DNA of 64,000 bases from Cytobacillus oceanisediminis (GTDB lineage Bacteria > Bacillota > Bacilli > Bacillales > Cytobacillaceae): NCBI RefSeq assembly GCF_022811925.1, contig NZ_CP065511.1, forward strand, positions 1,915,501-1,979,500, given 5' to 3'. This document shows, piece by piece, positions 1 through 64,000 of this stretch (position 1 is the first letter of the stretch; every line of letters begins with the position of its first letter). A program made the position numbers and the translations under genes. A model generated the notes under the pieces. That model had not been told where the DNA came from. It saw only the letters and a program-made list of their open reading frames with translations, and did no database searches.

Positions 1-1311
1 AAAGATATGGCTGGTTTATTGAAGCCGCAATCAGCCTACACCCTTATTTCTGAATTGAAAGAGACTGTTGACATTCCGATCCATCTTCATACTCATGATA
101 CGAGCGGAAATGGAATTTTCACATATGCAAAGGCTATTGAAGCTGGAGTGGATATTGTGGATACGGCTCTAAGCACAATGGCAGGCTTAACATCCCAGCC
201 AAGTGCTAATTCTTTATATTACGCACTGCAGGGGAATAACAGACAGCCAAAAATTGATATCCAGGCGCTTGAGCAGTTATCTTACTATTGGGAGGATGTG
301 CGCAAATACTACCAGGACTTCGAAAGCGGCATGAAGGCTCCTCATTCAGAAGTCTATCAGCATGAGATGCCCGGCGGACAATACAGTAATCTTCAGCAGC
401 AGGCTAAAGCTGTTGGCCTTGGAGATAAGTGGGATGAAGTTAAGGACATGTATTCCCGTGTGAATCAAATGTTTGGTGATATCGTTAAAGTTACACCTTC
501 TTCCAAGGTAGTTGGTGATATGGCGTTATTTATGGTCCAGAATCAGCTGACAGAGCAGGATGTTTTGAATAAAGGCAAATCTCTGGATTTTCCTGACTCA
601 GTTGTAGAATTGTTTGAAGGGTACTTAGGGCAGCCATATGGAGGATTCCCGGCAGAACTGCAAAAGGTCATATTGAAGGACAGGGAGCCAATCACTGTCC
701 GCCCGGGGGAACTTCTTGAAGATGTGGACTTCGATGCTTTAAAAGAAAAACTCTTTAAAGAATTGGGCAGGCAGGTTACAAGCTTTGATGCGATTGCTTA
801 TGCACTGTATCCAAAAGTATTTATGGACTATATTAAGACCTGTGAACAGTTTGGTGATATTTCTGTCCTTGACACCCCAACATTCCTATATGGTTTAAGA
901 CTGGGTGAGGAAGTGGAAATAGAAATTGAGACAGGTAAAACATTGATAGTTAAATTAGTTTCTATTGGCCAGCCTCAAGCTGATGGCACAAGAATTGTGT
1001 ATTTTGAGCTAAATGGCCAGCCTCGTGAAGTAAGCATAAAAGATGAAAGCATTAAAGCAACTGTAGCCTCCAAGGCAAAAGCTGATCCGCATAATGAAAG
1101 TCATATTGCTGCCAGCATGCCGGGAACTGTAATCAAGGTGCTTGCGGAAAAAGGTGAAAAAGTCGAAAAAGGCGATCACTTAATGATTACAGAAGCTATG
1201 AAAATGGAAACAACTGTACAGGCGCCATTCTCTGGAACAGTTAAAGACATCCACGTCTCGAACGGTGAAGCAATTCAAACTGGAGACTTATTGCTGGAGC
1301 TGTCAAAATAA
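1..1311 (+). CDS. pyc: pyruvate carboxylase, C-terminal part (5' end outside window)
   Basis: The frame is open from base 1, so the gene begins upstream; about 435 of roughly 1,145 residues are visible. The enzyme carboxylates pyruvate to oxaloacetate using a biotin arm, replenishing the TCA cycle. The visible part is the end of the carboxyltransferase TIM barrel (HLHTHDTSGN near the start, whose histidines belong to the metal site), the post-barrel allosteric region, and a C-terminal biotin-carrier domain with the biotinylation motif EAMKMET about 40 residues from the end. pyc directly before ctaA is the B. subtilis arrangement. It converges with ctaA, and the two share a perfect hairpin terminator. 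Confidence 0.97.
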   Translation, partial: KDMAGLLKPQSAYTLISELKETVDIPIHLHTHDTSGNGIFTYAKAIEAGVDIVDTALSTMAGLTSQPSANSLYYALQGNNRQPKIDIQALEQLSYYWEDVRKYYQDFESGMKAPHSEVYQHEMPGGQYSNLQQQAKAVGLGDKWDEVKDMYSRVNQMFGDIVKVTPSSKVVGDMALFMVQNQLTEQDVLNKGKSLDFPDSVVELFEGYLGQPYGGFPAELQKVILKDREPITVRPGELLEDVDFDALKEKLFKELGRQVTSFDAIAYALYPKVFMDYIKTCEQFGDISVLDTPTFLYGLRLGEEVEIEIETGKTLIVKLVSIGQPQADGTRIVYFELNGQPREVSIKDESIKATVASKAKADPHNESHIAASMPGTVIKVLAEKGEKVEKGDHLMITEAMKMETTVQAPFSGTVKDIHVSNGEAIQTGDLLLELSK

Positions 1312-1322
1312 AGTGAAACTTC

Positions 1323-1352
1323 AATCAGTGGGGGTTCTTATCCCCGCTGATT
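1323..1352 (+). terminator. hairpin just after pyc
   Basis: AATCAGTGGGG pairs with CCCCGCTGATT around a short loop 12 bases after the pyc stop. There is no T-run behind it, so it may stabilise the transcript 3' end rather than terminate by itself; a stronger terminator lies 175 bases further on. Confidence 0.55.
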
Positions 1353-1353
1353 G

Positions 1354-1490
1354 TTAGTTGAGGCCCACAGGACAAAGAAGGCTTCGTCAGCATGATCTTC
1401 GTACGACCAAAAGCGACAGCTTTTGGGAGGAAGTGGGTCACAAAGACGTTGCCACAGGACGTGGCGTTCTTAGTCTTTGTTCTTCTTTTC
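1354..1490. repeat. structured GC-rich intergenic element, possible dispersed repeat
   Basis: This non-coding stretch differs in composition from the AT-rich gaps around it. Its right half folds into a nested hairpin: ACAAAGAC (about 1440) pairs with GTCTTTGT (about 1475) and, inside that, GCCAC pairs with GTGGC. CAAAAGC/GCTTTTG forms a small hairpin further left. It resembles the miniature repeats common between Bacillus genes, but I found no second copy in this window, so repeat status is inferred. Confidence 0.4.
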
Positions 1491-1525
1491 GGCCTTTACG
1501 GGCAGTAAGACTGCGATAAATATAA

Positions 1526-1560
1526 CAAAAGAGCTTCGGCAATTTGCCGAAGCTCTTTTG
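1526..1560. terminator. bidirectional terminator between pyc and ctaA
   Basis: A perfect inverted repeat with 17-base arms (CAAAAGAGCTTCGGCAA and its complement) around one central T. The A-run on one side and T-run on the other let it serve both converging genes. Confidence 0.9.
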
Positions 1561-1570
1561 TTTAAAGCAA

Positions 1571-2548
1571 TTATGGAATGGAAGTAATGGTCGGGATAGC
1601 TGATTCATCATTTTTCTCTTTTTCCCTAACAGCTGAAACAGCAAGCTCATTCTTCCTGCTCCGTGAGGATAGAAGGATAAAATAGCTTAATACTCCAAAT
1701 AAGCAGGAAATAAAGAAAGCGTGGGCAAGAGCTATATACAAATTAAGTCTGGTTAAAACAACTAATGCACCAGCAGCAACCTGCAGCGATACTAAGATAA
1801 ATGAAATGATCCAGCCCCAATAAACAACTTTCTGTTCCTTGTAATGATTTATTGCAAGATAAGTAATGTAACCGATCCATATAAAAATTAATCCGGCAGC
1901 AGCTCGGTGGCCCATTTGCACCCATTCGTACATATTGTCCGGAAGAGCGAAAGAACCGTTAAAGCAAAGCGGCCAGTCTCGGCAGACAAGACTTGCATTA
2001 ACATGGCGCACAAGAGCGCCAGTGTACACAACTGCATAGCTGTATATAGAAACTCCAATAATATGTTTCCTCATTCTTTTATCAATTATGAGCTTCTCGG
2101 CCTCGAATTTCTTATCTACTTCAAAAATAAGCAAAGTCAGAAGCAGTACTGCAGCAAATGATATTAAAGAAATCCCGAAATGAAGGGCAAGTACAAAATC
2201 AGATTGCCCCCATACTACTGCGGCCGCTCCAATTAAAGCCTGCAGGACAAGGAAGAAGAACGAAGTGAGTGATAAAAACTTTGTTTCTCTTATATGTCCC
2301 ATTTTTCTCCATGTCCAAATCGATAATATCAGGACCATGAAACCAACTGAGCCTGAAACAAGTCTGTGCGCCAGTTCGATAACCAATTCAGGAGTAATGT
2401 CGCTTGGAACAAATTCGCCATTGCAAAGCGGCCAGGATTTCCCGCATCCCATTCCTGATTCAGTTTTCGTTACCAGGGCACCGCCGAGCAAAATTAAAAG
2501 CATGCCGATAGTTGTAAGAACGGCAAACCATTTTAAAGATCGTTGCAA
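1571..2548 (-). CDS. ctaA: haem A synthase CtaA
   Basis: CtaA oxidises the C8 methyl group of haem O to the formyl group of haem A, the cofactor of the caa3 oxidase encoded opposite. The 325-residue protein begins [11 protein letters not shown], has about eight hydrophobic segments, and keeps the paired haem-ligand histidine regions ([30 protein letters not shown]) and the [10 protein letters not shown] cysteine loop, mirrored by VCRDWPLCF in the second half. It is somewhat longer than the B. subtilis protein because of a charged C-terminal tail. GAAGGTGAAA precedes the ATG. It is divergent from ctaB across a 640-base gap, the classical Bacillus arrangement. Confidence 0.97.
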
Positions 2549-3188
2549 AGCCTTTCACCTTCTTTAAATATTCTATGTCTATCAATGGGGAAACAATTGA
2601 ATTACTAAGTATTTGTCCGTTATCTATCTTATCAAAGATTCTATAAAAAGCCATATAGTAATGTGCGTCATTTTACTTTTTCGATAGTACAGGAATAAAG
2701 CTTTTTTTACAACAGTAATAAAATTTATAAAGTTAATTATAGTAAAAAGGTTGAAACTTGTAATGGAGTTTGCTAGAAATATAAAGGGGTATAAAATGGA
2801 TAACCCCTGTCGCGGAAAGTATCACAAAATACATAAAAGTGAGTATATTTTTTCTTCTGTAGTTTTCTGAAGCAGTTTTATTATCTCAAAAAACAACCAT
2901 TCTTTAAGTGAATTTAATTTTTGACACAAATTAGTCATAAATTATTCTAAAAAATTCACAAAGAGTTTTAAAGTGTGATTTAATATACAGAGAAATGGTT
3001 TAGTTTCATTTAGATAATAAACAGTTTGAATACATTATTAATGGTAGAAAACTATTAGGATTATTATTCATCCAGGGTTTACCCCTCGTTTTTTATCGCG
3101 AACATAGCTTTGCAGGCATTTATGCTTTATAGTAGGTGTAGTGCAAAGAAAGCTTTTATCTGCGATAAGAGATAAAGGAGGAAAAGAT
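2549..3188. promoter_or_regulatory. ctaA-ctaB divergent regulatory gap (640 bases)
   Basis: This is the longest gene-free stretch in the window and is very AT-rich. It must hold the promoters for ctaA (leftward) and the ctaB-ctaF operon (rightward). In B. subtilis the equivalent gap binds ResD; I could not pick out ResD sites by eye. TTGACA at 2921-2926 is a possible -35, but the matching -10 is poor. A short GGGTTTACCC palindrome lies near 3075. No open frame here looks like a gene. Confidence 0.5.
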
Positions 3189-4127
3189 ATGTCTAACTCA
3201 CGGGCTTTGAGTGATGCTGCTATTGAGGACAGTGAGCGAAGCCTTCAAAAAGATATACCTGAGACCACAGTTTGGAAGGATTTCCTTGCCCTCATCAAAA
3301 TAGGGATTGTAAATTCCAATCTGATTACAACCTTCACCGGTCTTTGGCTTGCACTGCATTTTTCCGGAAAGGGATTTTTCAATAATCTTGATCTGGTTCT
3401 TTATACAGTCATTGGCTCTTCATTGATTATTGCAGGCTCCTGCAGCTTAAATAATTATATTGACCGCGACATTGATCCATTAATGGAAAGAACAAAAGGG
3501 AGGCCAACTGTTACTGGGAAAGTAAACCCGGGCAAGGTTGCACTTTTGAGCTTTCTGCTTATTGGCCTTGGTACGGCCTTTTTAATGTTTACAACAGCAG
3601 CGGCAGTTGTAATTGGATTAATTGGCGTTATCAGCTATGTTGTTTTATATACAATGTGGACGAAACGCAGATTTGTATCCAATACGATTGTAGGCAGCAT
3701 TTCAGGAGCAGTACCCCCGCTGATCGGGTGGGCAGCTGCCGATGGCAATCTCGACCCCATGGCTTGGGTGCTGTTCGCTATCGTTTTTATCTGGCAGCCT
3801 CCTCATTTTTATGCTTTAGCAATGAGAAGGGTGGAGGAATACCGGGCTGCGGGAATTCCCATGCTTCCAGTTGTAAAAGGGTTTAAAACTACCAAAAGGC
3901 ATATTTACATATGGGTTGCAGCATTATTGCCGCTGCCATTTCTTATGCCATCACTTGGATTGCCTTTTTTAATCCTTGCCACAGTTTTGAACATTGGATG
4001 GTTATTGACGGGATTATATGCTAGGAAATTTAACAATGATATAAAATGGGCTACATTAATGTTTGTATACTCCCTGCAATATCTGACCATCATGTTTGTA
4101 GCTATGGTGATCATCACACTTATCTAA
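3189..4127 (+). CDS. ctaB: protohaem IX farnesyltransferase (haem O synthase)
   Basis: This UbiA-family prenyltransferase adds a farnesyl group to haem B to make haem O, the substrate of CtaA. The start is placed at the ATG at 3189 ([11 protein letters not shown]), just after AAAGGAGGAAAAG; an in-frame upstream start would have no such site. The 312-residue protein has about nine membrane segments and the two Asp-rich motifs of the family: [15 protein letters not shown], and the second-loop region [22 protein letters not shown] is typical of haem O synthases. It opens the ctaBCDEF run. Confidence 0.97.
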
Positions 4128-4238
4128 CTTAGTTAGGAAATTCTTTCTTTCGCTAGTAACGAGAGAGGATTTATCCATATTTTTTGATCAAACAATTCAA
4201 AAAATGAAATTTTTACGAAAGAGGGGTTTGATTAAGCT

Positions 4239-5315
4239 ATGAAAAGGCTTGCAAAGTGGCGTCTTTTTTCTCTGTTTGCAATGATGGCGCTCATTCTTTC
4301 CGCTTGCTCCGGCAAACCGTATTTATCTACGCTGAATCCTGCCGGCGAAGTGGCGCAAACACAATTTGATTTGATGGTGTTAAGTACTGCAATAATGGTA
4401 GGAGTAATTGTGGTCGTAACAGTAATCTTCTTTATTGTTGTTTTTAAATTCCGCCGCAAGGACGACAGAATTCCAAAACAAGTTGAAGGAAGCCACAAAC
4501 TGGAAATCATTTGGACTGTTATTCCTATTCTTTTGCTTCTAATTCTTGCTGTACCGACAGTTTCTGCTACCTTTAAGCTTGCAGATGTAAGCCCAATGGA
4601 AAAGAAGAATGAAGAAGGTAAAACAGATGCACTTGTTGTTAATGTGCGTGCAAACTTATACTGGTGGGAATTCGAATATCCAAACCAGGAAATTATCACT
4701 GGCCAGGAATTAGTTGTGCCAACGGATGAAAAAGTTTATTTCAATCTGATTGCTTCAGATGTAAAGCACTCCTTCTGGATCCCTGCTGTAGGCGGTAAGC
4801 TGGATACGAACACTGACAATGTGAACAAATTCTGGCTGAAATTTGATGGTGAAAAGGCTGCTGAGGCTGATAATTTCTTCTATGGAAAATGTGCTGAGCT
4901 TTGTGGTCCTTCCCACGCTCTAATGGATTTCAAAGTTAAAGCGGTTCCACGTGATCAATTCGATCAATGGGTAACAGCCATGCAGGACGTTAAAGAACCT
5001 AAAAAGGCAGAGACAGATCTTGCTCAAGCTGGTCAGGAAGTCTTCAACAACAGCTGTATCGGCTGTCATGCTGTAACACCGGCTAACACTGCTCCTGAAG
5101 CAGCTCGTCTAGCTCCTAACTTAACGAACTTCGGTGATCGTGACCGTATTGCTGGTATCCTGGACCATACTGAGGAAGATCTTAAGGATTGGTTAAGAGA
5201 TCCAGAGACATTCAAGCCTGGAAATAAAATGACAGGTACGTATGGCGAATTGACTGAAGAACAGCTTGATGCCCTTACAGAATACTTAATGGGCTTGAAA
5301 GTTACCGAACAATAG
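4239..5315 (+). CDS. ctaC: cytochrome c oxidase subunit II (caa3-type, lipoprotein)
   Basis: This subunit carries the CuA centre that receives electrons, fused to its own cytochrome c domain, which defines a caa3 oxidase. A lipoprotein signal ends at LSAC (Cys23). Two membrane helices follow (about 42-70 and 88-112). CuA ligands visible are His177, Cys218, Cys222, His226 and Met229 (GKCAELCGPSHALM). The C-terminal cytochrome c domain has the haem-attachment motif CIGCH at 273-277 and a likely axial Met near 331. AAAGAGGGG sits upstream of the start. Confidence 0.98.
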   Translation: MKRLAKWRLFSLFAMMALILSACSGKPYLSTLNPAGEVAQTQFDLMVLSTAIMVGVIVVVTVIFFIVVFKFRRKDDRIPKQVEGSHKLEIIWTVIPILLLLILAVPTVSATFKLADVSPMEKKNEEGKTDALVVNVRANLYWWEFEYPNQEIITGQELVVPTDEKVYFNLIASDVKHSFWIPAVGGKLDTNTDNVNKFWLKFDGEKAAEADNFFYGKCAELCGPSHALMDFKVKAVPRDQFDQWVTAMQDVKEPKKAETDLAQAGQEVFNNSCIGCHAVTPANTAPEAARLAPNLTNFGDRDRIAGILDHTEEDLKDWLRDPETFKPGNKMTGTYGELTEEQLDALTEYLMGLKVTEQ

Positions 5316-5342
5316 GGGATTTTTGAAAAGGGAGGTAAAATT

Positions 5343-7211
5343 GTGAGTACCTTAGCACAAAAAAAAGGTTTCGGAGCGGTTTTATGGGATTACTTAACAA
5401 CAGTTGACCATAAAAAAATCGCAATCCTTTATCTTATAGCTGGCGGATTTTTCTTCTTGCTTGGCGGATTGGAAGCCATGTTCATCCGTATCCAGCTTGC
5501 AGTACCAAATAATGACTTTGTAAGTGCCGGATTGTATAATGAGATATTAACAATGCACGGTACAACGATGATCTTCTTGGCGGCTATGCCACTAATTTTT
5601 GCTTTTATGAATGCAGTTATGCCACTTCAGATCGGTGCGCGTGACGTTGCGTTTCCATTCTTGAATTCTTTAGGATTCTGGCTGTTTTTCTTTGGCGGAG
5701 TTTTCTTGAACCTATCATGGTTCTTAGGCGGAGCTCCAGATGCCGGATGGACTTCTTATGCTTCTTTATCAATTGCTTCTGAAGGGCATGGGATCGACTT
5801 CTATGCACTTGGGCTGCAGATATCAGGTGCTGGTACGTTAATCGGGGGTATCAACTTCCTTGTTACCATCATTAATATGCGTGCTCCTGGTATGACATAC
5901 ATGCGTATGCCAATGTTCACTTGGGCAACTTTTGTTACATCTGCATTGATTTTGTTTGCATTCCCTGCTTTAACAGTAGGATTATTCCTGTTAATTTTCG
6001 ACCGTATGTTTGGATCTAATTTCTTTGATCCGGCAATGGGGGGTAATACAATTATCTGGGAGCACTTCTTTTGGATTTTTGGTCACCCTGAAGTTTACAT
6101 CTTGGTATTGCCGGCTTTCGGTATTTTCTCTGAGATATTTGCAATTTTCTCAAGAAAGCGCCTTTTCGGATACTCTTCCATGGTATTCGCAACGGTTCTT
6201 ATTGGATTCTTAGGATTCATGGTATGGGCTCACCATATGTTTACAACTGGTATGGGGCCGATTGCTAACGCAATTTTTGCCGTTGCCACTATGGCGATTG
6301 CAGTACCGACTGGTATTAAGATCTTTAACTGGCTATTTACAATGTGGGGCGGAAGCATAACGTTCACAACTCCGATGCTTTGGGCTGTTGCCTTTATTCC
6401 TTCATTCGTAGCCGGCGGTGTAACTGGTGTAATGCTTGCATCTGCTGCACAGGATTATCAATACCATGACAGCTACTTTGTAGTTGCTCACTTCCATTAT
6501 GTTATTGTCGGCGGTGTTGTGTTTGCACTATTTGCAGGTGCACATCTATACTGGCCAAAGATGTTCGGAACAATGCTAAACGAGTTCCTTGGGAAAATTA
6601 CATTCGTATTATTCTTTATTGGCTTCCATTTAACATTCTTTATCCAGCATTTCCTCGGCCTTTGGGGAATGCCTCGCCGTATCTTCACTTTCCTTCCTGG
6701 ACAGGGACTTGAAACGGCAAATATGGTTAGTACTGTCGGTGCCTTCTTCATGGCAGCTGCAGTAATCATAATGTTAATTAATATTGTCATTACAAGTGTT
6801 AAAAATGAAAAAGTTGGCAATGACCCTTGGGGAGATGGCCGTACTTTAGAATGGGCCATTCCATCACCGCCTCCATTCTACAACTTCAAGCAGCTTCCGC
6901 TGGTTCGCGGTCTTGATGCATATTGGCTTGAAAAAATGGAAGGCAAACAAGGCATGTCACCTGCTGAGCCGCTGGGTGATATCCATATGCCAAACAACTC
7001 TTTCATTCCATTTGTAATTTCTTTAGGACTATTTGTTGCTGCATTTGGTGCAATGTACCGTGCGGAGCATAGCTGGGGTATTCCAGTATTGATCGTTGGT
7101 ATGCTTATTACTTTAGGTTCAATGTTTGTTCGTTCTGTTAAGGATGACCATGGATACCACATTCATAAAGAAGATTTGGAAGATAATAATGATAAGGGGG
7201 TTAAGGCATAA
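5343..7211 (+). CDS. ctaD: cytochrome c oxidase subunit I
   Basis: The catalytic subunit holds haem A and the haem a3-CuB site where oxygen is reduced and protons are pumped. It starts at GTG 5343, eight bases after GGGAGG. The 622 residues give 13-14 membrane helices, longer than the classical 12 as in other Bacillus caa3 enzymes. Visible motifs include GHPEVYI (CuB His and the cross-linked Tyr), WAHHMFTTGM (the other two CuB histidines) and HFHYVIVGG (haem-ligand histidines). Its TAA overlaps the ctaE ATG by one base. Confidence 0.98.
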   Translation: MSTLAQKKGFGAVLWDYLTTVDHKKIAILYLIAGGFFFLLGGLEAMFIRIQLAVPNNDFVSAGLYNEILTMHGTTMIFLAAMPLIFAFMNAVMPLQIGARDVAFPFLNSLGFWLFFFGGVFLNLSWFLGGAPDAGWTSYASLSIASEGHGIDFYALGLQISGAGTLIGGINFLVTIINMRAPGMTYMRMPMFTWATFVTSALILFAFPALTVGLFLLIFDRMFGSNFFDPAMGGNTIIWEHFFWIFGHPEVYILVLPAFGIFSEIFAIFSRKRLFGYSSMVFATVLIGFLGFMVWAHHMFTTGMGPIANAIFAVATMAIAVPTGIKIFNWLFTMWGGSITFTTPMLWAVAFIPSFVAGGVTGVMLASAAQDYQYHDSYFVVAHFHYVIVGGVVFALFAGAHLYWPKMFGTMLNEFLGKITFVLFFIGFHLTFFIQHFLGLWGMPRRIFTFLPGQGLETANMVSTVGAFFMAAAVIIMLINIVITSVKNEKVGNDPWGDGRTLEWAIPSPPPFYNFKQLPLVRGLDAYWLEKMEGKQGMSPAEPLGDIHMPNNSFIPFVISLGLFVAAFGAMYRAEHSWGIPVLIVGMLITLGSMFVRSVKDDHGYHIHKEDLEDNNDKGVKA

Positions 7212-7840
7212 TGGCTGCTGAACAAAAAATGACTTACGAAACATGGCCGGCTTCGCCTGAAAAACAAACCCTCGAAGCCAAGAACAAATTCTTAGGTTTC
7301 TGGTTTTTCCTTGGGGGAGAGACGGTTCTATTCGCATCCCTCTTCGCAACATATCTTGCTTTAAAAGACAAAGTGCCTAGCAGTGATATGGCTCTTGCAA
7401 AAGATTTGTTTGAAATTCCATTGGCATTCATTATGACAATGCTATTATTAACAAGCTCTTTAACAAGTGTTTACGCAATGTACCATATGAAGAATTTTAA
7501 CTTCAAAAAGATGCAGCTATGGCTCGGAATTACTGTTTTGCTTGGGCTTGGATTCCTTGGTTTGGAAATTTACGAGTTCAATCACTATGTACATGAATTC
7601 CATCATAGCTTCACTAGCAGTGCTTTTGGTTCAGCCTTTTACACTTTAGTCGGCTTCCATGGTGCTCACGTGGCTTTCGGTTTATTATGGATCACTACTT
7701 TAATGATCCGAAACAGCAAAAGAGGATTGAGCCTTTACAATGCTCCTAAGTTCTATGTTGCCAGCCTATACTGGCACTTCATTGACGTTGTTTGGGTATT
7801 CATCTTCACAGTAGTATATTTAATGGGAATGGTGGGATAA
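7211..7840 (+). CDS. ctaE: cytochrome c oxidase subunit III
   Basis: A five-helix subunit III (209 residues) that stabilises the core oxidase. The segment FGSAFYTLVGFHGAHVAFG and the end YWHFIDVVWVFIFTVVYL are characteristic of the family. Translation is coupled to ctaD through a TAATG overlap, and the ctaF start follows four bases after its stop. Confidence 0.97.
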   Translation: MAAEQKMTYETWPASPEKQTLEAKNKFLGFWFFLGGETVLFASLFATYLALKDKVPSSDMALAKDLFEIPLAFIMTMLLLTSSLTSVYAMYHMKNFNFKKMQLWLGITVLLGLGFLGLEIYEFNHYVHEFHHSFTSSAFGSAFYTLVGFHGAHVAFGLLWITTLMIRNSKRGLSLYNAPKFYVASLYWHFIDVVWVFIFTVVYLMGMVG

Positions 7841-7844
7841 ACTG

Positions 7845-8180
7845 ATGGCAAATCAACAACCAAACTCAGGTAACCCAAGAGTAGACATTGAATATAGACG
7901 CAAAAAAAGTGCAGAAGAGATGAAACATCAAGTTATCACGTTTGCGCTTATGATCTTCCTGACAATTGTTGCTTTCGTAGCGGCAGGCTATGAAGGATTC
8001 TCTGGATGGTTTATTGTACCTTTCATCCTGATTCTTGCGCTCGTGCAAGTAGTTTTCCAATTATATTATTTCATGCATATGAGCCATAAAGGTCATGAAG
8101 CACCATCTTTGTTTTTATATTCCGGAGCGTTTGTCGGGTTTATTACAATTATTGCTTTCTTGACAGTTATTTGGTGGTAA
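7845..8180 (+). CDS. ctaF: cytochrome c oxidase subunit IV
   Basis: A small 111-residue subunit of the CyoD/CtaF family with three predicted helices; the third contains QLYYFMHMSHKG, typical of bacterial subunit IV. It lies four bases after ctaE and is followed by a terminator, so it ends the ctaB-ctaF transcript. Confidence 0.95.
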   Translation: MANQQPNSGNPRVDIEYRRKKSAEEMKHQVITFALMIFLTIVAFVAAGYEGFSGWFIVPFILILALVQVVFQLYYFMHMSHKGHEAPSLFLYSGAFVGFITIIAFLTVIWW

Positions 8181-8186
8181 TTATAA

Positions 8187-8218
8187 GAGAAAATCGGCTG
8201 AAGGCCGATTTTCTTTTT
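8187..8218 (+). terminator. terminator after ctaF
   Basis: AGAAAATCGGC pairs with GCCGATTTTCT around a short loop and is followed by a T-run. Confidence 0.85.
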
Positions 8219-8372
8219 ATGTAACGCCAGCTATAGCATTAGCTGAGCAGTTCCCCGATTATTGAGAATGCAGGCAGAAAAGAGTATAATAATACTTGTC
8301 AATATCGAAGGCAGATTAAGCATGGCAGGATGCGTTTATGGCAGTTTGAGCAATATTGAATGAGGTGAAAGC

Positions 8373-9275
8373 ATGTCTTTAGAAATATTCGGTTTTCGTG
8401 CACTTTGGAGTCCATATTTCTTTTTATTTGTACTATTGATACTTGCTGGTTACTATATGCTAACAATAAAGTACCGCGGAAAGTTCAAAAATAGCGAGCC
8501 GTTAACTAGAAGGCAGGGAGTGTATTTTACAGTCGCGATGATCGTGTTATATGCCATTAAGGGCTCCCCGGTTGATCTGATGGGACATTTAATGTTTTAT
8601 GCTCATATGATTCAGATGGCAATACTGTATCTAGTTGTTCCTCCCCTTGTAGTTATGGGAATCCCTCAGTGGGTGTGGAGAGCAGTGATTAATCACAAAG
8701 CTATTAAACCGGTATTCCGTCTTTTTACAAAGCCATTAGTAGCAATAATCCTGTTTAATGGAGTATTTTCCCTGTACCACATACCAGATGTTTTTGATGT
8801 GGTAAAAACGGATATGATGCTGCATACTGTGTATACATCTGCTCTGTTCCTGCTTGCAATCTTTATGTGGTGGCCAACGATTAACGAGCTTCCTGAAATG
8901 GAGTCCCTTGATGGCCTGAAAAAGGTGGGATATGTTTTTGCCAATGGTGTTTTATTGACACCTGCGTGTGCACTGATCATATTTGCAGATACTCCAATGT
9001 ACAACACATATTCTGATCCGAATGCCTGGGCGCAGGCCCTTCAGTTGTGTGTTCCTTCTGCGACACTGGCAAGCCTGAACCTCAGCGGACCGGAAATGTT
9101 TAATTCAATGTCACTTATACACGACCAGCAGCTTGGCGGGGTAATTATGAAGATCATCCAGGAAATTGTCTATGGCATCATCCTTGCACAAATCTTCTAT
9201 GCATGGTACAAAAAAGAACAGGAAATTACGCCTTCAGAGGAAGAAACAATGCTAAATCCGCATTTAGTAAAATAA
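8373..9275 (+). CDS. ctaG: cytochrome c oxidase assembly factor CtaG
   Basis: A 300-residue membrane protein of the caa3_CtaG family, needed for active caa3 oxidase and probably acting in copper delivery to the CuB site. About seven helices are predicted; conserved His/Met-bearing segments include GHLMFYAHMIQMAILY, SLYHIPDVFD, and SLIHDQQLGG near the end. AATGAGGTGAAAGC precedes the ATG. A 190-base gap and a terminator separate it from ctaF, so it may have its own promoter. Confidence 0.95.
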   Translation: MSLEIFGFRALWSPYFFLFVLLILAGYYMLTIKYRGKFKNSEPLTRRQGVYFTVAMIVLYAIKGSPVDLMGHLMFYAHMIQMAILYLVVPPLVVMGIPQWVWRAVINHKAIKPVFRLFTKPLVAIILFNGVFSLYHIPDVFDVVKTDMMLHTVYTSALFLLAIFMWWPTINELPEMESLDGLKKVGYVFANGVLLTPACALIIFADTPMYNTYSDPNAWAQALQLCVPSATLASLNLSGPEMFNSMSLIHDQQLGGVIMKIIQEIVYGIILAQIFYAWYKKEQEITPSEEETMLNPHLVK

Positions 9276-9282
9276 ATGGAAG

Positions 9283-9309
9283 CTCCAGTCAAAGGCTGGA
9301 GTTTTTTTT
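9283..9309 (+). terminator. terminator after ctaG
   Basis: CTCCAG, a seven-base loop, CTGGAG, then an eight-base T-run. Confidence 0.85.
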
Positions 9310-9514
9310 ATAAAAATTACTGATTTTGCCTTTTTCTTAACTATGCAATGAAATCTATCACTTACTAATTGATAAATATTGAACATTTAAGGAACTTTTA
9401 TTAAAAGCCCTTACAGTTTGTTGAAAAAAACAGTGCACTCTACTAAAATTAACTTTGTAATAATCAACAGCATACTACTGAATTTCAAACCGATATTGGA
9501 GAGAGGAAGAATTT

Positions 9515-9982
9515 ATGGAATACTCATTGCCTATACTGCCTACCATCAGCACGACTTTTATTGTACTCAGTGCAATCACTGTTGCGATTGGGTGGGTCCA
9601 AATTAGCAAAAAGAAGCTTGAAGCTCATAAAAAAACAATGACTTTGGCTGCTGTGTTTGCTGTTATTTTCTTTATCATATATGCCAGCAGAACAGTCTTT
9701 ATAGGAAATACTGCTTTTGGGGGCCCTGATGATATAAAAATTTATTATACAATTTTCTTAATTTTCCATATTACGCTTGCAACTGTAGGAGCAGTATTAG
9801 GAATTATCTCATTATATACAGGCTATAAAAATAAATTGGCAGCACATAGAAAATTAGGCCCGGTTACTAGTGTGGTCTGGTTTTTTACTGGCATAACAGG
9901 TGTTGCAGTCTATTTGCTGCTGTATGTTTTCTATCATGGGGGAGAAACAACCTCTGTCATTAAAGCGATTTTGGGTACGTAA
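9515..9982 (+). CDS. DUF420 membrane protein (YozB-like)
   Basis: A 155-residue protein with four membrane helices. The pattern matches the DUF420 family, whose B. subtilis member is YozB: an N-terminal helix, a segment with HKKTMTLAAVFAVIFFIIY, a helix carrying FHITLATVGAVLGI, and AAHRKLGPVTSVVWFFTGITGV. The conserved histidines inside helices suggest haem or copper binding, which fits its place after the oxidase genes, but no biochemical role is established to my knowledge. GGAGAGAGGAAG precedes the ATG. Confidence 0.85.
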   Translation: MEYSLPILPTISTTFIVLSAITVAIGWVQISKKKLEAHKKTMTLAAVFAVIFFIIYASRTVFIGNTAFGGPDDIKIYYTIFLIFHITLATVGAVLGIISLYTGYKNKLAAHRKLGPVTSVVWFFTGITGVAVYLLLYVFYHGGETTSVIKAILGT

Positions 9983-9988
9983 CAGGTT

Positions 9989-10022
9989 AAAAAATGCCGC
10001 TATCTATTTAGCGGTATTTTTT
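9989..10022 (+). terminator. terminator after the DUF420 gene
   Basis: AAAATGCCGCT and AGCGGTATTTT pair around a seven-base loop and end in T's. Confidence 0.85.
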
Positions 10023-10112
10023 ATGCTCATAATAATGTCCATTCCTATTTAAAAAGGACTTATTAAGTTTATGGCGAATATTTATAATGATATTTAATTG
10101 GGAGTGAATTTT

Positions 10113-11285
10113 GTGTCGGTGAGAAAATTATCAGAGAATGAATATATAGATGCCATGAAGCTTTCCATGTATGCCTTTCAGTACAATGTGCCTGAAGCTG
10201 ACATCCCAGCCGGGAAGGAACGATTAAAAAATCATTCCATTTTTGGTATCTGGGAAGAGGAAAGTCTGGCTGCCAAGCTACACATTATCCCCCTTAAAGT
10301 TCATATTAATGGATTTGAATGGGACATGGGAGGTGTTGCAGGTGTGGCAACATATCCTGAATTCAGGAGAAAAGGGTATGTAAGCAGCCTGATAAAGCAC
10401 GCTTTGGCCGAGATGGACAAAAAGGGTCAGCTATTTTCGTTTTTACATCCTTTTAATATTTCTTTCTATCGGAAATACGGATGGGAGATATTCACTGAAT
10501 ATAAGAAAACACTTATTAACAAAATAGATTTAGAAATGGCCGGAAAATCTTCAGGGACCATTAAACGATATATCAAGAACCAGCACATAAAAACCATCGA
10601 AAAGATTTATAAAGAATATATGCTGCGGTATTCAGGCGGGCTTGTGAGAGACACATATTGGTGGGAGAACTTTGTTTATTCTGACTACCAGATTGCGGTG
10701 TACTTTGACGAAGCAGGTGAAGGACAGGGCTATATTTTATTCAAAGTAAAAGACAATAAAATGGATGTCGAAGAATTTGCGGCTTTAAATCAGGAAGCCA
10801 GAGTGAATTTATGGAATTTTATCTGTCAGCATGATTCGATGGTTGAGGAAGTAAAGATCATTACATCAGTACACGATCCATTTCCTTATTACCTGAATCA
10901 GCCTAATTTAAAAATGGAGGTTTTCCCGTACTTTATGGGGAGAATCGTCAATGCTGAAAAGTGTCTCGGCCAATATTCATTCAATGAAAATAGTGAAAAT
11001 GTCTTTCTGCATATTGAGGATCACCATGCACCATGGAATAATGGAAGCTACTTAATTGCTGACGAAGGTGTCAGGGTGTTTAAAGAGAAAGAAGGAAGCC
11101 AATGCACAAACCCTCCAGCACGAGGTCTGCATATGTCTATCAATGCCCTTTCAGCGATTATAATTGGCTATAAGAGGCCAATGGAGTTATATGATCTAGG
11201 TGAAATTAAAGGTCCAAGAAATGATGCAGAAATACTTGAAAGAAAAATTCCTGTGCAAAAATCCTTTTTCTATGACTTTTTTTAA
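10113..11285 (+). CDS. GNAT N-acetyltransferase, Eis-like, with C-terminal sterol-carrier-like domain
   Basis: The likely start is GTG 10113 (MSVRKLSENEY), six bases after GGGAGTG; an in-frame TTG at 10098 lies in front of that site. The 390-residue protein has two GNAT-type halves: an acetyl-CoA-binding loop is visible as VATYPEFRRKGYVSSLI, followed by FSFLHPFNISFYRKYGWE, which is typical of Eis-family enzymes. The last ~100 residues resemble the SCP2-like domain of that family. Substrate unknown; Eis relatives acetylate amines, including aminoglycosides, but this cannot be read from the sequence. Confidence 0.85.
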   Translation: MSVRKLSENEYIDAMKLSMYAFQYNVPEADIPAGKERLKNHSIFGIWEEESLAAKLHIIPLKVHINGFEWDMGGVAGVATYPEFRRKGYVSSLIKHALAEMDKKGQLFSFLHPFNISFYRKYGWEIFTEYKKTLINKIDLEMAGKSSGTIKRYIKNQHIKTIEKIYKEYMLRYSGGLVRDTYWWENFVYSDYQIAVYFDEAGEGQGYILFKVKDNKMDVEEFAALNQEARVNLWNFICQHDSMVEEVKIITSVHDPFPYYLNQPNLKMEVFPYFMGRIVNAEKCLGQYSFNENSENVFLHIEDHHAPWNNGSYLIADEGVRVFKEKEGSQCTNPPARGLHMSINALSAIIIGYKRPMELYDLGEIKGPRNDAEILERKIPVQKSFFYDFF

Positions 11286-11323
11286 GAAAACTCAGTTGAG
11301 ATGTATAGATGTATATAGGAAAG

Positions 11324-11350
11324 AAAAAGCGTCCTAGCGGACGCTTTTTT
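11324..11350. terminator. bidirectional terminator
   Basis: AAAAAGCGTCC, loop TAGC, GGACGCTTTTTT. It serves the GNAT gene and the converging permease gene. Confidence 0.88.
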
Positions 11351-11365
11351 ACTTATTTATAAAGT

Positions 11366-12424
11366 TTATATTTTGAAATTCATTTTAATAAGTCCTGCTT
11401 CTTTTGCGGAATTAAAGGCAATGACCAGTAATGGGCCAATGATGAAGCCCAGTATTCCAATGAGTTTCAGGCCCAGATACATGGCTATTAGCGTAGCAAG
11501 CGGAGATAGCCCTATATGGGTGCCCATTACCTTTGGCTCAACTGTCCTGCGGATAATTAAGAGGATGGCTGCAAGAATTGCCAATTGTGTCCCCATAGCT
11601 AAATCTCCTGTCAGCAGATGAAACAATGCCCATGGGCCAAGAATGACAATGGAGCCAATAATAGGGATAAAGTCAATAATCCAAATGATTATAGACATGA
11701 TCAATGCCATTTCTGGATTGATGAATAATAATCCAATCAGGGAAACGATAAAGATAATCACACTTACAAGGAATTGAGCCTTGAAAAAGCCAAATCCGAC
11801 ATAAGAGAGCCGTGAAGTCATAAACTTGACTTTATCTGCTGTTTTTTCTGTAAGGTGATTATACAAGCCTTTCCTTAATCGCGGAAGATCTATTAAAAAC
11901 AAAAATAAGGCAATCAAGTATACGATGAAACTGACAAGATAATTCGGGATGTTTGTCAGAAGTGCTTTTAAGCTATCAATATTTACGTAAGCGACAAGGT
12001 CATTCTTCGTTTTATTCAAGAAGGATTGAATCTGGTTGCTTATTTCATCAACAAGGTCTTTAGGAAGGTCTTTGGCGGCATTGGAAAAGTCCGCTTCTGC
12101 CCTGAGCCATGCTTTTGTAATTTCATTAATGTACATAGGAGCATTTTCAACAAGTTTAATGGCTTCAGTAATCACTTTTGTCGTAATAAAGTAGCCTGAT
12201 AAGCCAATGAAGAGGACAAATCCCAGAAAAGTAATCAGCACGGATACTCTTCGGCTTATTTTTATTTTATTTTGCAGCAGTTTCACAACTGGCTCCAGGA
12301 TTAATGCTGTAATAAATGCAACAATCAGCGGAACAGAAACAGGCAAAATGAAATAAAAAAGGACAGTTATAAGAATTACAGCAATTAATATTAATAAAAA
12401 ACGTTTTGTGAATATCGCAGACAA
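11366..12424 (-). CDS. AI-2E / PerM family membrane protein, YtvI-like
   Basis: A 352-residue protein of the AI-2E (PerM, UPF0118) family with about eight helices: two pairs at the N-terminus, an extracytoplasmic domain from about 85 to 155 (ENAPMYINEITKAW onward), and a C-terminal bundle with the family signature IDFIPIIGSIVILGPWA and GLSPLATLIAMYLGLK. The closest match I can place is B. subtilis YtvI, annotated as a sporulation integral membrane protein; relatives export small molecules or ions. It is a single-gene unit on the minus strand. Confidence 0.8.
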   Translation of the reverse strand: MSAIFTKRFLLILIAVILITVLFYFILPVSVPLIVAFITALILEPVVKLLQNKIKISRRVSVLITFLGFVLFIGLSGYFITTKVITEAIKLVENAPMYINEITKAWLRAEADFSNAAKDLPKDLVDEISNQIQSFLNKTKNDLVAYVNIDSLKALLTNIPNYLVSFIVYLIALFLFLIDLPRLRKGLYNHLTEKTADKVKFMTSRLSYVGFGFFKAQFLVSVIIFIVSLIGLLFINPEMALIMSIIIWIIDFIPIIGSIVILGPWALFHLLTGDLAMGTQLAILAAILLIIRRTVEPKVMGTHIGLSPLATLIAMYLGLKLIGILGFIIGPLLVIAFNSAKEAGLIKMNFKI

Positions 12425-12582
12425 AATAAGTCCCCTTTCCCCATTTTGTTAATCATCAAAAGACCGTAACATTTTGATTATAGTATGCATTAAATATTAT
12501 AAAAACTAAAAAATAATTGGTTTAAAACTGAGAGATTATTGCCCGGTATATAATAAATCGTACAGAAAGAAGTGAAATAAAG

Positions 12583-12933
12583 ATGCATAATGATCATCTT
12601 GACTTCGAGACGATTCAGGCAGCCAGTGATATAATCTCTGCAATCGTAGAATCCAGCCTGCAGGAAAGAGAAAGCGTCATTCCTCTTTATCATGAAAGAT
12701 TCACATTCTTTAAGAAAATAAAAGACCCGATCTCCATATCTTTTAGGAATACTGAAGTATATTTGAAGATTAAGCTTAACTTAATAAAGGGAAAAAATAT
12801 TTTGGAGGAAACTCTCCAGATTCAGAAAGAAATCAAAGATGAAATTGTTCATTTAACCGGACTGGAAGTTAAAAGAGTTGATCTCTCAATTCAAAAAATT
12901 ATACCTGCCGGAAACAGTCTTCCGGAACACTGA
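12583..12933 (+). CDS. Asp23/Gls24-like small protein
   Basis: A 116-residue protein. Its middle and end (VYLKIKLNLIKGKNI, then IQKEIKDEIVHLTGLEVKRVDLSI) follow the Asp23/Gls24 pattern: a beta strand, a helix of the type iq.evk..i..ltGl.v, and a closing strand. The usual glycine- and acid-rich second half is missing, so it is a short or divergent member. AGAAGTGAAATAA precedes the ATG. It is monocistronic and ends at a terminator shared with the converging YugN-like gene. Role unknown; relatives act in envelope stress. Confidence 0.6.
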   Translation: MHNDHLDFETIQAASDIISAIVESSLQERESVIPLYHERFTFFKKIKDPISISFRNTEVYLKIKLNLIKGKNILEETLQIQKEIKDEIVHLTGLEVKRVDLSIQKIIPAGNSLPEH

Positions 12934-12965
12934 TTGCTGAATTTTGAAGGTCATACAGCTAATGT

Positions 12966-12995
12966 AAAAAGACGCATGATGTTCATGCGTCTTTT
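12966..12995. terminator. bidirectional terminator
   Basis: AAAAGACGCATG, short loop, CATGCGTCTTTT, between two converging genes. Confidence 0.88.
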
Positions 12996-13039
12996 CCATG
13001 CAGAAAATACATTCATTAATCATAATGAAAAAGCAAAAA

Positions 13040-13399
13040 TTACTCAGCGAATTGGTCAATCTCTGCTTTGATCTCACTTAGAATTTTCTCGCATTGACTT
13101 ACTAATGATTTAGGGAAGCTTTCACCTTCACCGTATTCTATCCCATGCGGATAATAATGCTTGCCAAGCAGGGGAGTCATAAGCTGGATAGTTGCTCTAT
13201 GTGCTCCTACATCACCTTCAGCAGCATATCCAAACACACGAAGGTAAAAAACACCCTCTTTTAATTCGAATTTACGGTCATATGTAACTCTTTCATAATC
13301 CCATTGCCCTTCACGGACCAGACCGTGTGAAAGCATTACTTCATCTAAGCGGGTTAAGTCTGCTTTTTTATTTTCCAGACCTGTGTTTTCAAATTTCAT
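13040..13399 (-). CDS. ylbA: YugN-like family protein (YlbA position)
   Basis: The start is set at the ATG whose complement is at 13397-13399 (MKFENTGLENKKADL), preceded on its strand by AGGAGGGAC; a longer frame begins inside that site. The 119-residue soluble protein has the YugN-like pattern: a helical N-terminus (LDEVMLSHGLVREGQWDYER) and a strand-rich core (YYLRVFGY-like, YPHGIEYGEGESFP). Function unknown. It sits where B. subtilis has ylbA, before ylbB, but on the opposite strand to its neighbours; the symbol rests on that position and family resemblance. Confidence 0.75.
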   Translation of the reverse strand: MKFENTGLENKKADLTRLDEVMLSHGLVREGQWDYERVTYDRKFELKEGVFYLRVFGYAAEGDVGAHRATIQLMTPLLGKHYYPHGIEYGEGESFPKSLVSQCEKILSEIKAEIDQFAE

Positions 13400-13634
13400 A
13401 ATTGTCCCTCCTGAAAACAATCCATGGTTCAGATGAACGATCCATGCATAATTTTAACAAGTTTATCTCAAATTTAATAATAGTAGAAAAAAGCGTAACT
13501 TGCAACGGATTCATGCAAGAAAACATCCATCTCTCAAAGAACGTTAGTTGAAATGGCATAATTTAAGGACTGGCTGCCTTATCATAAGCAAATAGAAACT
13601 TGGAGCTGCCAAACTGTGAAAGGGGAAGCGTCAA

Positions 13635-14276
13635 TTGCAGAAATTCAAAACCATAATTATCTTCTTATTTCTTATATTTTTAACAGCAGATCCTGCGGGC
13701 GCTGCAACAGATTACAGGGTTGAGCAAAAGGACACTCTTTGGGAAATTGCGCTAAGATTCCAGCAGGATCTACAAGATATTATTAATAGCAATCCCCAGA
13801 TAGAAAACCCTGATTTAATTTTTCCTGGTGAAATTATTATCATTCCTGGCCATGGAAGGAAAATTGCCATTCCCAAAATGGATGTGAATGAATATGAGCT
13901 TATGGAGCTTGCCAACCAAAAACGAAAAGAATTAAGGCTTAAACCATTATCTGTAGATTTGCATCTGAATGGTGCAGCCAAGAAAAAGTCTTTTGACATG
14001 ATGAAATTAGAATATGTTTCACATAATTCTCCTACATATGGAAATCCTACAGAAATGTTAAGGAATCAGCAGATTTCTTTTCTGGCCGTAAAGGAGAATA
14101 TAGGGGCGGGCTATAAAACAGCTGATGAAATGTTTGCTGCCTGGATGAACTCCTCAGTCCACCGGGAAAATATTCTAAGCAAAAAGGCAACACATATTGG
14201 TGCTGGATATATTCAAGGAGGCTTGCACGGTCACTATTGGACCATATTCATTGTTGAGAAAAATGAAGGAGGATAA
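13635..14276 (+). CDS. secreted LysM-CAP domain protein
   Basis: It starts at TTG 13635, preceded by GAAAGGGGAAG. The 213-residue protein has a signal peptide (about 1-24, ending near GAA), one LysM domain (about 26-72: YRVEQKDTLWEIALRF to IFPGEIIIIPG) that should bind peptidoglycan, then a CAP/SCP domain (about 85-210) with KKSFDMMKLEYVSHNSP and the family motifs ENIGAGYKTADE and VHRENIL. The layout matches B. subtilis YkwD and spore-associated CAP proteins. It is four bases from the CBS gene, so the two are probably co-transcribed. Confidence 0.88.
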   Translation: MQKFKTIIIFLFLIFLTADPAGAATDYRVEQKDTLWEIALRFQQDLQDIINSNPQIENPDLIFPGEIIIIPGHGRKIAIPKMDVNEYELMELANQKRKELRLKPLSVDLHLNGAAKKKSFDMMKLEYVSHNSPTYGNPTEMLRNQQISFLAVKENIGAGYKTADEMFAAWMNSSVHRENILSKKATHIGAGYIQGGLHGHYWTIFIVEKNEGG

Positions 14277-14279
14277 AAA

Positions 14280-14711
14280 ATGGAAAAGATTCGTGATATT
14301 ATGACCAGCCATGTTGAAAGCTGTTCTCTATTGGACAATGTGTATGAAGTGGCAGTTAAGATGAAAGAATTAAACGTAGGGGCTATCCCGATTGTGGATA
14401 ATGAAAAGCTAGTAGGAATGATTACTGACCGGGATATCGTTCTTCGCTGTGTGGCAGAAAAACACCCTGCTTCATCCAAAGTAGAAGATATTATGAGCAG
14501 CCATTTAGTAACCGTTACCACGGATACAGAGGCTCGGGAAGCTGCACGCTTGATGGCTGAACATCAAATTCGCAGGCTTCCTGTTGTGGAAGGTGACAAG
14601 CTTGTTGGAATAGTATCACTCGGTGACTTTGCCGTCCGTCATTTAACAGATGACCAGGCTGGAGAAGCGCTTACTGATATTTCAAAACACGAAAGTGAAG
14701 CACAGCATTAA
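14280..14711 (+). CDS. ylbB: CBS-domain protein YlbB
   Basis: Two CBS domains in tandem (about 5-60 and 70-128) fill this 143-residue protein. Each contains the VGMITDRDIVLR-type or VGIVSLGDFAVR-type motif that forms the adenosyl-ligand cleft. There is no catalytic partner domain, so it probably senses an adenine nucleotide or similar ligand. GAAGGAGGATAAAAA, overlapping the end of the previous gene, is its ribosome site. Confidence 0.9.
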   Translation: MEKIRDIMTSHVESCSLLDNVYEVAVKMKELNVGAIPIVDNEKLVGMITDRDIVLRCVAEKHPASSKVEDIMSSHLVTVTTDTEAREAARLMAEHQIRRLPVVEGDKLVGIVSLGDFAVRHLTDDQAGEALTDISKHESEAQH

Positions 14712-14740
14712 GAGGACACCATTAGGGTGTTCTTTTTTTT
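14711..14740 (+). terminator. terminator after ylbB
   Basis: AGGACACC, loop ATTA, GGGTGTTCT, then eight T's. Confidence 0.88.
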
Positions 14741-14915
14741 AGTAAAACATTACATACAAGACGTTGTGAAAAGAATAGATAAACAATACACCTAATGGTA
14801 TGATTAATAGTATATACTGCAGAATTTTATTCAGATTCCATTACTCAGTACACCATGCATGTTATACTTTTAAATACATTAAATACAATGAATGAGAGAA
14901 GGGAGGGACGGTTCT

Positions 14916-15989
14916 CTGCGGGCACTTTTTCGAATATTAGTTTTGATTTCCATTTTTCTGGCAGCTGGCTTTTACATTGATATTGGCCGTAATGAGAAAG
15001 GGGAAATACTTGTCAATCAGGAAAATACACAGCCTGGTGCAGTTAAGGATATAAATAACAATGACAATAGTTTATCTTCCAATACAGGGTTCCCTGAAAA
15101 AGGCTTGGCATCGCTTATGGGAAAATCCGCCGCGGGGCTAAAAGAAAGTTTAGGAGCACCGTCCAGAATAGATCCTTCTTTTTATGGTTACGATTGGTGG
15201 ATTTATAATAAAAGCAGCACTGAGTATATTCAGGCTGGGGTAAGCAAAAATAAAGTGGTTAGTTTGTTTGCGACAGGTGAAGATGCAGACATTTATCCTT
15301 TCAAAATAGGTCAGCCCATTGGTGAATTATATGCATCCGTCTTTTTTGAAACAGATTTCAACCTTAAAGTAAAAGATAGCTCATACCGTTTCGAATTGTC
15401 TGAAGATGACCTCAATACAAGGCCGTTGGTTATGGTTGGAGAGTATTTCGCACAGCTGAATATAGATAGATTTACAGGGACGCTCTCCAGTGTGAGGGTA
15501 ATGGATGCAGCCACCTTAATTAAGCTTCGCCCGTATGAAATGGTTTACCGTGGTGAATTGTTGGAGCCCCCCTTGCCTTCTCCTGCCTTTGAGGAAGATG
15601 TAGAGAGAGCGAAAGAAAAGCAAATTCTTGACCTTACAAATGTTATAAGGGTTAGACATCATTTACAGCCGTTGATATGGGATGATATGACTGCAGCTGC
15701 AGCTTTTGGCCATAGTAAAGATATGTATGAAAGCAATGACTTTTCGCATACTTCTAAAACTTATGGCGATTTGGCGGACCGGCTTGAAGCTGGAGGAGTC
15801 TCATTTGAGGCTGCAGGGGAAAACATAGCTGCAAATTATACGGATGCCCCCGCTGTCGTTGAAGGATGGCTTAACAGCAAAGGCCATCGGGATAGTCTGC
15901 TGAACGAAGAATTTACACATCTTGGAGTTGGAGTTTATAAAAAGCATTATACGCAAAATTTCATAAAAAAAGCTGATGGAGAAAGCTAA
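14916..15989 (+). CDS. ylbC: membrane-anchored CAP-domain protein YlbC, probable CTG start
   Basis: A 357-residue protein: an N-terminal membrane anchor (LRALFRILVLISIFLAAG), a CAP-associated region (about 65-205) of the type found in YlbC, then a CAP/SCP domain (about 225-345) with HSKDMYESNDFSHTS, AAGENIAANY and GHRDSLL. The start is a decision: the only in-frame ATG (14892) has no ribosome site in front of it, whereas GGGAGGGAC lies 8-10 bases before the CTG at 14916, and the resulting N-terminus (MRALFRILVL) is a clean signal anchor. No in-frame ATG, GTG or TTG fits that site. Followed by a terminator. Confidence 0.85.
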   Translation: MRALFRILVLISIFLAAGFYIDIGRNEKGEILVNQENTQPGAVKDINNNDNSLSSNTGFPEKGLASLMGKSAAGLKESLGAPSRIDPSFYGYDWWIYNKSSTEYIQAGVSKNKVVSLFATGEDADIYPFKIGQPIGELYASVFFETDFNLKVKDSSYRFELSEDDLNTRPLVMVGEYFAQLNIDRFTGTLSSVRVMDAATLIKLRPYEMVYRGELLEPPLPSPAFEEDVERAKEKQILDLTNVIRVRHHLQPLIWDDMTAAAAFGHSKDMYESNDFSHTSKTYGDLADRLEAGGVSFEAAGENIAANYTDAPAVVEGWLNSKGHRDSLLNEEFTHLGVGVYKKHYTQNFIKKADGES

Positions 15990-15994
15990 AATTG

Positions 15995-16025
15995 AAAAAG
16001 AGCCTAAGTATGAGGCTCTTTTTTA
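15995..16025. terminator. terminator after ylbC
   Basis: AAAAGAGCCT, seven-base loop, AGGCTCTTTTTT. It overlaps the last codons of the converging minus-strand gene. Confidence 0.85.
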
Positions 16026-16384
16026 GTTTTAGCATTTTGAATACGGCCAACCTGAAAGAAGTCATCCTCCCAATTGCCATATAGGTGAACGGAATCGCCA
16101 ATTTTTACAGAAGGGATTCTGATATTTTTCATTAAAGGGGTGATTTTTTTAATATTGGAATGCCTGTTGCTCTTTGTTTGGATGGTCAGCTCAAGAACAT
16201 GTACATAGCGGCTGTAACTATAGCGCTGCCTGTTCTCGCTGATCTGGACGACTTCGCCCGATATTATGGCCTCTTCAGGAACATTTTTTAAGCTTGCCCA
16301 CTTCTCATAACCCTCACGCATTTCCTTTTTTGTCAGCCAAAAAAAATAAAGGCAAATTATTGGTATAACGATAGCGGTGACCAT
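16004..16384 (-). CDS. hypothetical membrane-anchored protein
   Basis: I do not recognise this 126-residue protein. It has one N-terminal helix (MVTAIVIPIICLYFFWLTKKE) followed by a basic stop-transfer region and a strand-rich domain (EEAIISGEVVQISENRQRY ... VHVLELTIQTK ... IRIPSVKIGDSVHLYGNWEDDFFQVGRI), which reads like a small OB- or SH3-type barrel facing the cytoplasm. CAGGTGGGAAG precedes its ATG. It lies 14 bases after the thioesterase gene and is probably co-transcribed with it. Confidence 0.7.
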   Translation of the reverse strand: MVTAIVIPIICLYFFWLTKKEMREGYEKWASLKNVPEEAIISGEVVQISENRQRYSYSRYVHVLELTIQTKSNRHSNIKKITPLMKNIRIPSVKIGDSVHLYGNWEDDFFQVGRIQNAKTKKEPHT

Positions 16385-16398
16385 CTTCCCACCTGCTT

Positions 16399-16896
16399 TT
16401 AATTATTAACGTTTTTCTTTTCGATGATAAAAAAGCTGCCTGTTGCCTGTGCAATTTTTCTTCCATCCGAACGGAGTACATCTGCAGATAATACCATGCT
16501 TCTTGTGCCCTTATGGTCAATCGTCGCTCTGCATGTCACGTATTCCCCTTTACCAACTGCAAGATAATGAATGTTTAACTGTGTCGTAACAGCCCCAAAG
16601 CCTTCAGGAAGCAGTGAAGCTGCAAGTGTTCCCATGGCAGAGTCAATAATGGTTGCGGTTATACCCCCATGGAGAATGCCGAGCGGATTATTGACTATCT
16701 GACTTAAAGGAACAGTCAGAATGCATTCATCCTCAGTTATTTGCCGTTCCATATGAAGAAGTCCGCCGATATAGGAGCTGTTTTGACCGGTCTGTCTTTT
16801 ATGAAAACCTAAAAGCAGGGACTCTAAAGCGTTTAATTCTTCCTCAGTGGCATTCTTGGTGCACTGTTCAAATAATTCCATAAGATCTCTATTCAT
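16399..16896 (-). CDS. PaaI-family hotdog thioesterase
   Basis: A 165-residue acyl-CoA thioesterase of the PaaI/4HBT hotdog family. The signature NPLGILHGGITATIIDSAMG holds the HGG loop and the Asp of the active site, and GAVTTQLNIHYLAVGKGEYV and GRKIAQATGSFFII are the strands that close the fold. The first ~35 residues are helical. It should hydrolyse an acyl-CoA; the acyl group cannot be told. GAAAGGTGAAG precedes the ATG. It is divergent from ylbD. Confidence 0.88.
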   Translation of the reverse strand: MNRDLMELFEQCTKNATEEELNALESLLLGFHKRQTGQNSSYIGGLLHMERQITEDECILTVPLSQIVNNPLGILHGGITATIIDSAMGTLAASLLPEGFGAVTTQLNIHYLAVGKGEYVTCRATIDHKGTRSMVLSADVLRSDGRKIAQATGSFFIIEKKNVNN

Positions 16897-17056
16897 TATA
16901 CTTCACCTTTCGATAACTTTCTGCATTCATATTATCATTAATGGCAGAATTTTTGAATTTATATTAATGACTGAATAGAGCAGGCATTTCATTCACCTTT
17001 TCCATTCCTATTCATATGTTATTATAGGCATTTGCATCAGAACGAGGTGATATGGC

Positions 17057-17464
17057 ATGACCAAAACGAAACTTCATCCCTCCGTCGATAAGTTTAAAGA
17101 GTTTGTTAAACAGAATCCGCGAATCATCAAGGAAGTCAGGGCTGGAAATACAACGTGGCAGGAATTATATGAGGATTGGTATTTGCTTGGGGAAGAAGAT
17201 TCAAGGTGGGATTCCTATAGAGAAAACAAAGATGAAGCACAAAAGCCAGAAGAGAAAAAAAGTGACTGGATGGGCAGTATTATGGGTACTCTTAAGCAAA
17301 TGGATGCGAATCAAATGCAGGGGTACATCAGTAATCTCAGCCAGGCGCTTTCAGCAGTGCAGGGGGTTATTTCCCAATTCCAAGGCGGCGGCCAGAAACC
17401 ATCAGGAGGCTCAAAGCCAAGTGTGTCTAAACCAAGCAGCCCTTTTACATTTAAAAAGGATTAA
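17057..17464 (+). CDS. ylbD: YlbD, spore-coat-type protein
   Basis: A 135-residue protein of the YlbD family, annotated as a putative coat protein. A helical N-terminal region (KFKEFVKQNPRIIKEVRAGNTTWQELYEDWYLLGEED) is followed by a charged linker and an amphipathic stretch (MGTLKQMDANQMQGYISNLSQALSAVQGVISQFQGG) and a Ser/Pro/Lys-rich tail. CGAGGTGATATGGC precedes the ATG. It is 12 bases from ylbE, and the pair is conserved across Bacillus. Confidence 0.9.
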   Translation: MTKTKLHPSVDKFKEFVKQNPRIIKEVRAGNTTWQELYEDWYLLGEEDSRWDSYRENKDEAQKPEEKKSDWMGSIMGTLKQMDANQMQGYISNLSQALSAVQGVISQFQGGGQKPSGGSKPSVSKPSSPFTFKKD

Positions 17465-17476
17465 GGGGTTAAACAG

Positions 17477-17719
17477 ATGAGAAAAGATATTGTCGAGTAT
17501 CTTGAACAAAAAAAGGAACTAAAGCAATTTATCCGTGAGCAGCCTCATTGGTATAGAACACTGAGCAGAAATCCAAATGAAATTCAATCTCTTGAAGTGG
17601 CCGCGCTGCATTATTACAAAAAAACGATTCCCCACCAAGTTGAAAAGTTTACTAATGGAGTGCAAATGGCTTCCATGATGATGAGCATGTTCCAGGCTAT
17701 GAATTCTCAATCCAGTTAG
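17477..17719 (+). CDS. ylbE: YlbE family protein
   Basis: An 80-residue helical protein with the YlbE pattern (REQPHWYRTLSRNPNEIQSLEVAALHYYKKTIPHQVEKF) and a Met-rich end (QMASMMMSMFQAM). Function unknown; always next to ylbD. AAGGGGTTAAACAG precedes the ATG. It ends at a terminator. Confidence 0.9.
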   Translation: MRKDIVEYLEQKKELKQFIREQPHWYRTLSRNPNEIQSLEVAALHYYKKTIPHQVEKFTNGVQMASMMMSMFQAMNSQSS

Positions 17720-17749
17720 GAAGCTTTCTCGTACCCGAGAGAGCTTTTT
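17720..17749 (+). terminator. terminator after ylbE
   Basis: AAGCTTTCTCG, loop, CGAGAGAGCTTTTT. Confidence 0.85.
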
Positions 17750-17756
17750 ATTTGTT

Positions 17757-17817
17757 CTGTCTAGCTCCAAGCCCCTGACTTCTCGAGGTGTCAGCGGTGG
17801 GCAAAGCGCTTTCCCTT
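17757..17817. repeat. dispersed hairpin repeat, copy 1
   Basis: It contains GTCTAGCTCCA, then CTCGAGGTGTC and GGTGGGCAAAGCGCTT. The same ordered blocks recur at 50141-50210 and 52747-52817. This copy is the most divergent of the three in its left arm. Confidence 0.75.
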
Positions 17818-17903
17818 TTATAATAAAGAGTAAAAATAAGCTGCGGGGCAAACACTATCTTTATGAAATGGTTACGTATGACATCATTAAGGAGTGTAAA
17901 ATA

Positions 17904-18332
17904 ATGAAAAGGCAAAAATGCATCTTTTTATTGCTGGTTATTTTTGTACTTGCAGCATGCCAGAAAGATATACCAGAACCAGAAACAAAAATGGAAGCCA
18001 GTCCCGTAAAAGAAGTTGAAGCAGCATCGATTATGCCTCTTTCAGGCGTGAAAAGCACAACCAAAGATCCTTTTTTTGTCAGGCACCAGGTGAAAGGAAG
18101 AGACATTTTCGTTGAATGCATTGTTCAGGACGTTTCCTTTAGGAAACAAAGCAGCAAAGAAAAGGGCAAAATTCTGCTGTATGTAAACGGAAAGAAGAAG
18201 GATGAAATCCATTCAGCTGCTTTTATAGTCAAAGGACTTCCATCAGGCAAACATCGAATTGGACTGGAGCTCATAAAAGGCAACAGTGCTGAAGCATCTT
18301 CAAAAAGAGAGTTTATTGTGGTGATCCCATAG
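17904..18332 (+). CDS. hypothetical lipoprotein
   Basis: The start is the ATG at 17904 (MKRQKCIFLLLV), seven bases after AAGGAG. The 142-residue precursor has a lipobox ending LAAC, so it should be lipid-anchored to the outer face of the membrane. The mature part has a charged linker, then a strand-rich domain (HQVKGRDIFVECIVQDVSF ... KILLYVNGKKKDEIHSAAFIVKGLPSGKHRIGLELIKG) that looks like an immunoglobulin- or FixG-like beta sandwich. No family recognised. It separates ylbE from ylbF, which are adjacent in B. subtilis. Confidence 0.8.
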   Translation: MKRQKCIFLLLVIFVLAACQKDIPEPETKMEASPVKEVEAASIMPLSGVKSTTKDPFFVRHQVKGRDIFVECIVQDVSFRKQSSKEKGKILLYVNGKKKDEIHSAAFIVKGLPSGKHRIGLELIKGNSAEASSKREFIVVIP

Positions 18333-18391
18333 TTTACTTGCTTTAGCTTTAAACCGTTTCATGATAAAATAAGAAACGGAGGTGAGCTGTT

Positions 18392-18832
18392 TTGCTTGCT
18401 ACATTAGAAAGAATGGCTATTTTGGACAAAGCTGACGAAATTGCAGCGATGATTACAGAATCTGAAGAAGCGGAACATTACCGCAAAAGTTTATATAAAT
18501 TAAAGAACAGCCGTGAAACACAAAGGAAGATACAGGACTTTGTCAAAATGAAAGAACTGTATGAAGAAGTTCAGCGATTTGGCAAATATCATCCCGAATA
18601 CAAAAGAGTGATGATGTCCATAAGGGAGCTAAAGCGCGACATGGATATGGATGCCCATGTGGCAGAATTCAGAAGAGCCGAAACGGGCCTGCAAAACCTG
18701 CTGGATGAGGTAAGCATGCTGATAGGGCGTTCTGTTTCTGAACATATTAAAGTTCCTGCCGGTAATCCCTTCTTTGAATCAAGCTGCGGAGGCGGCTGCG
18801 GTTCTGGAGGCAGCTGTGGGTGTTCTGCTTAA
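18392..18832 (+). CDS. ylbF: YlbF, RicF subunit of the Ric (Y) complex
   Basis: In B. subtilis RicF works with RicA (YmcA) and RicT (YaaT); the complex carries iron-sulphur clusters and promotes RNase Y-dependent RNA maturation, competence, biofilm formation and sporulation. This 146-residue protein is helical (the Com_YlbF domain, about 5-115) and ends in a Gly/Cys tail with Cys132, 136, 142 and 144, which fits cluster binding. It starts at TTG 18392, preceded by GGAGGTGAGC. The ylbF-ylbG order is conserved. Confidence 0.93.
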   Translation: MLATLERMAILDKADEIAAMITESEEAEHYRKSLYKLKNSRETQRKIQDFVKMKELYEEVQRFGKYHPEYKRVMMSIRELKRDMDMDAHVAEFRRAETGLQNLLDEVSMLIGRSVSEHIKVPAGNPFFESSCGGGCGSGGSCGCSA

Positions 18833-18858
18833 AAAAACCAGCATATGCTGGTTTTTGT
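18833..18858 (+). terminator. terminator after ylbF
   Basis: AAAAACCAGCAT/ATGCTGGTTTTT is a perfect palindromic hairpin ending in T's. Confidence 0.85.
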
Positions 18859-18954
18859 TTTGGATTAGTACACAGTTTGAACCTTCCCATTGAAAACTGT
18901 CATTTTTCTATGCTAGACTAAATAAAACAAACGATCGCTGAAGGGGAAAACTAT

Positions 18955-19230
18955 ATGCTTGGTCAAAGGCAAGGAATAATTGTATGGCTTTATTCATTAA
19001 AACAGGCGAAAATGTTAAGAAGATTTGGGAATGTGCATTATGTTTCAAAACGGCTGAAATATGTAGTGCTATATTGTGATCTTGCCGATACGGAAACAAT
19101 TATGGAGAAGATAAATTCCTATTCTTTTGTTAAAAAAGTGGAGCCATCCTATAAGCCGTTCCTTAAAACGGAATTTGAAAATTCCAAACCGGACAAGGCT
19201 AAAGAATATGATTATAAGATGGGAATCTAA
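18955..19230 (+). CDS. ylbG: YlbG (DUF2129/UPF0298) protein
   Basis: A 91-residue protein of the YlbG family, with the conserved run [24 protein letters not shown] (here [20 protein letters not shown]) and [17 protein letters not shown] ferredoxin-like fold is likely; the function is unknown. CGCTGAAGGGGAAAAC precedes the ATG. Confidence 0.92.
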
Positions 19231-19261
19231 AAAGGCGTGAGCATAAGCTCATGCCTTTTTG
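19229..19261 (+). terminator. terminator after ylbG
   Basis: AAAAGGCGTGAGC, loop ATAA, GCTCATGCCTTTTT (one G-T pair). Confidence 0.85.
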
Positions 19262-19270
19262 TGAAATTTT

Positions 19271-19660
19271 TTATTGCAGCGGTGCAATATAGTGATTAAG
19301 CCTTAAAATCCCAATCAAATACTGAAAATATAATTCCTTTTCATTAAAAATAACAGAAGGCTTTACTGTCAGCTGAATAATTTCCTTATTCAGGTCTTCC
19401 GCAGCATTCGCGAATAATTCATATCGTTTATTTGGTGCTGCCTTTGGATTCGGTATCCCTTCCCGGCAAATATATAAGGGCTGAAATCCGCCAGGGTCTG
19501 TTGGCTTCAGGATGACTGCCAGGGAGGTCACTTCTTTATGATCAATGCTCGTATGGAAAGCAGCCATGTGGGACAAACGATGCTTATTTGCCCGGGCGAT
19601 TTCAATTAATTCATAAATATCAGAGTATCCTTCACCAATTTCTATAAAACGCTGTATCAA
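19271..19660 (-). CDS. conserved Bacillaceae protein of unknown function
   Basis: The start is placed at TTG (complement of 19658-19660), ten bases after AAGGGGG on the coding strand, giving MIQRFIEIGEGYSDIYELIE; the longer frame has no ribosome site. The 129-residue soluble protein is dense in conserved-looking motifs: YELIEIARANKHRL, LKPTDPGGFQPLYICREGIPNP, ELYFQYLIGILRLNHYI. I recall close relatives across Bacillaceae under DUF7147 or miscalled methylthioribose kinase; no kinase motif is visible. Function unknown. Confidence 0.8.
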   Translation of the reverse strand: MIQRFIEIGEGYSDIYELIEIARANKHRLSHMAAFHTSIDHKEVTSLAVILKPTDPGGFQPLYICREGIPNPKAAPNKRYELFANAAEDLNKEIIQLTVKPSVIFNEKELYFQYLIGILRLNHYIAPLQ

Positions 19661-19789
19661 AATTAGAACCCCCTTAAAACTCTTAGCATTCACTTCTTAA
19701 AAATAAAATGCCTTTTGTCCATCCATACTTTATCATTTCCAGCATAAAAATAGAAGTAGCACCTAAAAAGCAGAGGGGAGAGTGGATGA

Positions 19790-20104
19790 ATGCTTTACCT
19801 TTTTCTTTCGATGACATTTCTTCTATGGGCAGCATACTTAGTAAAGTCGGATATTTCTGCAATTGAAAAAAGGCATATTCATCATATGAATGGTTTTGTT
19901 GTGGTCTCCATCATCGCAGCACTCAGTGCAAAAGGGATGCTGGCAGCAGCTAATAATATGGATGTCTTTTCCCTGACCCTTGGCGAACTTGAAGAATTTA
20001 TATCGTCACAAGGTATATCGTTTAATGATTGGGCATTTACCTGCGTAAGTATTGGGGATGTGAACGGTATTTCAGATCATGGTATGGACTATGATATTGC
20101 ATAA
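19790..20104 (+). CDS. small hypothetical protein with one or two membrane helices
   Basis: A 104-residue frame with GAGGGGAGAG ahead of the ATG. It has one clear N-terminal helix (MLYLFLSMTFLLWAAYLVK), a weaker hydrophobic segment (FVVVSIIAALSAKGMLAA), and a polar C-terminus (LGELEEFISSQGISFNDWAF). No family recognised. The last 20 residues (VNGISDHGMDYDIA) have low similarity to anything familiar, so a truncated or decaying gene is possible. No terminator follows before the next gene. Confidence 0.5.
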   Translation: MLYLFLSMTFLLWAAYLVKSDISAIEKRHIHHMNGFVVVSIIAALSAKGMLAAANNMDVFSLTLGELEEFISSQGISFNDWAFTCVSIGDVNGISDHGMDYDIA

Positions 20105-20284
20105 AATGAACTGAGGAATGTGGCGGAGAAATTTTATGATCCTTACTATCACCTGTATTTCCTGAAAAACTCTTTCGGGGCATATAAGATGAAATTTCAT
20201 ACAAATTATACAAAATAAATGTGACGGATGACCTTCCCTTTGGTATTGTTAGGTTAAAAGAAAATTGATTAAGAGGGCATAGCA

Positions 20285-21697
20285 ATGTGGAAGGCATCTT
20301 TATTTATTTTTTTAATTTTGTCTGGAATCATTTCAGGCATGCTGTTTTGGCAGTGGCAGGCTTATTCTGAGCATGCGATTGCCTTGGAGAGTTCCGGGGC
20401 TATTACACAGGAAATCACAGTTGAAACACGTCTAAAAGAACTTAAAATCACCCAAAAGATACACGGACTCATGGAACAAGAAGAATATAGGCTTGTTATC
20501 CCCGACACTCTATTTAAATGGAAATGCAAGAATGGAACCGGAGAAGCCTGTGATTCAGCAGACGAAAATCCTTTTACCTTTTTTTCTTCTGATGATCAGA
20601 TGACATTTGAGTATGCTGTACCGATAAATGAAAGAAATAAAGCATTATTGTTAACTGATTGGTTTGTGAAAATTCCCGGCAAAAAGGCTGAAGGCTTGTC
20701 CATAACTATTTCGGATTCTTTCAAAAGAGAGGGTTCGTGGGCTGCGGGAATCCGGCTAAAAGCCCGAAAGAAATTAGATCATATCGATTATTATTATTTC
20801 GAGGGCAAAGGGAATGTTCCAATACTTTACTGGCAGCAAAAACCGCTGTTGAAGAAAGCTATTAACAACGCAGAGGTATACTCAGAAGATATCCAGGCAG
20901 CCAGCTTCAATTTCAAGAAACTAAATGAGATTGGAGATTTTCCATTCTTGACGATTATCTTTACTGATCAATACCCTGAATATAAGGATGAAAATATCCT
21001 TATTACCTCTCCTCGCACTAAGGTTGCACAGGTGGAAAAAAATCTTATTACTATGCTGTTTCAAAGAAAGTTTTCAGAGGACTCTCAAACCTGGGTAATT
21101 GATGTTTTCACAGCAGGCTTATTAGATATGAAACCCAGTTCATCGAAAGGAAGCGCAGTCCTGCAGGAACTGCAGGGCGAGTTAACCGAAGATGAGCTGA
21201 AAGCCTTTCTTAGGAAAGTAATAAACGTGAATTCTCTGAATGCAGAAAAGCTAGACAAGCTCTTAAGTGATGTGAAAGGCCTTAACACACATTTTTTCAC
21301 GATGAATACCAAAAGCGATGCTCCGTTTGTTCCTCTGTATTTCCAGAAAGAAAAAAAGCTATTGGTATCTGGTGCTGAGAAAGCAAGCATTGATTTAATC
21401 TATAGGGATGGAAAGAGGCTTCTTCCATTTACAGCGACGATGAAGGCATTAGGATATGAAATTAAGATCCTATCCGGTGAGGAAACGATGCTTTTGTCAA
21501 AAGGGAATAACAGTTATCGGTTTTACTTAAATAAAAATGTTTTCATTTATAATGAAGAAGACTATGGACTGCTTGAAAATCCATTAACCAATCAAAACGG
21601 AACCGTATTTATGGAAATCCAATGGTTTAAATCACTCTTCGGAGTTACTGCTGAAGAAAGAGAAGGCGAGATTTACCTGACGTCCGATCCAGTCTAA
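20285..21697 (+). CDS. membrane-anchored protein with C-terminal stalk (copper-amine-oxidase-like) domain
   Basis: A 470-residue protein with an N-terminal signal anchor (SLFIFLILSGIISGMLFW). The first ~300 residues are a strand-rich extracellular region I do not recognise. The last ~100 (IDLIYRDGKRLLPFTATMKALGYEI to TVFMEIQWFKSLFGVTAE and EGEIYLTSD) follow the repeat pattern of the copper-amine-oxidase N-terminal-like or stalk domain found in many surface proteins of Firmicutes. AAGAGGG precedes the ATG. Not part of the B. subtilis ylb order; it lies just upstream of the ylbH leader and rsmD. Probable surface protein of unknown role. Confidence 0.75.
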   Translation: MWKASLFIFLILSGIISGMLFWQWQAYSEHAIALESSGAITQEITVETRLKELKITQKIHGLMEQEEYRLVIPDTLFKWKCKNGTGEACDSADENPFTFFSSDDQMTFEYAVPINERNKALLLTDWFVKIPGKKAEGLSITISDSFKREGSWAAGIRLKARKKLDHIDYYYFEGKGNVPILYWQQKPLLKKAINNAEVYSEDIQAASFNFKKLNEIGDFPFLTIIFTDQYPEYKDENILITSPRTKVAQVEKNLITMLFQRKFSEDSQTWVIDVFTAGLLDMKPSSSKGSAVLQELQGELTEDELKAFLRKVINVNSLNAEKLDKLLSDVKGLNTHFFTMNTKSDAPFVPLYFQKEKKLLVSGAEKASIDLIYRDGKRLLPFTATMKALGYEIKILSGEETMLLSKGNNSYRFYLNKNVFIYNEEDYGLLENPLTNQNGTVFMEIQWFKSLFGVTAEEREGEIYLTSDPV

Positions 21698-21716
21698 ATG
21701 AATCCAAAATAAAAAG

Positions 21717-21766
21717 CCCTGCAGAAAACTGCAGGGTCCTTCTATATCCTTTTCAGGATAGAAGGC
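21717..21766 (+). terminator. two tandem hairpins after the stalk-domain gene
   Basis: CCCTGCAG, AAAA, CTGCAGGG (21717-21736) is followed within two bases by CCTTCTATATCC, loop, GGATAGAAGG (21738-21766). Neither has a long T-run. The first probably ends the upstream transcript; the second may belong to the following leader RNA. Confidence 0.6.
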
Positions 21767-21870
21767 AAAGGGAGAGGAGAAACCGGAGGAAGAACTTATG
21801 GGGAAACGTAAGTCTTCTCCGCGGTTGGCAACAACATCCTCGAATAGATGCTGTTAATTACATTATTTCC
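21767..21870 (+). ncRNA. ylbH leader RNA upstream of rsmD
   Basis: The gap before rsmD (ylbH) holds a compact structured segment in the position of the ylbH leader, a conserved Bacillus RNA motif of unknown ligand. A stem forms between CCGGAGGAAGAACTTA (from about 21783) and TAAGTCTTCTCCGCGG (ending about 21824), with a GGGGAAACG loop. The unusual, GC-richer sequence with GGAGAGGAGAAACC stands out from the AT-rich flanks. Boundaries are approximate; assignment is from position and my memory of the motif, not an alignment. Confidence 0.6.
21798..21857 (+). CDS. possible 19-codon ORF inside the ylbH leader
   Basis: An ATG at 21798, eight bases after GGAGGA, opens a short frame encoding MGKRKSSPRLATTSSNRCC. 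The ribosome site and ATG lie in the stem-loop described for the leader RNA. It could be a leader peptide or a chance frame; two terminal cysteines and many basic residues are the only features. Confidence 0.3.
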   Translation: MGKRKSSPRLATTSSNRCC

Positions 21871-22042
21871 ACAATCCTCACGGATATACACTTCATGCTA
21901 TATTTTTTTTCAGCTGATGATTCCGCTTACAATTTGCCGGGTGGCTACCAATTGTAAGATATGGTAGGATAGGATAGAAAAAAGCAGTTTTCCCATCTCA
22001 GCAGTCAGGAAAATTGAAATTTTGCAGGTTAGCGGTGATAGT

Positions 22043-22597
22043 ATGCGAGTGGTATCAGGAACAAGAAAAGGGAAGATATTGAAAGCTGTTCCGGGCAGTT
22101 CAACCCGTCCGACTACTGATAAAGTAAAAGAAGCTATTTTTAATATAATTGGGCCGTATTTCGACGGGGGCCTTGGGCTTGATCTATTTGCTGGCAGCGG
22201 CGGTCTTGGCATTGAAGCCCTCAGCAGAGGAGCTGACAAGGTCATTTTTGTGGATAGGGATGGAAAGGCCATCCAAACCATCCATGAAAATATTCGGACA
22301 TGCGGTTTTGAAGAAAAGGTGGAGGTATATCGAAATGATGCGGATCGTGCCATTAAGGCAATATTAAAAAGAGATCTGGTTTTCGATTATATATTTCTCG
22401 ATCCGCCTTACCGCAAGCAGCAGCTTCTTAAGCTTCTGAAGGTAATTGATGAGAATGATTTGCTTTCGGGTCAGGGAACGATTCTATGCGAACATGGTTC
22501 TGATGTGGAGCTCCCTGATACAGTCGGAAGACTGGTTCAGCGGAAACATGAAAATTACGGTATAATTTCTATCTCAATCTACAGCTGGGCTGAATAA
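22043..22597 (+). CDS. rsmD: 16S rRNA (guanine966-N2)-methyltransferase RsmD
   Basis: RsmD methylates G966 (E. coli numbering) of 16S rRNA. Start at ATG 22043 (MRVVSGTRKGKIL), which gives the usual 184 residues; the frame is open upstream but the motif start is clear. It shows the N-terminal SRPTTDKVKEAIFN-type segment, the SAM-binding motif DLFAGSGGLGIEAL (about 47-60) and the catalytic DPPY at 120-123. This is ylbH of B. subtilis, followed as usual by coaD. Confidence 0.95.
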   Translation: MRVVSGTRKGKILKAVPGSSTRPTTDKVKEAIFNIIGPYFDGGLGLDLFAGSGGLGIEALSRGADKVIFVDRDGKAIQTIHENIRTCGFEEKVEVYRNDADRAIKAILKRDLVFDYIFLDPPYRKQQLLKLLKVIDENDLLSGQGTILCEHGSDVELPDTVGRLVQRKHENYGIISISIYSWAE

Positions 22598-22636
22598 TAC
22601 ATACTTAGAATGCTAATGGAAAACGATACATAATAA

Positions 22637-23137
<501 letters not shown>

Positions 23138-23182
23138 TCAATTAGCGGGGTGTCTTTCCCCCTGATTGCACTGGAAAAATAT

Positions 23183-23218
23183 AAAACGGGTGCCCGATTG
23201 ATAGGTACCCGTTTTTTG
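23183..23218. terminator. bidirectional terminator between coaD and ylbJ
   Basis: AAAACGGGTGCC and GGTACCCGTTTTTT pair around a short loop (one mismatch) between converging genes. Confidence 0.85.
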
Positions 23219-24436
23219 TTACCTCTTATCCAAGCGCCTGGCGAGCATAAAGGTATAAACAGAAAGTGCTAGTATGGTTATTAGCGGTCCTGAAGCGGCT
23301 ATTCCATCTAATAACTTGCCGAAAAATGTATATTTCTCAAAAAATCCGACCGGAATGGCATTGGATGGCTGCTCCGTATTGTAAAAACGTTCATAAATAG
23401 GCTGCCAAAGGATGAATGCATAAAAGGCAGCTGCAAAGCCATGAACGATTCTTGCGAAAAAGAATGGCTTGAAATTAATATCAGTTTGGGCCAGGATGCT
23501 TGCTACCTGGGCCTGCACGCTAAATCCGCTGAATGCGAGTATGAAGCTGACAATAATGACCTGCTGCATTAATGTTGCCTGCTGAACCTGGCTTGTCATC
23601 TGGCTGCCAAGTGTTATTTCAAATAAGCCTGAAATGAATGGGATGCTCATTTCTGCTGGCAGACTAACTATTGACAATACAGCTTCTAAGCCTTTAGCAA
23701 GGAATGCCGTGATTCCAAGATGGAATAGAAGTTTGTTAATTACAGAGAATAATATGATAAATCCGCCAATCATCAAAAGTGTTTGGATGGATGACATGAC
23801 TGCATCTCCAAGAAGCTTGCCTATCGGGCGATTATCTTTTATTCTTGTCCGATGAAGAGCTGATAAGGCTGCCCGTAAAGATGGTTTTGACCTCTTTTCA
23901 CCAGGGGGAGGCTGCCTGGTTTTTTTTCCGTAGAACCTCATTAATAAACCGACGGTAATATTGCCGAGATAATGAGCCAGGGCCAATATCACACCAAGCT
24001 TGGCGTTATTAAAAAAACCAACCGATACAGCACCGAAGATAAACAAAGGGTTTGAACAATTTGTAAAAGAAACCAGGCGCTCTGCTTCTGTTTTTGAGAG
24101 CTGTCCTTCCTGCCGCAGTCTTGCGGTCAGTTTGGCACCGGCTGGATAGCCTGAAGCCATCCCCATTGCCCAAACAAACCCTCCAACTCCAGGTACTCTG
24201 AATAAAGGCCTCATCAAAGGTTCAAGGAGTACCCCTATAAATTTTACTACACCGAAGCCGATCAGCATTTCTGATACAATGAAGAAGGGCAGCAATGAGG
24301 GAAATACAATTTCCCACCACATATTTAATCCCCTGATTGATGCATCAACCGATTCCTGGGGAAAGGAAATTAATGAGATGGCCATTAAGGTTACAGAGAG
24401 TGCAAGAGTAACCGTTTTTAATTTGGAACGAAACAC
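23219..24436 (-). CDS. ylbJ: sporulation integral membrane protein YlbJ
   Basis: In B. subtilis ylbJ is a mother-cell sporulation gene required for heat-resistant spores. The start chosen is GTG (complement of 24434-24436), seven bases after GGGAGG on the coding strand, giving a 405-residue protein (MFRSKLKTVTLALSV), close to the family length. It has about eight to ten helices; the nucleoside-recognition (Gate) type segments are visible as MWWEIVFPSLLPFFIVSEMLIGFG, GFVWAMGMASGYPAGAKLTARLR and SGFSVQAQVASILAQTDI. It is divergent from ylbK across 340 bases. Confidence 0.93.
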   Translation of the reverse strand: MFRSKLKTVTLALSVTLMAISLISFPQESVDASIRGLNMWWEIVFPSLLPFFIVSEMLIGFGVVKFIGVLLEPLMRPLFRVPGVGGFVWAMGMASGYPAGAKLTARLRQEGQLSKTEAERLVSFTNCSNPLFIFGAVSVGFFNNAKLGVILALAHYLGNITVGLLMRFYGKKTRQPPPGEKRSKPSLRAALSALHRTRIKDNRPIGKLLGDAVMSSIQTLLMIGGFIILFSVINKLLFHLGITAFLAKGLEAVLSIVSLPAEMSIPFISGLFEITLGSQMTSQVQQATLMQQVIIVSFILAFSGFSVQAQVASILAQTDINFKPFFFARIVHGFAAAFYAFILWQPIYERFYNTEQPSNAIPVGFFEKYTFFGKLLDGIAASGPLITILALSVYTFMLARRLDKR

Positions 24437-24776
24437 GGACAAGCCTCCCTCAAGTTGTACTGACTGTGCAATGATTTTAAACAATGGTAAAATTAAGAAG
24501 GGTTTGAATATATATTTTCTCTGGCCTTTTTCATTTAATATCACTTGAATGAACGAAATAAAGGTATACAAGGATCAAATTTTAGTTGTCAAGTCTTGTC
24601 CCCATATAACTCAATATACTCATAGAACTTTAAAATAGACCATAGAATTAGGTACAAGCATATGTGAATTTTCATTTGAAGATTTTTATTGTATGCTTCT
24701 TTTGGAAATAAAAAGAATAGAATAACTTGAAGGCAAAAGTTCTAATCGGCCATTGGCGTTTTAAGGGGGGAGTCTT
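24437..24776. promoter_or_regulatory. ylbJ-ylbK divergent gap (340 bases)
   Basis: AT-rich and without a credible gene. It must carry the promoter for ylbJ (expected to be sigma-E from B. subtilis) and that for ylbK-ylbL. I see no promoter good enough to call. Confidence 0.4.
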
Positions 24777-25568
24777 TTGCAACGACCGAAAATAGGTTTG
24801 GCACTTGGTTCGGGAGGAGCTCGGGGATTCGCCCACCTGGGTGCCATTAAGGTCTTGAAGGAAGCCGGCATACCGATTGATTATATTGCCGGCAGCAGCA
24901 TGGGTGCCATGGTAGGCTGCTTTTATGGGGCTGGGCTTGATGCTGATCGTTTATATAAGCTTTCAAAAGCATTTAAAAGGAAGTATTATTTAGATTTCAC
25001 GGTGCCTAAAATGGGTTTTGTTGCAGGTAAACGAGTAAAGGAACTGATCCGTATATTTACCCATGGAAAAAATCTTGAAGATCTCGATATTCCGGTCAAT
25101 GTTGTGGCTACTGATTTAATGACTGGAGAAAAGGTTGTTTTTAAAAGCGGTCCCATTTCCGATGCTGTAAGGGCGAGCATATCCATCCCAGGCATATTTG
25201 TGCCTGAAAGATTAAATGGGCGTCTTTTAGTGGACGGAGGAGTAGTGGACAGGGTTCCTGTGTCTGTTGTTAAAGAAATGGGGGCTGATATTATCATCGC
25301 CATCGATGTCTCACATGTAAAATCGAATGCGGAAATCACTTCAATCTATGACGTAATCATGCAAAGTCTGGATATCATGCAGATGGAGCTGGTTACTCAC
25401 CGGGAAATTGCTTCCGATTTTATGATCAGGCCCCGGGTGGAAATGTATAGTTCCCGAGCATTTACCAATATTGAAGAAATCATCAAAATCGGCGAAGAGG
25501 AAACAAAAAAGCATATTGACAGCATTCATCATTACATAACTAAATGGAAGGAGCATCCTGATAGATGA
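24777..25568 (+). CDS. ylbK: patatin-like phospholipase family protein YlbK
   Basis: A 263-residue patatin-like serine hydrolase. It has the oxyanion loop GSGGARG (11-17), the nucleophile motif GSSMG with Ser41, and the Asp of the catalytic dyad in DGG (Asp153). Start at TTG 24777 after AAGGGGGGAGTC. Likely a cytoplasmic lipid acyl hydrolase (RssA/NTE type); the substrate is unknown. Its TGA overlaps the ylbL ATG (ATGA), so the two are translationally coupled. Confidence 0.93.
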   Translation: MQRPKIGLALGSGGARGFAHLGAIKVLKEAGIPIDYIAGSSMGAMVGCFYGAGLDADRLYKLSKAFKRKYYLDFTVPKMGFVAGKRVKELIRIFTHGKNLEDLDIPVNVVATDLMTGEKVVFKSGPISDAVRASISIPGIFVPERLNGRLLVDGGVVDRVPVSVVKEMGADIIIAIDVSHVKSNAEITSIYDVIMQSLDIMQMELVTHREIASDFMIRPRVEMYSSRAFTNIEEIIKIGEEETKKHIDSIHHYITKWKEHPDR

Positions 25569-26575
25569 GAAGCAAGTTTTATACCCGTTCCTTCTTGGCT
25601 TTGGCAGTTATTCTTCTGGTCAGTTCGTTTTATTATCTGCCTTATTATGTATCAAAGCCAGGTATGGCGAAAGAACTGGAGCCAATTATTGAGGTCGAAA
25701 ACGGGAATGAAGAACAAGGCACCTTCATGCTGACAACCGTAAAAATGGGCCGGGCTAACATATATGCATACGTTGCTGCTAAATTCAGCAAGTATCAGGA
25801 ACTATACCCTGTAGAAGAAATACGTTCCGAAAATGAAACAGAAGAAGAATATAATGTACGGCAGCTGCATCTCATGGCAACATCCAAATTGGCTGCTATT
25901 GAAACGGCTTATAAAAAAGCGGGCATACCTATTCATTATCATTATAATGGCGTATATATCCTTAATGTGCTGCCTGATATGCCTGCTCACGGCAAACTGC
26001 AGGCTGGTGACCGCATCTTTAAAGTGGATGGTAAGGAGTTCAAGTCCTCTGATGAATTTATCAGCATGGTCTCCAATAAGCAGGAGGGCAGTGAAATAAC
26101 ATTAACCTTTGAACGCCAGGATAAGACTAAGGAAACCTCGATTCCTTTAAAGAAACTTAAAGAAACAGGAAAGCCGGGCGTGGGAATCACCCTGGTTGAT
26201 GACAAAGAAATAGAGGTCGAACCAGCCGTGAATATTGACAGTGAAGAAATTGGCGGCCCATCAGCCGGGCTGATGTTTTCACTTGAGATTTACAATCAGC
26301 TTATAAAGGAAGATTTGACTGGAGGCTATAAAATAGCTGGAACCGGAACAATTAATTCGGAAGGGTCAGTCGGAAGAATAGGAGGCATCGAGCAAAAAAT
26401 AGTGGCCGCTGACAAAGCCGGAGCAGAAATCTTCCTTGCCCCTAATGAAAAAGGAGCAGAAGACTCCAATTATAAAGCCGCTGTTGCAACAGCCAGGGAT
26501 ATCAAGACTGATATGAAAATTATTCCTGTGGACACCTTTGATGATGCGGTTGAATATTTAAGGAGCCTGGATTAA
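25565..26575 (+). CDS. ylbL: YlbL, PDZ-Lon-type membrane serine protease (SepM family)
   Basis: A 336-residue membrane-anchored protease: one N-terminal helix (FLALAVILLVSSFYYLPYYV), a PDZ domain (about 125-200, YILNVLPDMPAHGKLQAGDRI), and a Lon S16-type catalytic domain with a Ser/Lys dyad at Ser233 (GGPSAGLMF) and Lys278. SepM homologues trim secreted peptides; B. subtilis YlbL helps degrade the SOS division inhibitor YneA together with CtpA. Its neighbours do not add to the role. Confidence 0.94.
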   Translation: MRSKFYTRSFLALAVILLVSSFYYLPYYVSKPGMAKELEPIIEVENGNEEQGTFMLTTVKMGRANIYAYVAAKFSKYQELYPVEEIRSENETEEEYNVRQLHLMATSKLAAIETAYKKAGIPIHYHYNGVYILNVLPDMPAHGKLQAGDRIFKVDGKEFKSSDEFISMVSNKQEGSEITLTFERQDKTKETSIPLKKLKETGKPGVGITLVDDKEIEVEPAVNIDSEEIGGPSAGLMFSLEIYNQLIKEDLTGGYKIAGTGTINSEGSVGRIGGIEQKIVAADKAGAEIFLAPNEKGAEDSNYKAAVATARDIKTDMKIIPVDTFDDAVEYLRSLD

Positions 26576-26594
26576 AAGGAGCATGCACCACGCA

Positions 26595-26637
26595 ATGAAA
26601 AGCCAGCGGCAATTAAGAAATGCCGCTGGCTTTTCAT
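26595..26637. terminator. bidirectional terminator between ylbL and tmcAL
   Basis: A perfect inverted repeat with 17-base arms (ATGAAAAGCCAGCGGCA and complement) and a nine-base loop. Confidence 0.9.
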
Positions 26638-26691
26638 TTTTATCTGCTGACAAACTATGCTGTCAGTTTATAAAATTAAATAGTTCATGAT

Positions 26692-27906
26692 TTAATCAAC
26701 CATAATAGGAGGCTGATTAAATTCCTTCTGCATTAGAGTTTGGTCCCGAGCACCCTCTATACCCATTGCATATACCCGGGAAGCTTTGATATCCAAATGC
26801 AGCTGATGTGCATTATGTGAAGAAATTCTTGAAATCAGCGGCAGTTTTAAGTCGGATTTATGCATGTTTAAATACTTCCTGCCGTTCTTGGACATCCCCA
26901 GAAGATGCAGATATTTTGCTTTTAATGGTTTATTGGGCATCTCTGTTTTTTCTGTATTCGTGAGAATATGCACACAAGCCCGCTGAAGCCTTGTCCAGGT
27001 GTACCTCTTCGTTTTAATCTTTTCCATAAACTGCTGAAAACTCTCTGCCTGGAGTGCTGCTGTTAGAAATCTATGCTCCAGGCCTTCCTCCATTTCATAA
27101 ATGCCCCTTAACTTTTCTGGCTGAAGATGAACCAGACGGAATTTTAAGAAAGGCCAGTATTGTTCCCATTGATGAAATCCGCCAAACTCTTTTTTATAGT
27201 GGAGTAAACCTTGATATGTAGTTTCCGGAACATATTGGCGAATGCATTCAATCTCTCCATTCTCGGAAAAAAGTGCTTTTCTGATGCTTGTCGCACTTGC
27301 TATGGAATCAGAAGCAAATTGTTCGTCATGGTATCCTGCGCTTTTTCTTGCAACTGTAAAAAGTTCCATCGATGAATATTGTCTGCGGGCTGACTTTAAA
27401 TACTGAAAGCCAAGAATATTATTTGGTTTTGAAAGGTCAACCAATTCACCTTCGGGATTCAGATCCAGGAATGCCATGGATGTTGCTTTTGGATAGCTGA
27501 AGCCGGCATTCAGATGCACTCTGACCTTTTCTTGATAGTCGGTATTATGTTCTTCCAGAAATAATAAAGTTTGGTGGAAGCTTTCCATATTGCCGGATTC
27601 GCTTCCGAAGCATAGGCTCCTGCAGCCGGCTGCTTCTAAAATGGATACAGCTCCGCTAGCAAAAATATCTGCCTGCTGAACTGCAAACTGGTATGGAAGC
27701 TCAAATACAATATCTGCACCAGCTCTTAGCGCCATTTCTGCACGCTTCCATTTGGAAACTAATGCAGGTTCTCCCCTCTGCAGAAAGTTGCCGCTCATGA
27801 CAGCAATGATGGTTTCTGCACCTGAGATTTTTTTTGCCTGCTCCAAATGAAAGGCATGGCCATTATGAAAAGGATTATATTCTACAATTACACCTGTTGC
27901 ATTCAT
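26692..27906 (-). CDS. tmcAL: tRNA(Met) cytidine acetate ligase TmcAL
   Basis: TmcAL makes N4-acetylcytidine at the wobble position of elongator tRNA-Met from acetate and ATP. The 404-residue protein begins with the nucleotidyltransferase-like motif VEYNPFHNGHAFHL, followed by AVMSGNFLQRGEPALVSKWKRAEMAL and ADIVFELPYQFAVQQAD, all diagnostic of the family (formerly YlbM). It reads opposite to its neighbours, as in B. subtilis. Confidence 0.96.
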   Translation of the reverse strand: MNATGVIVEYNPFHNGHAFHLEQAKKISGAETIIAVMSGNFLQRGEPALVSKWKRAEMALRAGADIVFELPYQFAVQQADIFASGAVSILEAAGCRSLCFGSESGNMESFHQTLLFLEEHNTDYQEKVRVHLNAGFSYPKATSMAFLDLNPEGELVDLSKPNNILGFQYLKSARRQYSSMELFTVARKSAGYHDEQFASDSIASATSIRKALFSENGEIECIRQYVPETTYQGLLHYKKEFGGFHQWEQYWPFLKFRLVHLQPEKLRGIYEMEEGLEHRFLTAALQAESFQQFMEKIKTKRYTWTRLQRACVHILTNTEKTEMPNKPLKAKYLHLLGMSKNGRKYLNMHKSDLKLPLISRISSHNAHQLHLDIKASRVYAMGIEGARDQTLMQKEFNQPPIMVD

Positions 27907-28107
27907 ATTGACATACTCCTCGAAAAGGTTTAAAAAGAAATGTATTGGAAAAAGTATTAAGAAACAAAATCTTTAAATCCTGCAAAAACTTTTTTACAAA
28001 GAAGCCTTCAATAGTATGATATTAGCTACATTATAGTGTAAAGAAAAAATATTGACAAATAATTATAGGAAGGCTATAATTACCTTTGTTGCCTTGGGGT
28101 GATTCGT

Positions 28108-28632
28108 ATGAAATGGACTTTAAGTCAGTTACAAAAATATCGAAGCAAGGATTTTCCCATTGATGAAACTGTCAATGTTGATGAGGTCATGAAATTGAAT
28201 CCGGAAATACGCGGTGCATCACCAATGCATGTGACGGGCCGTGCGGATATCGATTCTGCCAAAGTGACTTTTCATTTAAATATAAAGGGTCATTTAATAC
28301 TGCCTTGTTCTCGTACTTTAGTTGACGTAAATTATCCAATTAATGTTGAAACAACCGAAACTTTCCTCTTAAAAGGTCTTGATTATGAGACTGAAGAGGA
28401 GGTTCACCAGGTAAAAGGAGATGTGATTGATTTAAATCCGATCCTTCATGAGATCCTTTTACTCGAAGTCCCAATGCAAGTTTTCTGCGAAGACAGCAGT
28501 GAAGAAGGAGCTCCTCAATCCGGTAAGGATTGGGAGGTCATTCAGGAGCAGGATAAACAGGATAAAGTAGATCCTCGTCTTGCCGGACTTGCTCAATTTT
28601 TTGATCACAATGATCCTTCTTCCGATTCATAA
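28108..28632 (+). CDS. ylbN: YlbN, DUF177/YceD family protein
   Basis: The start is the ATG at 28108 (MKWTLSQLQKY), eight bases after GGGGTGA. The 174-residue protein belongs to the DUF177 (YceD) family, almost always encoded directly upstream of rpmF and linked to 23S rRNA and ribosome synthesis. Conserved elements: VTGRADIDSAKVTFHLNIKG, the LPCSRTLVDV cysteine motif, and an acidic EVIQEQDKQDKVDPRLAGLAQFF C-terminus. Confidence 0.93.
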   Translation: MKWTLSQLQKYRSKDFPIDETVNVDEVMKLNPEIRGASPMHVTGRADIDSAKVTFHLNIKGHLILPCSRTLVDVNYPINVETTETFLLKGLDYETEEEVHQVKGDVIDLNPILHEILLLEVPMQVFCEDSSEEGAPQSGKDWEVIQEQDKQDKVDPRLAGLAQFFDHNDPSSDS

Positions 28633-28751
28633 CGGAAGAAAAAACAAGAAGCACTTGAAGACACCAGCTTGCTCTGGCCTTCATAACTTTCTTAATGGGT
28701 GTGTCCAATTCCTATGGACATCCTCTAATACTCTTTAAGGAGGTGGGAAGA

Positions 28752-28925
28752 ATGGCTGTACCTTTTAGAAGAACATCTAAAACTGCGAAGAGAAAACGTC
28801 GTACCCATTTTAAATTACAGGTTCCTGGTATGGTAGAATGCCCAAACTGTGGTGAAATGAAACTTGCTCACCGCGTTTGCAAAGCTTGCGGAACTTACAA
28901 AGGAAAAGAAGTAGTTAACGACTAA
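28752..28925 (+). CDS. rpmF: 50S ribosomal protein L32
   Basis: A 57-residue L32 with start ATG 28752 ([17 protein letters not shown]) after AAGGAGGTGGGAAG. It keeps the four zinc-binding cysteines (Cys30, 33, 43, 46), so this is the zinc form (C+), not the zinc-free paralogue. ylbN-rpmF order is conserved. Confidence 0.98.
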
Positions 28926-28938
28926 TCCTTTAGATATA

Positions 28939-28968
28939 AAGCACAAGAACATAGTTCTTGTGCTTTTG
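28939..28968 (+). terminator. terminator after rpmF
   Basis: AAGCACAAGAAC, short loop, GTTCTTGTGCTTTTG. Confidence 0.86.
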
Positions 28969-29065
28969 TCGTTTTTTAGCATTGGTTTGGCTCATCAAAA
29001 AGTACAAGTCTATGTATATTTTTGCTAATATTAAAAATAGTTTAACCAAATACAAGGAGGCAGCC

Positions 29066-29824
29066 ATGAATCCTTACATAATTGAAGAATTCGAGAATGG
29101 ACTTTTAGTATTTAAGATTAACAGGCCTGAAAAAAGAAATGCCATAAGCTATGAAGTTATGGATGGTCTGGAGATCGCACTTCATAAGGCAGGTGAGAAA
29201 TCAGTTAAGGCACTTGCGATTACCGGTGAGGGAGACCATGCTTTTTGCTCAGGAGGTGATCTATCTTCCTTTCACAGCTTAAAGACAGAAGATGAAGCAT
29301 TTGAAATGCTAAGCAGAATGGCTGGTCTTTTAAAAAAAATACTATTCTTGCCAAAACCAACTATTGCCATATTGAATGGAACAGCTGTCGGCGGCGGCTG
29401 TGAGCTGGCTGCTGCCTGTGATTACCGGATTGCCAATGCAGGAATAAAAGCCGGTTTTATCCAGGGAACTTTAGCCATAACAACCGGCTGGGGCGGCGGT
29501 TCCATCATTATGGAAAAGATGCTTCCTGCCAATGCCATGAGAATGCTGATGGAAGCAAAATTATATTCTGATGAAGAATTAAAAGAATTAGGTTTCATCC
29601 ATTCTGTCTTTGAAGGGGAACCAATCGACGGGTGCAAGTGCTTTCTGGAAAGAATGCTCAGGCTTGAGAGTGAGGTTTTGGTAGCTTATAAAGACCTTCT
29701 TGTAAAAAAGTGGGCTGCAGCTGGCTTAGAAGAGAGAATTGATCAAGAAGTGCGTCGCTGTTCGGTTTTATGGGAGGGAGAAGCGCACCATAATAAAGTT
29801 GACAGTTTCCTGAATAAGCATTAA
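29066..29824 (+). CDS. enoyl-CoA hydratase/isomerase family protein, decarboxylase-like active site
   Basis: A 252-residue crotonase. Start at ATG 29066, preceded by AAGGAGGCAGCC. The CoA-thioester oxyanion hole is formed by HAFCSGGDLSSF (58-69) and TAVGGGCELAAACDYRIA (about 106-123, with Glu113). The second glutamate of true hydratases, expected in the next helix, is not there: the segment is FIQGTLAITTGWGGG (131-145), closer in length and in its GWGG ending to methyl/ethylmalonyl-CoA decarboxylases. It is not part of the B. subtilis ylbN-ylbO order. A simple reading is a general crotonase; a decarboxylase is possible given the acyl-CoA carboxylase genes 1.6 kb on. Confidence 0.8.
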   Translation: MNPYIIEEFENGLLVFKINRPEKRNAISYEVMDGLEIALHKAGEKSVKALAITGEGDHAFCSGGDLSSFHSLKTEDEAFEMLSRMAGLLKKILFLPKPTIAILNGTAVGGGCELAAACDYRIANAGIKAGFIQGTLAITTGWGGGSIIMEKMLPANAMRMLMEAKLYSDEELKELGFIHSVFEGEPIDGCKCFLERMLRLESEVLVAYKDLLVKKWAAAGLEERIDQEVRRCSVLWEGEAHHNKVDSFLNKH

Positions 29825-29959
29825 GCATATTCTTCCGTTATAAGCAAAAAACCATTAATTTCCTGGGGATGAATAAAGTTACACTTTATAATATGATATC
29901 AGTCTATCTTTTCTAGCATTGGCATATGTATAAAGAAAAACACTAGGAGGGATAAACTG

Positions 29960-30592
29960 ATGTCTTCAACCCGTCAGGATGCTTGGTCTCAAGATGAAGA
30001 TTTACTGCTTGCAGAAGTTGTGCTCCGTCAAATACGTGAAGGAGGAACTCAGCTTCAGGCATTTGAAGAAGTTGGCAAACAGTTAAGCAGAACCGCGGCT
30101 GCCTGCGGATTTCGCTGGAATTCCTATGTAAGAAAACAATATAAATCAGGAATTGAACTGGCAAAAAAACAGAGAAAAGAAATGAAGAAAAACCCGCAGG
30201 CTGCCCAAAGGGAACATGAGCTTCCTGCTGTTCCAGAGGAAAAGGAGGAAAAAAGAAATGAAAACTCAGTTCAGGCAAATAAAAGGACTATCGAGTTTGA
30301 GGAATTAGTCTCTTTCCTGAAAGAGTTATATGAAAATGCTCAGAAGCCTGCTGTCTCAGAAGATCCTTATCCTAAAAAACGCATTCAGGAGCTTGAGAAG
30401 CAAATGTACTACCTGGCAGCTCAAAATGAGAAATTAATTAAAGAATTAAATACGATGGAGCAGGATTACAAAGCACTGGTAGAAATTATGGAAAGTGCAA
30501 GAAAGCTTGTCGGTCTTAAAGACGGCACCCGCCACAAAAACTTGAATTTTACTGTGAATCCCGATATAAAGCCTGAGAAGGTGGAGAAATAG
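29960..30592 (+). CDS. gerR: RsfA-family sporulation transcription regulator GerR (YlbO)
   Basis: A 210-residue regulator. The N-terminal SANT/Myb-like domain (about 5-60: [22 protein letters not shown], then [18 protein letters not shown]) is the RsfA/YlbO DNA-binding unit, and a coiled coil follows (about 130-180, [28 protein letters not shown]). In B. subtilis GerR acts in the mother cell under sigma-E and represses part of that regulon late in sporulation. CACTAGGAGGGATAAAC precedes the ATG. Confidence 0.92.
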
Positions 30593-30611
30593 ATGAACCG
30601 TAAATAAATAG

Positions 30612-30642
30612 AAATAAGCGGACAAAATTAGTCCGCTTATTT
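30612..30642. terminator. bidirectional terminator between gerR and ylbP
   Basis: AAATAAGCGGAC, loop, GTCCGCTTATTT, perfect 12-base arms. Confidence 0.87.
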
Positions 30643-30669
30643 AATGCCTTAATTTTAGTAGACAGCAGC

Positions 30670-31143
30670 TTAATGGGTTTGTTCTTTAACCCCTGCCGGG
30701 AACCAGGCCAGCGGATTCTCTCCCAGGTCGCGTTCCATATCATAATGGACGGGTTCGAATCCCATTTTTTCCCAGAAATCTTTCGATTTTACGCGTGGAT
30801 TTGTTTTAATAGGAAGTCCAATTCCTTTGGCAAATTCTACAAGTGTCTGGCCATAGCCTTTGTTTTGATAGTCAGGCAAGACTTCAAGCTTCCATAACTC
30901 CAAATAATCCTGTGCAGGTTCGAAATATCGGTCGAATCTTGCTTCTATCTGGTAAAGGCTCATGCGAGCTACAAGTTTATCCCCAAAATAAATGCCGTAG
31001 AAAGGCGACCCGCTGTCATTTTCAATAATATTAGCTTCAAGGTCTTCAAGCATGGAAAGCTCCTGCAGTCCATACTCTTTAAATTTCTTAAACTCTTCCA
31101 GTGTTTTATAATTTACTTTTAATTTTTCAACTTTATAGTTCAT
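30670..31143 (-). CDS. ylbP: GNAT N-acetyltransferase YlbP
   Basis: A 157-residue GNAT enzyme matching YlbP. The acetyl-CoA-binding signature is visible as WKLEVLPDYQNKGYGQTLVEFA (about 104-125), preceded by the substrate-side strands (GIYFGDKLVARMSLYQIEARFD), and it ends with FWEKMGFEPVHYDMERDLG. GGGGGAGATTTT precedes the ATG. Substrate unknown. It is divergent from the carboxylase operon. Confidence 0.9.
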   Translation of the reverse strand: MNYKVEKLKVNYKTLEEFKKFKEYGLQELSMLEDLEANIIENDSGSPFYGIYFGDKLVARMSLYQIEARFDRYFEPAQDYLELWKLEVLPDYQNKGYGQTLVEFAKGIGLPIKTNPRVKSKDFWEKMGFEPVHYDMERDLGENPLAWFPAGVKEQTH

Positions 31144-31314
31144 AAAATCTCCCCCTTAGCCATCGGTGTATAGGACTTCTGCAGATGTAACCGCTTTATA
31201 ATGCCTTCCTAATAGTTGAAAGGTTTTTTCTATGTCTATTATTATATAACAAGTAAACGAAAAATTCTGCACATATGAAAAACTTAATATATTTTTAGTT
31301 TTTTTATAAAAATC

Positions 31315-31328
31315 AGAAAGCGTTTACA
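31315..31328. promoter_or_regulatory. putative CcpA cre site upstream of the acyl-CoA carboxylase operon
   Basis: AGAAAGCGTTTACA matches the 14-base cre consensus TGWNANCGNTNWCA at every defined position except the first base. It lies 80 bases before the biotin carboxylase start and within the divergent gap with ylbP, so CcpA could repress this operon when sugars are plentiful. Confidence 0.6.
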
Positions 31329-31407
31329 AAATCAGCAGGAAATAGGCAGAAGATTGTAGAAATATATATTATTGCAGGATTACTACAATGAGAAAGGGGA
31401 CCGAATT

Positions 31408-32751
31408 GTGCGAAAAATTCTGATTGCCAACAGGGGAGAAATTGCTTTAAGGATAATAAAAACCTGCCGTGAAATGGAAATTGAGACTGTTGCCATATAT
31501 TCTGATGCAGACAAAGACCTGCCATTTGTTAAAGAAGCTACATATGCTTTCCGTATAGGTGAACCGCCTGTTAATAAATCTTATTTAAAGACAGAAGCCA
31601 TTCTGGAAATTGCAAAGAGTGAAAATGTGGATGGAATTCATCCTGGATATGGATTTTTATCAGAAAACTCCGGCTTTGCAAGAGCTGTAATTGATGCGGG
31701 GATTGCTTTTATTGGGCCAGATCCTGAAACCATTGAATTGATGGGGGATAAAATTGTATCCCGCAAAACCATGAAGGAAGCGGGAGTACCGGTTGTCCCA
31801 GGAAGCGGAGAGGGAACATCCACACTTGAGGAAGCATGCGGACTTGCAGATTCTATGGGCTATCCAGTCATGCTGAAGGCCAGTGGCGGAGGCGGAGGAA
31901 TTGGAATGATGCGCTGTGAAAATGAGCAAGCGCTCGCTAAGTCTTTCGACTCCACAAAAGCCCGTGCCAAAGCCTATTTTGGTTCTGATGAAGTATTTGT
32001 CGAAAAATATATAGAGAATGCCAGACATGTCGAAATACAGGTGTTTGGTGATCATCATGGGAATATCGTACATTTATTTGAAAGAGATTGCTCTATTCAG
32101 AGGAGACATCAGAAAGTAGTGGAGGAATCACCATCACCTTTCCTTTCAGAGCAAACAAAACAAAAAATGTATGATACGGCTTTGACTGCTGCCAAAGCAG
32201 TCAATTATAAAAATGCCGGAACAATAGAATTTATTGTGGATGAGCAGGAGAACTTTTATTTTCTTGAAATGAACACAAGACTTCAGGTTGAACATCCCGT
32301 AACTGAACAAGTAACTGGGCTGGATCTTGTAGAGTGGCAGCTGCTTGCAGCAAGAGGTGAAAAGCTGCCGCTGCAGCAAAATAGTATTAAGCAGGTTGGC
32401 CATTCAATTGAATTTAGGCTGTATGCTGAGGATCCCGTAAGCTTTATGCCTTCACCTGGCAAATTGTCTAAATTTGAATGGACAGATTCCCCGGGAATAC
32501 GTGTTGATTATGGATATGCTTCAAATACGGCAGTCAGCCCATTTTATGATCCAATGATCGCAAAATGCATTATATATGGCCAATCAAGGGATGAAGCGAT
32601 AGAAAATGCCTTACAATTCTTTGATGGACTGAAAATTGAAGGCATTAAAACGAATGCACCATTATTTAAAGAATTATTAAAAGACGAAGATTTCCGTAAA
32701 GGGAATTATTCTACATCATTTCTAGCGCAGAAGGCTTTTGCCGTTAACTAA
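31408..32751 (+). CDS. biotin carboxylase subunit of an acyl-CoA carboxylase (AccC2/YngH-like)
   Basis: It catalyses ATP-dependent carboxylation of biotin on the carrier protein encoded next. Start at GTG 31408 (MRKILIANRGEIALRII), eight bases after AAAGGGG. The 447-residue protein is a complete biotin carboxylase: N-domain, ATP-grasp with the glycine-rich loop KASGGGGGIGM, FERDCSIQRRHQKVVEE and the catalytic EMNTRLQVEHPVTE, then the C-domain. With the next two genes it forms an operon like yngH-yngHB-yngE of B. subtilis, a set linked to branched-chain acyl-CoA breakdown. This is distinct from the essential accBC. Confidence 0.92.
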   Translation: MRKILIANRGEIALRIIKTCREMEIETVAIYSDADKDLPFVKEATYAFRIGEPPVNKSYLKTEAILEIAKSENVDGIHPGYGFLSENSGFARAVIDAGIAFIGPDPETIELMGDKIVSRKTMKEAGVPVVPGSGEGTSTLEEACGLADSMGYPVMLKASGGGGGIGMMRCENEQALAKSFDSTKARAKAYFGSDEVFVEKYIENARHVEIQVFGDHHGNIVHLFERDCSIQRRHQKVVEESPSPFLSEQTKQKMYDTALTAAKAVNYKNAGTIEFIVDEQENFYFLEMNTRLQVEHPVTEQVTGLDLVEWQLLAARGEKLPLQQNSIKQVGHSIEFRLYAEDPVSFMPSPGKLSKFEWTDSPGIRVDYGYASNTAVSPFYDPMIAKCIIYGQSRDEAIENALQFFDGLKIEGIKTNAPLFKELLKDEDFRKGNYSTSFLAQKAFAVN

Positions 32752-32766
32752 AAGGAGGAAATTACA

Positions 32767-32979
32767 ATGAAAGAAATTACATCATCAATGGCAGGTACTG
32801 TATTGAATGTTTTGGTCGAAGCGGGTCAGGAGGTTAATGCAGGCCAGGAAGTATTAATGCTTGAATCAATGAAAATGGAGATTCCGGTTGAAAGCGAAGC
32901 TGCTGGAAAAGTAGCTGAAGTGAAGGTAAGCATAGGAGATTTTGTTAATGAAGGCGATGTGCTAATCGTATTTGAATAA
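32767..32979 (+). CDS. biotin/lipoyl carrier protein (BCCP-like)
   Basis: A 70-residue single-domain carrier consisting only of the biotinyl fold, with the modified Lys36 in LESMKMEIP and the symmetric strands [19 protein letters not shown] and [36 protein letters not shown] overlaps the end of the preceding gene. It carries CO2 on biotin between the two catalytic subunits; it matches B. subtilis YngHB. Confidence 0.92.
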
Positions 32980-32990
32980 GAAGGCTGGGA

Positions 32991-33041
32991 CACGGATATC
33001 CAGTGACAGGGGGGCTGGCGCTGAGCCCCGTCTGCTCCGTG
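32991..33041 (+). other. nested hairpin between carrier and carboxyltransferase genes
   Basis: CACGGA (32991-32996) pairs with TCCGTG (33036-33041) and, inside, GGGGCT (33011-33016) pairs with AGCCCC (33024-33029). This GC-rich 50-base structure in an AT-rich operon may be a transcript-processing site, an attenuator, or a small dispersed repeat. Confidence 0.55.
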
Positions 33042-33096
33042 CAGCAATAAGCAAGTTTAACGAAGTATGGAAAATTCATATTTTAGGAGGATGGGA

Positions 33097-34638
33097 ATGA
33101 CCACTGCAAAGACATTAACTGAGACGCTGCAGGAAAGAAGCAGGGTAATAGAAGCTGGCGGACATCCAAAATATCATGAAAAGAATGAATCCCAAAACAA
33201 ACTCTTTGTCAGAAGACGGCTTGAACTCCTGTTTGATGACGGATTCTACGAGGAAGATGGCAAGTTTGCGAACTGCCAGGAAAGTGATCTTCCGGCAGAT
33301 GGGGTTGTAACAGCAGTTGGAAGGATAAATGGCCAGACCGTTTGCGTAATGGCTAATGACTCCACAGTAAAAGCCGGTTCCTGGGGTGCGAGGACGGTTG
33401 AAAAGATCATCCGTATACAGGAAACGGCAGAGAAGTTAAAGGTTCCGATTCTTTACCTGGTAGACTCTGCCGGTGCCCGTATTACGGATCAGCTTGAGAT
33501 GTTCCCGAATAGACGCGGAGCAGGAAGAATTTTTTATAACCAGGTAAAACTTTCGGGCATGGTACCGCAGATTTGTCTGCTTTTTGGACCTTCTGCTGCA
33601 GGCGGAGCTTATATCCCTGCGTTTTGTGATATCGTTGTTATGGTAGATCAAAATGCATCTATGTATCTGGGTTCGCCAAGGATGGCGGAAAAGGTTATAG
33701 GGGAGAAGGTCACCCTTGAAGAAATGGGCGGCGCCCGCATGCATTGTTCTGTCAGCGGCTGTGGTGATGTGCTTGCATATAGTGAAGAAGAGGCTATTGA
33801 ATCAGCAAGAAAATATTTGGCGTACTTCCCTGCAAGCTTCAAAGAAAAACCAGTGAAGCTCGAGGCGGTAATGCCCAAATCCGGCCGCAGCCTTGAAGAA
33901 ATTATCCCTAAAAATCAAAATGCCCCATTTGATATGTATGAGTGTATTGATTCCGTAATTGATGAAGGCAGCTTTTTTGAAATTAAGAAACTTTTTGCTG
34001 CGGAACTTATTACGGGACTTGCCCGGATAGGGGGGAGACCTGTAGGGATTATTGCCAACCAGCCAAAAGTTAAAGGTGGGGTCTTATTTGTAGATTCTGC
34101 TGATAAAGCAGCGAAATTTATTCAGCTTTGTGATGCTTTCCATATTCCGCTATTATTCCTTGCAGATGTTCCTGGATTTATGATTGGGACTAAGGTTGAA
34201 AGAGCGGGGATTATCCGACATGGTGCAAAGCTTATTGCTGCGATGAGTTCTGCAACAGTGCCGAAAATTTCAGTTGTCGTCAGAAAGGCATATGGAGCCG
34301 GATTGTATGCAATGGCTGGGCCAGCGTTTGAACCTGATTGCTGTATAGCCCTGCCTACAGCACAAATCGCTGTAATGGGTCCTGAAGCAGCAGTAAATGC
34401 TGTTTATTCCAATAAAATCAATGCGATTGAAGACCCGAAAGAAAAGGTTAAATATGTACAGGAAAAACAGCAGGAATATAAAGAAACAATTGATATCTAT
34501 AAGCTTGCCTCTGAATTAATTGTTGACGATATTGTAGCGCCTTCAGAATTAAGAAATGTTTTAATTAACCGTTTTAATCTGTATGAGACTAAAGAATTGA
34601 CATTCAGCGTCCGCAAACATCCAGTTTATCCAGTTTAA
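33097..34638 (+). CDS. acyl-CoA carboxylase carboxyltransferase subunit (YngE/PccB-like)
   Basis: This subunit moves the carboxyl group from biotin to an acyl-CoA. Start at ATG 33097 (MTTAKTLTETLQ), six bases after AGGAGG; a nearer ATG at 33091 touches that site. The 513 residues comprise both halves of a carboxyltransferase: the N-half has KVPILYLVDSAGARI and GPSAAGGAYIPAFCD, and the C-half has PLLFLADVPGFMIGTKVE and VVRKAYGAGLYAM. The family includes propionyl- and methylcrotonyl-CoA carboxylases; the acyl group cannot be decided by eye. It ends the operon at a terminator. Confidence 0.92.
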   Translation: MTTAKTLTETLQERSRVIEAGGHPKYHEKNESQNKLFVRRRLELLFDDGFYEEDGKFANCQESDLPADGVVTAVGRINGQTVCVMANDSTVKAGSWGARTVEKIIRIQETAEKLKVPILYLVDSAGARITDQLEMFPNRRGAGRIFYNQVKLSGMVPQICLLFGPSAAGGAYIPAFCDIVVMVDQNASMYLGSPRMAEKVIGEKVTLEEMGGARMHCSVSGCGDVLAYSEEEAIESARKYLAYFPASFKEKPVKLEAVMPKSGRSLEEIIPKNQNAPFDMYECIDSVIDEGSFFEIKKLFAAELITGLARIGGRPVGIIANQPKVKGGVLFVDSADKAAKFIQLCDAFHIPLLFLADVPGFMIGTKVERAGIIRHGAKLIAAMSSATVPKISVVVRKAYGAGLYAMAGPAFEPDCCIALPTAQIAVMGPEAAVNAVYSNKINAIEDPKEKVKYVQEKQQEYKETIDIYKLASELIVDDIVAPSELRNVLINRFNLYETKELTFSVRKHPVYPV

Positions 34639-34647
34639 TACTTTATC

Positions 34648-34698
34648 CTTTAAAAAAATCCCTTTTTCGATTTTCGAAAAAGGGATTTTTTTAAAGGA
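34648..34698 (+). terminator. long terminator after the carboxyltransferase gene
   Basis: A perfect inverted repeat with 23-base arms: CCTTTAAAAAAATCCCTTTT and the next three bases pair with their complement, around loop ATTTT. Confidence 0.9.
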
Positions 34699-34826
34699 TT
34701 TAGCTGATGAAAAATGGAATTAAGAAAATAAATATTGGAATTATCGATTAAAACATTCCATTTTACCCATGAATTTATCTTATTTTGTTAAAATATGCTT
34801 AAAAAGTAAAAATGGTGGAGTCTGTT

Positions 34827-35711
34827 ATGAGAATAGCTATTATCGGAGGAGGCGCCATTGGCCTTCTGTTTGCCCATTATTTGAATGAAAATCATGAAGT
34901 GCGTGTTTATATTAGAAACAATAGTCAATTGCTGAAGCTGCGCATAAATGGACTTACATTTGAGAGAAAAGGCATTTGCAGCAATGCCCCCGTCAAGGCA
35001 TGCCATTTCAAAGAATGGACGGGGGAAGAGGATTTAACAATCATTGCGGTTAAGCAGTACAGCATTCCTGAAGTTGTAAAGGACTTATTGGAAATGAATA
35101 CTAGCCAGTCTGGATCATTTTTGTTTTTGCAAAATGGCATGGGGCATTTGAAGTGGGCTGAAATGCTTGAAGCGGATAATCTTTATGTGGGCAGTGTAGA
35201 GCATGGTGCTTTAAAGTCAGAGCCTGACACAGTGCTGCATACTGGGATTGGGGTCACCAAAGTGGCTGCTTTAAAGGGAAATCTGGAACTTTTATCGAAA
35301 ATATCCGATTCGGCATCTTGTTATTTTCCTTTTAAATTTGTCGGGAATCACAAAGAAATGCTAATTGAAAAATTAATCGTAAACTGTGTTATAAATCCGC
35401 TCACTGCAGTTCTCCGTGTGAGAAATGGTGAGCTCTTAGCAAATAAATATTATTATCAGCTATTTTTGAAGTTATTTGACGAGGTAAGTACCATATTAGA
35501 TGTTCCTGATAAAACAGGTGCATTAACCCATGTAAAAAGTGTCTGTGAGGAAACCGGGATGAACAGATCCTCGATGCTTAAGGATATCGAAGAAGGCAGA
35601 GAAACAGAGATAGATGCTATTTTAGGCTATATCCTGGAGGAAGCTGAAAAGAAGAAGATGTCTGCTCCATATTCTGAAAGTCTTTATTGTCAGATCAAAG
35701 GCAGGGAGTAA
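34827..35711 (+). CDS. panE: 2-dehydropantoate 2-reductase
   Basis: It reduces ketopantoate to pantoate with NADPH in the coenzyme A/pantothenate pathway. Start at ATG 34827 (MRIAIIGGGAIGLLF) after GGTGGAG, giving 294 residues. It shows a Rossmann motif GGGAIG at the N-terminus, AVKQYSIPEVVKDL, the catalytic-lysine helix MLIEKLIVNCVINPLTAVLRV, and the C-terminal helical SSMLKDIEEGRETEIDAILG. This is ylbQ of B. subtilis, in the same place. Confidence 0.93.
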   Translation: MRIAIIGGGAIGLLFAHYLNENHEVRVYIRNNSQLLKLRINGLTFERKGICSNAPVKACHFKEWTGEEDLTIIAVKQYSIPEVVKDLLEMNTSQSGSFLFLQNGMGHLKWAEMLEADNLYVGSVEHGALKSEPDTVLHTGIGVTKVAALKGNLELLSKISDSASCYFPFKFVGNHKEMLIEKLIVNCVINPLTAVLRVRNGELLANKYYYQLFLKLFDEVSTILDVPDKTGALTHVKSVCEETGMNRSSMLKDIEEGRETEIDAILGYILEEAEKKKMSAPYSESLYCQIKGRE

Positions 35712-35726
35712 AAAGGGGGAAATGAG

Positions 35727-36122
35727 TTGAACACTGTGTTCTCAAGCTTAATTGCAACATTGGTGACCATACCGCTGCTCGGATATCTGGCTGTTTTTAT
35801 TATCAGCAAACAAATTACTAAAAAACACAAAAGATCTGTACATATTGCCCTGGATGTCAGCACATTATTATTTATTTTGGCGGTTCACTATTTAATTATC
35901 GTAATCTGGGATAAATCCTATTTATGGATGATAGTCCTATCCCTGCTGATTACAGCGGTCACTTTTATTATCATGCATTGGAGAATTAAGCAGGAGATCA
36001 ATCTGCGTGTCTTATTCAAAGGGTTCTGGAGATTCAATTTTTTACTCTATTTCACCGCTTATATAGTTCTGATGTTAATTGGGCTTGTTCAAAGGGTAAC
36101 TTCTGTTGTCTTTATTCCATAG
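35727..36122 (+). CDS. DUF3397 membrane protein
   Basis: A 131-residue protein with four predicted helices and short loops, matching the DUF3397 family usually encoded between panE and bshC in Bacillus. It starts at TTG 35727 after AAGGGGGAAATGAG (the ATG inside that run is out of frame). Function unknown; it lies 15 bases after panE, so it is probably co-transcribed. Confidence 0.85.
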   Translation: MNTVFSSLIATLVTIPLLGYLAVFIISKQITKKHKRSVHIALDVSTLLFILAVHYLIIVIWDKSYLWMIVLSLLITAVTFIIMHWRIKQEINLRVLFKGFWRFNFLLYFTAYIVLMLIGLVQRVTSVVFIP

Positions 36123-36263
36123 TAAGCAGGTCTGAGAACATAATTATTTTACATTTAGAGTTAAAGCATTTAGGTAAGCAAAGTTTTTTTCTTTTCATTT
36201 AAGACAATGCTATACTCATAAGATGAAAATAAATTGATCAGCTATGAGAAAGGAAGTTCATTA

Positions 36264-37898
36264 ATGGAGATTCTTAATCTCTCATTGCCGGCAACAAACC
36301 GGTTTGCAACAGATTATATTGCACAAACAGAAGAAATTATGCAGTTTTTTCACTATCGTTATAATTCCGACTCTGATTATAAAGCACGGTTAGCTGAACT
36401 GAGAGGCCGGTCGTTTATGAGAAATGAACTTTCTCAATATATTGGAGAGTTTATGGATCGATTTCCTTCTTCCCCGGCTGTTCATGACTCACTTAAGAAG
36501 CTGAAGCAAGAAAATAGTGCAGTGATTATCGGAGGGCAGCAAGCAGGAATTTTGACGGGACCTCTTTACACTATACATAAAATCATCTCAATCATAAATC
36601 TTGCAAAACAGCAGGAAAATGAGCTGGGAATCCCTGTTGTTCCTGTATTCTGGATTGCGGGGGAAGATCATGACTATCAGGAAGTAAATCATATTTTCAT
36701 CGAGAAGAATAATAAAATGGAAAAAATGACATATCCTGAAAAAGTTTTAGAGAAGAAGATGGTTTCAAATATCCCTTTGAACCGAGAAAAGTGCAGGGCA
36801 TGGGTGGAAGACATCATTGAGACTTTCGGAGAGACGAAACATACAAAAGATCTCCTTCTGACTTTAGAAGAAATTATTTTGCATTCACAAACCTATGTGG
36901 AGTTCTTTGCCGGCATTATCATGCATTTATTTAAAGAAACAGGGCTTCTTCTGGTTGATTCCGGTGACCAAAAGCTTCGCAGACTTGAAAGCAGCATTTT
37001 TGGCAAACAGATCAAAGGGTTTGAAGATATTACAAAACGTGTGAAAAGCCAGCAGCAAAATTTAGAGAATGCCGGGTTTCCAAATGCCATTGACTTAAGT
37101 GAAAATGCTGCCAACCTATTTTATTATGACGAAAAGCATAAAGAAAGAATACTTTTGGAGTTCAATCAGGAGAAAAAGGTATTTACGGGTAAGGAACACA
37201 CTCACGAGTTCACAATGAATGAGCTTCTGGAGATTGCAGAAAATCATCCCGAACGACTGAGCAATAATGTGGTGACGAGGCCCATCACCCAGGAATGCCT
37301 GTTTCCGGTTCTTTCCTTTATAGCCGGGCCTGGCGAAATTGCCTATTGGGCTGAACTAAAAATGGCATTTGAATGGTTTGGAATGAAAATGCCTCCAATT
37401 ATGCCCCGTTTAAATATCACTATCTTAGAACGTTCTGTGGAAAGTGATTTGCGAGAATTAGGACTTGATTTGCAGGGCGTGCTTGTATCTGGCACGGAAT
37501 CAGAGAAAGATGAGTATCTGAGGAGTATTAAAAATGAAAGCATAGAAGCCCAATTCCGAAAAACAAAAGCTCAAGTAAAACAAAACTATGAGCTAATCGA
37601 AGAGCTTACAATGAATGAGGTTCACGCCCTTCTACCTATGTTAAAGAAAAATGAAGATCTTTTATTAAGGCAGATAGATTTCATGGAGAATAAAATCCAG
37701 AAATCCATCCAGCAAAAACATGAAGTAATTATTATGAAATATGAAAAAGCTGAAAACTCCCTGAGGCCGGGTGGAGTTCCTCAGGAGAGAGTTTGGAATC
37801 TTCTCTATTACCTTAATAAATATGGGATGGATTTCCTTGAAGAATTTATTGATTACTCCTTTAATTTTGATGGGACACACAAAGTCATAAAAATTTAA
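36264..37898 (+). CDS. bshC: bacillithiol synthase BshC (YllA)
   Basis: BshC is assigned the last step of bacillithiol synthesis, joining cysteine to GlcN-malate. Start at ATG 36264 (MEILNLSLPATNRF) after AGAAAGGAAG; 544 residues, the usual length. Family features: IIGGQQAGILTGPLYTIHKIISII (about 88-111), VFWIAGEDHDYQEVNHIF, RPITQECLFPVLSFIAGPGEIAYWAEL, and a long coiled coil (about 405-490) before RPGGVPQERVWNLLYYLNKYG. It directly precedes the mraZ operon as in other bacilli. Confidence 0.95.
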   Translation: MEILNLSLPATNRFATDYIAQTEEIMQFFHYRYNSDSDYKARLAELRGRSFMRNELSQYIGEFMDRFPSSPAVHDSLKKLKQENSAVIIGGQQAGILTGPLYTIHKIISIINLAKQQENELGIPVVPVFWIAGEDHDYQEVNHIFIEKNNKMEKMTYPEKVLEKKMVSNIPLNREKCRAWVEDIIETFGETKHTKDLLLTLEEIILHSQTYVEFFAGIIMHLFKETGLLLVDSGDQKLRRLESSIFGKQIKGFEDITKRVKSQQQNLENAGFPNAIDLSENAANLFYYDEKHKERILLEFNQEKKVFTGKEHTHEFTMNELLEIAENHPERLSNNVVTRPITQECLFPVLSFIAGPGEIAYWAELKMAFEWFGMKMPPIMPRLNITILERSVESDLRELGLDLQGVLVSGTESEKDEYLRSIKNESIEAQFRKTKAQVKQNYELIEELTMNEVHALLPMLKKNEDLLLRQIDFMENKIQKSIQQKHEVIIMKYEKAENSLRPGGVPQERVWNLLYYLNKYGMDFLEEFIDYSFNFDGTHKVIKI

Positions 37899-37917
37899 TA
37901 TTCGCCATTATTCTTCG

Positions 37918-37949
37918 GACCTTTTCCATGCGGATGAGGTCTTTTTTTT
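37918..37949 (+). terminator. weak terminator after bshC
   Basis: GACC...GGTC with an inner TCC-ATGC-GGA stem, followed by eight T's. Confidence 0.6.
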
Positions 37950-38119
37950 GATGAAAAAAGGGTGAATTCCCTTTATCTCCTGACTATTCCACCACATGAA
38001 AATCTGTGAAAAAACAGTAAAGACTTTAAAGAAAATGTAATAAAAAGACGAACGGAAAATGGGGGAATACCTTATGGGAAGCAGGATTTTATATGAGGTG
38101 GTAGAATAATTAAAAACAT

Positions 38120-38143
38120 GTGGAGGAAAGTGGGGGATTGTGG
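38120..38143 (+). promoter_or_regulatory. putative MraZ box (three GTGG repeats at 10-bp spacing)
   Basis: GTGG occurs at 38120, 38130 and 38140, exactly one helical turn apart, as GTGGAG, GTGGGG and GTGGTA. MraZ proteins are known to bind short G-rich direct repeats with this period just upstream of their own gene. The array ends 33 bases before the mraZ start, so it likely governs the whole division cluster. Confidence 0.7.
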
Positions 38144-38175
38144 TACATTTGAGTTAGAAAGTGGGTGCAGTGGGT

Positions 38176-38607
38176 ATGTTCATGGGTGAGTTCCATCACA
38201 ACGTTGATAATAAAGGCCGTCTCATCGTGCCAGCCAAGTTTCGTGATAACTTGGGTGAAACATTTGTTTTGACACGCGGACTTGATCAATGTTTGTTTGG
38301 CTACCCCATGGATGAGTGGAGGCAGCTTGAAGAAAAATTAAAGGGCCTTCCGCTTACCAAAAAAGATGCCCGTGCATTTACCCGTTTTTTCTTTTCAGGT
38401 GCCACTGAATGTGAAATTGACAAACAAGGAAGAATAAATATTGCTTCCCCGCTTCTGCAATATGCAAAATTGGAAAAAGAATGTGTAGTGCTGGGCGTTT
38501 CCAATCGGATCGAGATATGGGGCAAAAATCTTTGGGAAGATTATTTTGCAGAATCAGAGGAATCTTTTGCTGATATTGCGGAAAACATGATTGGGTTTGA
38601 TATATAA
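38176..38607 (+). CDS. mraZ: transcriptional regulator MraZ
   Basis: MraZ is the first gene of the division and cell-wall cluster and a DNA-binding regulator of it. Start at ATG 38176 ([15 protein letters not shown]), giving 143 residues, the same length as B. subtilis MraZ. Two AbrB/SpoVT-like half-barrels are visible ([20 protein letters not shown] at about 9-28 and [21 protein letters not shown] at about 80-100), which pair into the ring-forming fold. Confidence 0.96.
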
Positions 38608-38650
38608 TGGGAATGTTTTAGTAATATAATTTCCCATGATACAAAGATAT

Positions 38651-38695
38651 TTGTTTAGCTCCAGATGCCTATAATGCGTCTCGTGCTTCTCGGAT
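38651..38695. repeat. possible degenerate copy of the dispersed repeat
   Basis: GTTTAGCTCCAG resembles the TGTCTAGCTCCAG start of the repeat at 52747, but the rest has diverged. It lies between mraZ and rsmH, immediately before the rsmH ribosome site. Confidence 0.3.
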
Positions 38696-38718
38696 TGGAA
38701 AGGTGGATTCATACAACA

Positions 38719-39651
38719 ATGTTTGAACATACAACAGTGCTATTAAAAGAAACAGTAGAAGGCTTAAATATCCATCCTGATGGAGTGTATGTGGATTGTA
38801 CACTGGGCGGCGCAGGCCACAGTGAATTAATTCTTTCCCAGCTGTCTGAAAAGGGAAAGCTGTACGCATTTGACCAGGATGACACAGCAATTGCTCACGC
38901 AAAAGAAAAACTGGCTGAATATGGTGACAGAATTACGATCATCAAAAGTAATTTCAAGTATCTTCAGGAAGAGCTTGCAAACCTTGGTGTTTCAAAAGTA
39001 GATGGTGTTTTATATGATCTTGGCGTTTCATCACCTCAATTGGATACACCTGAAAGAGGTTTCAGCTATCATAATGATGCCCCGCTTGATATGAGAATGG
39101 ATACAGGTGCTGACATTTCCGCTTATGATGTGGTAAACAGCTGGGAATATGGTGAACTTGTGAAAATCTTCTTCAGATATGGAGAAGAGAAATTCTCGAA
39201 GCAAATTGCGAGGAAGATTGAAGCAGCCAGGGAAGTTTCCCCGATAGAAACAACAGGCCAGCTGGTTGAACTGATTAAAGAGGCAATACCTGCTCCTGCC
39301 AGACGAAAAGGCGGGCATCCCGCCAAACGTGTATTTCAGGCCATCAGAATAGCTGTTAATGATGAACTCGGTGTATTTGAGGACTCTTTGCACCAGGCTA
39401 TTGACATATTAAATCCCAATGGAAGAATCAGCGTGATTACGTTTCATTCACTGGAGGACCGGATTTGCAAAGCTGCCTTTAAAAAAGCCAGTGAAACACC
39501 AAATCTGCCTCCCGGCCTGCCGATTATTCCAGATGAATATAAACCAACCTTAAAGCTTATTAACAGAAAGCCGATTCTGCCTTCAGAAGACGAGCTGGAA
39601 CACAATAATCGTGCAAGGTCCGCTAAACTGAGAATAGCAGAGAAGCTTTAA
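38719..39651 (+). CDS. rsmH: 16S rRNA (cytosine1402-N4)-methyltransferase RsmH
   Basis: RsmH methylates C1402 in the ribosomal P site. Start at ATG 38719 ([16 protein letters not shown]); GAAAGGTGG lies rather far upstream (about 12 bases). The 310 residues contain the SAM motif [33 protein letters not shown] and the C-terminal [16 protein letters not shown]. Also called mraW; the order mraZ-rsmH-ftsL is standard. Confidence 0.97.
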
Positions 39652-39705
39652 GTGAATACGAATACCACAGTAGAGAATAAATAAAAAATTTACAGGAGGG
39701 GAATT

Positions 39706-40071
39706 ATGAGCAATTTAGCCCGAAAAATTCAGGAAGAAAAACAATTTGATGTGCAAACCCAGCCCGTCCAGGCTCCCAGGAAATTAAAATCAAAAAAGTC
39801 ATGGCTTTCCCCCGGGGAAAAAATACTGGGACTTGCTTTCACTGGCATTGTTTGTTTTGGTGCAGTGCAAATGGTTTCAAACCAGGCAGCCATTTACGAA
39901 GTGAATAAAGAAATTCAGCAAACAGAGGAAGCAATCCAAACGCAGAATAAAGTGAATACAGATCTGAAAATGCAAGTGAGCGAATTAAGTACATACGAGC
40001 GCATTAAAGCAAAAGCTGAGGAAATGGGACTTAAATTCAGCGGAAATAATGTCAAGGTCGTGGAAGATTAA
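39706..40071 (+). CDS. ftsL: cell division protein FtsL
   Basis: A 121-residue bitopic divisome protein: a basic cytoplasmic tail, one helix (about 44-60, ILGLAFTGIVCFGAVQMV) and an extracellular coiled coil (about 65-105) that pairs with DivIC and DivIB. ACAGGAGGGGAATT precedes the ATG. Its TAA overlaps the pbpB ATG by one base. Confidence 0.94.
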   Translation: MSNLARKIQEEKQFDVQTQPVQAPRKLKSKKSWLSPGEKILGLAFTGIVCFGAVQMVSNQAAIYEVNKEIQQTEEAIQTQNKVNTDLKMQVSELSTYERIKAKAEEMGLKFSGNNVKVVED

Positions 40072-42293
40072 TGAAGAAACAGCCAAATATCAATTTTGGA
40101 GCAGCGATATTATTTTTAATATTCAGCCTGCTCTTTTTTGTATTAATTTTCCGCTTTGTTTCCATTCAGGTTACAGGTGAAGCAGCGGGACATGCACTTG
40201 CAGCAAAAGCTCAGCAAAAATATGAACGTGAAAAGACAATTCAAGCCAAAAGGGGTACTATTTATGACCGCAATGGTGAAGTCATTGCCGAGGATACTAT
40301 TTCCTACAAGCTTGTAGCAATCCTCGATAAAAGCATGAAGCCGGATTATGTGAAAGACCCTGAAGAAACAGCAGCGGCACTTTCAAAAGCTATTGATCTG
40401 GAAGAGTCGGATATATATAGGATCCTAACGAAGAAAACAAAAGATGGGGAAACGCCATTCCAGGTGGAATTTGGTAAAGAGGGGCGCGATCTTCCGTTAA
40501 AGACAAAAAGAGAAATTGAAGATATGAAATTACCGGGGATTACATTCATAACTGATTCCAAACGGTTCTACCCAAATGGGGTCTTCGCCTCACATTTAGT
40601 CGGATATGTAGAAAAGAAAAAATCGAAGACGAATAAAACCGATACAGTAGGGATGCTGGGCCTTGAACAGAGTTTGAATGATGTGCTCACAGGAAAAGAT
40701 GGAAAGTTCAGCTATGAAAGCGATATATGGGGCTATCTCCTCCCAAATGGAGATCAAAAAATCCAGCCGGCTCAAAATGGTAAAGATGTGTATTTGACAA
40801 TCGATAAAAAGATCCAGACTTTCCTCGAAGATTCCATGAATAAAGTAGACGAAGAGTATAAGCCGAAAAAGATGGTTGCTGTAGTCGCGGATGCCAAAAC
40901 GGGTGAGATTTTGGCAATGGGACAGAGGCCATCCTTTCATCCGAAAACAAAGGAAGGCATTGAAGAGACGTGGCATAATGAAGTGATCGAAAACTCATTT
41001 GAGCCCGGCTCCACTATGAAGATCTTTACCTTGGCTGCAGCCATTGAGGAGGGAGAATTTGATCCGAATGAATGGTATAAATCAGGAAGTTATAAAGTAA
41101 CAGAAAACTCACCTGCTATACGCGACCATAACCAGGGACGGGGCTGGGGCTCCATTACTTATCTTGAAGGCGTTCAGCGTTCGTCGAACGTGGCTTTTGC
41201 TAAAATAGTTAAAGAGAAGCTTGGTTATGAAAAATACAGGGAATATATAACAAAGTTTGGATTTGAAAATCCAACTGGAATTGACCTGCCGAATGAAACA
41301 GGCGGAAAAATCGCTTACGAGTGGCCGCTTGATAAGGTAACGACCGGATTCGGACAAGGTTCTGCCATTACGCCAATTCAGCAGGTACAGGCAGCTACTG
41401 CCATTGCAAATGACGGAAAAATGATGCAGCCTCATGTGATCAGCAGTATTTTTGATGGTGATAAAAATGAAGTCTTAAAAAAAACAAAGCCGGAAGTGAA
41501 GGGGAATCCAATCTCAGCAGAAACGGCCAAGAAAACCAGGGATATCCTGGAAACGGTTGTGTCTTCTGAAAACGGAACGGGCTACAAAAGGTATAATATT
41601 GAGGGCTACGAGGTTGCCGGAAAAACGGGGACTGCCCAAATCCCTGACCCAAATGGCGGGGGATATTTAACGGGACATGAAAATTTTATCTTCTCCTTTT
41701 TAGGCATGGCGCCAAAAGATGATCCTGAACTGATCATCTATGTAGCGGTCCAGCAGCCGGATATTGATCTCAGTACAAACGGTGCTGAGCCGGTTGCCAA
41801 GATTTTTACACCGGTTATGAAAAGCAGTCTTCAATATTTAAATATCGAGCCGGCAAAGGAACTAAAGGCAAACTCTGAACAAGCACCTGAAGTGGAAGGG
41901 AAAACAGTTCAGGAAGCAAAGGCAGAATTGAAAAAGTCCGGTTTCGAAGCTATTGTACTGGGAAAGGGAAGCAAGGTTGAAAGACAGGTCCCTGGAAATA
42001 TGTACAATTTGCTGGAAGGAGAACGAGTAATCTTAAAGACGGAAGGCGAGTTAACGGTGCCTGATATGAATGGATGGTCGCTAAGGGACGTTATGAAGGT
42101 GGCAAAGCTTGCTGACTTAAAGCTGAATACTGTAGGAAGCGGATATGTGGTGAAGCAAAATCTGAAGGCTGGTTCTGCACTCAGGGAAGGTGACTATTTA
42201 ATCGTCGAACTTGAGCCGCCTGCAGAGAAATATAATGAGGAAAACCTGGAATCAGAAGAGCAGCAGGAAGAAGAGGAAGCAGTGCTGGATTAA
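40071..42293 (+). CDS. pbpB: penicillin-binding protein 2B (division transpeptidase)
   Basis: The division-specific class B PBP that crosslinks septal peptidoglycan (FtsI role). It is 740 residues long: one N-terminal helix (about 10-32), a dimerisation/pedestal domain (RGTIYDRNGEVIAE at 61-74), and a transpeptidase domain with active Ser314 (STMK), SSN at 371-373 and KTGT at 518-521. Two PASTA domains follow (about 605-670 and 672-735) and an acidic tail. The gene overlaps ftsL by one base. Confidence 0.97.
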   Translation: MKKQPNINFGAAILFLIFSLLFFVLIFRFVSIQVTGEAAGHALAAKAQQKYEREKTIQAKRGTIYDRNGEVIAEDTISYKLVAILDKSMKPDYVKDPEETAAALSKAIDLEESDIYRILTKKTKDGETPFQVEFGKEGRDLPLKTKREIEDMKLPGITFITDSKRFYPNGVFASHLVGYVEKKKSKTNKTDTVGMLGLEQSLNDVLTGKDGKFSYESDIWGYLLPNGDQKIQPAQNGKDVYLTIDKKIQTFLEDSMNKVDEEYKPKKMVAVVADAKTGEILAMGQRPSFHPKTKEGIEETWHNEVIENSFEPGSTMKIFTLAAAIEEGEFDPNEWYKSGSYKVTENSPAIRDHNQGRGWGSITYLEGVQRSSNVAFAKIVKEKLGYEKYREYITKFGFENPTGIDLPNETGGKIAYEWPLDKVTTGFGQGSAITPIQQVQAATAIANDGKMMQPHVISSIFDGDKNEVLKKTKPEVKGNPISAETAKKTRDILETVVSSENGTGYKRYNIEGYEVAGKTGTAQIPDPNGGGYLTGHENFIFSFLGMAPKDDPELIIYVAVQQPDIDLSTNGAEPVAKIFTPVMKSSLQYLNIEPAKELKANSEQAPEVEGKTVQEAKAELKKSGFEAIVLGKGSKVERQVPGNMYNLLEGERVILKTEGELTVPDMNGWSLRDVMKVAKLADLKLNTVGSGYVVKQNLKAGSALREGDYLIVELEPPAEKYNEENLESEEQQEEEEAVLD

Positions 42294-42296
42294 ATT

Positions 42297-42330
42297 AGAA
42301 CGTACTGCCGGATGAGCGGCAGTGCGTTCT
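42297..42330 (+). terminator. hairpin between pbpB and spoVD
   Basis: AGAACGTACTGCCG and CGGCAGTGCGTTCT pair (one mismatch) around GATGAG. There is no T-run, so it may only partly terminate, which would separate vegetative pbpB from sporulation spoVD expression. Confidence 0.65.
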
Positions 42331-42390
42331 ATTCATTTATGTACAAGCATATATTGGAACGAGCCATAATCTAAGGAGGTTCGTCCGTAC

Positions 42391-44307
42391 ATGCGTGTTT
42401 CAAATGTAACCGTTCGAAAACGGCTGACTGTAGCGTTGTTTGTTGGTATTCTCGTTTTTTTTATTATTGATTTGCGTCTTGGATATGTTCAATTCTTTCT
42501 GGGGAATTTGCTTACAGATGGCGCAAAGGAACTATGGAGCAGAGACATCCCTTTTGAACCGGAAAGAGGAGAAATCGTCGACCGCAACGGTGTTCCGCTG
42601 GCTACGAATGTCAGTGCCCCAACTGTTTATGTTGTACCCAGGCAAATAAAAGATCCTGCTGATGCTGCAGAGAAATTGGGTGCAGTGCTGAATATGTCAA
42701 AAGAAAAAGCTTACCAGCTTATCACAAAAAGAGAATCAAGTGTTAAAATTCCTGAAGGCCGAAAAATTTCCCATGAAAAAGCGAAAGAAATCCGTGCTCT
42801 GGAAATTGAAGGCATCTACATTGGAGAAGATTCAAAACGCCATTATCCTTTCGGGAATTATCTCTCGCATGTTTTGGGGTTTTCGGGAATTGATAATCAG
42901 GGTCTTATGGGTCTTGAATTATATTATGATGAAGAACTAAAAGGAAAAAAAGGGTCAGTTAAGTTTTATGCGAATGCAAAGGGAGAACGGATGAACGATA
43001 TGGCGGATGACTACAAGCCGCCGGTTGATGGAATGGATTTAAAGCTCACTATCGATTCAAAGATTCAGACAATCGTAGAAAGGGAACTTGATATTGCCCA
43101 GGCTGAATACAACCCTGATGGAATAATAGCAATTGCCATGAATCCGAATAACGGGGAAGTTCTTGCCATGGCCAGCAGGCCCGATTTTGACCCTGCGAAT
43201 TTCAGGAATGTACCCCCGGAAATTTACAACCGCAACCTGCCAATCTGGAGTACATACGAGCCTGGTTCCACATTCAAAATCATCACTCTGGCAGCTGCGT
43301 TAGAAGAAGGCAAAGTAGACTTGGAAAGGGATCATTTCCATGACCCGGGATCTGTTGAAGTTGGCGGTGCCAGACTAAGATGCTGGAAAAAGGGCGGCCA
43401 TGGCAGCCAGACTTATCTGGAAGTAGTCCAGAATTCCTGTAACCCTGGTTTTGTAGAGCTGGGTGAGCGATTAGGCAAAGAAAAACTGTTTAAATATATC
43501 CGTGACTTTGGGTTCGGAGAAAAGACCGGCATCGATCTGCAGGGAGAAGGGAAAGGGATTCTATTTAATCTCGATCGGGTTGGCCCTGTTGAGCAGGCAA
43601 CTACTGCTTTTGGACAGGGAGTTTCCGTGACCCCAATTCAGCAGGTAGCAGCCATTTCGGCTGCCGTTAATGGCGGAACATTATATACCCCTTATATAGC
43701 CAAAGAACTAATTAATCCGGCTACCGGAGAAATACTGATGAAAAAATCACCTGATGCAAAGAGAAAAGTAATCTCAAAGGAAACATCAGATGAAATTCGA
43801 AAAGCGCTTGAATCAGTTGTGGCAAAAGGATCAGGAAAAAAGGCATTTGTCGACGGGTACCGTGTAGGCGGTAAAACTGGGACTGCACAAAAAGCGCAAA
43901 ATGGCCGGTACCTGGAAAATAACCATATAGTATCATTTATAGGATTTGCACCTGCTGATGATCCGCAGCTTGTTGTTTATGTGGCTGTGGATAATCCAAA
44001 AGGAACGATTCAATTTGGCGGCGTAGTTGCTGCACCGATTGTAGGGGAGATCATGGGGGACAGCTTGCGGGCCATGGGAGTAAAGCCGCGGAAAAATCAA
44101 ATTGAAAAAGAGCTGACATGGATGGATTCCCCAATGATAGAAGTTCCTGATATGGTCGGCCTGACAAAGAAGGATCTGGGGGAGCTCTATCTTAACCTGA
44201 AAATTGATGCGAGCGGCACAGGAAATACAGTGGTCAAGCAAACGCCTCAGCCTGGCATCAAGCTAAAAGAAGGGTCAACGATCCGGCTGTATTTTGACGA
44301 CAAATAA
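42391..44307 (+). CDS. spoVD: stage V sporulation protein D (spore cortex transpeptidase)
   Basis: A class B PBP needed for cortex peptidoglycan synthesis, working with SpoVE. Its 638 residues show one N-terminal helix (about 11-34), the pedestal motif RGEIVDRNGVPLA, active Ser293 (STFK), SCN at 349-351, and KTGTAQ near 492, plus a single C-terminal PASTA domain (about 580-637), one fewer than PBP2B. CTAAGGAGGTTCGTCC precedes the ATG. Confidence 0.96.
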   Translation: MRVSNVTVRKRLTVALFVGILVFFIIDLRLGYVQFFLGNLLTDGAKELWSRDIPFEPERGEIVDRNGVPLATNVSAPTVYVVPRQIKDPADAAEKLGAVLNMSKEKAYQLITKRESSVKIPEGRKISHEKAKEIRALEIEGIYIGEDSKRHYPFGNYLSHVLGFSGIDNQGLMGLELYYDEELKGKKGSVKFYANAKGERMNDMADDYKPPVDGMDLKLTIDSKIQTIVERELDIAQAEYNPDGIIAIAMNPNNGEVLAMASRPDFDPANFRNVPPEIYNRNLPIWSTYEPGSTFKIITLAAALEEGKVDLERDHFHDPGSVEVGGARLRCWKKGGHGSQTYLEVVQNSCNPGFVELGERLGKEKLFKYIRDFGFGEKTGIDLQGEGKGILFNLDRVGPVEQATTAFGQGVSVTPIQQVAAISAAVNGGTLYTPYIAKELINPATGEILMKKSPDAKRKVISKETSDEIRKALESVVAKGSGKKAFVDGYRVGGKTGTAQKAQNGRYLENNHIVSFIGFAPADDPQLVVYVAVDNPKGTIQFGGVVAAPIVGEIMGDSLRAMGVKPRKNQIEKELTWMDSPMIEVPDMVGLTKKDLGELYLNLKIDASGTGNTVVKQTPQPGIKLKEGSTIRLYFDDK

Positions 44308-44317
44308 GAATAGAACT

Positions 44318-44354
44318 GAGGGCGGCATCATCCTGCGCCGCCTGAATTTTTTTG
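44318..44354 (+). terminator. terminator after spoVD
   Basis: GGCGGC (44321) and GCCGCC (44337) pair, followed by a T-run. Confidence 0.75.
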
Positions 44355-44543
44355 TTTGTAAGGAAACCGCAACATACTTTCTGGGTTTGGGTTCTATATA
44401 TTAAATAGCTAAAAAAGCAATTATCATGTACAATATATATCGCCATCATTTAGAATGTTAGTTTAAGAATTTAAAAATGAATATGACCAGAGGCATTAAA
44501 AAAGGATTAGATTGTTCTGTTTAACACGAGAGGATTGGTAGAC

Positions 44544-46004
44544 ATGGAATTACATAAATTGCTGCGATTTTTGCAGCCTTATATGACTTATAAAGGGGAA
44601 AACCCGGAAATCACAGCGATTGTTAACGATAACCGGAAAGTTACACCTGGAAGTCTGTTTGTTTGTATTGAGGGGTATACGGTGGATGGCCATGACTTTG
44701 CAGCTTCTGCTGCTGAAAAAGGTGCAGCAGCTGTCATTGCCCAAAAAGAATTGAATTTGGATATCCCAGTTATAGTGGTAAAGAATACAAAACGGGCCAT
44801 GGCCGTGCTGGCTGATGCTTTTTATGGACAGCCGAGCAAGCAGCTTCATTTAATTGGCATAACAGGCACTAATGGCAAAACAACAACAAGCCATTTAATA
44901 GAGAAAATCCTTGCCGATGCAGGAAGGAAGACGGGCTTAATTGGCACGATGTATACGAAGATTGCCGATGAAACCTTTGAAGTGAAAAATACCACTCCTG
45001 AAAGTTTGACTCTGCAAAGTACATTTAGAAAAATGGCAGATGCAGGTGTAGATTCAGCCGTAATGGAAGTGTCTTCGCATGCACTTGATGAAGGGCGCGT
45101 TCATGGCTGTGATTTTAATATAGCCGTATTTACAAACCTGACTCAGGATCATCTGGATTATCACAAAACAATGGATGAATACAGGAGAGCAAAAGGGCTG
45201 CTTTTTGCCCAGCTCGGAAGCGCCTATAATCATGGAGAGCCGAAGTATGCCATTTTAAATTCAGATGACTCTGCTTCTGCAGAATATGAAAAATCGACGG
45301 CTGCTCATGTCATTTCCTATGGGATTGATCAGGAAGCTGACATTCGGGCAATTAATATTCAGATGACTGCTGGCGGTACGGAATTTGACTTAATCTCTCC
45401 ATTCGGGAAGCATAAGATTTCTCTGAAAATGATAGGCAAGTTTAGCATCTATAATGTTCTTGCCAGTATAGGTGCAGGAATCGCTTCAGGAATATCAATC
45501 TCGCAAATCATCAAATCTGCTGAAGAAGTTAAAGGTGTAGCAGGCAGATTTGAAACCGTAGATGCAGGTCAGGATTTTTCTGTGATTGTTGATTATTCAC
45601 ACACTCCGGACAGCCTGAAAAATGCTTTGGAAACGGTAAAGCAATTTGCCCTGAACCGCATTTTTGCCATCGTGGGATGCGGAGGAGACAGAGACAGGTC
45701 CAAGCGGCCGCTAATGGCTGAAATTGCATGCCAGTACAGTACAGACCCGATCTTTACTTCTGATAATCCCCGAAGTGAAGACCCGATCCAAATCCTGAGG
45801 GATATGGAAGAGGGAGTAAAAGGTGAAAGTTATAAAACAATCGCCGATCGAAAAGAGGCCATTCACTATGCGGTGAAAAATGCCAGTAAAGGAGACGTTA
45901 TTTTAATAGCTGGCAAGGGTCATGAGACATATCAGCAGGTAGGGAACCAGGTTTTCGACTTTGATGACCGCCTTGTCGCAAAAGAGGCTATAGAGGAGCG
46001 ATAA
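44544..46004 (+). CDS. murE: UDP-N-acetylmuramoyl-tripeptide synthetase MurE (meso-DAP type)
   Basis: MurE adds the third residue of the peptidoglycan stem peptide. Start at ATG 44544 ([10 protein letters not shown]), nine bases after GAGAGGA; 486 residues. Domains: the N-terminal UDP-binding domain (to about 95), the ATP-binding central domain with GTNGKTTT (108-115), and the C-terminal domain. DNPR at 407-410 is the residue pattern that selects meso-diaminopimelate, so the wall is A1gamma type like B. subtilis. The next gene starts two bases after its stop. Confidence 0.97.
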
Positions 46005-46005
46005 A

Positions 46006-46455
46006 ATGTATTTGACGTATCGGGATTTAGCGGAACTGTTTCCGGCCGTAAAAGGGATAAAGGATAATGAGCTGGAATTTCATACGGTCGCTTCGTCCTC
46101 TTCCGCCCTGCAGCCAAAAGGAATTTATATTCCTTTTGGAGAGGCCGAAAACCTGAAAGAAGCTATTGAAAAAGGGGCTGTTGCTGCTCTCTGGCATGAG
46201 AATGCCAAGACGCCGGCATATACCCCGAATCATTTCCCTATTTTTTATACAAACGACTTAACGAAAGGCTTAAAGGACATCATGAAATTATATATAGAAA
46301 AATTAAGCAAATCAGAAGAAAACATGAACACAACTAATTTCCTTATTTCAGGTGAAAAAAGTCTTAAAGAAAACGAAGCAACATATGATATTGCTGTGAT
46401 GGCTGAAAGATTAGCGGAAGCTGCAGGAAATGACAAGCAGGAAAGGAGGGGATAA
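46006..46455 (+). CDS. orphan Mur ligase N-domain-like protein between murE and mraY
   Basis: A 149-residue protein that resembles only the N-terminal UDP-binding domain of Mur ligases: [36 protein letters not shown] parallels the MurE segment [18 protein letters not shown]...[11 protein letters not shown]. The P-loop and C-terminal domains are absent; instead it ends in a polar tail. It starts two bases after murE with GAGGAGCGATAAA as ribosome site and ends just before mraY, so it is tightly embedded in the operon and probably expressed. It could be a remnant of murF, which is often in this slot in other bacteria, or a small binding protein. The low conservation of the tail leaves this open. 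Confidence 0.65.
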
Positions 46456-46457
46456 GT

Positions 46458-47432
46458 ATGATGGAGCAAGTTATTTTTTTCACAATATTGGCAGGTTTTT
46501 TAATTACTGTTTTGCTGTCTCCCATTTTTATTCCCTTCCTGAGAAGATTGAAATTCGGGCAAAGCATCCGTGAAGAAGGCCCAAAATCCCATCAGAAAAA
46601 GACGGGTACACCGACAATGGGCGGAGTCATGATTCTTCTTTCAGTCACGGTGACCACGTTGCTTATGACCGGGAAATTTTCAGAACCTACTGTAGAAACA
46701 TATTTGCTGCTGCTGGTTACACTGGGCTTTGGACTTCTCGGTTTTCTTGATGACTTTATTAAAGTAGTATTAAAGCGCAACTTAGGTCTGACTTCAAAGC
46801 AAAAGCTGCTGGGCCAGATTATTATTTCTGTTATTTTTTATTTTGTTTTCAAGCAAAATGATTTTTCAACAGAAGTGCATATTCCGCTGACAGACATTTC
46901 GATTGATTTGGGCTGGGGATATGTTTTATTTATTATTTTCTGGCTTGTCGGATTCTCGAATGCTGTCAATCTGACAGATGGACTTGATGGACTTGTCTCT
47001 GGGACTGCTGCAATCGCTTTTGGAGCATTTGCGGTATTGGCTTGGAATCAATCCCAATTTGAAGTATCCATTTTTTCTGTAGCTGTTGTGGGAGCGGTAT
47101 TGGGTTTCCTTGTCTTTAATGCCCATCCTGCAAAGGTGTTCATGGGAGACACAGGATCACTGGCTCTGGGTGGAGCTATTGCGACTATAGCCATCCTGAC
47201 AAAACTTGAAATCATCCTGATTATTATCGGCGGTGTTTTTGTTATTGAAACTTTATCTGTTATTTTACAGGTGGCATCTTTTAAGACCACTGGGAAACGG
47301 ATCTTCCGTATGAGCCCGCTCCATCATCATTATGAATTGGTGGGCTGGTCAGAATGGCGGGTTGTCGTTACATTCTGGACCGTTGGCCTATTGTTTGCAA
47401 TCTTAGGAATCTATATTGAGGTGTGGGTGTAA
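46458..47432 (+). CDS. mraY: phospho-N-acetylmuramoyl-pentapeptide transferase MraY
   Basis: MraY transfers phospho-MurNAc-pentapeptide to undecaprenyl phosphate to make lipid I. The 324-residue protein has ten predicted helices. It shows TPTMGG near the N-terminus, the catalytic aspartates in GFLDDFIKV and [12 protein letters not shown], and the HHHYEL motif close to the C-terminus. AAGGAGGGGATAAGT inside the end of the previous gene is its ribosome site; its stop touches the murD start. Confidence 0.97.
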
Positions 47433-48785
47433 GTGAAAGAAGTCAATCGCTATCGACATAAAAAAATATTAGTGCTGGGTCTGGCGAAAAGCGGAGTGAG
47501 TGCAGCTTCCCTTTTACATAAGCTTGGAGCATTTGTGACTGTTAACGATTATAAGCCTCTTGCTGAAAATCCTGAAGCTCAAGGACTGCTTGAGCAGGGG
47601 ATTACGGTCATTTGCGGGGGTCATCCAATTGAACTTCTGGAAGAGGGATTTGAGCTGATTGTAAAAAACCCGGGTATTCCTTATCATAATCCAATGATAA
47701 AAGGAGCCCTTGAAAAGGGCATACCAGTCATTACAGAAGTGGAGCTTGCCTACCAGGTCTCTGAAGCTCCTTTTATTGCAATTACAGGCACAAATGGAAA
47801 AACCACTACAACTACTCTTGTGTTTGACATGCTTCAGGCAGGGAGCAAAATGCCGCTGATAGCAGGAAATATTGGAACAGTAGCTTCAGAGGTCGCCCAG
47901 AATGCTGCAGAAGAAAATAATATCGTGATTGAGCTTTCATCGTTTCAGCTGATGGGTATTCAGGATTTCAGGCCGAGAATCGCCATTTTAACAAATTTAT
48001 ATGATGCCCATTTGGATTATCATGGCACAAGAGAAGAGTATCATGCAGCCAAAGCAAATATTACGATGAATCAGACTGAAAAGGATTATTTCATAGTCAA
48101 TGCCGATCAAAATAAAGTAATGGAAGCCGCTGCACGGTCAGCGGCAAAAATAATTCCTTTTTCAACTTCCAGAGAGCTGTCTGAAGGGGCATATGTCAAA
48201 GATGGCTGGATTTACTTTAATGATGAACAAGTGATGGAAAGAAAAGATGTTTCACTGCCAGGAGAGCACAACCTTGAGAATATCCTATCCTCAGTGGCTG
48301 CTGCCAAGCTGACGGGAGTCGGGAATGAAGCCATCAGCCAAGTTCTAAGTTCGTTTACAGGAGTAAAGCATCGTCTGCAGTATGTAGGTGAATACCAAAG
48401 CAGGAAATTTTATAATGATTCTAAAGCAACGAACATTTTAGCAACGAAGAATGCAGTAGCAGCATTTGATCAGCCTGTCATTCTTCTTGCAGGCGGTCTT
48501 GACCGCGGAAATGGCTTTGATGAACTCATCCCATCTCTCAAAAAGGTAAAAGCTCTTGTAACCTTTGGGCAAACAGCTGAAAAGATTGAAAATGCAGCAT
48601 TGGAAGCAGGAATAAAAACAATTGAGCGTGTCGATAATGTGGAAAAAGCCGTACCTGCTGCCTTTAAGCTTTCAGAGCCAGGAGATGTGATTCTGCTTTC
48701 TCCTGCTTGTGCAAGCTGGGACCAATATAAAACTTTTGAGGTTCGGGGAGACATGTTTATAGATGCGGTGCATAAGCTTAATTAA
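47433..48785 (+). CDS. murD: UDP-N-acetylmuramoyl-L-alanine:D-glutamate ligase MurD
   Basis: MurD adds D-glutamate as the second residue of the stem peptide. It starts at GTG 47433, immediately after the mraY stop, with GAGGTGTGG inside mraY as ribosome site. The 450 residues show the UDP-binding start [20 protein letters not shown], the P-loop GTNGKTTTT (about 121), and the C-terminal [12 protein letters not shown] and [22 protein letters not shown]. Confidence 0.97.
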
Positions 48786-48955
48786 GGGCTTGTCTGCGGG
48801 ACTATGGAAACGACAGCAAAGGCATACATCTGCTTCGCGTGACATTTAGAGCTTTAATAAGGAACGTATTAAGACTGCCGAAAAACAGGTAAGTTTATTT
48901 GCTGCAGGAAATAGGTTCCTTGATAGCCCTAAAACTTGCATTCGAGGTGTTTTCG

Positions 48956-50056
48956 TTGCCGACCAAAAAAACCACTCCCGATTTTATATTAATGATCGTC
49001 ACTTTTATGCTGCTTGCTGTAGGATTGACTATGGTATATAGTGCAAGTGCAATTTGGGCAGATTATAAATTTGATGATTCTTTCTTTTTTGCGAAAAGGC
49101 AAATGCTTTTTGCCGGAGTTGGAATTATTGCGATGTTTTTTATCATGAATGTGGATTATTGGACCTGGAGAACTTGGGCAAAGGTCTTAATTATTGTCTG
49201 TTTTGTGCTTTTGCTCATGGTGCTGATTCCAGGTATTGGAAATGTGCGAAATGGGTCGCGGAGCTGGATTGGCGTTGGAGCATTTTCTATTCAGCCTTCG
49301 GAGTTTATGAAGCTTGCCATGATTGTATTTATGGCAAAATTCCTCTCCGAAAAACAAAAGCTGATTACCTCTTTCAGAAAAGGTCTTGTTCCATCTTTAG
49401 GGCTTGTATTTTTAGCATTTGGATTAATAATGCTGCAGCCTGATTTAGGCACTGGAACTGTAATGGTGGGTACTTGTGTTGTCATGATTTTTATCGCAGG
49501 AGCGAGGATCAGCCACTTTGTCTGGTTTGGCGCTGCAGGCTTGGCCGGATTTGTGGCACTTGTTCTGTCGGCCCCTTACAGGATAAAGCGGATTACTTCA
49601 TTTCTAGACCCCTGGGAAGATCCTCTGGGCAGCGGATTCCAGATTATCCAGTCCTTATATGCAATAGGGCCTGGAGGATTGTTTGGCCTTGGACTGGGAC
49701 AGAGCAGACAGAAGTTTTTTTATCTTCCTGAGCCGCAGACAGATTTTATTTTTGCTATTTTAGCTGAGGAACTTGGATTTATAGGCGGATCTTTTGTCAT
49801 TTTATTATTTGCACTTCTTTTATGGCGAGGCATCCGCATAGCGCTTGGCGCCCCTGATTTATATGGGAGCTTCTTGGCTGTTGGGATCATAGCAATGGTC
49901 GCTATTCAGGTAATGATAAATATCGGAGTAGTAACAGGGCTGATGCCTGTTACTGGCATCACACTTCCGTTTCTGAGCTACGGGGGATCGTCATTGACAC
50001 TGATGCTCATGGCTATAGGGGTTCTGCTTAATATAAGCAGATATGCAAGGTACTAG
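48956..50056 (+). CDS. spoVE: stage V sporulation protein E (SEDS glycosyltransferase)
   Basis: A SEDS-family peptidoglycan polymerase for the spore cortex, partner of SpoVD. Start at TTG 48956 (MPTKKTTPDFILM), eight bases after GAGGTG, giving 366 residues like B. subtilis SpoVE; a longer in-frame start at 48899 has no such site. Ten helices; family motifs NGSRSWIGVGAFSIQPSEFMK, APYRIKRITSFLDPWEDPLGSGFQ and the C-terminal VTGITLPFLSYGGSS. A 170-base gap before it has room for a sporulation promoter. Confidence 0.96.
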   Translation: MPTKKTTPDFILMIVTFMLLAVGLTMVYSASAIWADYKFDDSFFFAKRQMLFAGVGIIAMFFIMNVDYWTWRTWAKVLIIVCFVLLLMVLIPGIGNVRNGSRSWIGVGAFSIQPSEFMKLAMIVFMAKFLSEKQKLITSFRKGLVPSLGLVFLAFGLIMLQPDLGTGTVMVGTCVVMIFIAGARISHFVWFGAAGLAGFVALVLSAPYRIKRITSFLDPWEDPLGSGFQIIQSLYAIGPGGLFGLGLGQSRQKFFYLPEPQTDFIFAILAEELGFIGGSFVILLFALLLWRGIRIALGAPDLYGSFLAVGIIAMVAIQVMINIGVVTGLMPVTGITLPFLSYGGSSLTLMLMAIGVLLNISRYARY

Positions 50057-50079
50057 CGCATTTTATAACATGCATTTTG

Positions 50080-50108
50080 GAAACCCTGTGAAGCAGGGTT
50101 TCTTTTTT
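50080..50108 (+). terminator. terminator after spoVE
   Basis: GAAACCCTG, loop, CAGGGTTTC, then six T's. Confidence 0.87.
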
Positions 50109-50140
50109 GCAGAATAAGAAAGTATAAAATTTTGAACGTC

Positions 50141-50210
50141 GATAACTGTCTAGCGCAAGCAGCCTACCCCCTTGAGGTGTCGGGGTTGGGCAAGGGCTTC
50201 CGCTTTTCTT
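50141..50210. repeat. dispersed hairpin repeat, copy 2
   Basis: CGATAACTGTCTAGCG, then CCTACCCCCTTGAGGTGTCGG and GGTTGGGCAAGGGCTT. The arms TACCCC and GGGGTTGGGCA can pair. Confidence 0.8.
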
Positions 50211-50386
50211 GGAAGAAACAATATATCCAGCATTGAAGAATTATCAAACTTCTTTGCAATTTTGCACATTATTACATTTCTTTAACATTATGATGTACGT
50301 TCCTATCTATTTGTTTTGAATATAGTAGAATAGGGAATAGAGGGGGAGTGTTTTCCGCTCTAACGCTGGATGACCTTCACAAAATC

Positions 50387-50431
50387 AGAAAGCTTTATAT
50401 TTGATCAATGGCAGAAAAAATAAAGCTTTCT
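50387..50431 (+). promoter_or_regulatory. inverted repeat in the murG leader
   Basis: AGAAAGCTTTAT (50387-50398) and ATAAAGCTTTCT (50420-50431) are perfect 12-base arms around 21 bases, ending 31 bases before murG. It could be an attenuator stem or a regulator site. Confidence 0.5.
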
Positions 50432-50462
50432 TTGATAATAGATTCTTTTTTGAGGTGAAAGA

Positions 50463-51566
50463 ATGAAAATTGCTGTTAGCGGCGGAGGAACTGGCGGACA
50501 TATATATCCGGCACTTGCGCTTATAAGACAAATTCAGAAAGAACATAAAGATGCCGAATTTCTATATATTGGAACTGAAAAAGGACTTGAAAATACGATT
50601 GTCAATCGTGAAAATATCCCTTTTAAATCAATACATATAACTGGTTTTAAAAGAAAAATTTCTTTGGAAAATGTTAAAACTGTTTTAAGGTTCCTGAAAG
50701 GCGTTCGTGAAAGTAAAAAGATGCTTAAGGAATTTAATGCGGATGTCGTAATCGGCACGGGCGGATATGTTTGTGGTCCTGTTGTATATGCCGCTTCAAA
50801 GCTTGGCATACCAACCATTATACATGAGCAAAACAGCGTCCCGGGATTAACCAATAAGTTTTTAAGCAGATATGTTGATAAAATCGCAGTCTGTTTTGAA
50901 GAAGCAAAGGCTTTTTTTCCGGAAACTAAAACAGTCATGACAGGGAATCCGCGCGCATCAGAGGTTCTGGGACAGGATGGGATCAGGGGAAGACTATCAG
51001 CAGGATTAAAAACCGGTGTCCCTGCTGTGTTAATTTTTGGAGGCAGCAGAGGGGCAAGGCCAATCAATGATGCAGTTCTAAAATCTCTGGCTGAGCTTGG
51101 TGAAAAGCCTTATCAGGTTCTATATATCACAGGGGACGTCCATTATGAGGATGTACAAAAAGAAATAGAACTGGTCGGAAGCCCTGAAAATGTAATGATT
51201 AAACCATTTATTCACAATATGCCAGAAGTGCTGGCCGGAGCAGACCTGGTCGTATCACGTGCGGGAGCCACCACTTTGGCAGAGATCACTTCTTTAGGAA
51301 TTCCGAGCATTTTAATCCCAAGCCCATATGTAACAAATAACCACCAGGAGAAAAATGCAAGAGCGCTAAGCGACCATGGTGCTGCAGAACTATTGCTTGA
51401 AAAAAAGTTAACAGGGAAAAAGCTTATTGACAGCATCGACCGAATCATCCTCGATAAAGATAAGATGAGTAACATGAAGGAAGCTTCGAAAAAACTTGGA
51501 ATCCGTGATGCATCAAATAGGCTTTACAAATTAATGGCCGAATTGGTTTCAAATAATGGGAAGTAG
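50463..51566 (+). CDS. murG: lipid II synthase MurG (GlcNAc transferase)
   Basis: MurG transfers GlcNAc to lipid I on the inner face of the membrane, giving lipid II. The 367-residue GT-B enzyme has the acceptor-binding loop [12 protein letters not shown] at the N-terminus, [25 protein letters not shown], the donor-domain [11 protein letters not shown], and [11 protein letters not shown] with [27 protein letters not shown] precedes the ATG. Confidence 0.97.
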
Positions 51567-51632
51567 CCCTGAATAGAAAATTTGCATAGAATAAATAAAT
51601 TTAGGCATAGATCAATAGAAAGGGAGGTAAAT

Positions 51633-52541
51633 ATGGACGAATTTATCAGCAAGCTTAGAGAATTAAACATCGGTACAGTTAAAGAAAATGAGCCGATGGC
51701 TAATCATACAACAATGAAAATTGGCGGACCCGCCGATTTGTTTATTGAGCCTTCTTCCATAGAAAACCTGGCAAAAGCGATGGAATTGATCCATCGCTAT
51801 GAACTGAAATGGAGAGCAATTGGAAGAGGATCAAATTTGCTCGTATCTGATGGAGGCATTGAAGGTGTGGTTATTAAATTGGGCCGCGGCATGGATCACC
51901 TGGATCTTAATGAAACGGAGCTAAGAGCAGGCGGCGGTTATTCATTGGTTGCCCTCTCCACAATTATCAGCAAAAAAGGCTTGTCAGGTCTCGAATTTGC
52001 CAGCGGGATTCCCGGGTCTGTAGGCGGAGCAGTTTATATGAACGCTGGTGCTCACGGTTCTGATATTTCACAAATTCTGACCAAAGCACATGTTCTTTTT
52101 GAGGATGGAAATATGGAATGGCTCACGAACGAAGAAATGGAATTTTCTTATAGAACATCCGTCCTTCAAACGAAACGTCCAGGGATTGTTCTTGAGGCCG
52201 TTTTCCGGCTTACAGAGGGCGACAGGGAAAAAATTTCCTCTGCAATGCAAAAGAATAAGGATTACAGGAAGGAAACCCAGCCCTGGAACTTCCCATGTGC
52301 AGGCAGTATTTTCCGTAACCCGCTTCCTGAATATGCTGGCCAGCTGATAGAAAAAGCCGGCATGAAAGGCCATACCATCGGCGGTGCGCAAATTTCCAAT
52401 ATGCATGGGAATTTCATCGTGAATGCAGGAGATGCCAAAGCGGAAGATGTACTTGCATTAATTCAGCATATTAAAGATACAATATTTGATTTGTATGGAG
52501 TTAAAATGGAGACAGAAGTGGAAATAATCGGTCGAAAGTAA
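51633..52541 (+). CDS. murB: UDP-N-acetylenolpyruvoylglucosamine reductase MurB
   Basis: A FAD enzyme that reduces UDP-GlcNAc-enolpyruvate to UDP-MurNAc. Start at ATG 51633 ([12 protein letters not shown]) after AAAGGGAGGTAAAT; 302 residues. The FAD-binding domain shows [33 protein letters not shown] and [20 protein letters not shown]; the substrate domain has [11 protein letters not shown] and [12 protein letters not shown]. Lacking the extra domain of type I enzymes, it is a type II MurB. Confidence 0.97.
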
Positions 52542-52613
52542 CGGGGAATAATACCTTACGGATACCATTTATTGTGATATAATAATTTATTAGATAACAG
52601 TAAATGTAGTAAA

Positions 52614-52636
52614 AACGGCATGGCTCACATGCCGTT
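52614..52636 (+). terminator. hairpin after murB
   Basis: AACGGCATG, loop GCTCA, CATGCCGTT. There is only a CT-rich tail behind it, so termination may be partial. Confidence 0.6.
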
Positions 52637-52746
52637 CTCTTCCCTAATTTAGTAATTGCATAAATTGTGCTGGACAAGCTGCTTGATTGTTTTAATTTAT
52701 TGTCCATGCGCTTTTCTGAAAATATATGAAGGTATGCTCTAAATTT

Positions 52747-52817
52747 CGATAATTGTCTAGCTCCAGCGCCTGCCCCCTCGAGGTGTCGGGGGTGGGCAAG
52801 GCGCTTGCGTTTTTCTT
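52747..52817. repeat. dispersed hairpin repeat, copy 3
   Basis: CGATAATTGTCTAGCTCCAG, then CGCCTGCCCCCTCGAGGTGTC and GGGGGTGGGCAAGGCGCTT. AGCGCC pairs with GGCGCT and TGCCC with GGGCA, so the element folds into a long interrupted hairpin. It ends just before the divIB ribosome site. Confidence 0.85.
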
Positions 52818-52833
52818 AATGGGGTGATAAAAA

Positions 52834-53625
52834 GTGGAGAAAAGTAAGGTTGTCTCGCTAGAGGATCGAATACCGAAGCTTAAACAGCAAAGAAAAAAGA
52901 AAGCGAACAGAAGACTGATCTTTTTGCTGCTGCTTTTTTTCTCGCTGATTGTTTTAGTTATTTACTTTCAATCGCCCTTAAGCCATATTAAACAAATCAA
53001 GGTATCCGGCAATTCAATTTATGATAAAGAAGAAATTATTCAAATCAGCGGTGTTACTGAAAAAACAAATATTTGGAAGGTTGACGAAGAGGGCATTGAG
53101 GGTAAGCTTAAAGAGCTGCCTGAAATAAAATCTTCAACTGTTAAAGTTCAGCTGCCAAGCACAATTAATATTAAGGTAGATGAACTGAAGCGCATTGCCT
53201 ACATAGCTAAAGAGAAGCACTACCTTCCTGTTATGGAGAATGGGAGCATATTAAAGGATGAAAAAGTTGCGGAGATCCCTGTCAACGCTCCTATCCTCAA
53301 TGACTTTTCTGAGGGTGACATCCTTGATATGATGATTGGGGAGCTTGAATCACTGCCTGAAGAGGTGTTAAATTCGATTTCCGAAATCCATCATTCTCCT
53401 AAAAAGACAGATTCCAACCATATTACTTTGTATATGAATGATGGTTTTGAAGTCAGTGCTACTTTAAGAAGTTTCTCAGAAAAAATGGCACACTACCCTT
53501 CTATCATAAGCCAGCTGGATCCCGAGAAAAAAGGAATCATCGACTTGGAAGTAGGCTCATATTTTAAAGCTTATGAAACAGAGGGAGCTGAAGAAGTTGA
53601 AAAAGAAAATGAAGGTGAAGGGTAA
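52834..53625 (+). CDS. divIB: cell division protein DivIB (FtsQ)
   Basis: A 263-residue bitopic divisome protein. After a basic cytoplasmic region there is one helix (about 28-45, LIFLLLLFFSLIVLVIYF), a POTRA domain (about 48-118: IKQIKVSGNSIYDKEEIIQISGV) and the beta domain. It starts at GTG 52834 after GGGGTGATAAAAA and ends in an acidic tail that overlaps the start of ylxW. Confidence 0.95.
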   Translation: MEKSKVVSLEDRIPKLKQQRKKKANRRLIFLLLLFFSLIVLVIYFQSPLSHIKQIKVSGNSIYDKEEIIQISGVTEKTNIWKVDEEGIEGKLKELPEIKSSTVKVQLPSTINIKVDELKRIAYIAKEKHYLPVMENGSILKDEKVAEIPVNAPILNDFSEGDILDMMIGELESLPEEVLNSISEIHHSPKKTDSNHITLYMNDGFEVSATLRSFSEKMAHYPSIISQLDPEKKGIIDLEVGSYFKAYETEGAEEVEKENEGEG

Positions 53626-54304
53626 TCATGTAATATTCTCCCTGGTGTTTCTAGTACTGGGTTACATGATGGCATTTTCCTATCACCTTACACAGGGAGA
53701 AGAAGAAAAGCCGGCATTAAGCGGAAAACAGTGGGAAAGAGATTTGGAACTTCGTAATCAGCTTGTTGAACTGGAGGAAAAAAACAGAGCTCTTCAAAAA
53801 GAATTAAATACAAAACAGGAAAACGTTCTTGATATTGAAAAAGAGCTTTCACAGGAAGCCCAGGTTTATTTTAATCTTGCCGAGGATGCTGAGAAGTACA
53901 GGATGCATCTTGGCAAAGTAAAAGTAAAGGGCTCAGGGGTGGAAGTAACTCTGGCAGATGGTGATTACGATCCGGATGAAGATAATATTAACAATTATAT
54001 CGTCCATGAACACCATGTCTTTAAGGTGATTAATGAACTCTATATTTCTGGTGCTTCCGCAGTTGCCATAAATGGCCAAAGACTATCACACAGTTCCTAT
54101 ATTGTTTGCAATGGACCTGTAATAGAAGTTGACGGCTACCAGCATCCTGCCCCTTTTGTCATCACTGCCATTGGTGATGCCGAAGTGCTTTCCTCTGCTC
54201 TGAACCTGACAGGCGGAGTAAAAGACACATTGGTAGATGAAAACATCCAATTCACATTAGAGAAAAAGGGCGAAATCATCATGGAACCATTACTGGGTTC
54301 GTAA
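53597..54304 (+). CDS. ylxW: DUF881 protein YlxW
   Basis: A 235-residue bitopic protein of the DUF881 family: one helix (about 13-30, IFSLVFLVLGYMMAFSYHL), a coiled coil (about 48-85, LELRNQLVELEEKNRALQKELNTKQ), then the DUF881 domain with VEVTLADGD and AINGQRLSHSSYIVCNGPVIEVDG. The start proposed is TTG 53597, nine bases after AGGGAG; an ATG at 53609 is a second choice. It overlaps divIB by 29 bases. Role unknown; conserved before ftsA. Confidence 0.85.
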   Translation: MKKKMKVKGNHVIFSLVFLVLGYMMAFSYHLTQGEEEKPALSGKQWERDLELRNQLVELEEKNRALQKELNTKQENVLDIEKELSQEAQVYFNLAEDAEKYRMHLGKVKVKGSGVEVTLADGDYDPDEDNINNYIVHEHHVFKVINELYISGASAVAINGQRLSHSSYIVCNGPVIEVDGYQHPAPFVITAIGDAEVLSSALNLTGGVKDTLVDENIQFTLEKKGEIIMEPLLGS

Positions 54305-54377
54305 AGCCAAACCAGCATTCGTAAGTAGAAAATTTGTCCACAGAATAATTTATTCGGGAAAGCAAGGTGGAATTAAA

Positions 54378-55109
54378 GTGGACAGCAAAAAGAAATTCAG
54401 CTTTACCTTTATAACAGTTGTAATTGGCTTTATGATTGCCATACAGTTTCAAACAGTTAAGGAACCGGCTGTCCGCGATACAAGGGATACCTGGCAGCTT
54501 AGAGCTGATATCCTTAAAGAAAAGGAACTGCAATTAAAACTTTTGCGTGAAATCAGTTCAAATGAAGAAAAAATTGCCCAATATGAAACAAAGCGCAAAC
54601 AAAGCAAAGAGCAAGTGCTTCGCGATACGCTGGAGGAATTAAAAATGGAAGCCGGATTAAGTGAAGTGACGGGACCAGGCATAATCATAAGCATTGAACC
54701 GGTACATGAGGAGCTTCTTCTCGGCAAGCAGGCTGATTCTGTTTCCCCGGATTTGCTCAAGCGGCTTGTAAATGAGTTAAATATGTATGATGCCCAGCAC
54801 ATTTCCATTGGAGGCAGAAGGATCATCAACACTACTGTCATAAGGGATATTAACAGAGAGACCATGATAGACGGATATGCCTTAAATCGCCTGCCTATTG
54901 AAGTGAAAGTATTAACAGAGAATGCCCAATCTGCCGAGAAGCTTTTTAATCGCATGCAAGTATCAAATTCTGCCGAAGAATTTTTCATTGACAATCTGCG
55001 GGTTAAGGTGGAAAAGTCTGCAGAGCTTATCACGATTCCTGCATATGACGAGGCATTGAGAATCAGATATATGGAGCCTGTGATACCTGACGAAGGAGGC
55101 AAATCATAA
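54378..55109 (+). CDS. ylxX: DUF881 protein YlxX
   Basis: A second DUF881 protein, 243 residues, paralogous to YlxW: one helix (about 9-25), a coiled coil (about 45-85) and the domain with TGPGIIISIEPV, and AQHISIGGRRIINTTVIRDIN. It starts at GTG 54378 after AAGGTGGAATTAAA. Its TAA overlaps the sbp ATG by one base. The pair probably arose by duplication. Confidence 0.9.
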   Translation: MDSKKKFSFTFITVVIGFMIAIQFQTVKEPAVRDTRDTWQLRADILKEKELQLKLLREISSNEEKIAQYETKRKQSKEQVLRDTLEELKMEAGLSEVTGPGIIISIEPVHEELLLGKQADSVSPDLLKRLVNELNMYDAQHISIGGRRIINTTVIRDINRETMIDGYALNRLPIEVKVLTENAQSAEKLFNRMQVSNSAEEFFIDNLRVKVEKSAELITIPAYDEALRIRYMEPVIPDEGGKS

Positions 55110-55477
55110 TGTGGCTTCCCGTTTTAGGATTGATCATAGGTGTGATACTTGGACTTATGACAGATATAAAAGTGCCGGATGAATACTCGAATTATCTTTC
55201 CATTGCTGTTCTTGCTGCATTGGATACTCTATTCGGAGGGATCAGGGCGCAGCTTCAAAATATTTATGATGAAAAAGTTTTCGTTTCCGGTTTCTTTTTT
55301 AACATCCTGCTGGCAGCAAGTTTAGCTTTTCTGGGTGTCCATCTTGGTGTAGACTTGTACTTAGCAGCAGTATTTGCTTTTGGAGTCAGGCTATTCCAAA
55401 ATATAGCGGTCATCAGAAGAATTTTAATCGCAAAATGGTCCCAAAACAGAGAAAAAACAGAAAAAAATGATATTTAA
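55109..55477 (+). CDS. sbp: small basic protein Sbp (DUF1290)
   Basis: A 122-residue membrane protein of the Sbp/DUF1290 family with three or four helices: LGLIIGVILGLMTDIKVP, LSIAVLAALDTLFGGIRAQL, NILLAASLAFLGVHLGVDLYLAAVFAFGVRLFQN. Its tail is basic. It lies between ylxX and ftsA as in B. subtilis; its function is unknown. Confidence 0.92.
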   Translation: MWLPVLGLIIGVILGLMTDIKVPDEYSNYLSIAVLAALDTLFGGIRAQLQNIYDEKVFVSGFFFNILLAASLAFLGVHLGVDLYLAAVFAFGVRLFQNIAVIRRILIAKWSQNREKTEKNDI

Positions 55478-55478
55478 A

Positions 55479-55505
55479 AAAGGGAAAATATTAGTTTTGA
55501 CGAAT
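55479..55505 (+). promoter_or_regulatory. putative sigma-H-type promoter upstream of ftsA
   Basis: AAAGGGAAA (55479-55487) and GACGAAT (55499-55505) lie 11 bases apart. They match the sigma-H pattern RNAGGAWWW-N11/12-RNNGAAT with one mismatch in the -35. B. subtilis ftsAZ has a sigma-H promoter in the same place that boosts FtsZ at sporulation. Confidence 0.5.
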
Positions 55506-55600
55506 AATTTTATAGATAAACTAACTTATTAAATCAGACAACAGCAAAAAATGATTGTTGTTCAATAATCGTAATTGTAAAAAAAAGGAGGTGCCAGAGA

Positions 55601-56887
55601 ATGAACAGCAATGAAATATATGTTAGTCTTGACATCGGTACATCCAGTGTAAAAGTAATCATTGGGGAAATGGTCAATGACTCTTTAAATATTATTGGTG
55701 TTGGCAATGTACAGTCAGAAGGGTTACGCAAGGGGTCCATTGTTGATATAGACGAAACGGTTCATTCTATTAAAAAGGCAATCGAACAGGCTGAGAGAAT
55801 GATAGGAATGGAGATAAAAAATGTGATTGTAGGAATTACCGGCAATCATGTTATGCTTCAGCCATCCCATGGTGTTGTTGCAGTCTCGAGTGAAAATAGG
55901 GAAATTACAGACGAAGATGTTGCTAGAGTCATAGACGCGGCACAAGTTGTATCAATCCCGCCGGAAAGAGACATCATTGATGTTATTCCAAAACAGTTTA
56001 TCGTTGACGGATTGGACGAGATCAGTGATCCCCGCGGAATGATTGGTGTGCGGCTGGAAATGGAAGGCACCATTATTACAGGATCGAAAACGATTTTACA
56101 TAACACCCTGCGCTGTGTTGAACGCGCTGGCCTTGAAATCATGGATATTACACTTCAGCCACTGGCAGCAGGTGCATTTGCTTTATCAAAGGATGAGAAA
56201 AGTCTAGGAGTTGCACTTGTTGATATTGGCGGCGGCTCCACAACCATTGCCATATTTGAAAATGGATCTTTAAAGGCAACCAGTGTTCTACCTGTAGGGG
56301 GAGACCATATCACAAAAGACTTATCTATCGGACTCCGCACATCTACAGAAGATGCAGAAAATATCAAAACAAAGTATGGCTATGCGTTCTATGACCATGC
56401 ATCTGAAGATGAGGTATTCAGTGTTCCCATCATCGGAAGCGATCAGCATCAGCAATTTAATCAGCTGGAAATATCAGATATTATAGAAGCGCGGATGGAA
56501 GAGATTTTTGATCTTATCCAGCACGAAGTGAAACGTCTTGGAGCAAAAGATCTTCCAGGGGGCTATGTATTATCTGGAGGCGTAGCGAATACACAGGGAA
56601 TCCTTGAACTGGCACAGGATGTTTTCCAAAATAGAGTCCGCATCGCAATTCCTGATTATATTGGCGTGAGGGAACCGCAGTATACGACTGCTGTTGGATT
56701 GATTAAGTTCGCGTATAAAAATGCTAAAATACAGGGCAGAAAAATGGAACAGCCAGTGACTGTCCCTGAAGCAAAAGAAAAACGAGTGCAAAAACCGCAA
56801 CCGCAACCGAAAACAAAGCCGGAAAAACAGCCGGAAGAAAAAATCACATCAAGAGTTAAAAAGTTCCTCGGATACTTTTTCGAATAA
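55601..56887 (+). CDS. ftsA: cell division protein FtsA
   Basis: The actin-like membrane tether of the Z-ring. The 428 residues contain the phosphate-1 motif VSLDIGTSSVKVIIGE (about 7-22), the SHS2 (1C) domain, VALVDIGGGSTTIAIF (about 205-220) and YVLSGGVANTQG. A Gln/Pro/Lys-rich linker leads to the amphipathic membrane-targeting helix SRVKKFLGYFFE at the very end. AAAAAGGAGGTGCCAGAGA precedes the ATG. Confidence 0.97.
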   Translation: MNSNEIYVSLDIGTSSVKVIIGEMVNDSLNIIGVGNVQSEGLRKGSIVDIDETVHSIKKAIEQAERMIGMEIKNVIVGITGNHVMLQPSHGVVAVSSENREITDEDVARVIDAAQVVSIPPERDIIDVIPKQFIVDGLDEISDPRGMIGVRLEMEGTIITGSKTILHNTLRCVERAGLEIMDITLQPLAAGAFALSKDEKSLGVALVDIGGGSTTIAIFENGSLKATSVLPVGGDHITKDLSIGLRTSTEDAENIKTKYGYAFYDHASEDEVFSVPIIGSDQHQQFNQLEISDIIEARMEEIFDLIQHEVKRLGAKDLPGGYVLSGGVANTQGILELAQDVFQNRVRIAIPDYIGVREPQYTTAVGLIKFAYKNAKIQGRKMEQPVTVPEAKEKRVQKPQPQPKTKPEKQPEEKITSRVKKFLGYFFE

Positions 56888-57037
56888 CTTGATTTGATTC
56901 GCAAGGGTTAGGGAAACGGAATCAAAAGCCATTCGGCGGATAGAAAAAAGCACTGAAAAGCCATTTTGGGAGTGCGTATAAAAAAGCGAATCAAAAAAGG
57001 TGTTCTTAGGAATATCGACGAATTAGGAGGATTAGTC

Positions 57038-58183
57038 ATGTTGGAATTTGATACAAATTTGGATTCATTAGCAACTATAAAAGTCATCGGCGTTGGAGGC
57101 GGCGGTAACAATGCAGTAAACAGAATGATTGAACATGGTGTTCAAGGCGTTGAGTTTATTGCTGTTAACACGGATGCTCAGGCGCTGAATTTATCAAAAG
57201 CAGAAGTGAAAATGCAAATCGGAGGAAAACTTACAAGGGGACTTGGAGCAGGTGCCAACCCTGAAGTAGGTAAAAAAGCTGCAGAAGAAAGTAAAGAGCA
57301 GGTAGAAGAAGCATTGAAAGGTGCGGATATGGTATTCGTCACAGCTGGAATGGGAGGAGGGACTGGAACAGGTGCGGCTCCAGTCATCGCCCAGATTGCA
57401 CGAGATTTAGGAGCTCTTACTGTTGGTGTTGTTACGCGCCCATTCACTTTTGAAGGCCGCAAGCGTTCCACTCAGGCAGCCGGCGGTATTGCTGCTATGA
57501 AGGAAGCGGTTGATACGCTGATCGTCATTCCTAATGACAGGCTATTGGAAATCGTTGATAAAAGCACTCCAATGCTTGAAGCTTTCCGTGAAGCGGATAA
57601 TGTTCTGCGCCAGGGTGTGCAGGGTATTTCCGACTTGATTGCTGTTCCGGGATTAATTAACCTCGACTTTGCAGATGTGAAGACAATCATGTCCAATAAA
57701 GGTTCTGCCTTAATGGGTATTGGTGTCGCTGCAGGAGAAAACCGTGCAGCTGAAGCGGCGAAAAAGGCGATTTCATCACCTTTGCTTGAAACATCAATTG
57801 ATGGTGCACAAGGCGTCTTAATGAATATCACTGGCGGTTCTAATCTAAGCCTGTATGAAGTACAGGAAGCAGCTGACATTGTTGCTTCTGCTTCAGATCA
57901 GGACGTGAATATGATCTTCGGTTCCGTCATTAATGAAAACCTTAAAGATGAGATTGTTGTAACGGTCATTGCAACTGGATTTAATGAAGAAGTGATCCAG
58001 CCTAAGCCTATGAGGCCAACATTCGGACAGCCTAAATCTTCTCCAGGGATGGGAACGTCTATGAAGCGTGAACCAAAGAGAGAGGAAGCTCCACAAGAAT
58101 CTGTAAGAAGCAGCCAATCTCAACAGCCGGAAGAAACTTTGGATATCCCGACGTTCCTCCGCAACCGTAACCGCAGAAGATAA
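57038..58183 (+). CDS. ftsZ: cell division protein FtsZ
   Basis: The tubulin-like GTPase that forms the Z-ring. Start at ATG 57038 ([16 protein letters not shown]) after TTAGGAGGATTAGT; 381 residues. The tubulin signature GGGTGTG is at 106-112, the T7 loop region has [13 protein letters not shown], and a charged linker (about 320-365) leads to the conserved C-terminal peptide [13 protein letters not shown] that binds FtsA, SepF and other partners. Confidence 0.98.
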
Positions 58184-58190
58184 TATTTGA

Positions 58191-58235
58191 TTGATAAAAC
58201 CCGTGGAATCAACTCGATTCCACGGGTTTTATCAA
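58191..58235. terminator. strong terminator after ftsZ
   Basis: Perfect 20-base arms beginning TTGATAAAACCCGTGG around loop AACTC, one of the strongest hairpins in the window; it ends the division cluster. Confidence 0.93.
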
Positions 58236-58260
58236 TTGTTTTGAAGGTTTTTACATAAAT

Positions 58261-58290
58261 AAGCATGGCTTAGAAATATGAGCCATGCTT
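58261..58290 (-). terminator. terminator for hmp
   Basis: AAGCATGGCT, ten-base loop, AGCCATGCTT, next to the hmp stop on its downstream side. Confidence 0.75.
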
Positions 58291-58298
58291 ATTTATAT

Positions 58299-59528
58299 TT
58301 ATACAGTCTGAGTTTCCTTTAATTGCATAGAAGGCCCAAAGAATTCGTAGCGGATATTATCCTTCTGGAAGCCTGCCTCAAGCAATGCCTCGTACATTGC
58401 CTGCATAAAAGGAACAGGCCCGCACATATAAACTATACTATCTTTATTAGGCACTATTGTGTTTAACCAGTCTGAAGTAATATAGCCTTCTTTGCTGAAG
58501 GTTTTTTCGGCCTTATCTTTTTCTGTTGGACTTTCATAGCAGAAATATGTTTTTACCAATGGATTCCTTTTTTCAATTTCCTGAACTTCCTCTGAAAATG
58601 CATGTACATTTCCGTTGAGTGCAGCATGAACAAAAATAGTCTCATGCTTTACTCCTGTTGCATCGAGATGACACAGCATGCTGTGCATTGGTGTAATACC
58701 TACCCCGCCGCTAAGCAGAACGAGAGGATTATCTATTTTATCTAGAACAAATTCTCCAGCAGGAGCACTTATCTCTATACGGTCGCCTTCTTTCAGGTCA
58801 TTGTGAAGATAGCTGGAAACCTTTCCGTCCGGCTTTTCAGAATTACCTTCTTCTTTCTTTACAGAAATTCGGTAATAAGATTTTTCCGGAGAGTCGGATA
58901 GGCTGTATTGGCGGATATGTGTGTATTCCTCTCCTGGAATTATTAATTTCACACTAATGTACTGGCCCGGAAGATAGCTGGAAATATTTCCTCCATCATC
59001 AGGGGTAAAATAGAAGGAAGTAATTACATCACTTTCTTTCACCTTTTTTGCAACAGTGAATGTTCTGAAGTCATCCCAGCCTCCTGGCTTATCAGCGGCA
59101 TCCTCATAAAGGCTCTTTTCTAATCCGATGAATGCATCCGCAATCACACCATATGCTTTAATCCAGGCATCAATAATTTCTTCAGTAGCAGCCTCTTTTA
59201 GCACTTCCTTGATTGCAAGAATTAAGTGCTCTCCAACAATAGGATAATGTTCAGGCTTAATGCCTAAAGATCGGTGCTTATGAGCGATTTGTGTGACAAC
59301 CGGGAGTATAGCTTCCAGGTTATCGATATATTTTGCAGCAGCATATACTGAGTTTGCCAGTGCTTTTTGCTGACGGCCCTGTTTCTGATTAGCATGATTA
59401 AAGATGTTCAGCAGTTCAGGGTGATTTGTAAACATTAACTTATAAAAGGTTTTCGTAATATCTTCGCCATGTTTTTCAAGTACAGGTACAGTACTTTTAA
59501 TAATTTCAATTGTTTTTGTGTCTAGCAT
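58299..59528 (-). CDS. hmp: flavohaemoglobin (nitric oxide dioxygenase)
   Basis: Hmp turns nitric oxide plus oxygen into nitrate. Start at ATG (complement of 59526-59528; MLDTKTIEII), ten bases after AAGGAG on its strand, giving 409 residues. The globin domain (1-140) has Tyr29, Gln53 and proximal His85 (IAHKHRSLGI); the FAD domain contains RQYSLSD; the NAD domain has LLSGGVGITPMHSML and VYMCGPVPFM. In B. subtilis this slot between ftsZ and spoIIGA holds bpr, so hmp has been placed here in a different history. Confidence 0.96.
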   Translation of the reverse strand: MLDTKTIEIIKSTVPVLEKHGEDITKTFYKLMFTNHPELLNIFNHANQKQGRQQKALANSVYAAAKYIDNLEAILPVVTQIAHKHRSLGIKPEHYPIVGEHLILAIKEVLKEAATEEIIDAWIKAYGVIADAFIGLEKSLYEDAADKPGGWDDFRTFTVAKKVKESDVITSFYFTPDDGGNISSYLPGQYISVKLIIPGEEYTHIRQYSLSDSPEKSYYRISVKKEEGNSEKPDGKVSSYLHNDLKEGDRIEISAPAGEFVLDKIDNPLVLLSGGVGITPMHSMLCHLDATGVKHETIFVHAALNGNVHAFSEEVQEIEKRNPLVKTYFCYESPTEKDKAEKTFSKEGYITSDWLNTIVPNKDSIVYMCGPVPFMQAMYEALLEAGFQKDNIRYEFFGPSMQLKETQTV

Positions 59529-59562
59529 ATCAGCAAAACTCCTTCTTATTATTTTCACTGTC

Positions 59563-59568
59563 ATTATA
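59563..59568 (-). promoter_or_regulatory. hmp -10 element
   Basis: On the minus strand this reads TATAAT, a perfect -10. It puts the transcription start near 59556, 28 bases before the hmp ATG. No good -35 is present at the right distance, as expected of an activator-dependent promoter. Confidence 0.7.
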
Positions 59569-59589
59569 GTTGATATTGAAAACAAAAAA

Positions 59590-59605
59590 TGTGATATAAA
59601 TCACA
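59590..59605 (-). promoter_or_regulatory. FNR/CRP-type operator upstream of hmp
   Basis: TGTGATATAAATCACA is a perfect TGTGA-N6-TCACA palindrome. Its centre (59597.5) is exactly 41.5 bases upstream of the start predicted from the TATAAT at 59563-59568, the classical position for activation by FNR in Bacillus and for class II CRP/FNR promoters. Confidence 0.85.
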
Positions 59606-59695
59606 CCCAGCGAAAAAATGAAGGAGCAATAAATAGAAATATAATGACAAAATCCGTTGCGAATAGGGAAAATTTCTATCTTTTTGCATACAGAA

Positions 59696-59730
59696 AGCGA
59701 CACACTTCCTTTATTGAAATGCGCTATACT
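59696..59730 (+). promoter_or_regulatory. putative Spo0A-dependent spoIIG promoter
   Basis: GCGACA (59697-59702) and TATACT (59725-59730) are 22 bases apart, the same abnormal spacing as the B. subtilis spoIIG promoter that needs Spo0A. A minus-strand TGTCGCT (59696-59702), near the 0A-box TGNCGAA, overlaps the -35; TTGCGAA at 59657-59663 may be a second, more distant box. Confidence 0.6.
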
Positions 59731-59825
59731 TTTTTCTAACAGAATCATAGCACTTTAAATATACGAGAGAATTTGACCGCTAAAGTCAATCTATCAGATG
59801 CTGATTTTATAAAGGGGGAAGATAA

Positions 59826-60764
59826 TTGACGGTCTATTTGGATATTATCTGGGCGTTAAATTTTATGTTTGACAGCCTTCTCCTTTATTTAACAGCCATA
59901 ATACTAAAACGAGAAATCAGGCTTTGGAGGATTTTTGCAGGCGGCTTAATAGGATCGATCATCATTTTATTAGTATTTACACCATTTAATGAATATTCAA
60001 GTCATCCTGTCACTAAATTATTATTCTCGGTTGCAATGGTATTGGCTGTTTTTGGCTTTAAGCGTTTGCGCTACTTTGTAAAAGGGCTCATGACTTTTTA
60101 TTTTGCTACTTTTTTAGTTGGAGGCTCCTTAATAGGCATTCATTATTTTATTAATTTTGATTTTCAGCTTTCTTCATCCGTCATGCTGGCCAGTGTTAAA
60201 GGCTTTGGTGATCCAGTCAGCTGGCTGTTTGTACTTCTTGGGTTTCCTATTGCCTGGCATTTCTCAAAGAGAAACGTTGAAGGAATTGAGATGACAAAAA
60301 TTCAGTATGACTCTTTAATTATGGTGCGTGTTGTCATCAATGAAACAGAATTCCGTTTCAAAGGCCTGATTGACAGCGGCAATCAGTTATACGATCCCAT
60401 TTCGAAAATGCCGGTGATGTTTATATCCATTAAAGACAGGCTTGATGAGTACCCGCCTGAAATTATTAAAATCGCAGGGAACCCGGAAGATATCATCATG
60501 GGCAGTGATTCAATTGGCGGGGATTGGGAGCATAAAATGAGGGTTATTCCATGTAAGGTTGTTGGACAAGAACACCAGTTGATTATAGGATTCAAGCCTG
60601 ACCGCATTCTCCTTGAAAAAGAGAATGAAATAATAGAAGCGGAGCGTGGATTAGTTTCCTTTTCCATGCAGCAGCTTTCTGCCGACGATGCGTTTCAGTG
60701 CATCGTTCACCCTAAGATGCTCACAGGTACAAGTACAACGAAGCAGGATGCAAAAGTAAGTTAA
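59826..60764 (+). CDS. spoIIGA: sporulation sigma-E processing peptidase SpoIIGA
   Basis: A membrane aspartic protease that cleaves pro-sigma-E after a signal from the forespore (SpoIIR). The 312 residues have five N-terminal helices and a cytoplasmic aspartic-protease domain with catalytic Asp183 in [14 protein letters not shown]. It starts at TTG 59826 after AAAGGGGGAAGATAA. sigE follows 44 bases on, the standard spoIIG operon. Confidence 0.95.
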
Positions 60765-60808
60765 TATACTATACTCTGCAAAAACATAATTTAGAAGGAG
60801 GACAAATC

Positions 60809-61528
60809 ATGAAAAAGTTAAAACTTCGCTTATCCTACTATTGGTATAAATTATTGATTAAGCTGGGGATCAAAACAGATGAAGTATATTATATAGGCGG
60901 CAGCGAAGCACTACCTCCTCCACTCAGTAAGGAAGAAGAAGAATTGCTCCTGATCAAGCTTCCAAAAGGAGATAAAGCTGCAAGGTCCATTTTAATTGAA
61001 AGAAATCTGCGTCTTGTTGTATATATTGCCAGGAAGTTTGAAAATACAGGCATCAATATAGAGGACTTAATCAGCATTGGAACCATTGGGCTTATTAAAG
61101 CTGTAAATACATTTAATCCAGAGAAAAAAATCAAGCTGGCTACATATGCATCCCGCTGTATTGAGAATGAAATTCTAATGTATTTAAGAAGGAACAATAA
61201 AATCCGTTCTGAAGTTTCCTTTGATGAACCCCTAAATATCGATTGGGATGGCAATGAACTGCTTCTATCCGATGTGCTTGGCACCGAGGATGACATTATC
61301 ACCAAAGATCTCGAAGCAAATGTTGATAAAAAGCTGCTGTTAAAGGCATTGCATCAGCTTTCGGATCGGGAAAAACAGATAATGGAACTTAGATTTGGCC
61401 TCGGATCGGGTGAAGAAAAAACCCAGAAGGACGTGGCAGATATGCTGGGTATTTCCCAGTCCTACATTTCACGTCTGGAAAAACGAATAATAAAAAGACT
61501 AAAAAAAGAATTTAATAAGATGGTTTAG
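60809..61528 (+). CDS. sigE: sporulation sigma factor sigma-E (pro-form)
   Basis: The early mother-cell sigma factor. The 239-residue precursor starts with the amphipathic membrane-binding pro-sequence ([20 protein letters not shown]) removed by SpoIIGA near Tyr27-Tyr28 ([16 protein letters not shown]). Region 2 has [29 protein letters not shown] and [20 protein letters not shown]; region 4 ends with [44 protein letters not shown] precedes the ATG. Confidence 0.98.
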
Positions 61529-61629
61529 AAATTTAAACAGGAATATTTTTTTACAAAATTTTGCAAGGAGAAAACCTAGTGTTTATGATGCTTTGACCGT
61601 TTCCCCATCCGGCAGTTGGATTAGCCGGT

Positions 61630-61657
61630 GCATATTTTTCCTTTCCAAGGAGATACT
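61630..61657 (+). promoter_or_regulatory. putative sigma-F/sigma-G promoter for sigG
   Basis: GCATA (61630-61634) and GGAGATACT (61649-61657), 14 bases apart, match the forespore pattern GHATA-N14/15-GGNNANANT at all defined positions. The predicted start is about 30 bases before the sigG start codon. In B. subtilis sigG is read from a sigma-F promoter here and then amplified by sigma-G itself. Confidence 0.75.
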
Positions 61658-61695
61658 GTTTTTTGTACAGCAGCTCCTGTGAGGAGGGAAATGGA

Positions 61696-62475
61696 TTGAC
61701 TCGAAATAAAGTAGAAATTTGCGGTGTTGATACTTCAAAGCTTCCAGTATTAAAAAACGAAGAAATGAGAGAGCTCTTCAAGCAAATGCATAAGGGGGAT
61801 ATAACCGCACGGGAAAAACTCGTCAACGGCAATTTGCGTCTCGTATTAAGTGTGATTCAGCGTTTTAATAACAGAGGCGAATTTGTTGATGACCTTTTCC
61901 AGGTCGGCTGTATCGGTCTAATGAAATCTATTGATAATTTTGATCTAAGTCAAAACGTTAAGTTTTCCACCTATGCAGTTCCGATGATCATTGGGGAAAT
62001 ACGCAGGTATCTGCGTGATAATAACCCGATCCGCGTATCACGTTCATTAAGGGACATTGCTTATAAAGCACTGCAAGTAAGAGAACGCTTAATGAGCAAA
62101 ACATCCAGAGAGCCTACAGCGGAAGAAATAGCAAAAGAGCTGGATGTGCCTCATGAAGAAATCGTTTTTGCATTGGATGCAATTCAGGATCCTGTCTCCT
62201 TATTTGAACCGATTTATAATGATGGCGGGGATCCGATCTATGTGATGGATCAGCTGAGCGATGAACGGAACAAAGATATTCAATGGATTGAAGAGATAGC
62301 GCTAAAAGAGGGTATGAGAAGACTGAATGAACGGGAAAAACTGATTCTTAGAAAACGCTTCTTCCAGGGCAAAACTCAAATGGAAGTGGCCGAGGAAATC
62401 GGCATTTCCCAGGCTCAAGTTTCACGGCTTGAAAAAGCGGCAATCAAACAAATGAATAAAAATATTCAAAGCTAG
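61696..62475 (+). CDS. sigG: sporulation sigma factor sigma-G
   Basis: The late forespore sigma factor. Start at TTG 61696 (MTRNKVEICGVDTSKLP), eight bases after GAGGAGGG; 259 residues. Region 2: REKLVNGNLRLVLSVIQRFNN and FQVGCIGLMKSIDNFDL; region 3: NPIRVSRSLRDIAYKAL; region 4: KTQMEVAEEIGISQAQVSRLEKAA. Nearly identical to B. subtilis SigG in these parts. Followed directly by ylmC; ylmA is absent. Confidence 0.98.
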   Translation: MTRNKVEICGVDTSKLPVLKNEEMRELFKQMHKGDITAREKLVNGNLRLVLSVIQRFNNRGEFVDDLFQVGCIGLMKSIDNFDLSQNVKFSTYAVPMIIGEIRRYLRDNNPIRVSRSLRDIAYKALQVRERLMSKTSREPTAEEIAKELDVPHEEIVFALDAIQDPVSLFEPIYNDGGDPIYVMDQLSDERNKDIQWIEEIALKEGMRRLNEREKLILRKRFFQGKTQMEVAEEIGISQAQVSRLEKAAIKQMNKNIQS

Positions 62476-62496
62476 CAGCCAATTTGGCTGCTTTTT
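62474..62496 (+). terminator. terminator after sigG
   Basis: AGCAGCC, loop AATTT, GGCTGCT, then T's. Confidence 0.85.
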
Positions 62497-62569
62497 ATAT
62501 TTACCAAACATTTTTCCTATAGGGGCAAACATATATTGAATAAGAACATAAATTGGGAGTGAAGTGTCG

Positions 62570-62839
62570 ATGGTGAAAATATCTGAATTTCAAATGAAGG
62601 ATGTTGTAAATGTAGCTGACGGCAAAAAGCTTGGAAATATTGGGGATATAGATATTAATATAAATACAGGGAAAATTGAAGCCGTCATTATCGGAGGAGC
62701 GGGGAAAGTGTTAGGCTTTTTTGGGAGAGATGCTGATATTGTCATACCGTGGAAAAATATTATAAAAATTGGTGAAGATGTCATACTGGTCCGCTATCAG
62801 GATGCGATTGAGCCAAAATATATTGAGGAGGAAGCATAA
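62570..62839 (+). CDS. ylmC: YlmC/YmxH family sporulation protein (PRC-barrel)
   Basis: An 89-residue single PRC-barrel domain (MVKISEFQMKDVVNVADGKKLGNIGDIDININTGKIEAVIIGG). The ATG at 62570 is preferred, ten bases after GGGAG; GTG 62564 lies too close to it. YlmC/YmxH proteins are annotated as sporulation proteins without a known activity. It sits between sigG and ylmD as in B. subtilis. Confidence 0.9.
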   Translation: MVKISEFQMKDVVNVADGKKLGNIGDIDININTGKIEAVIIGGAGKVLGFFGRDADIVIPWKNIIKIGEDVILVRYQDAIEPKYIEEEA

Positions 62840-62908
62840 GAGTTGTTAATGGTGTCATCACTGCCTGCCTTGTGGTAAACTATAGAAAAATATGATGGGG
62901 TTAATCGC

Positions 62909-63736
62909 ATGGAACCATTTTCTTTAAAAATGGAAGAGTATTTTGTCATAAAAGAGTGGGCGGATCGTTTTCCTAATATTACGGCCGGTTTTACAACTAA
63001 AAATGGCGGCTGCAGCCGTAATGAATACAAAACGCTTAATGTAGGATTGCATGTGAACGACAGCTATGAAGCAGTCAGCCGAAATCGGCAGCATGTGGCT
63101 GACTTGCTTGGATTTTCTCATGAAAAGTGGGTTGGTGCTGAACAAACTCATGAAATAAATATAAAAAAAGTTACGAGAAATGATAAAGGTATAGGTGCAC
63201 TTATTTACGAGGATTCCTTTTCTGGTACTGACGGCTTTTTCACTTATTCTAAAGGTGTCATGCTGACCCTCTGTTATGCGGATTGTGTTCCGCTTTACTT
63301 TTTGCATGTAAAGACAGGAGCCATAGGTTTGGCACATGCAGGCTGGAAAGGTACTGTCGGGGGGATTGGCAGGAAGATGGCCGAGCTATTTGCCAAAGAA
63401 GGCATGGACTTAAGTGAGGTCCAAGCCGTGATTGGCCCTTCCATTTGCGGAAATTGTTATATAGTTGATGATCGTGTTATTTCAAAAGTGCAAAAAATAC
63501 TAGAAGATGTCGATATAAAGCCATATAATCAAATTAGTGACAATCAATTCCAGCTTGATTTAAAAGAACTAAACCGGACAATTCTGATAAATGCAGGGAT
63601 TCCTCATGAAAATATCATGATTACTGATTATTGCACAAGCTGTCATGAAAACTATTTTTTCTCCCACAGAAGAGATAGGGGAAAGACAGGCAGAATGATG
63701 AGCTTTATTGGCTGGAAGGAGGAAGTCGGAAGCTAA
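62909..63736 (+). CDS. ylmD: YlmD, YfiH/PgeF family purine nucleoside phosphorylase/multicopper-type protein
   Basis: A 275-residue protein of the YfiH (DUF152, PgeF/laccase-like) family. Family motifs are visible: WVGAEQTHEINI, LCYADCVPLYFL, GLAHAGWKGTVGGIGRKM, AVIGPSICGNCYIV and NIMITDYCTSCHENYFFSHRRDRGKTGRMM. The conserved Cys/His set forms a metal site. Relatives act on purine nucleosides or edit muropeptides. It touches ylmE (the stop is followed at once by ATG). Confidence 0.93.
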   Translation: MEPFSLKMEEYFVIKEWADRFPNITAGFTTKNGGCSRNEYKTLNVGLHVNDSYEAVSRNRQHVADLLGFSHEKWVGAEQTHEINIKKVTRNDKGIGALIYEDSFSGTDGFFTYSKGVMLTLCYADCVPLYFLHVKTGAIGLAHAGWKGTVGGIGRKMAELFAKEGMDLSEVQAVIGPSICGNCYIVDDRVISKVQKILEDVDIKPYNQISDNQFQLDLKELNRTILINAGIPHENIMITDYCTSCHENYFFSHRRDRGKTGRMMSFIGWKEEVGS

Positions 63737-64000
63737 ATGAGAGTAGAAGAAAATTTAAAGCAAATTGAGTCAGCTATACAGGAAGCGTGCATAAAGGCCA
63801 ACCGTAAGCCAGAAGAAATTACCCTCATTGCTGTTACTAAGTACGTTTCAGCGGAAAGGGCGCAAGAAGCCCTTGAAGCAGGTATTGTTCATTTAGGTGA
63901 AAATAGGGATGAAGGACTGCTTGCCAAGTGGGATGTATTAAAGGACAAGCCAACCTGGCATTTTATAGGAACGCTGCAAACGCGTAAAGTGAAAAACATA
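63737..64000 (+). CDS. ylmE: YlmE, YggS-family PLP-binding protein (3' end outside window)
   Basis: Only the first 88 codons are in the window. The frame starts at ATG 63737 right after the ylmD stop (MRVEENLKQIESAIQEAC). The PLP-binding lysine lies in LIAVTKYVSAERAQEALEAG, followed by HLGENRDEGLLAKWDVL and TWHFIGTLQTRKVKNI, the start of the alanine-racemase-type barrel. The family (PLPBP) handles pyridoxal phosphate and amino acid balance. ylmD-ylmE is the usual order; sepF would be expected next. Confidence 0.93.
   Translation, partial: MRVEENLKQIESAIQEACIKANRKPEEITLIAVTKYVSAERAQEALEAGIVHLGENRDEGLLAKWDVLKDKPTWHFIGTLQTRKVKNI

Follow-up and report, generated by a model that had tools for sequence, protein, structure and literature searches.

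The murE–mraY locus

The window, meaning the whole 64,000-nucleotide stretch of Cytobacillus oceanisediminis DNA analysed here, contains an ATG-started open reading frame (ORF) of 149 amino acids at 46006–46455 on the forward strand. An initial annotation had described it as wedged between murE and mraY and kept within the operon. The sequence confirmed this position, and retention in the operon is supported too. The annotated spacing of two bases to murE and three to mraY was right in being tight but wrong in its exact figures: 1 nt separates the ORF from the murE stop at 46004, and 2 nt separate it from the mraY start at 46458. The locus comprises the following features:

44535–46004, forward strand: murE, the upstream neighbour (NCBIfam PRK00139.1-4, E 4.3e-197)
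45993–45998, forward strand: GAGGAG, SD-like, for the orphan ORF, inside the 3' end of murE (sequence)
46006–46455, forward strand: orphan ORF, truncated MurF of 149 aa (ORF call, relatives, tree, hhalign)
46006–46317, forward strand: MurF N-terminal domain, residues 1–104 (hhalign; AF2 model and structure matches)
46318–46452, forward strand: C-terminal tail, residues 105–149, MurF similarity not detected (hhalign probability <1%)
46362–46397, forward strand: conserved nucleic-acid element TCTnAA-N14-CATATGAT-N4-CTGT, inside the tail (frozen synonymous codons, flanking-gene control)
46442–46451, forward strand: AAAGGAGGGG, SD-like, for mraY, overlapping the last codons of the orphan (RRG) (sequence)
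46458–47432, forward strand: mraY, the downstream neighbour (ORF translation)

The codons AGG AGG GGA underlying the SD-like AAAGGAGGGG are conserved. After mraY, ORFs on the forward strand read as murD and then further dcw genes, as judged from translations only; among the dcw neighbours in the window, a profile check was made for murE alone.

Residues 1–104 resemble the N-terminal domain of MurF

Single-sequence profile searches with the orphan protein gave no Pfam or NCBIfam match at E ≤ 10, and at just 149 aa it did not match TIGR01143, which covers the central and C-terminal MurF domains. Sequence searches of the PDB returned nothing useful (matches at E 1.1 and 0.85 were noise). The search against PF01225 that had been proposed failed as well: this family was absent among those matched by 40 orphan members at E ≤ 1 (0 of 40), and none of the four PF01225 matches in the own genome (5.58 Mb, two contigs) is the ORF, one of them being the murE beside it.

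Profile–profile comparison and the predicted fold bear out the annotated Mur-ligase N-domain. Using hhalign, residues 1–104 aligned to the full MurF encoded in the murE–mraY slot of other genomes with a probability of 99.9% (E 7.5e-31, score 206) and 33% identity over these residues, while the match to ddl-linked MurF was weaker (98.7%, E 3.8e-16, score 111). The structure prediction that had been suggested for the N-terminal part yielded an AF2 model whose predicted fold agrees with the N-domains of MurF and MurE. Foldseek ranked PaMurF first for this model, ahead of MurE N-domains (for example 2xja and 1e8c). The second rank was taken by 8r6s_Q (E 3.6e-4), a 539-residue chain of a plant plastid complex that shares the fold of the orphan's N-domain, whereas the orphan consists of the N-domain only. 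8r6s_Q is the MurE-like subunit of plastid-encoded RNA polymerase, in which a Mur-ligase fold plays a structural part. A stretch had been read as MurE-like; the assignment to the Mur family stands, but the nearest relative is slot MurF rather than MurE, with the sequence profiles compared to MurF only. On profile evidence, residues 1–104 are thus a MurF N-terminal domain, and their nearest counterpart is the full-length slot MurF of related families.

The slot protein lacks the catalytic parts of MurF

The survey of murE–mraY gaps that had been called for was made on 60 order-level loci, which were fetched because they matched A1, a profile of 40 orphan homologues (one, L197, runs off its contig without mraY). 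The slot held a full MurF of 448–460 aa in 25 loci and a truncated form of 108–161 aa in 34. All 25 full slot MurFs carry the P-loop G[ST]NGKT together with D[ST]R and [DN][GA]H, the last being a wider form of the strict DGH found in 21 of them. None of these motifs occurs in the 34 order-level truncated proteins or in 93 family long forms, and all three are missing from the protein in the window. Slot MurF, the UDP-MurNAc-tripeptide:D-Ala-D-Ala ligase, therefore shares slot and N-domain with the orphan, but the orphan lacks the P-loop, the central and C-terminal domains, D[ST]R and [DN][GA]H, and has an additional tail unlike MurF. The annotated loss of the P-loop and the C-terminal domain was correct. 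Lacking both the nucleotide-binding motifs and the catalytic domains, the orphan cannot be a ligase. The initial annotation had also suggested that it might bind a UDP-sugar precursor. In the MurF N-domain it is presumably D[ST]R and [DN][GA]H that contact the nucleotide, and because the truncated proteins have neither (0/34 and 0/93), such binding is not supported and is unlikely.

A full murF lies elsewhere, next to ddl

Among 72 chosen genomes, TIGR01143 detected one MurF above cut-off in each, except for two in G013. This sole MurF lies in the slot in 25/25 genomes with a full slot gene and elsewhere in 34/34 with a truncated one, so that the pattern is reciprocal: the slot is either full, or truncated with murF elsewhere. 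Of the murF genes located elsewhere, 20 were fetched, from 16 truncated genomes and from 4 with a short or no remnant; ddl is directly upstream of every one. This reciprocity and the ddl linkage point to catalysis at the ddl locus and to a slot copy that was cut down. An essential cell-wall ligase has thereby changed its gene place, being found in the murE–mraY slot in some families and next to ddl in others. When the own genome was searched with the orphan, the only match besides itself was the N-terminal part of a murF at C1:489716 (464-aa frame, E 5.5e-5), which follows a 365-aa ORF taken as Ddl (locus L035). A full murF next to ddl had been suggested as a check and was thus found; by these searches, the one full MurF of this genome is the ddl-linked copy.

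When 96 N-domain rows were placed on a tree, the 50 truncated ones grouped without exception in a single clade (100/99), and every one of the 21 ddl-linked MurFs fell into another (100/100); the tree rests on 114 columns with unsettled bootstrap, and shared motif loss could also group the truncated rows. One truncated clade together with a full murF elsewhere near ddl argues for an old murF relic, which the initial annotation had considered and which is further supported by the N-domain resembling slot MurF. As judged from these comparisons, we show the ORF to be an old remnant of the dcw-cluster murF, cut before the P-loop.

G013 (locus L134) belongs to the same genus, lacks the orphan and encodes two full MurF-like proteins above the TIGR01143 cut-off (frames of 470 and 493 aa). 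Its slot measures 124 nt, and by eye traces of the orphan's helix region remain.

Distribution is wide and retention patchy

Within the genus sample, 36/36 genomes matched, 34 of them in a frame below 185 aa; in G004 the match covers only residues 79–148, and the only matches in G013 and G035 are frames of 470–497 aa. At family level, 102 of 151 genomes matched A1 at E ≤ 5.4e-36 (hand count), and at order level 110 of 199 at E ≤ 1e-12. By frame length, the 110 comprise 41 truncated forms, 68 frames of at least 450 aa and one frame cut by a contig end (G212). The 41 truncated forms fall into 13 family labels, including the family of the window. The 68 long frames are not all in the slot, as G240 and G296 have empty slots. 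No relative was detected in the viral contigs searched.

We mapped slot contents on a quick FastTree of murE with 187 slots (3 of 190 were dropped). The N-domain was present in 62, only the word CATATGA in 35, neither in 64 and a full murF in 26. The domain label changes 27 times on this tree, with at least 20 changes forced by starred branches, and four full-murF rows were placed, with modest support, within the truncated part. As read from this tree, the N-domain is dispensable and is lost often across relatives.

L265–L270 (family label f11) have murE–mraY gaps of 315–504 nt without orphan match, and in L243 (G304) 395 nt lie between a full murF and mraY that are GC-richer by eye and perhaps represent an inserted element.

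Selection acts on the N-domain

The proposed dN/dS analysis gave values of 0.17–0.42 over the N-domain against 29 relatives with dS <1.2, and the orphan frames of genus relatives are free of stops. Residues invariant in the alignments used include G17, Q36, G39, W63, P70, Y72, P74 and F77. As measured by these substitution ratios, we show that purifying selection maintains the N-domain. A decaying pseudogene is ruled against by dN/dS and the stop-free genus frames; contrary to this general frame integrity, the N-domain is broken in G004 and L161 (G081). In L161, the frame break affects the N-domain only, with the tail intact and ending 1 nt before mraY.

Over 527 pairs, pN/pS was 0.37 for residues 2–100 and 0.61–0.72 for three tail stretches; the tail peptide is kept more loosely than the N-domain. 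In the tail core (residues 117–132) it is a low pS (0.20 versus 0.46) that raises pN/pS.

The tail carries a constrained nucleic-acid element

The initial annotation had missed that the last 45 residues are unlike MurF and conserved at the nucleic-acid level. Compared with MurF, residues 105–149 reached an hhalign probability below 1%. By eye, TKDL can be set against TYDI and the tail thus against the strand-helix of the MurF P-loop; given the hhalign value, we do not claim this correspondence.

Across 93 distinct family long forms, several tail codons are frozen: T126 is ACA in 82/82, Y127 TAT in 91/91, D128 GAT in 90/90 and L119 CTT in 62/62. Outside the tail, by contrast, Y72 is TAT in 67 and TAC in 24, and D7 is GAT in 66 and GAC in 24. 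Mean relative codon entropy is 0.89 for positions 3–84 versus 0.30 for 117–132. Counting a column as frozen if at least 60 rows are present and at least 99% share one codon, we found 5/59 such columns in the orphan, 0/341 in murE and 2/278 in mraY at the same loci. The five are 119, 126, 127, 128 and 148, the last lying within the SD. Since the rows are related, p-values for frozen columns are not to be taken literally, but the flanking genes share this kinship and serve as a fair control. Frozen third positions suggest that nucleotides rather than the peptide are constrained. By these codon statistics, we show a constraint at the nucleic-acid level in the tail around CATATGAT. A second stretch with few synonymous changes lies at 46258–46302 of the window (orphan codons 85–99; for example K87 AAA 47/47, L89 TTA 47/50).

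CATATGAT is found within 140 nt of mraY in 88/92 family long forms and in 0/25 full-murF loci. It also occurs there in 36/56 family slots without a strong long match (a set in which nine still keep the domain) and in 12/34 order-level truncated forms; the latter fraction argues against a general occurrence of the tail element. The 36-nt pattern has a single exact site in the own genome. Across 21 genomes it occurs once, at mraY, in 12 and is absent in 9, namely one of the genus and 8 from other families. We considered a regulon for the element, and no second exact copy exists in the 21 genomes examined.

Relatives without the domain often retain the tail in the form of a short ORF coupled to mraY. 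In the 36 short slots bearing CATATGAT, the stop-to-stop frame spans 41–65 codons in 31 and 129–132 in 5, and 35 frames end between −8 and +15 nt from the mraY start; L157 has no stop within the stretch read. A start codon lies 17 or 19 codons before T126 in 27. The invariance of CATATGAT in these short forms is by construction, as they were picked from the 56 by that word. This does not apply to TCT at a fixed offset (35/36), CTGT (23/36) or the A after CATATGAT (33/36). L260, L275 and L281 (family label f9) have slots of 117–124 nt with, by eye, a short frame (containing RLNMFLKTYEYPE in L260) that is perhaps a divergent tail.

Scanning 45700–46700 for one promoter type, with sigma-70-type −35 and −10 hexamers, revealed 0 sites versus 2.0 expected in shuffles. 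By eye, the element also shows no −35 matching the consensus for sigma E or sigma K, and we name no sigma factor. The RNA did not fold more stably than shuffled sequences (mean z −0.3 for 40 of the 88 family long forms, −0.42 in a set of 36 and −0.06 in a set of 12); these scores give no support to a hairpin hiding the mraY SD, which we had considered as a candidate. Internal SD–ATG starts in the 93 long forms numbered 39, versus 39.9 expected under synonymous shuffling.

A non-catalytic remnant with a putative second role at mraY

The interpretation offered by the initial annotation is, overall, partly supported. We consider it somewhat probable that the ORF is a murF remnant in which two functions are combined. 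The retained N-domain would serve as a non-catalytic protein–protein module that interacts with neighbouring Mur or MraY proteins, and the 3' tail would have a second, nucleic-acid-level role just 5' of mraY. The tail might act as a control element, as a translated coupler that passes ribosomes into mraY, or as both; a role of its own directed at mraY would account for the frequent survival of the tail where the domain has been lost. The element accompanies truncated, not full, murF. In a more specific and rather tentative version, the slot would be a dual gene: a non-catalytic MurF N-domain and, in its 3' end, a conserved feature that governs mraY, either as a cis element or as a coupled mini-ORF. 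MraY carries out the first of the peptidoglycan-synthesis steps that take place at the membrane. If the element before mraY is real, it would mark a control point in a pathway targeted by antibiotics.

A mere translational spacer would fit the close spacing on both sides (1 and 2 nt), the short forms ending at the mraY start and the many independent losses of the domain; murF would have been cut down to an open frame that couples murE translation to mraY, with an idle protein. A spacer needs no particular sequence, yet the N-domain is constrained, both in its dN/dS and in invariant residues such as G17, Q36 and W63, and we regard this explanation as unlikely. We see little prospect for the tail being a small coupled protein or leader peptide of its own that controls mraY, with an incidental N-domain. 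Tail codons are frozen in the long forms, and the 36 motif-picked slots keep a frame of at least 41 codons, with a similarly placed start codon in 27. Against this, internal SD–ATG starts do not exceed the number expected from synonymous shuffling, constraint extends to the N-domain itself, and frozen third positions speak for nucleotides rather than peptide. It is improbable that the N-domain is a sensor or chaperone that binds UDP-MurNAc-peptide and regulates MurE, MurF or MraY: its predicted fold matches the N-domains of MurF and MurE and its slot position is conserved, but the truncated proteins (0/34 and 0/93) lack the presumed nucleotide-contact motifs D[ST]R and [DN][GA]H that all 25 full slot MurFs carry. 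A chance or decaying frame, to which missing Pfam and NCBIfam matches and patchy losses might point, is hardly conceivable, as the truncated forms span 13 family labels at order level, make up a single clade and are under purifying selection; it is already ruled out for the long form.

For the preferred reading of a murF remnant with two functions, a partial parallel is the Bordetella pertussis MurE–MurF fusion, which according to the abstract of PMC6420597 interacts with MurG. This offers published support for Mur enzymes forming complexes, and such assembly resembles the role proposed for the orphan. In contrast to the orphan, the fusion is bifunctional, with MurE and MurF activity, and that abstract describes no truncated, non-catalytic Mur protein. 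The murE–mraY operon of Bacillus subtilis is treated in PMC1925097 and PMC9931155; the former reports an internal sigma E promoter for spoVE–murG, a precedent that lends plausibility to a further internal signal without demonstrating it. We found no report of a truncated murF in the murE–mraY slot among the open-access papers searched.

Many lineages have kept this single-domain MurF relative, mostly under the label 'hypothetical protein'. Named carriers include Cytobacillus, Neobacillus, Mesobacillus, Niallia, Robertmurraya and Heyndrickxia. Where the orphan is named, NCBI mostly lists it as hypothetical protein and JGI often as UDP-N-acetylmuramyl pentapeptide synthase. Three records titled Paenibacillus, Pseudomonas and Chryseobacterium (L041, L045 and L056) carry an orphan of the Bacillaceae type, and their names are therefore probably wrong.
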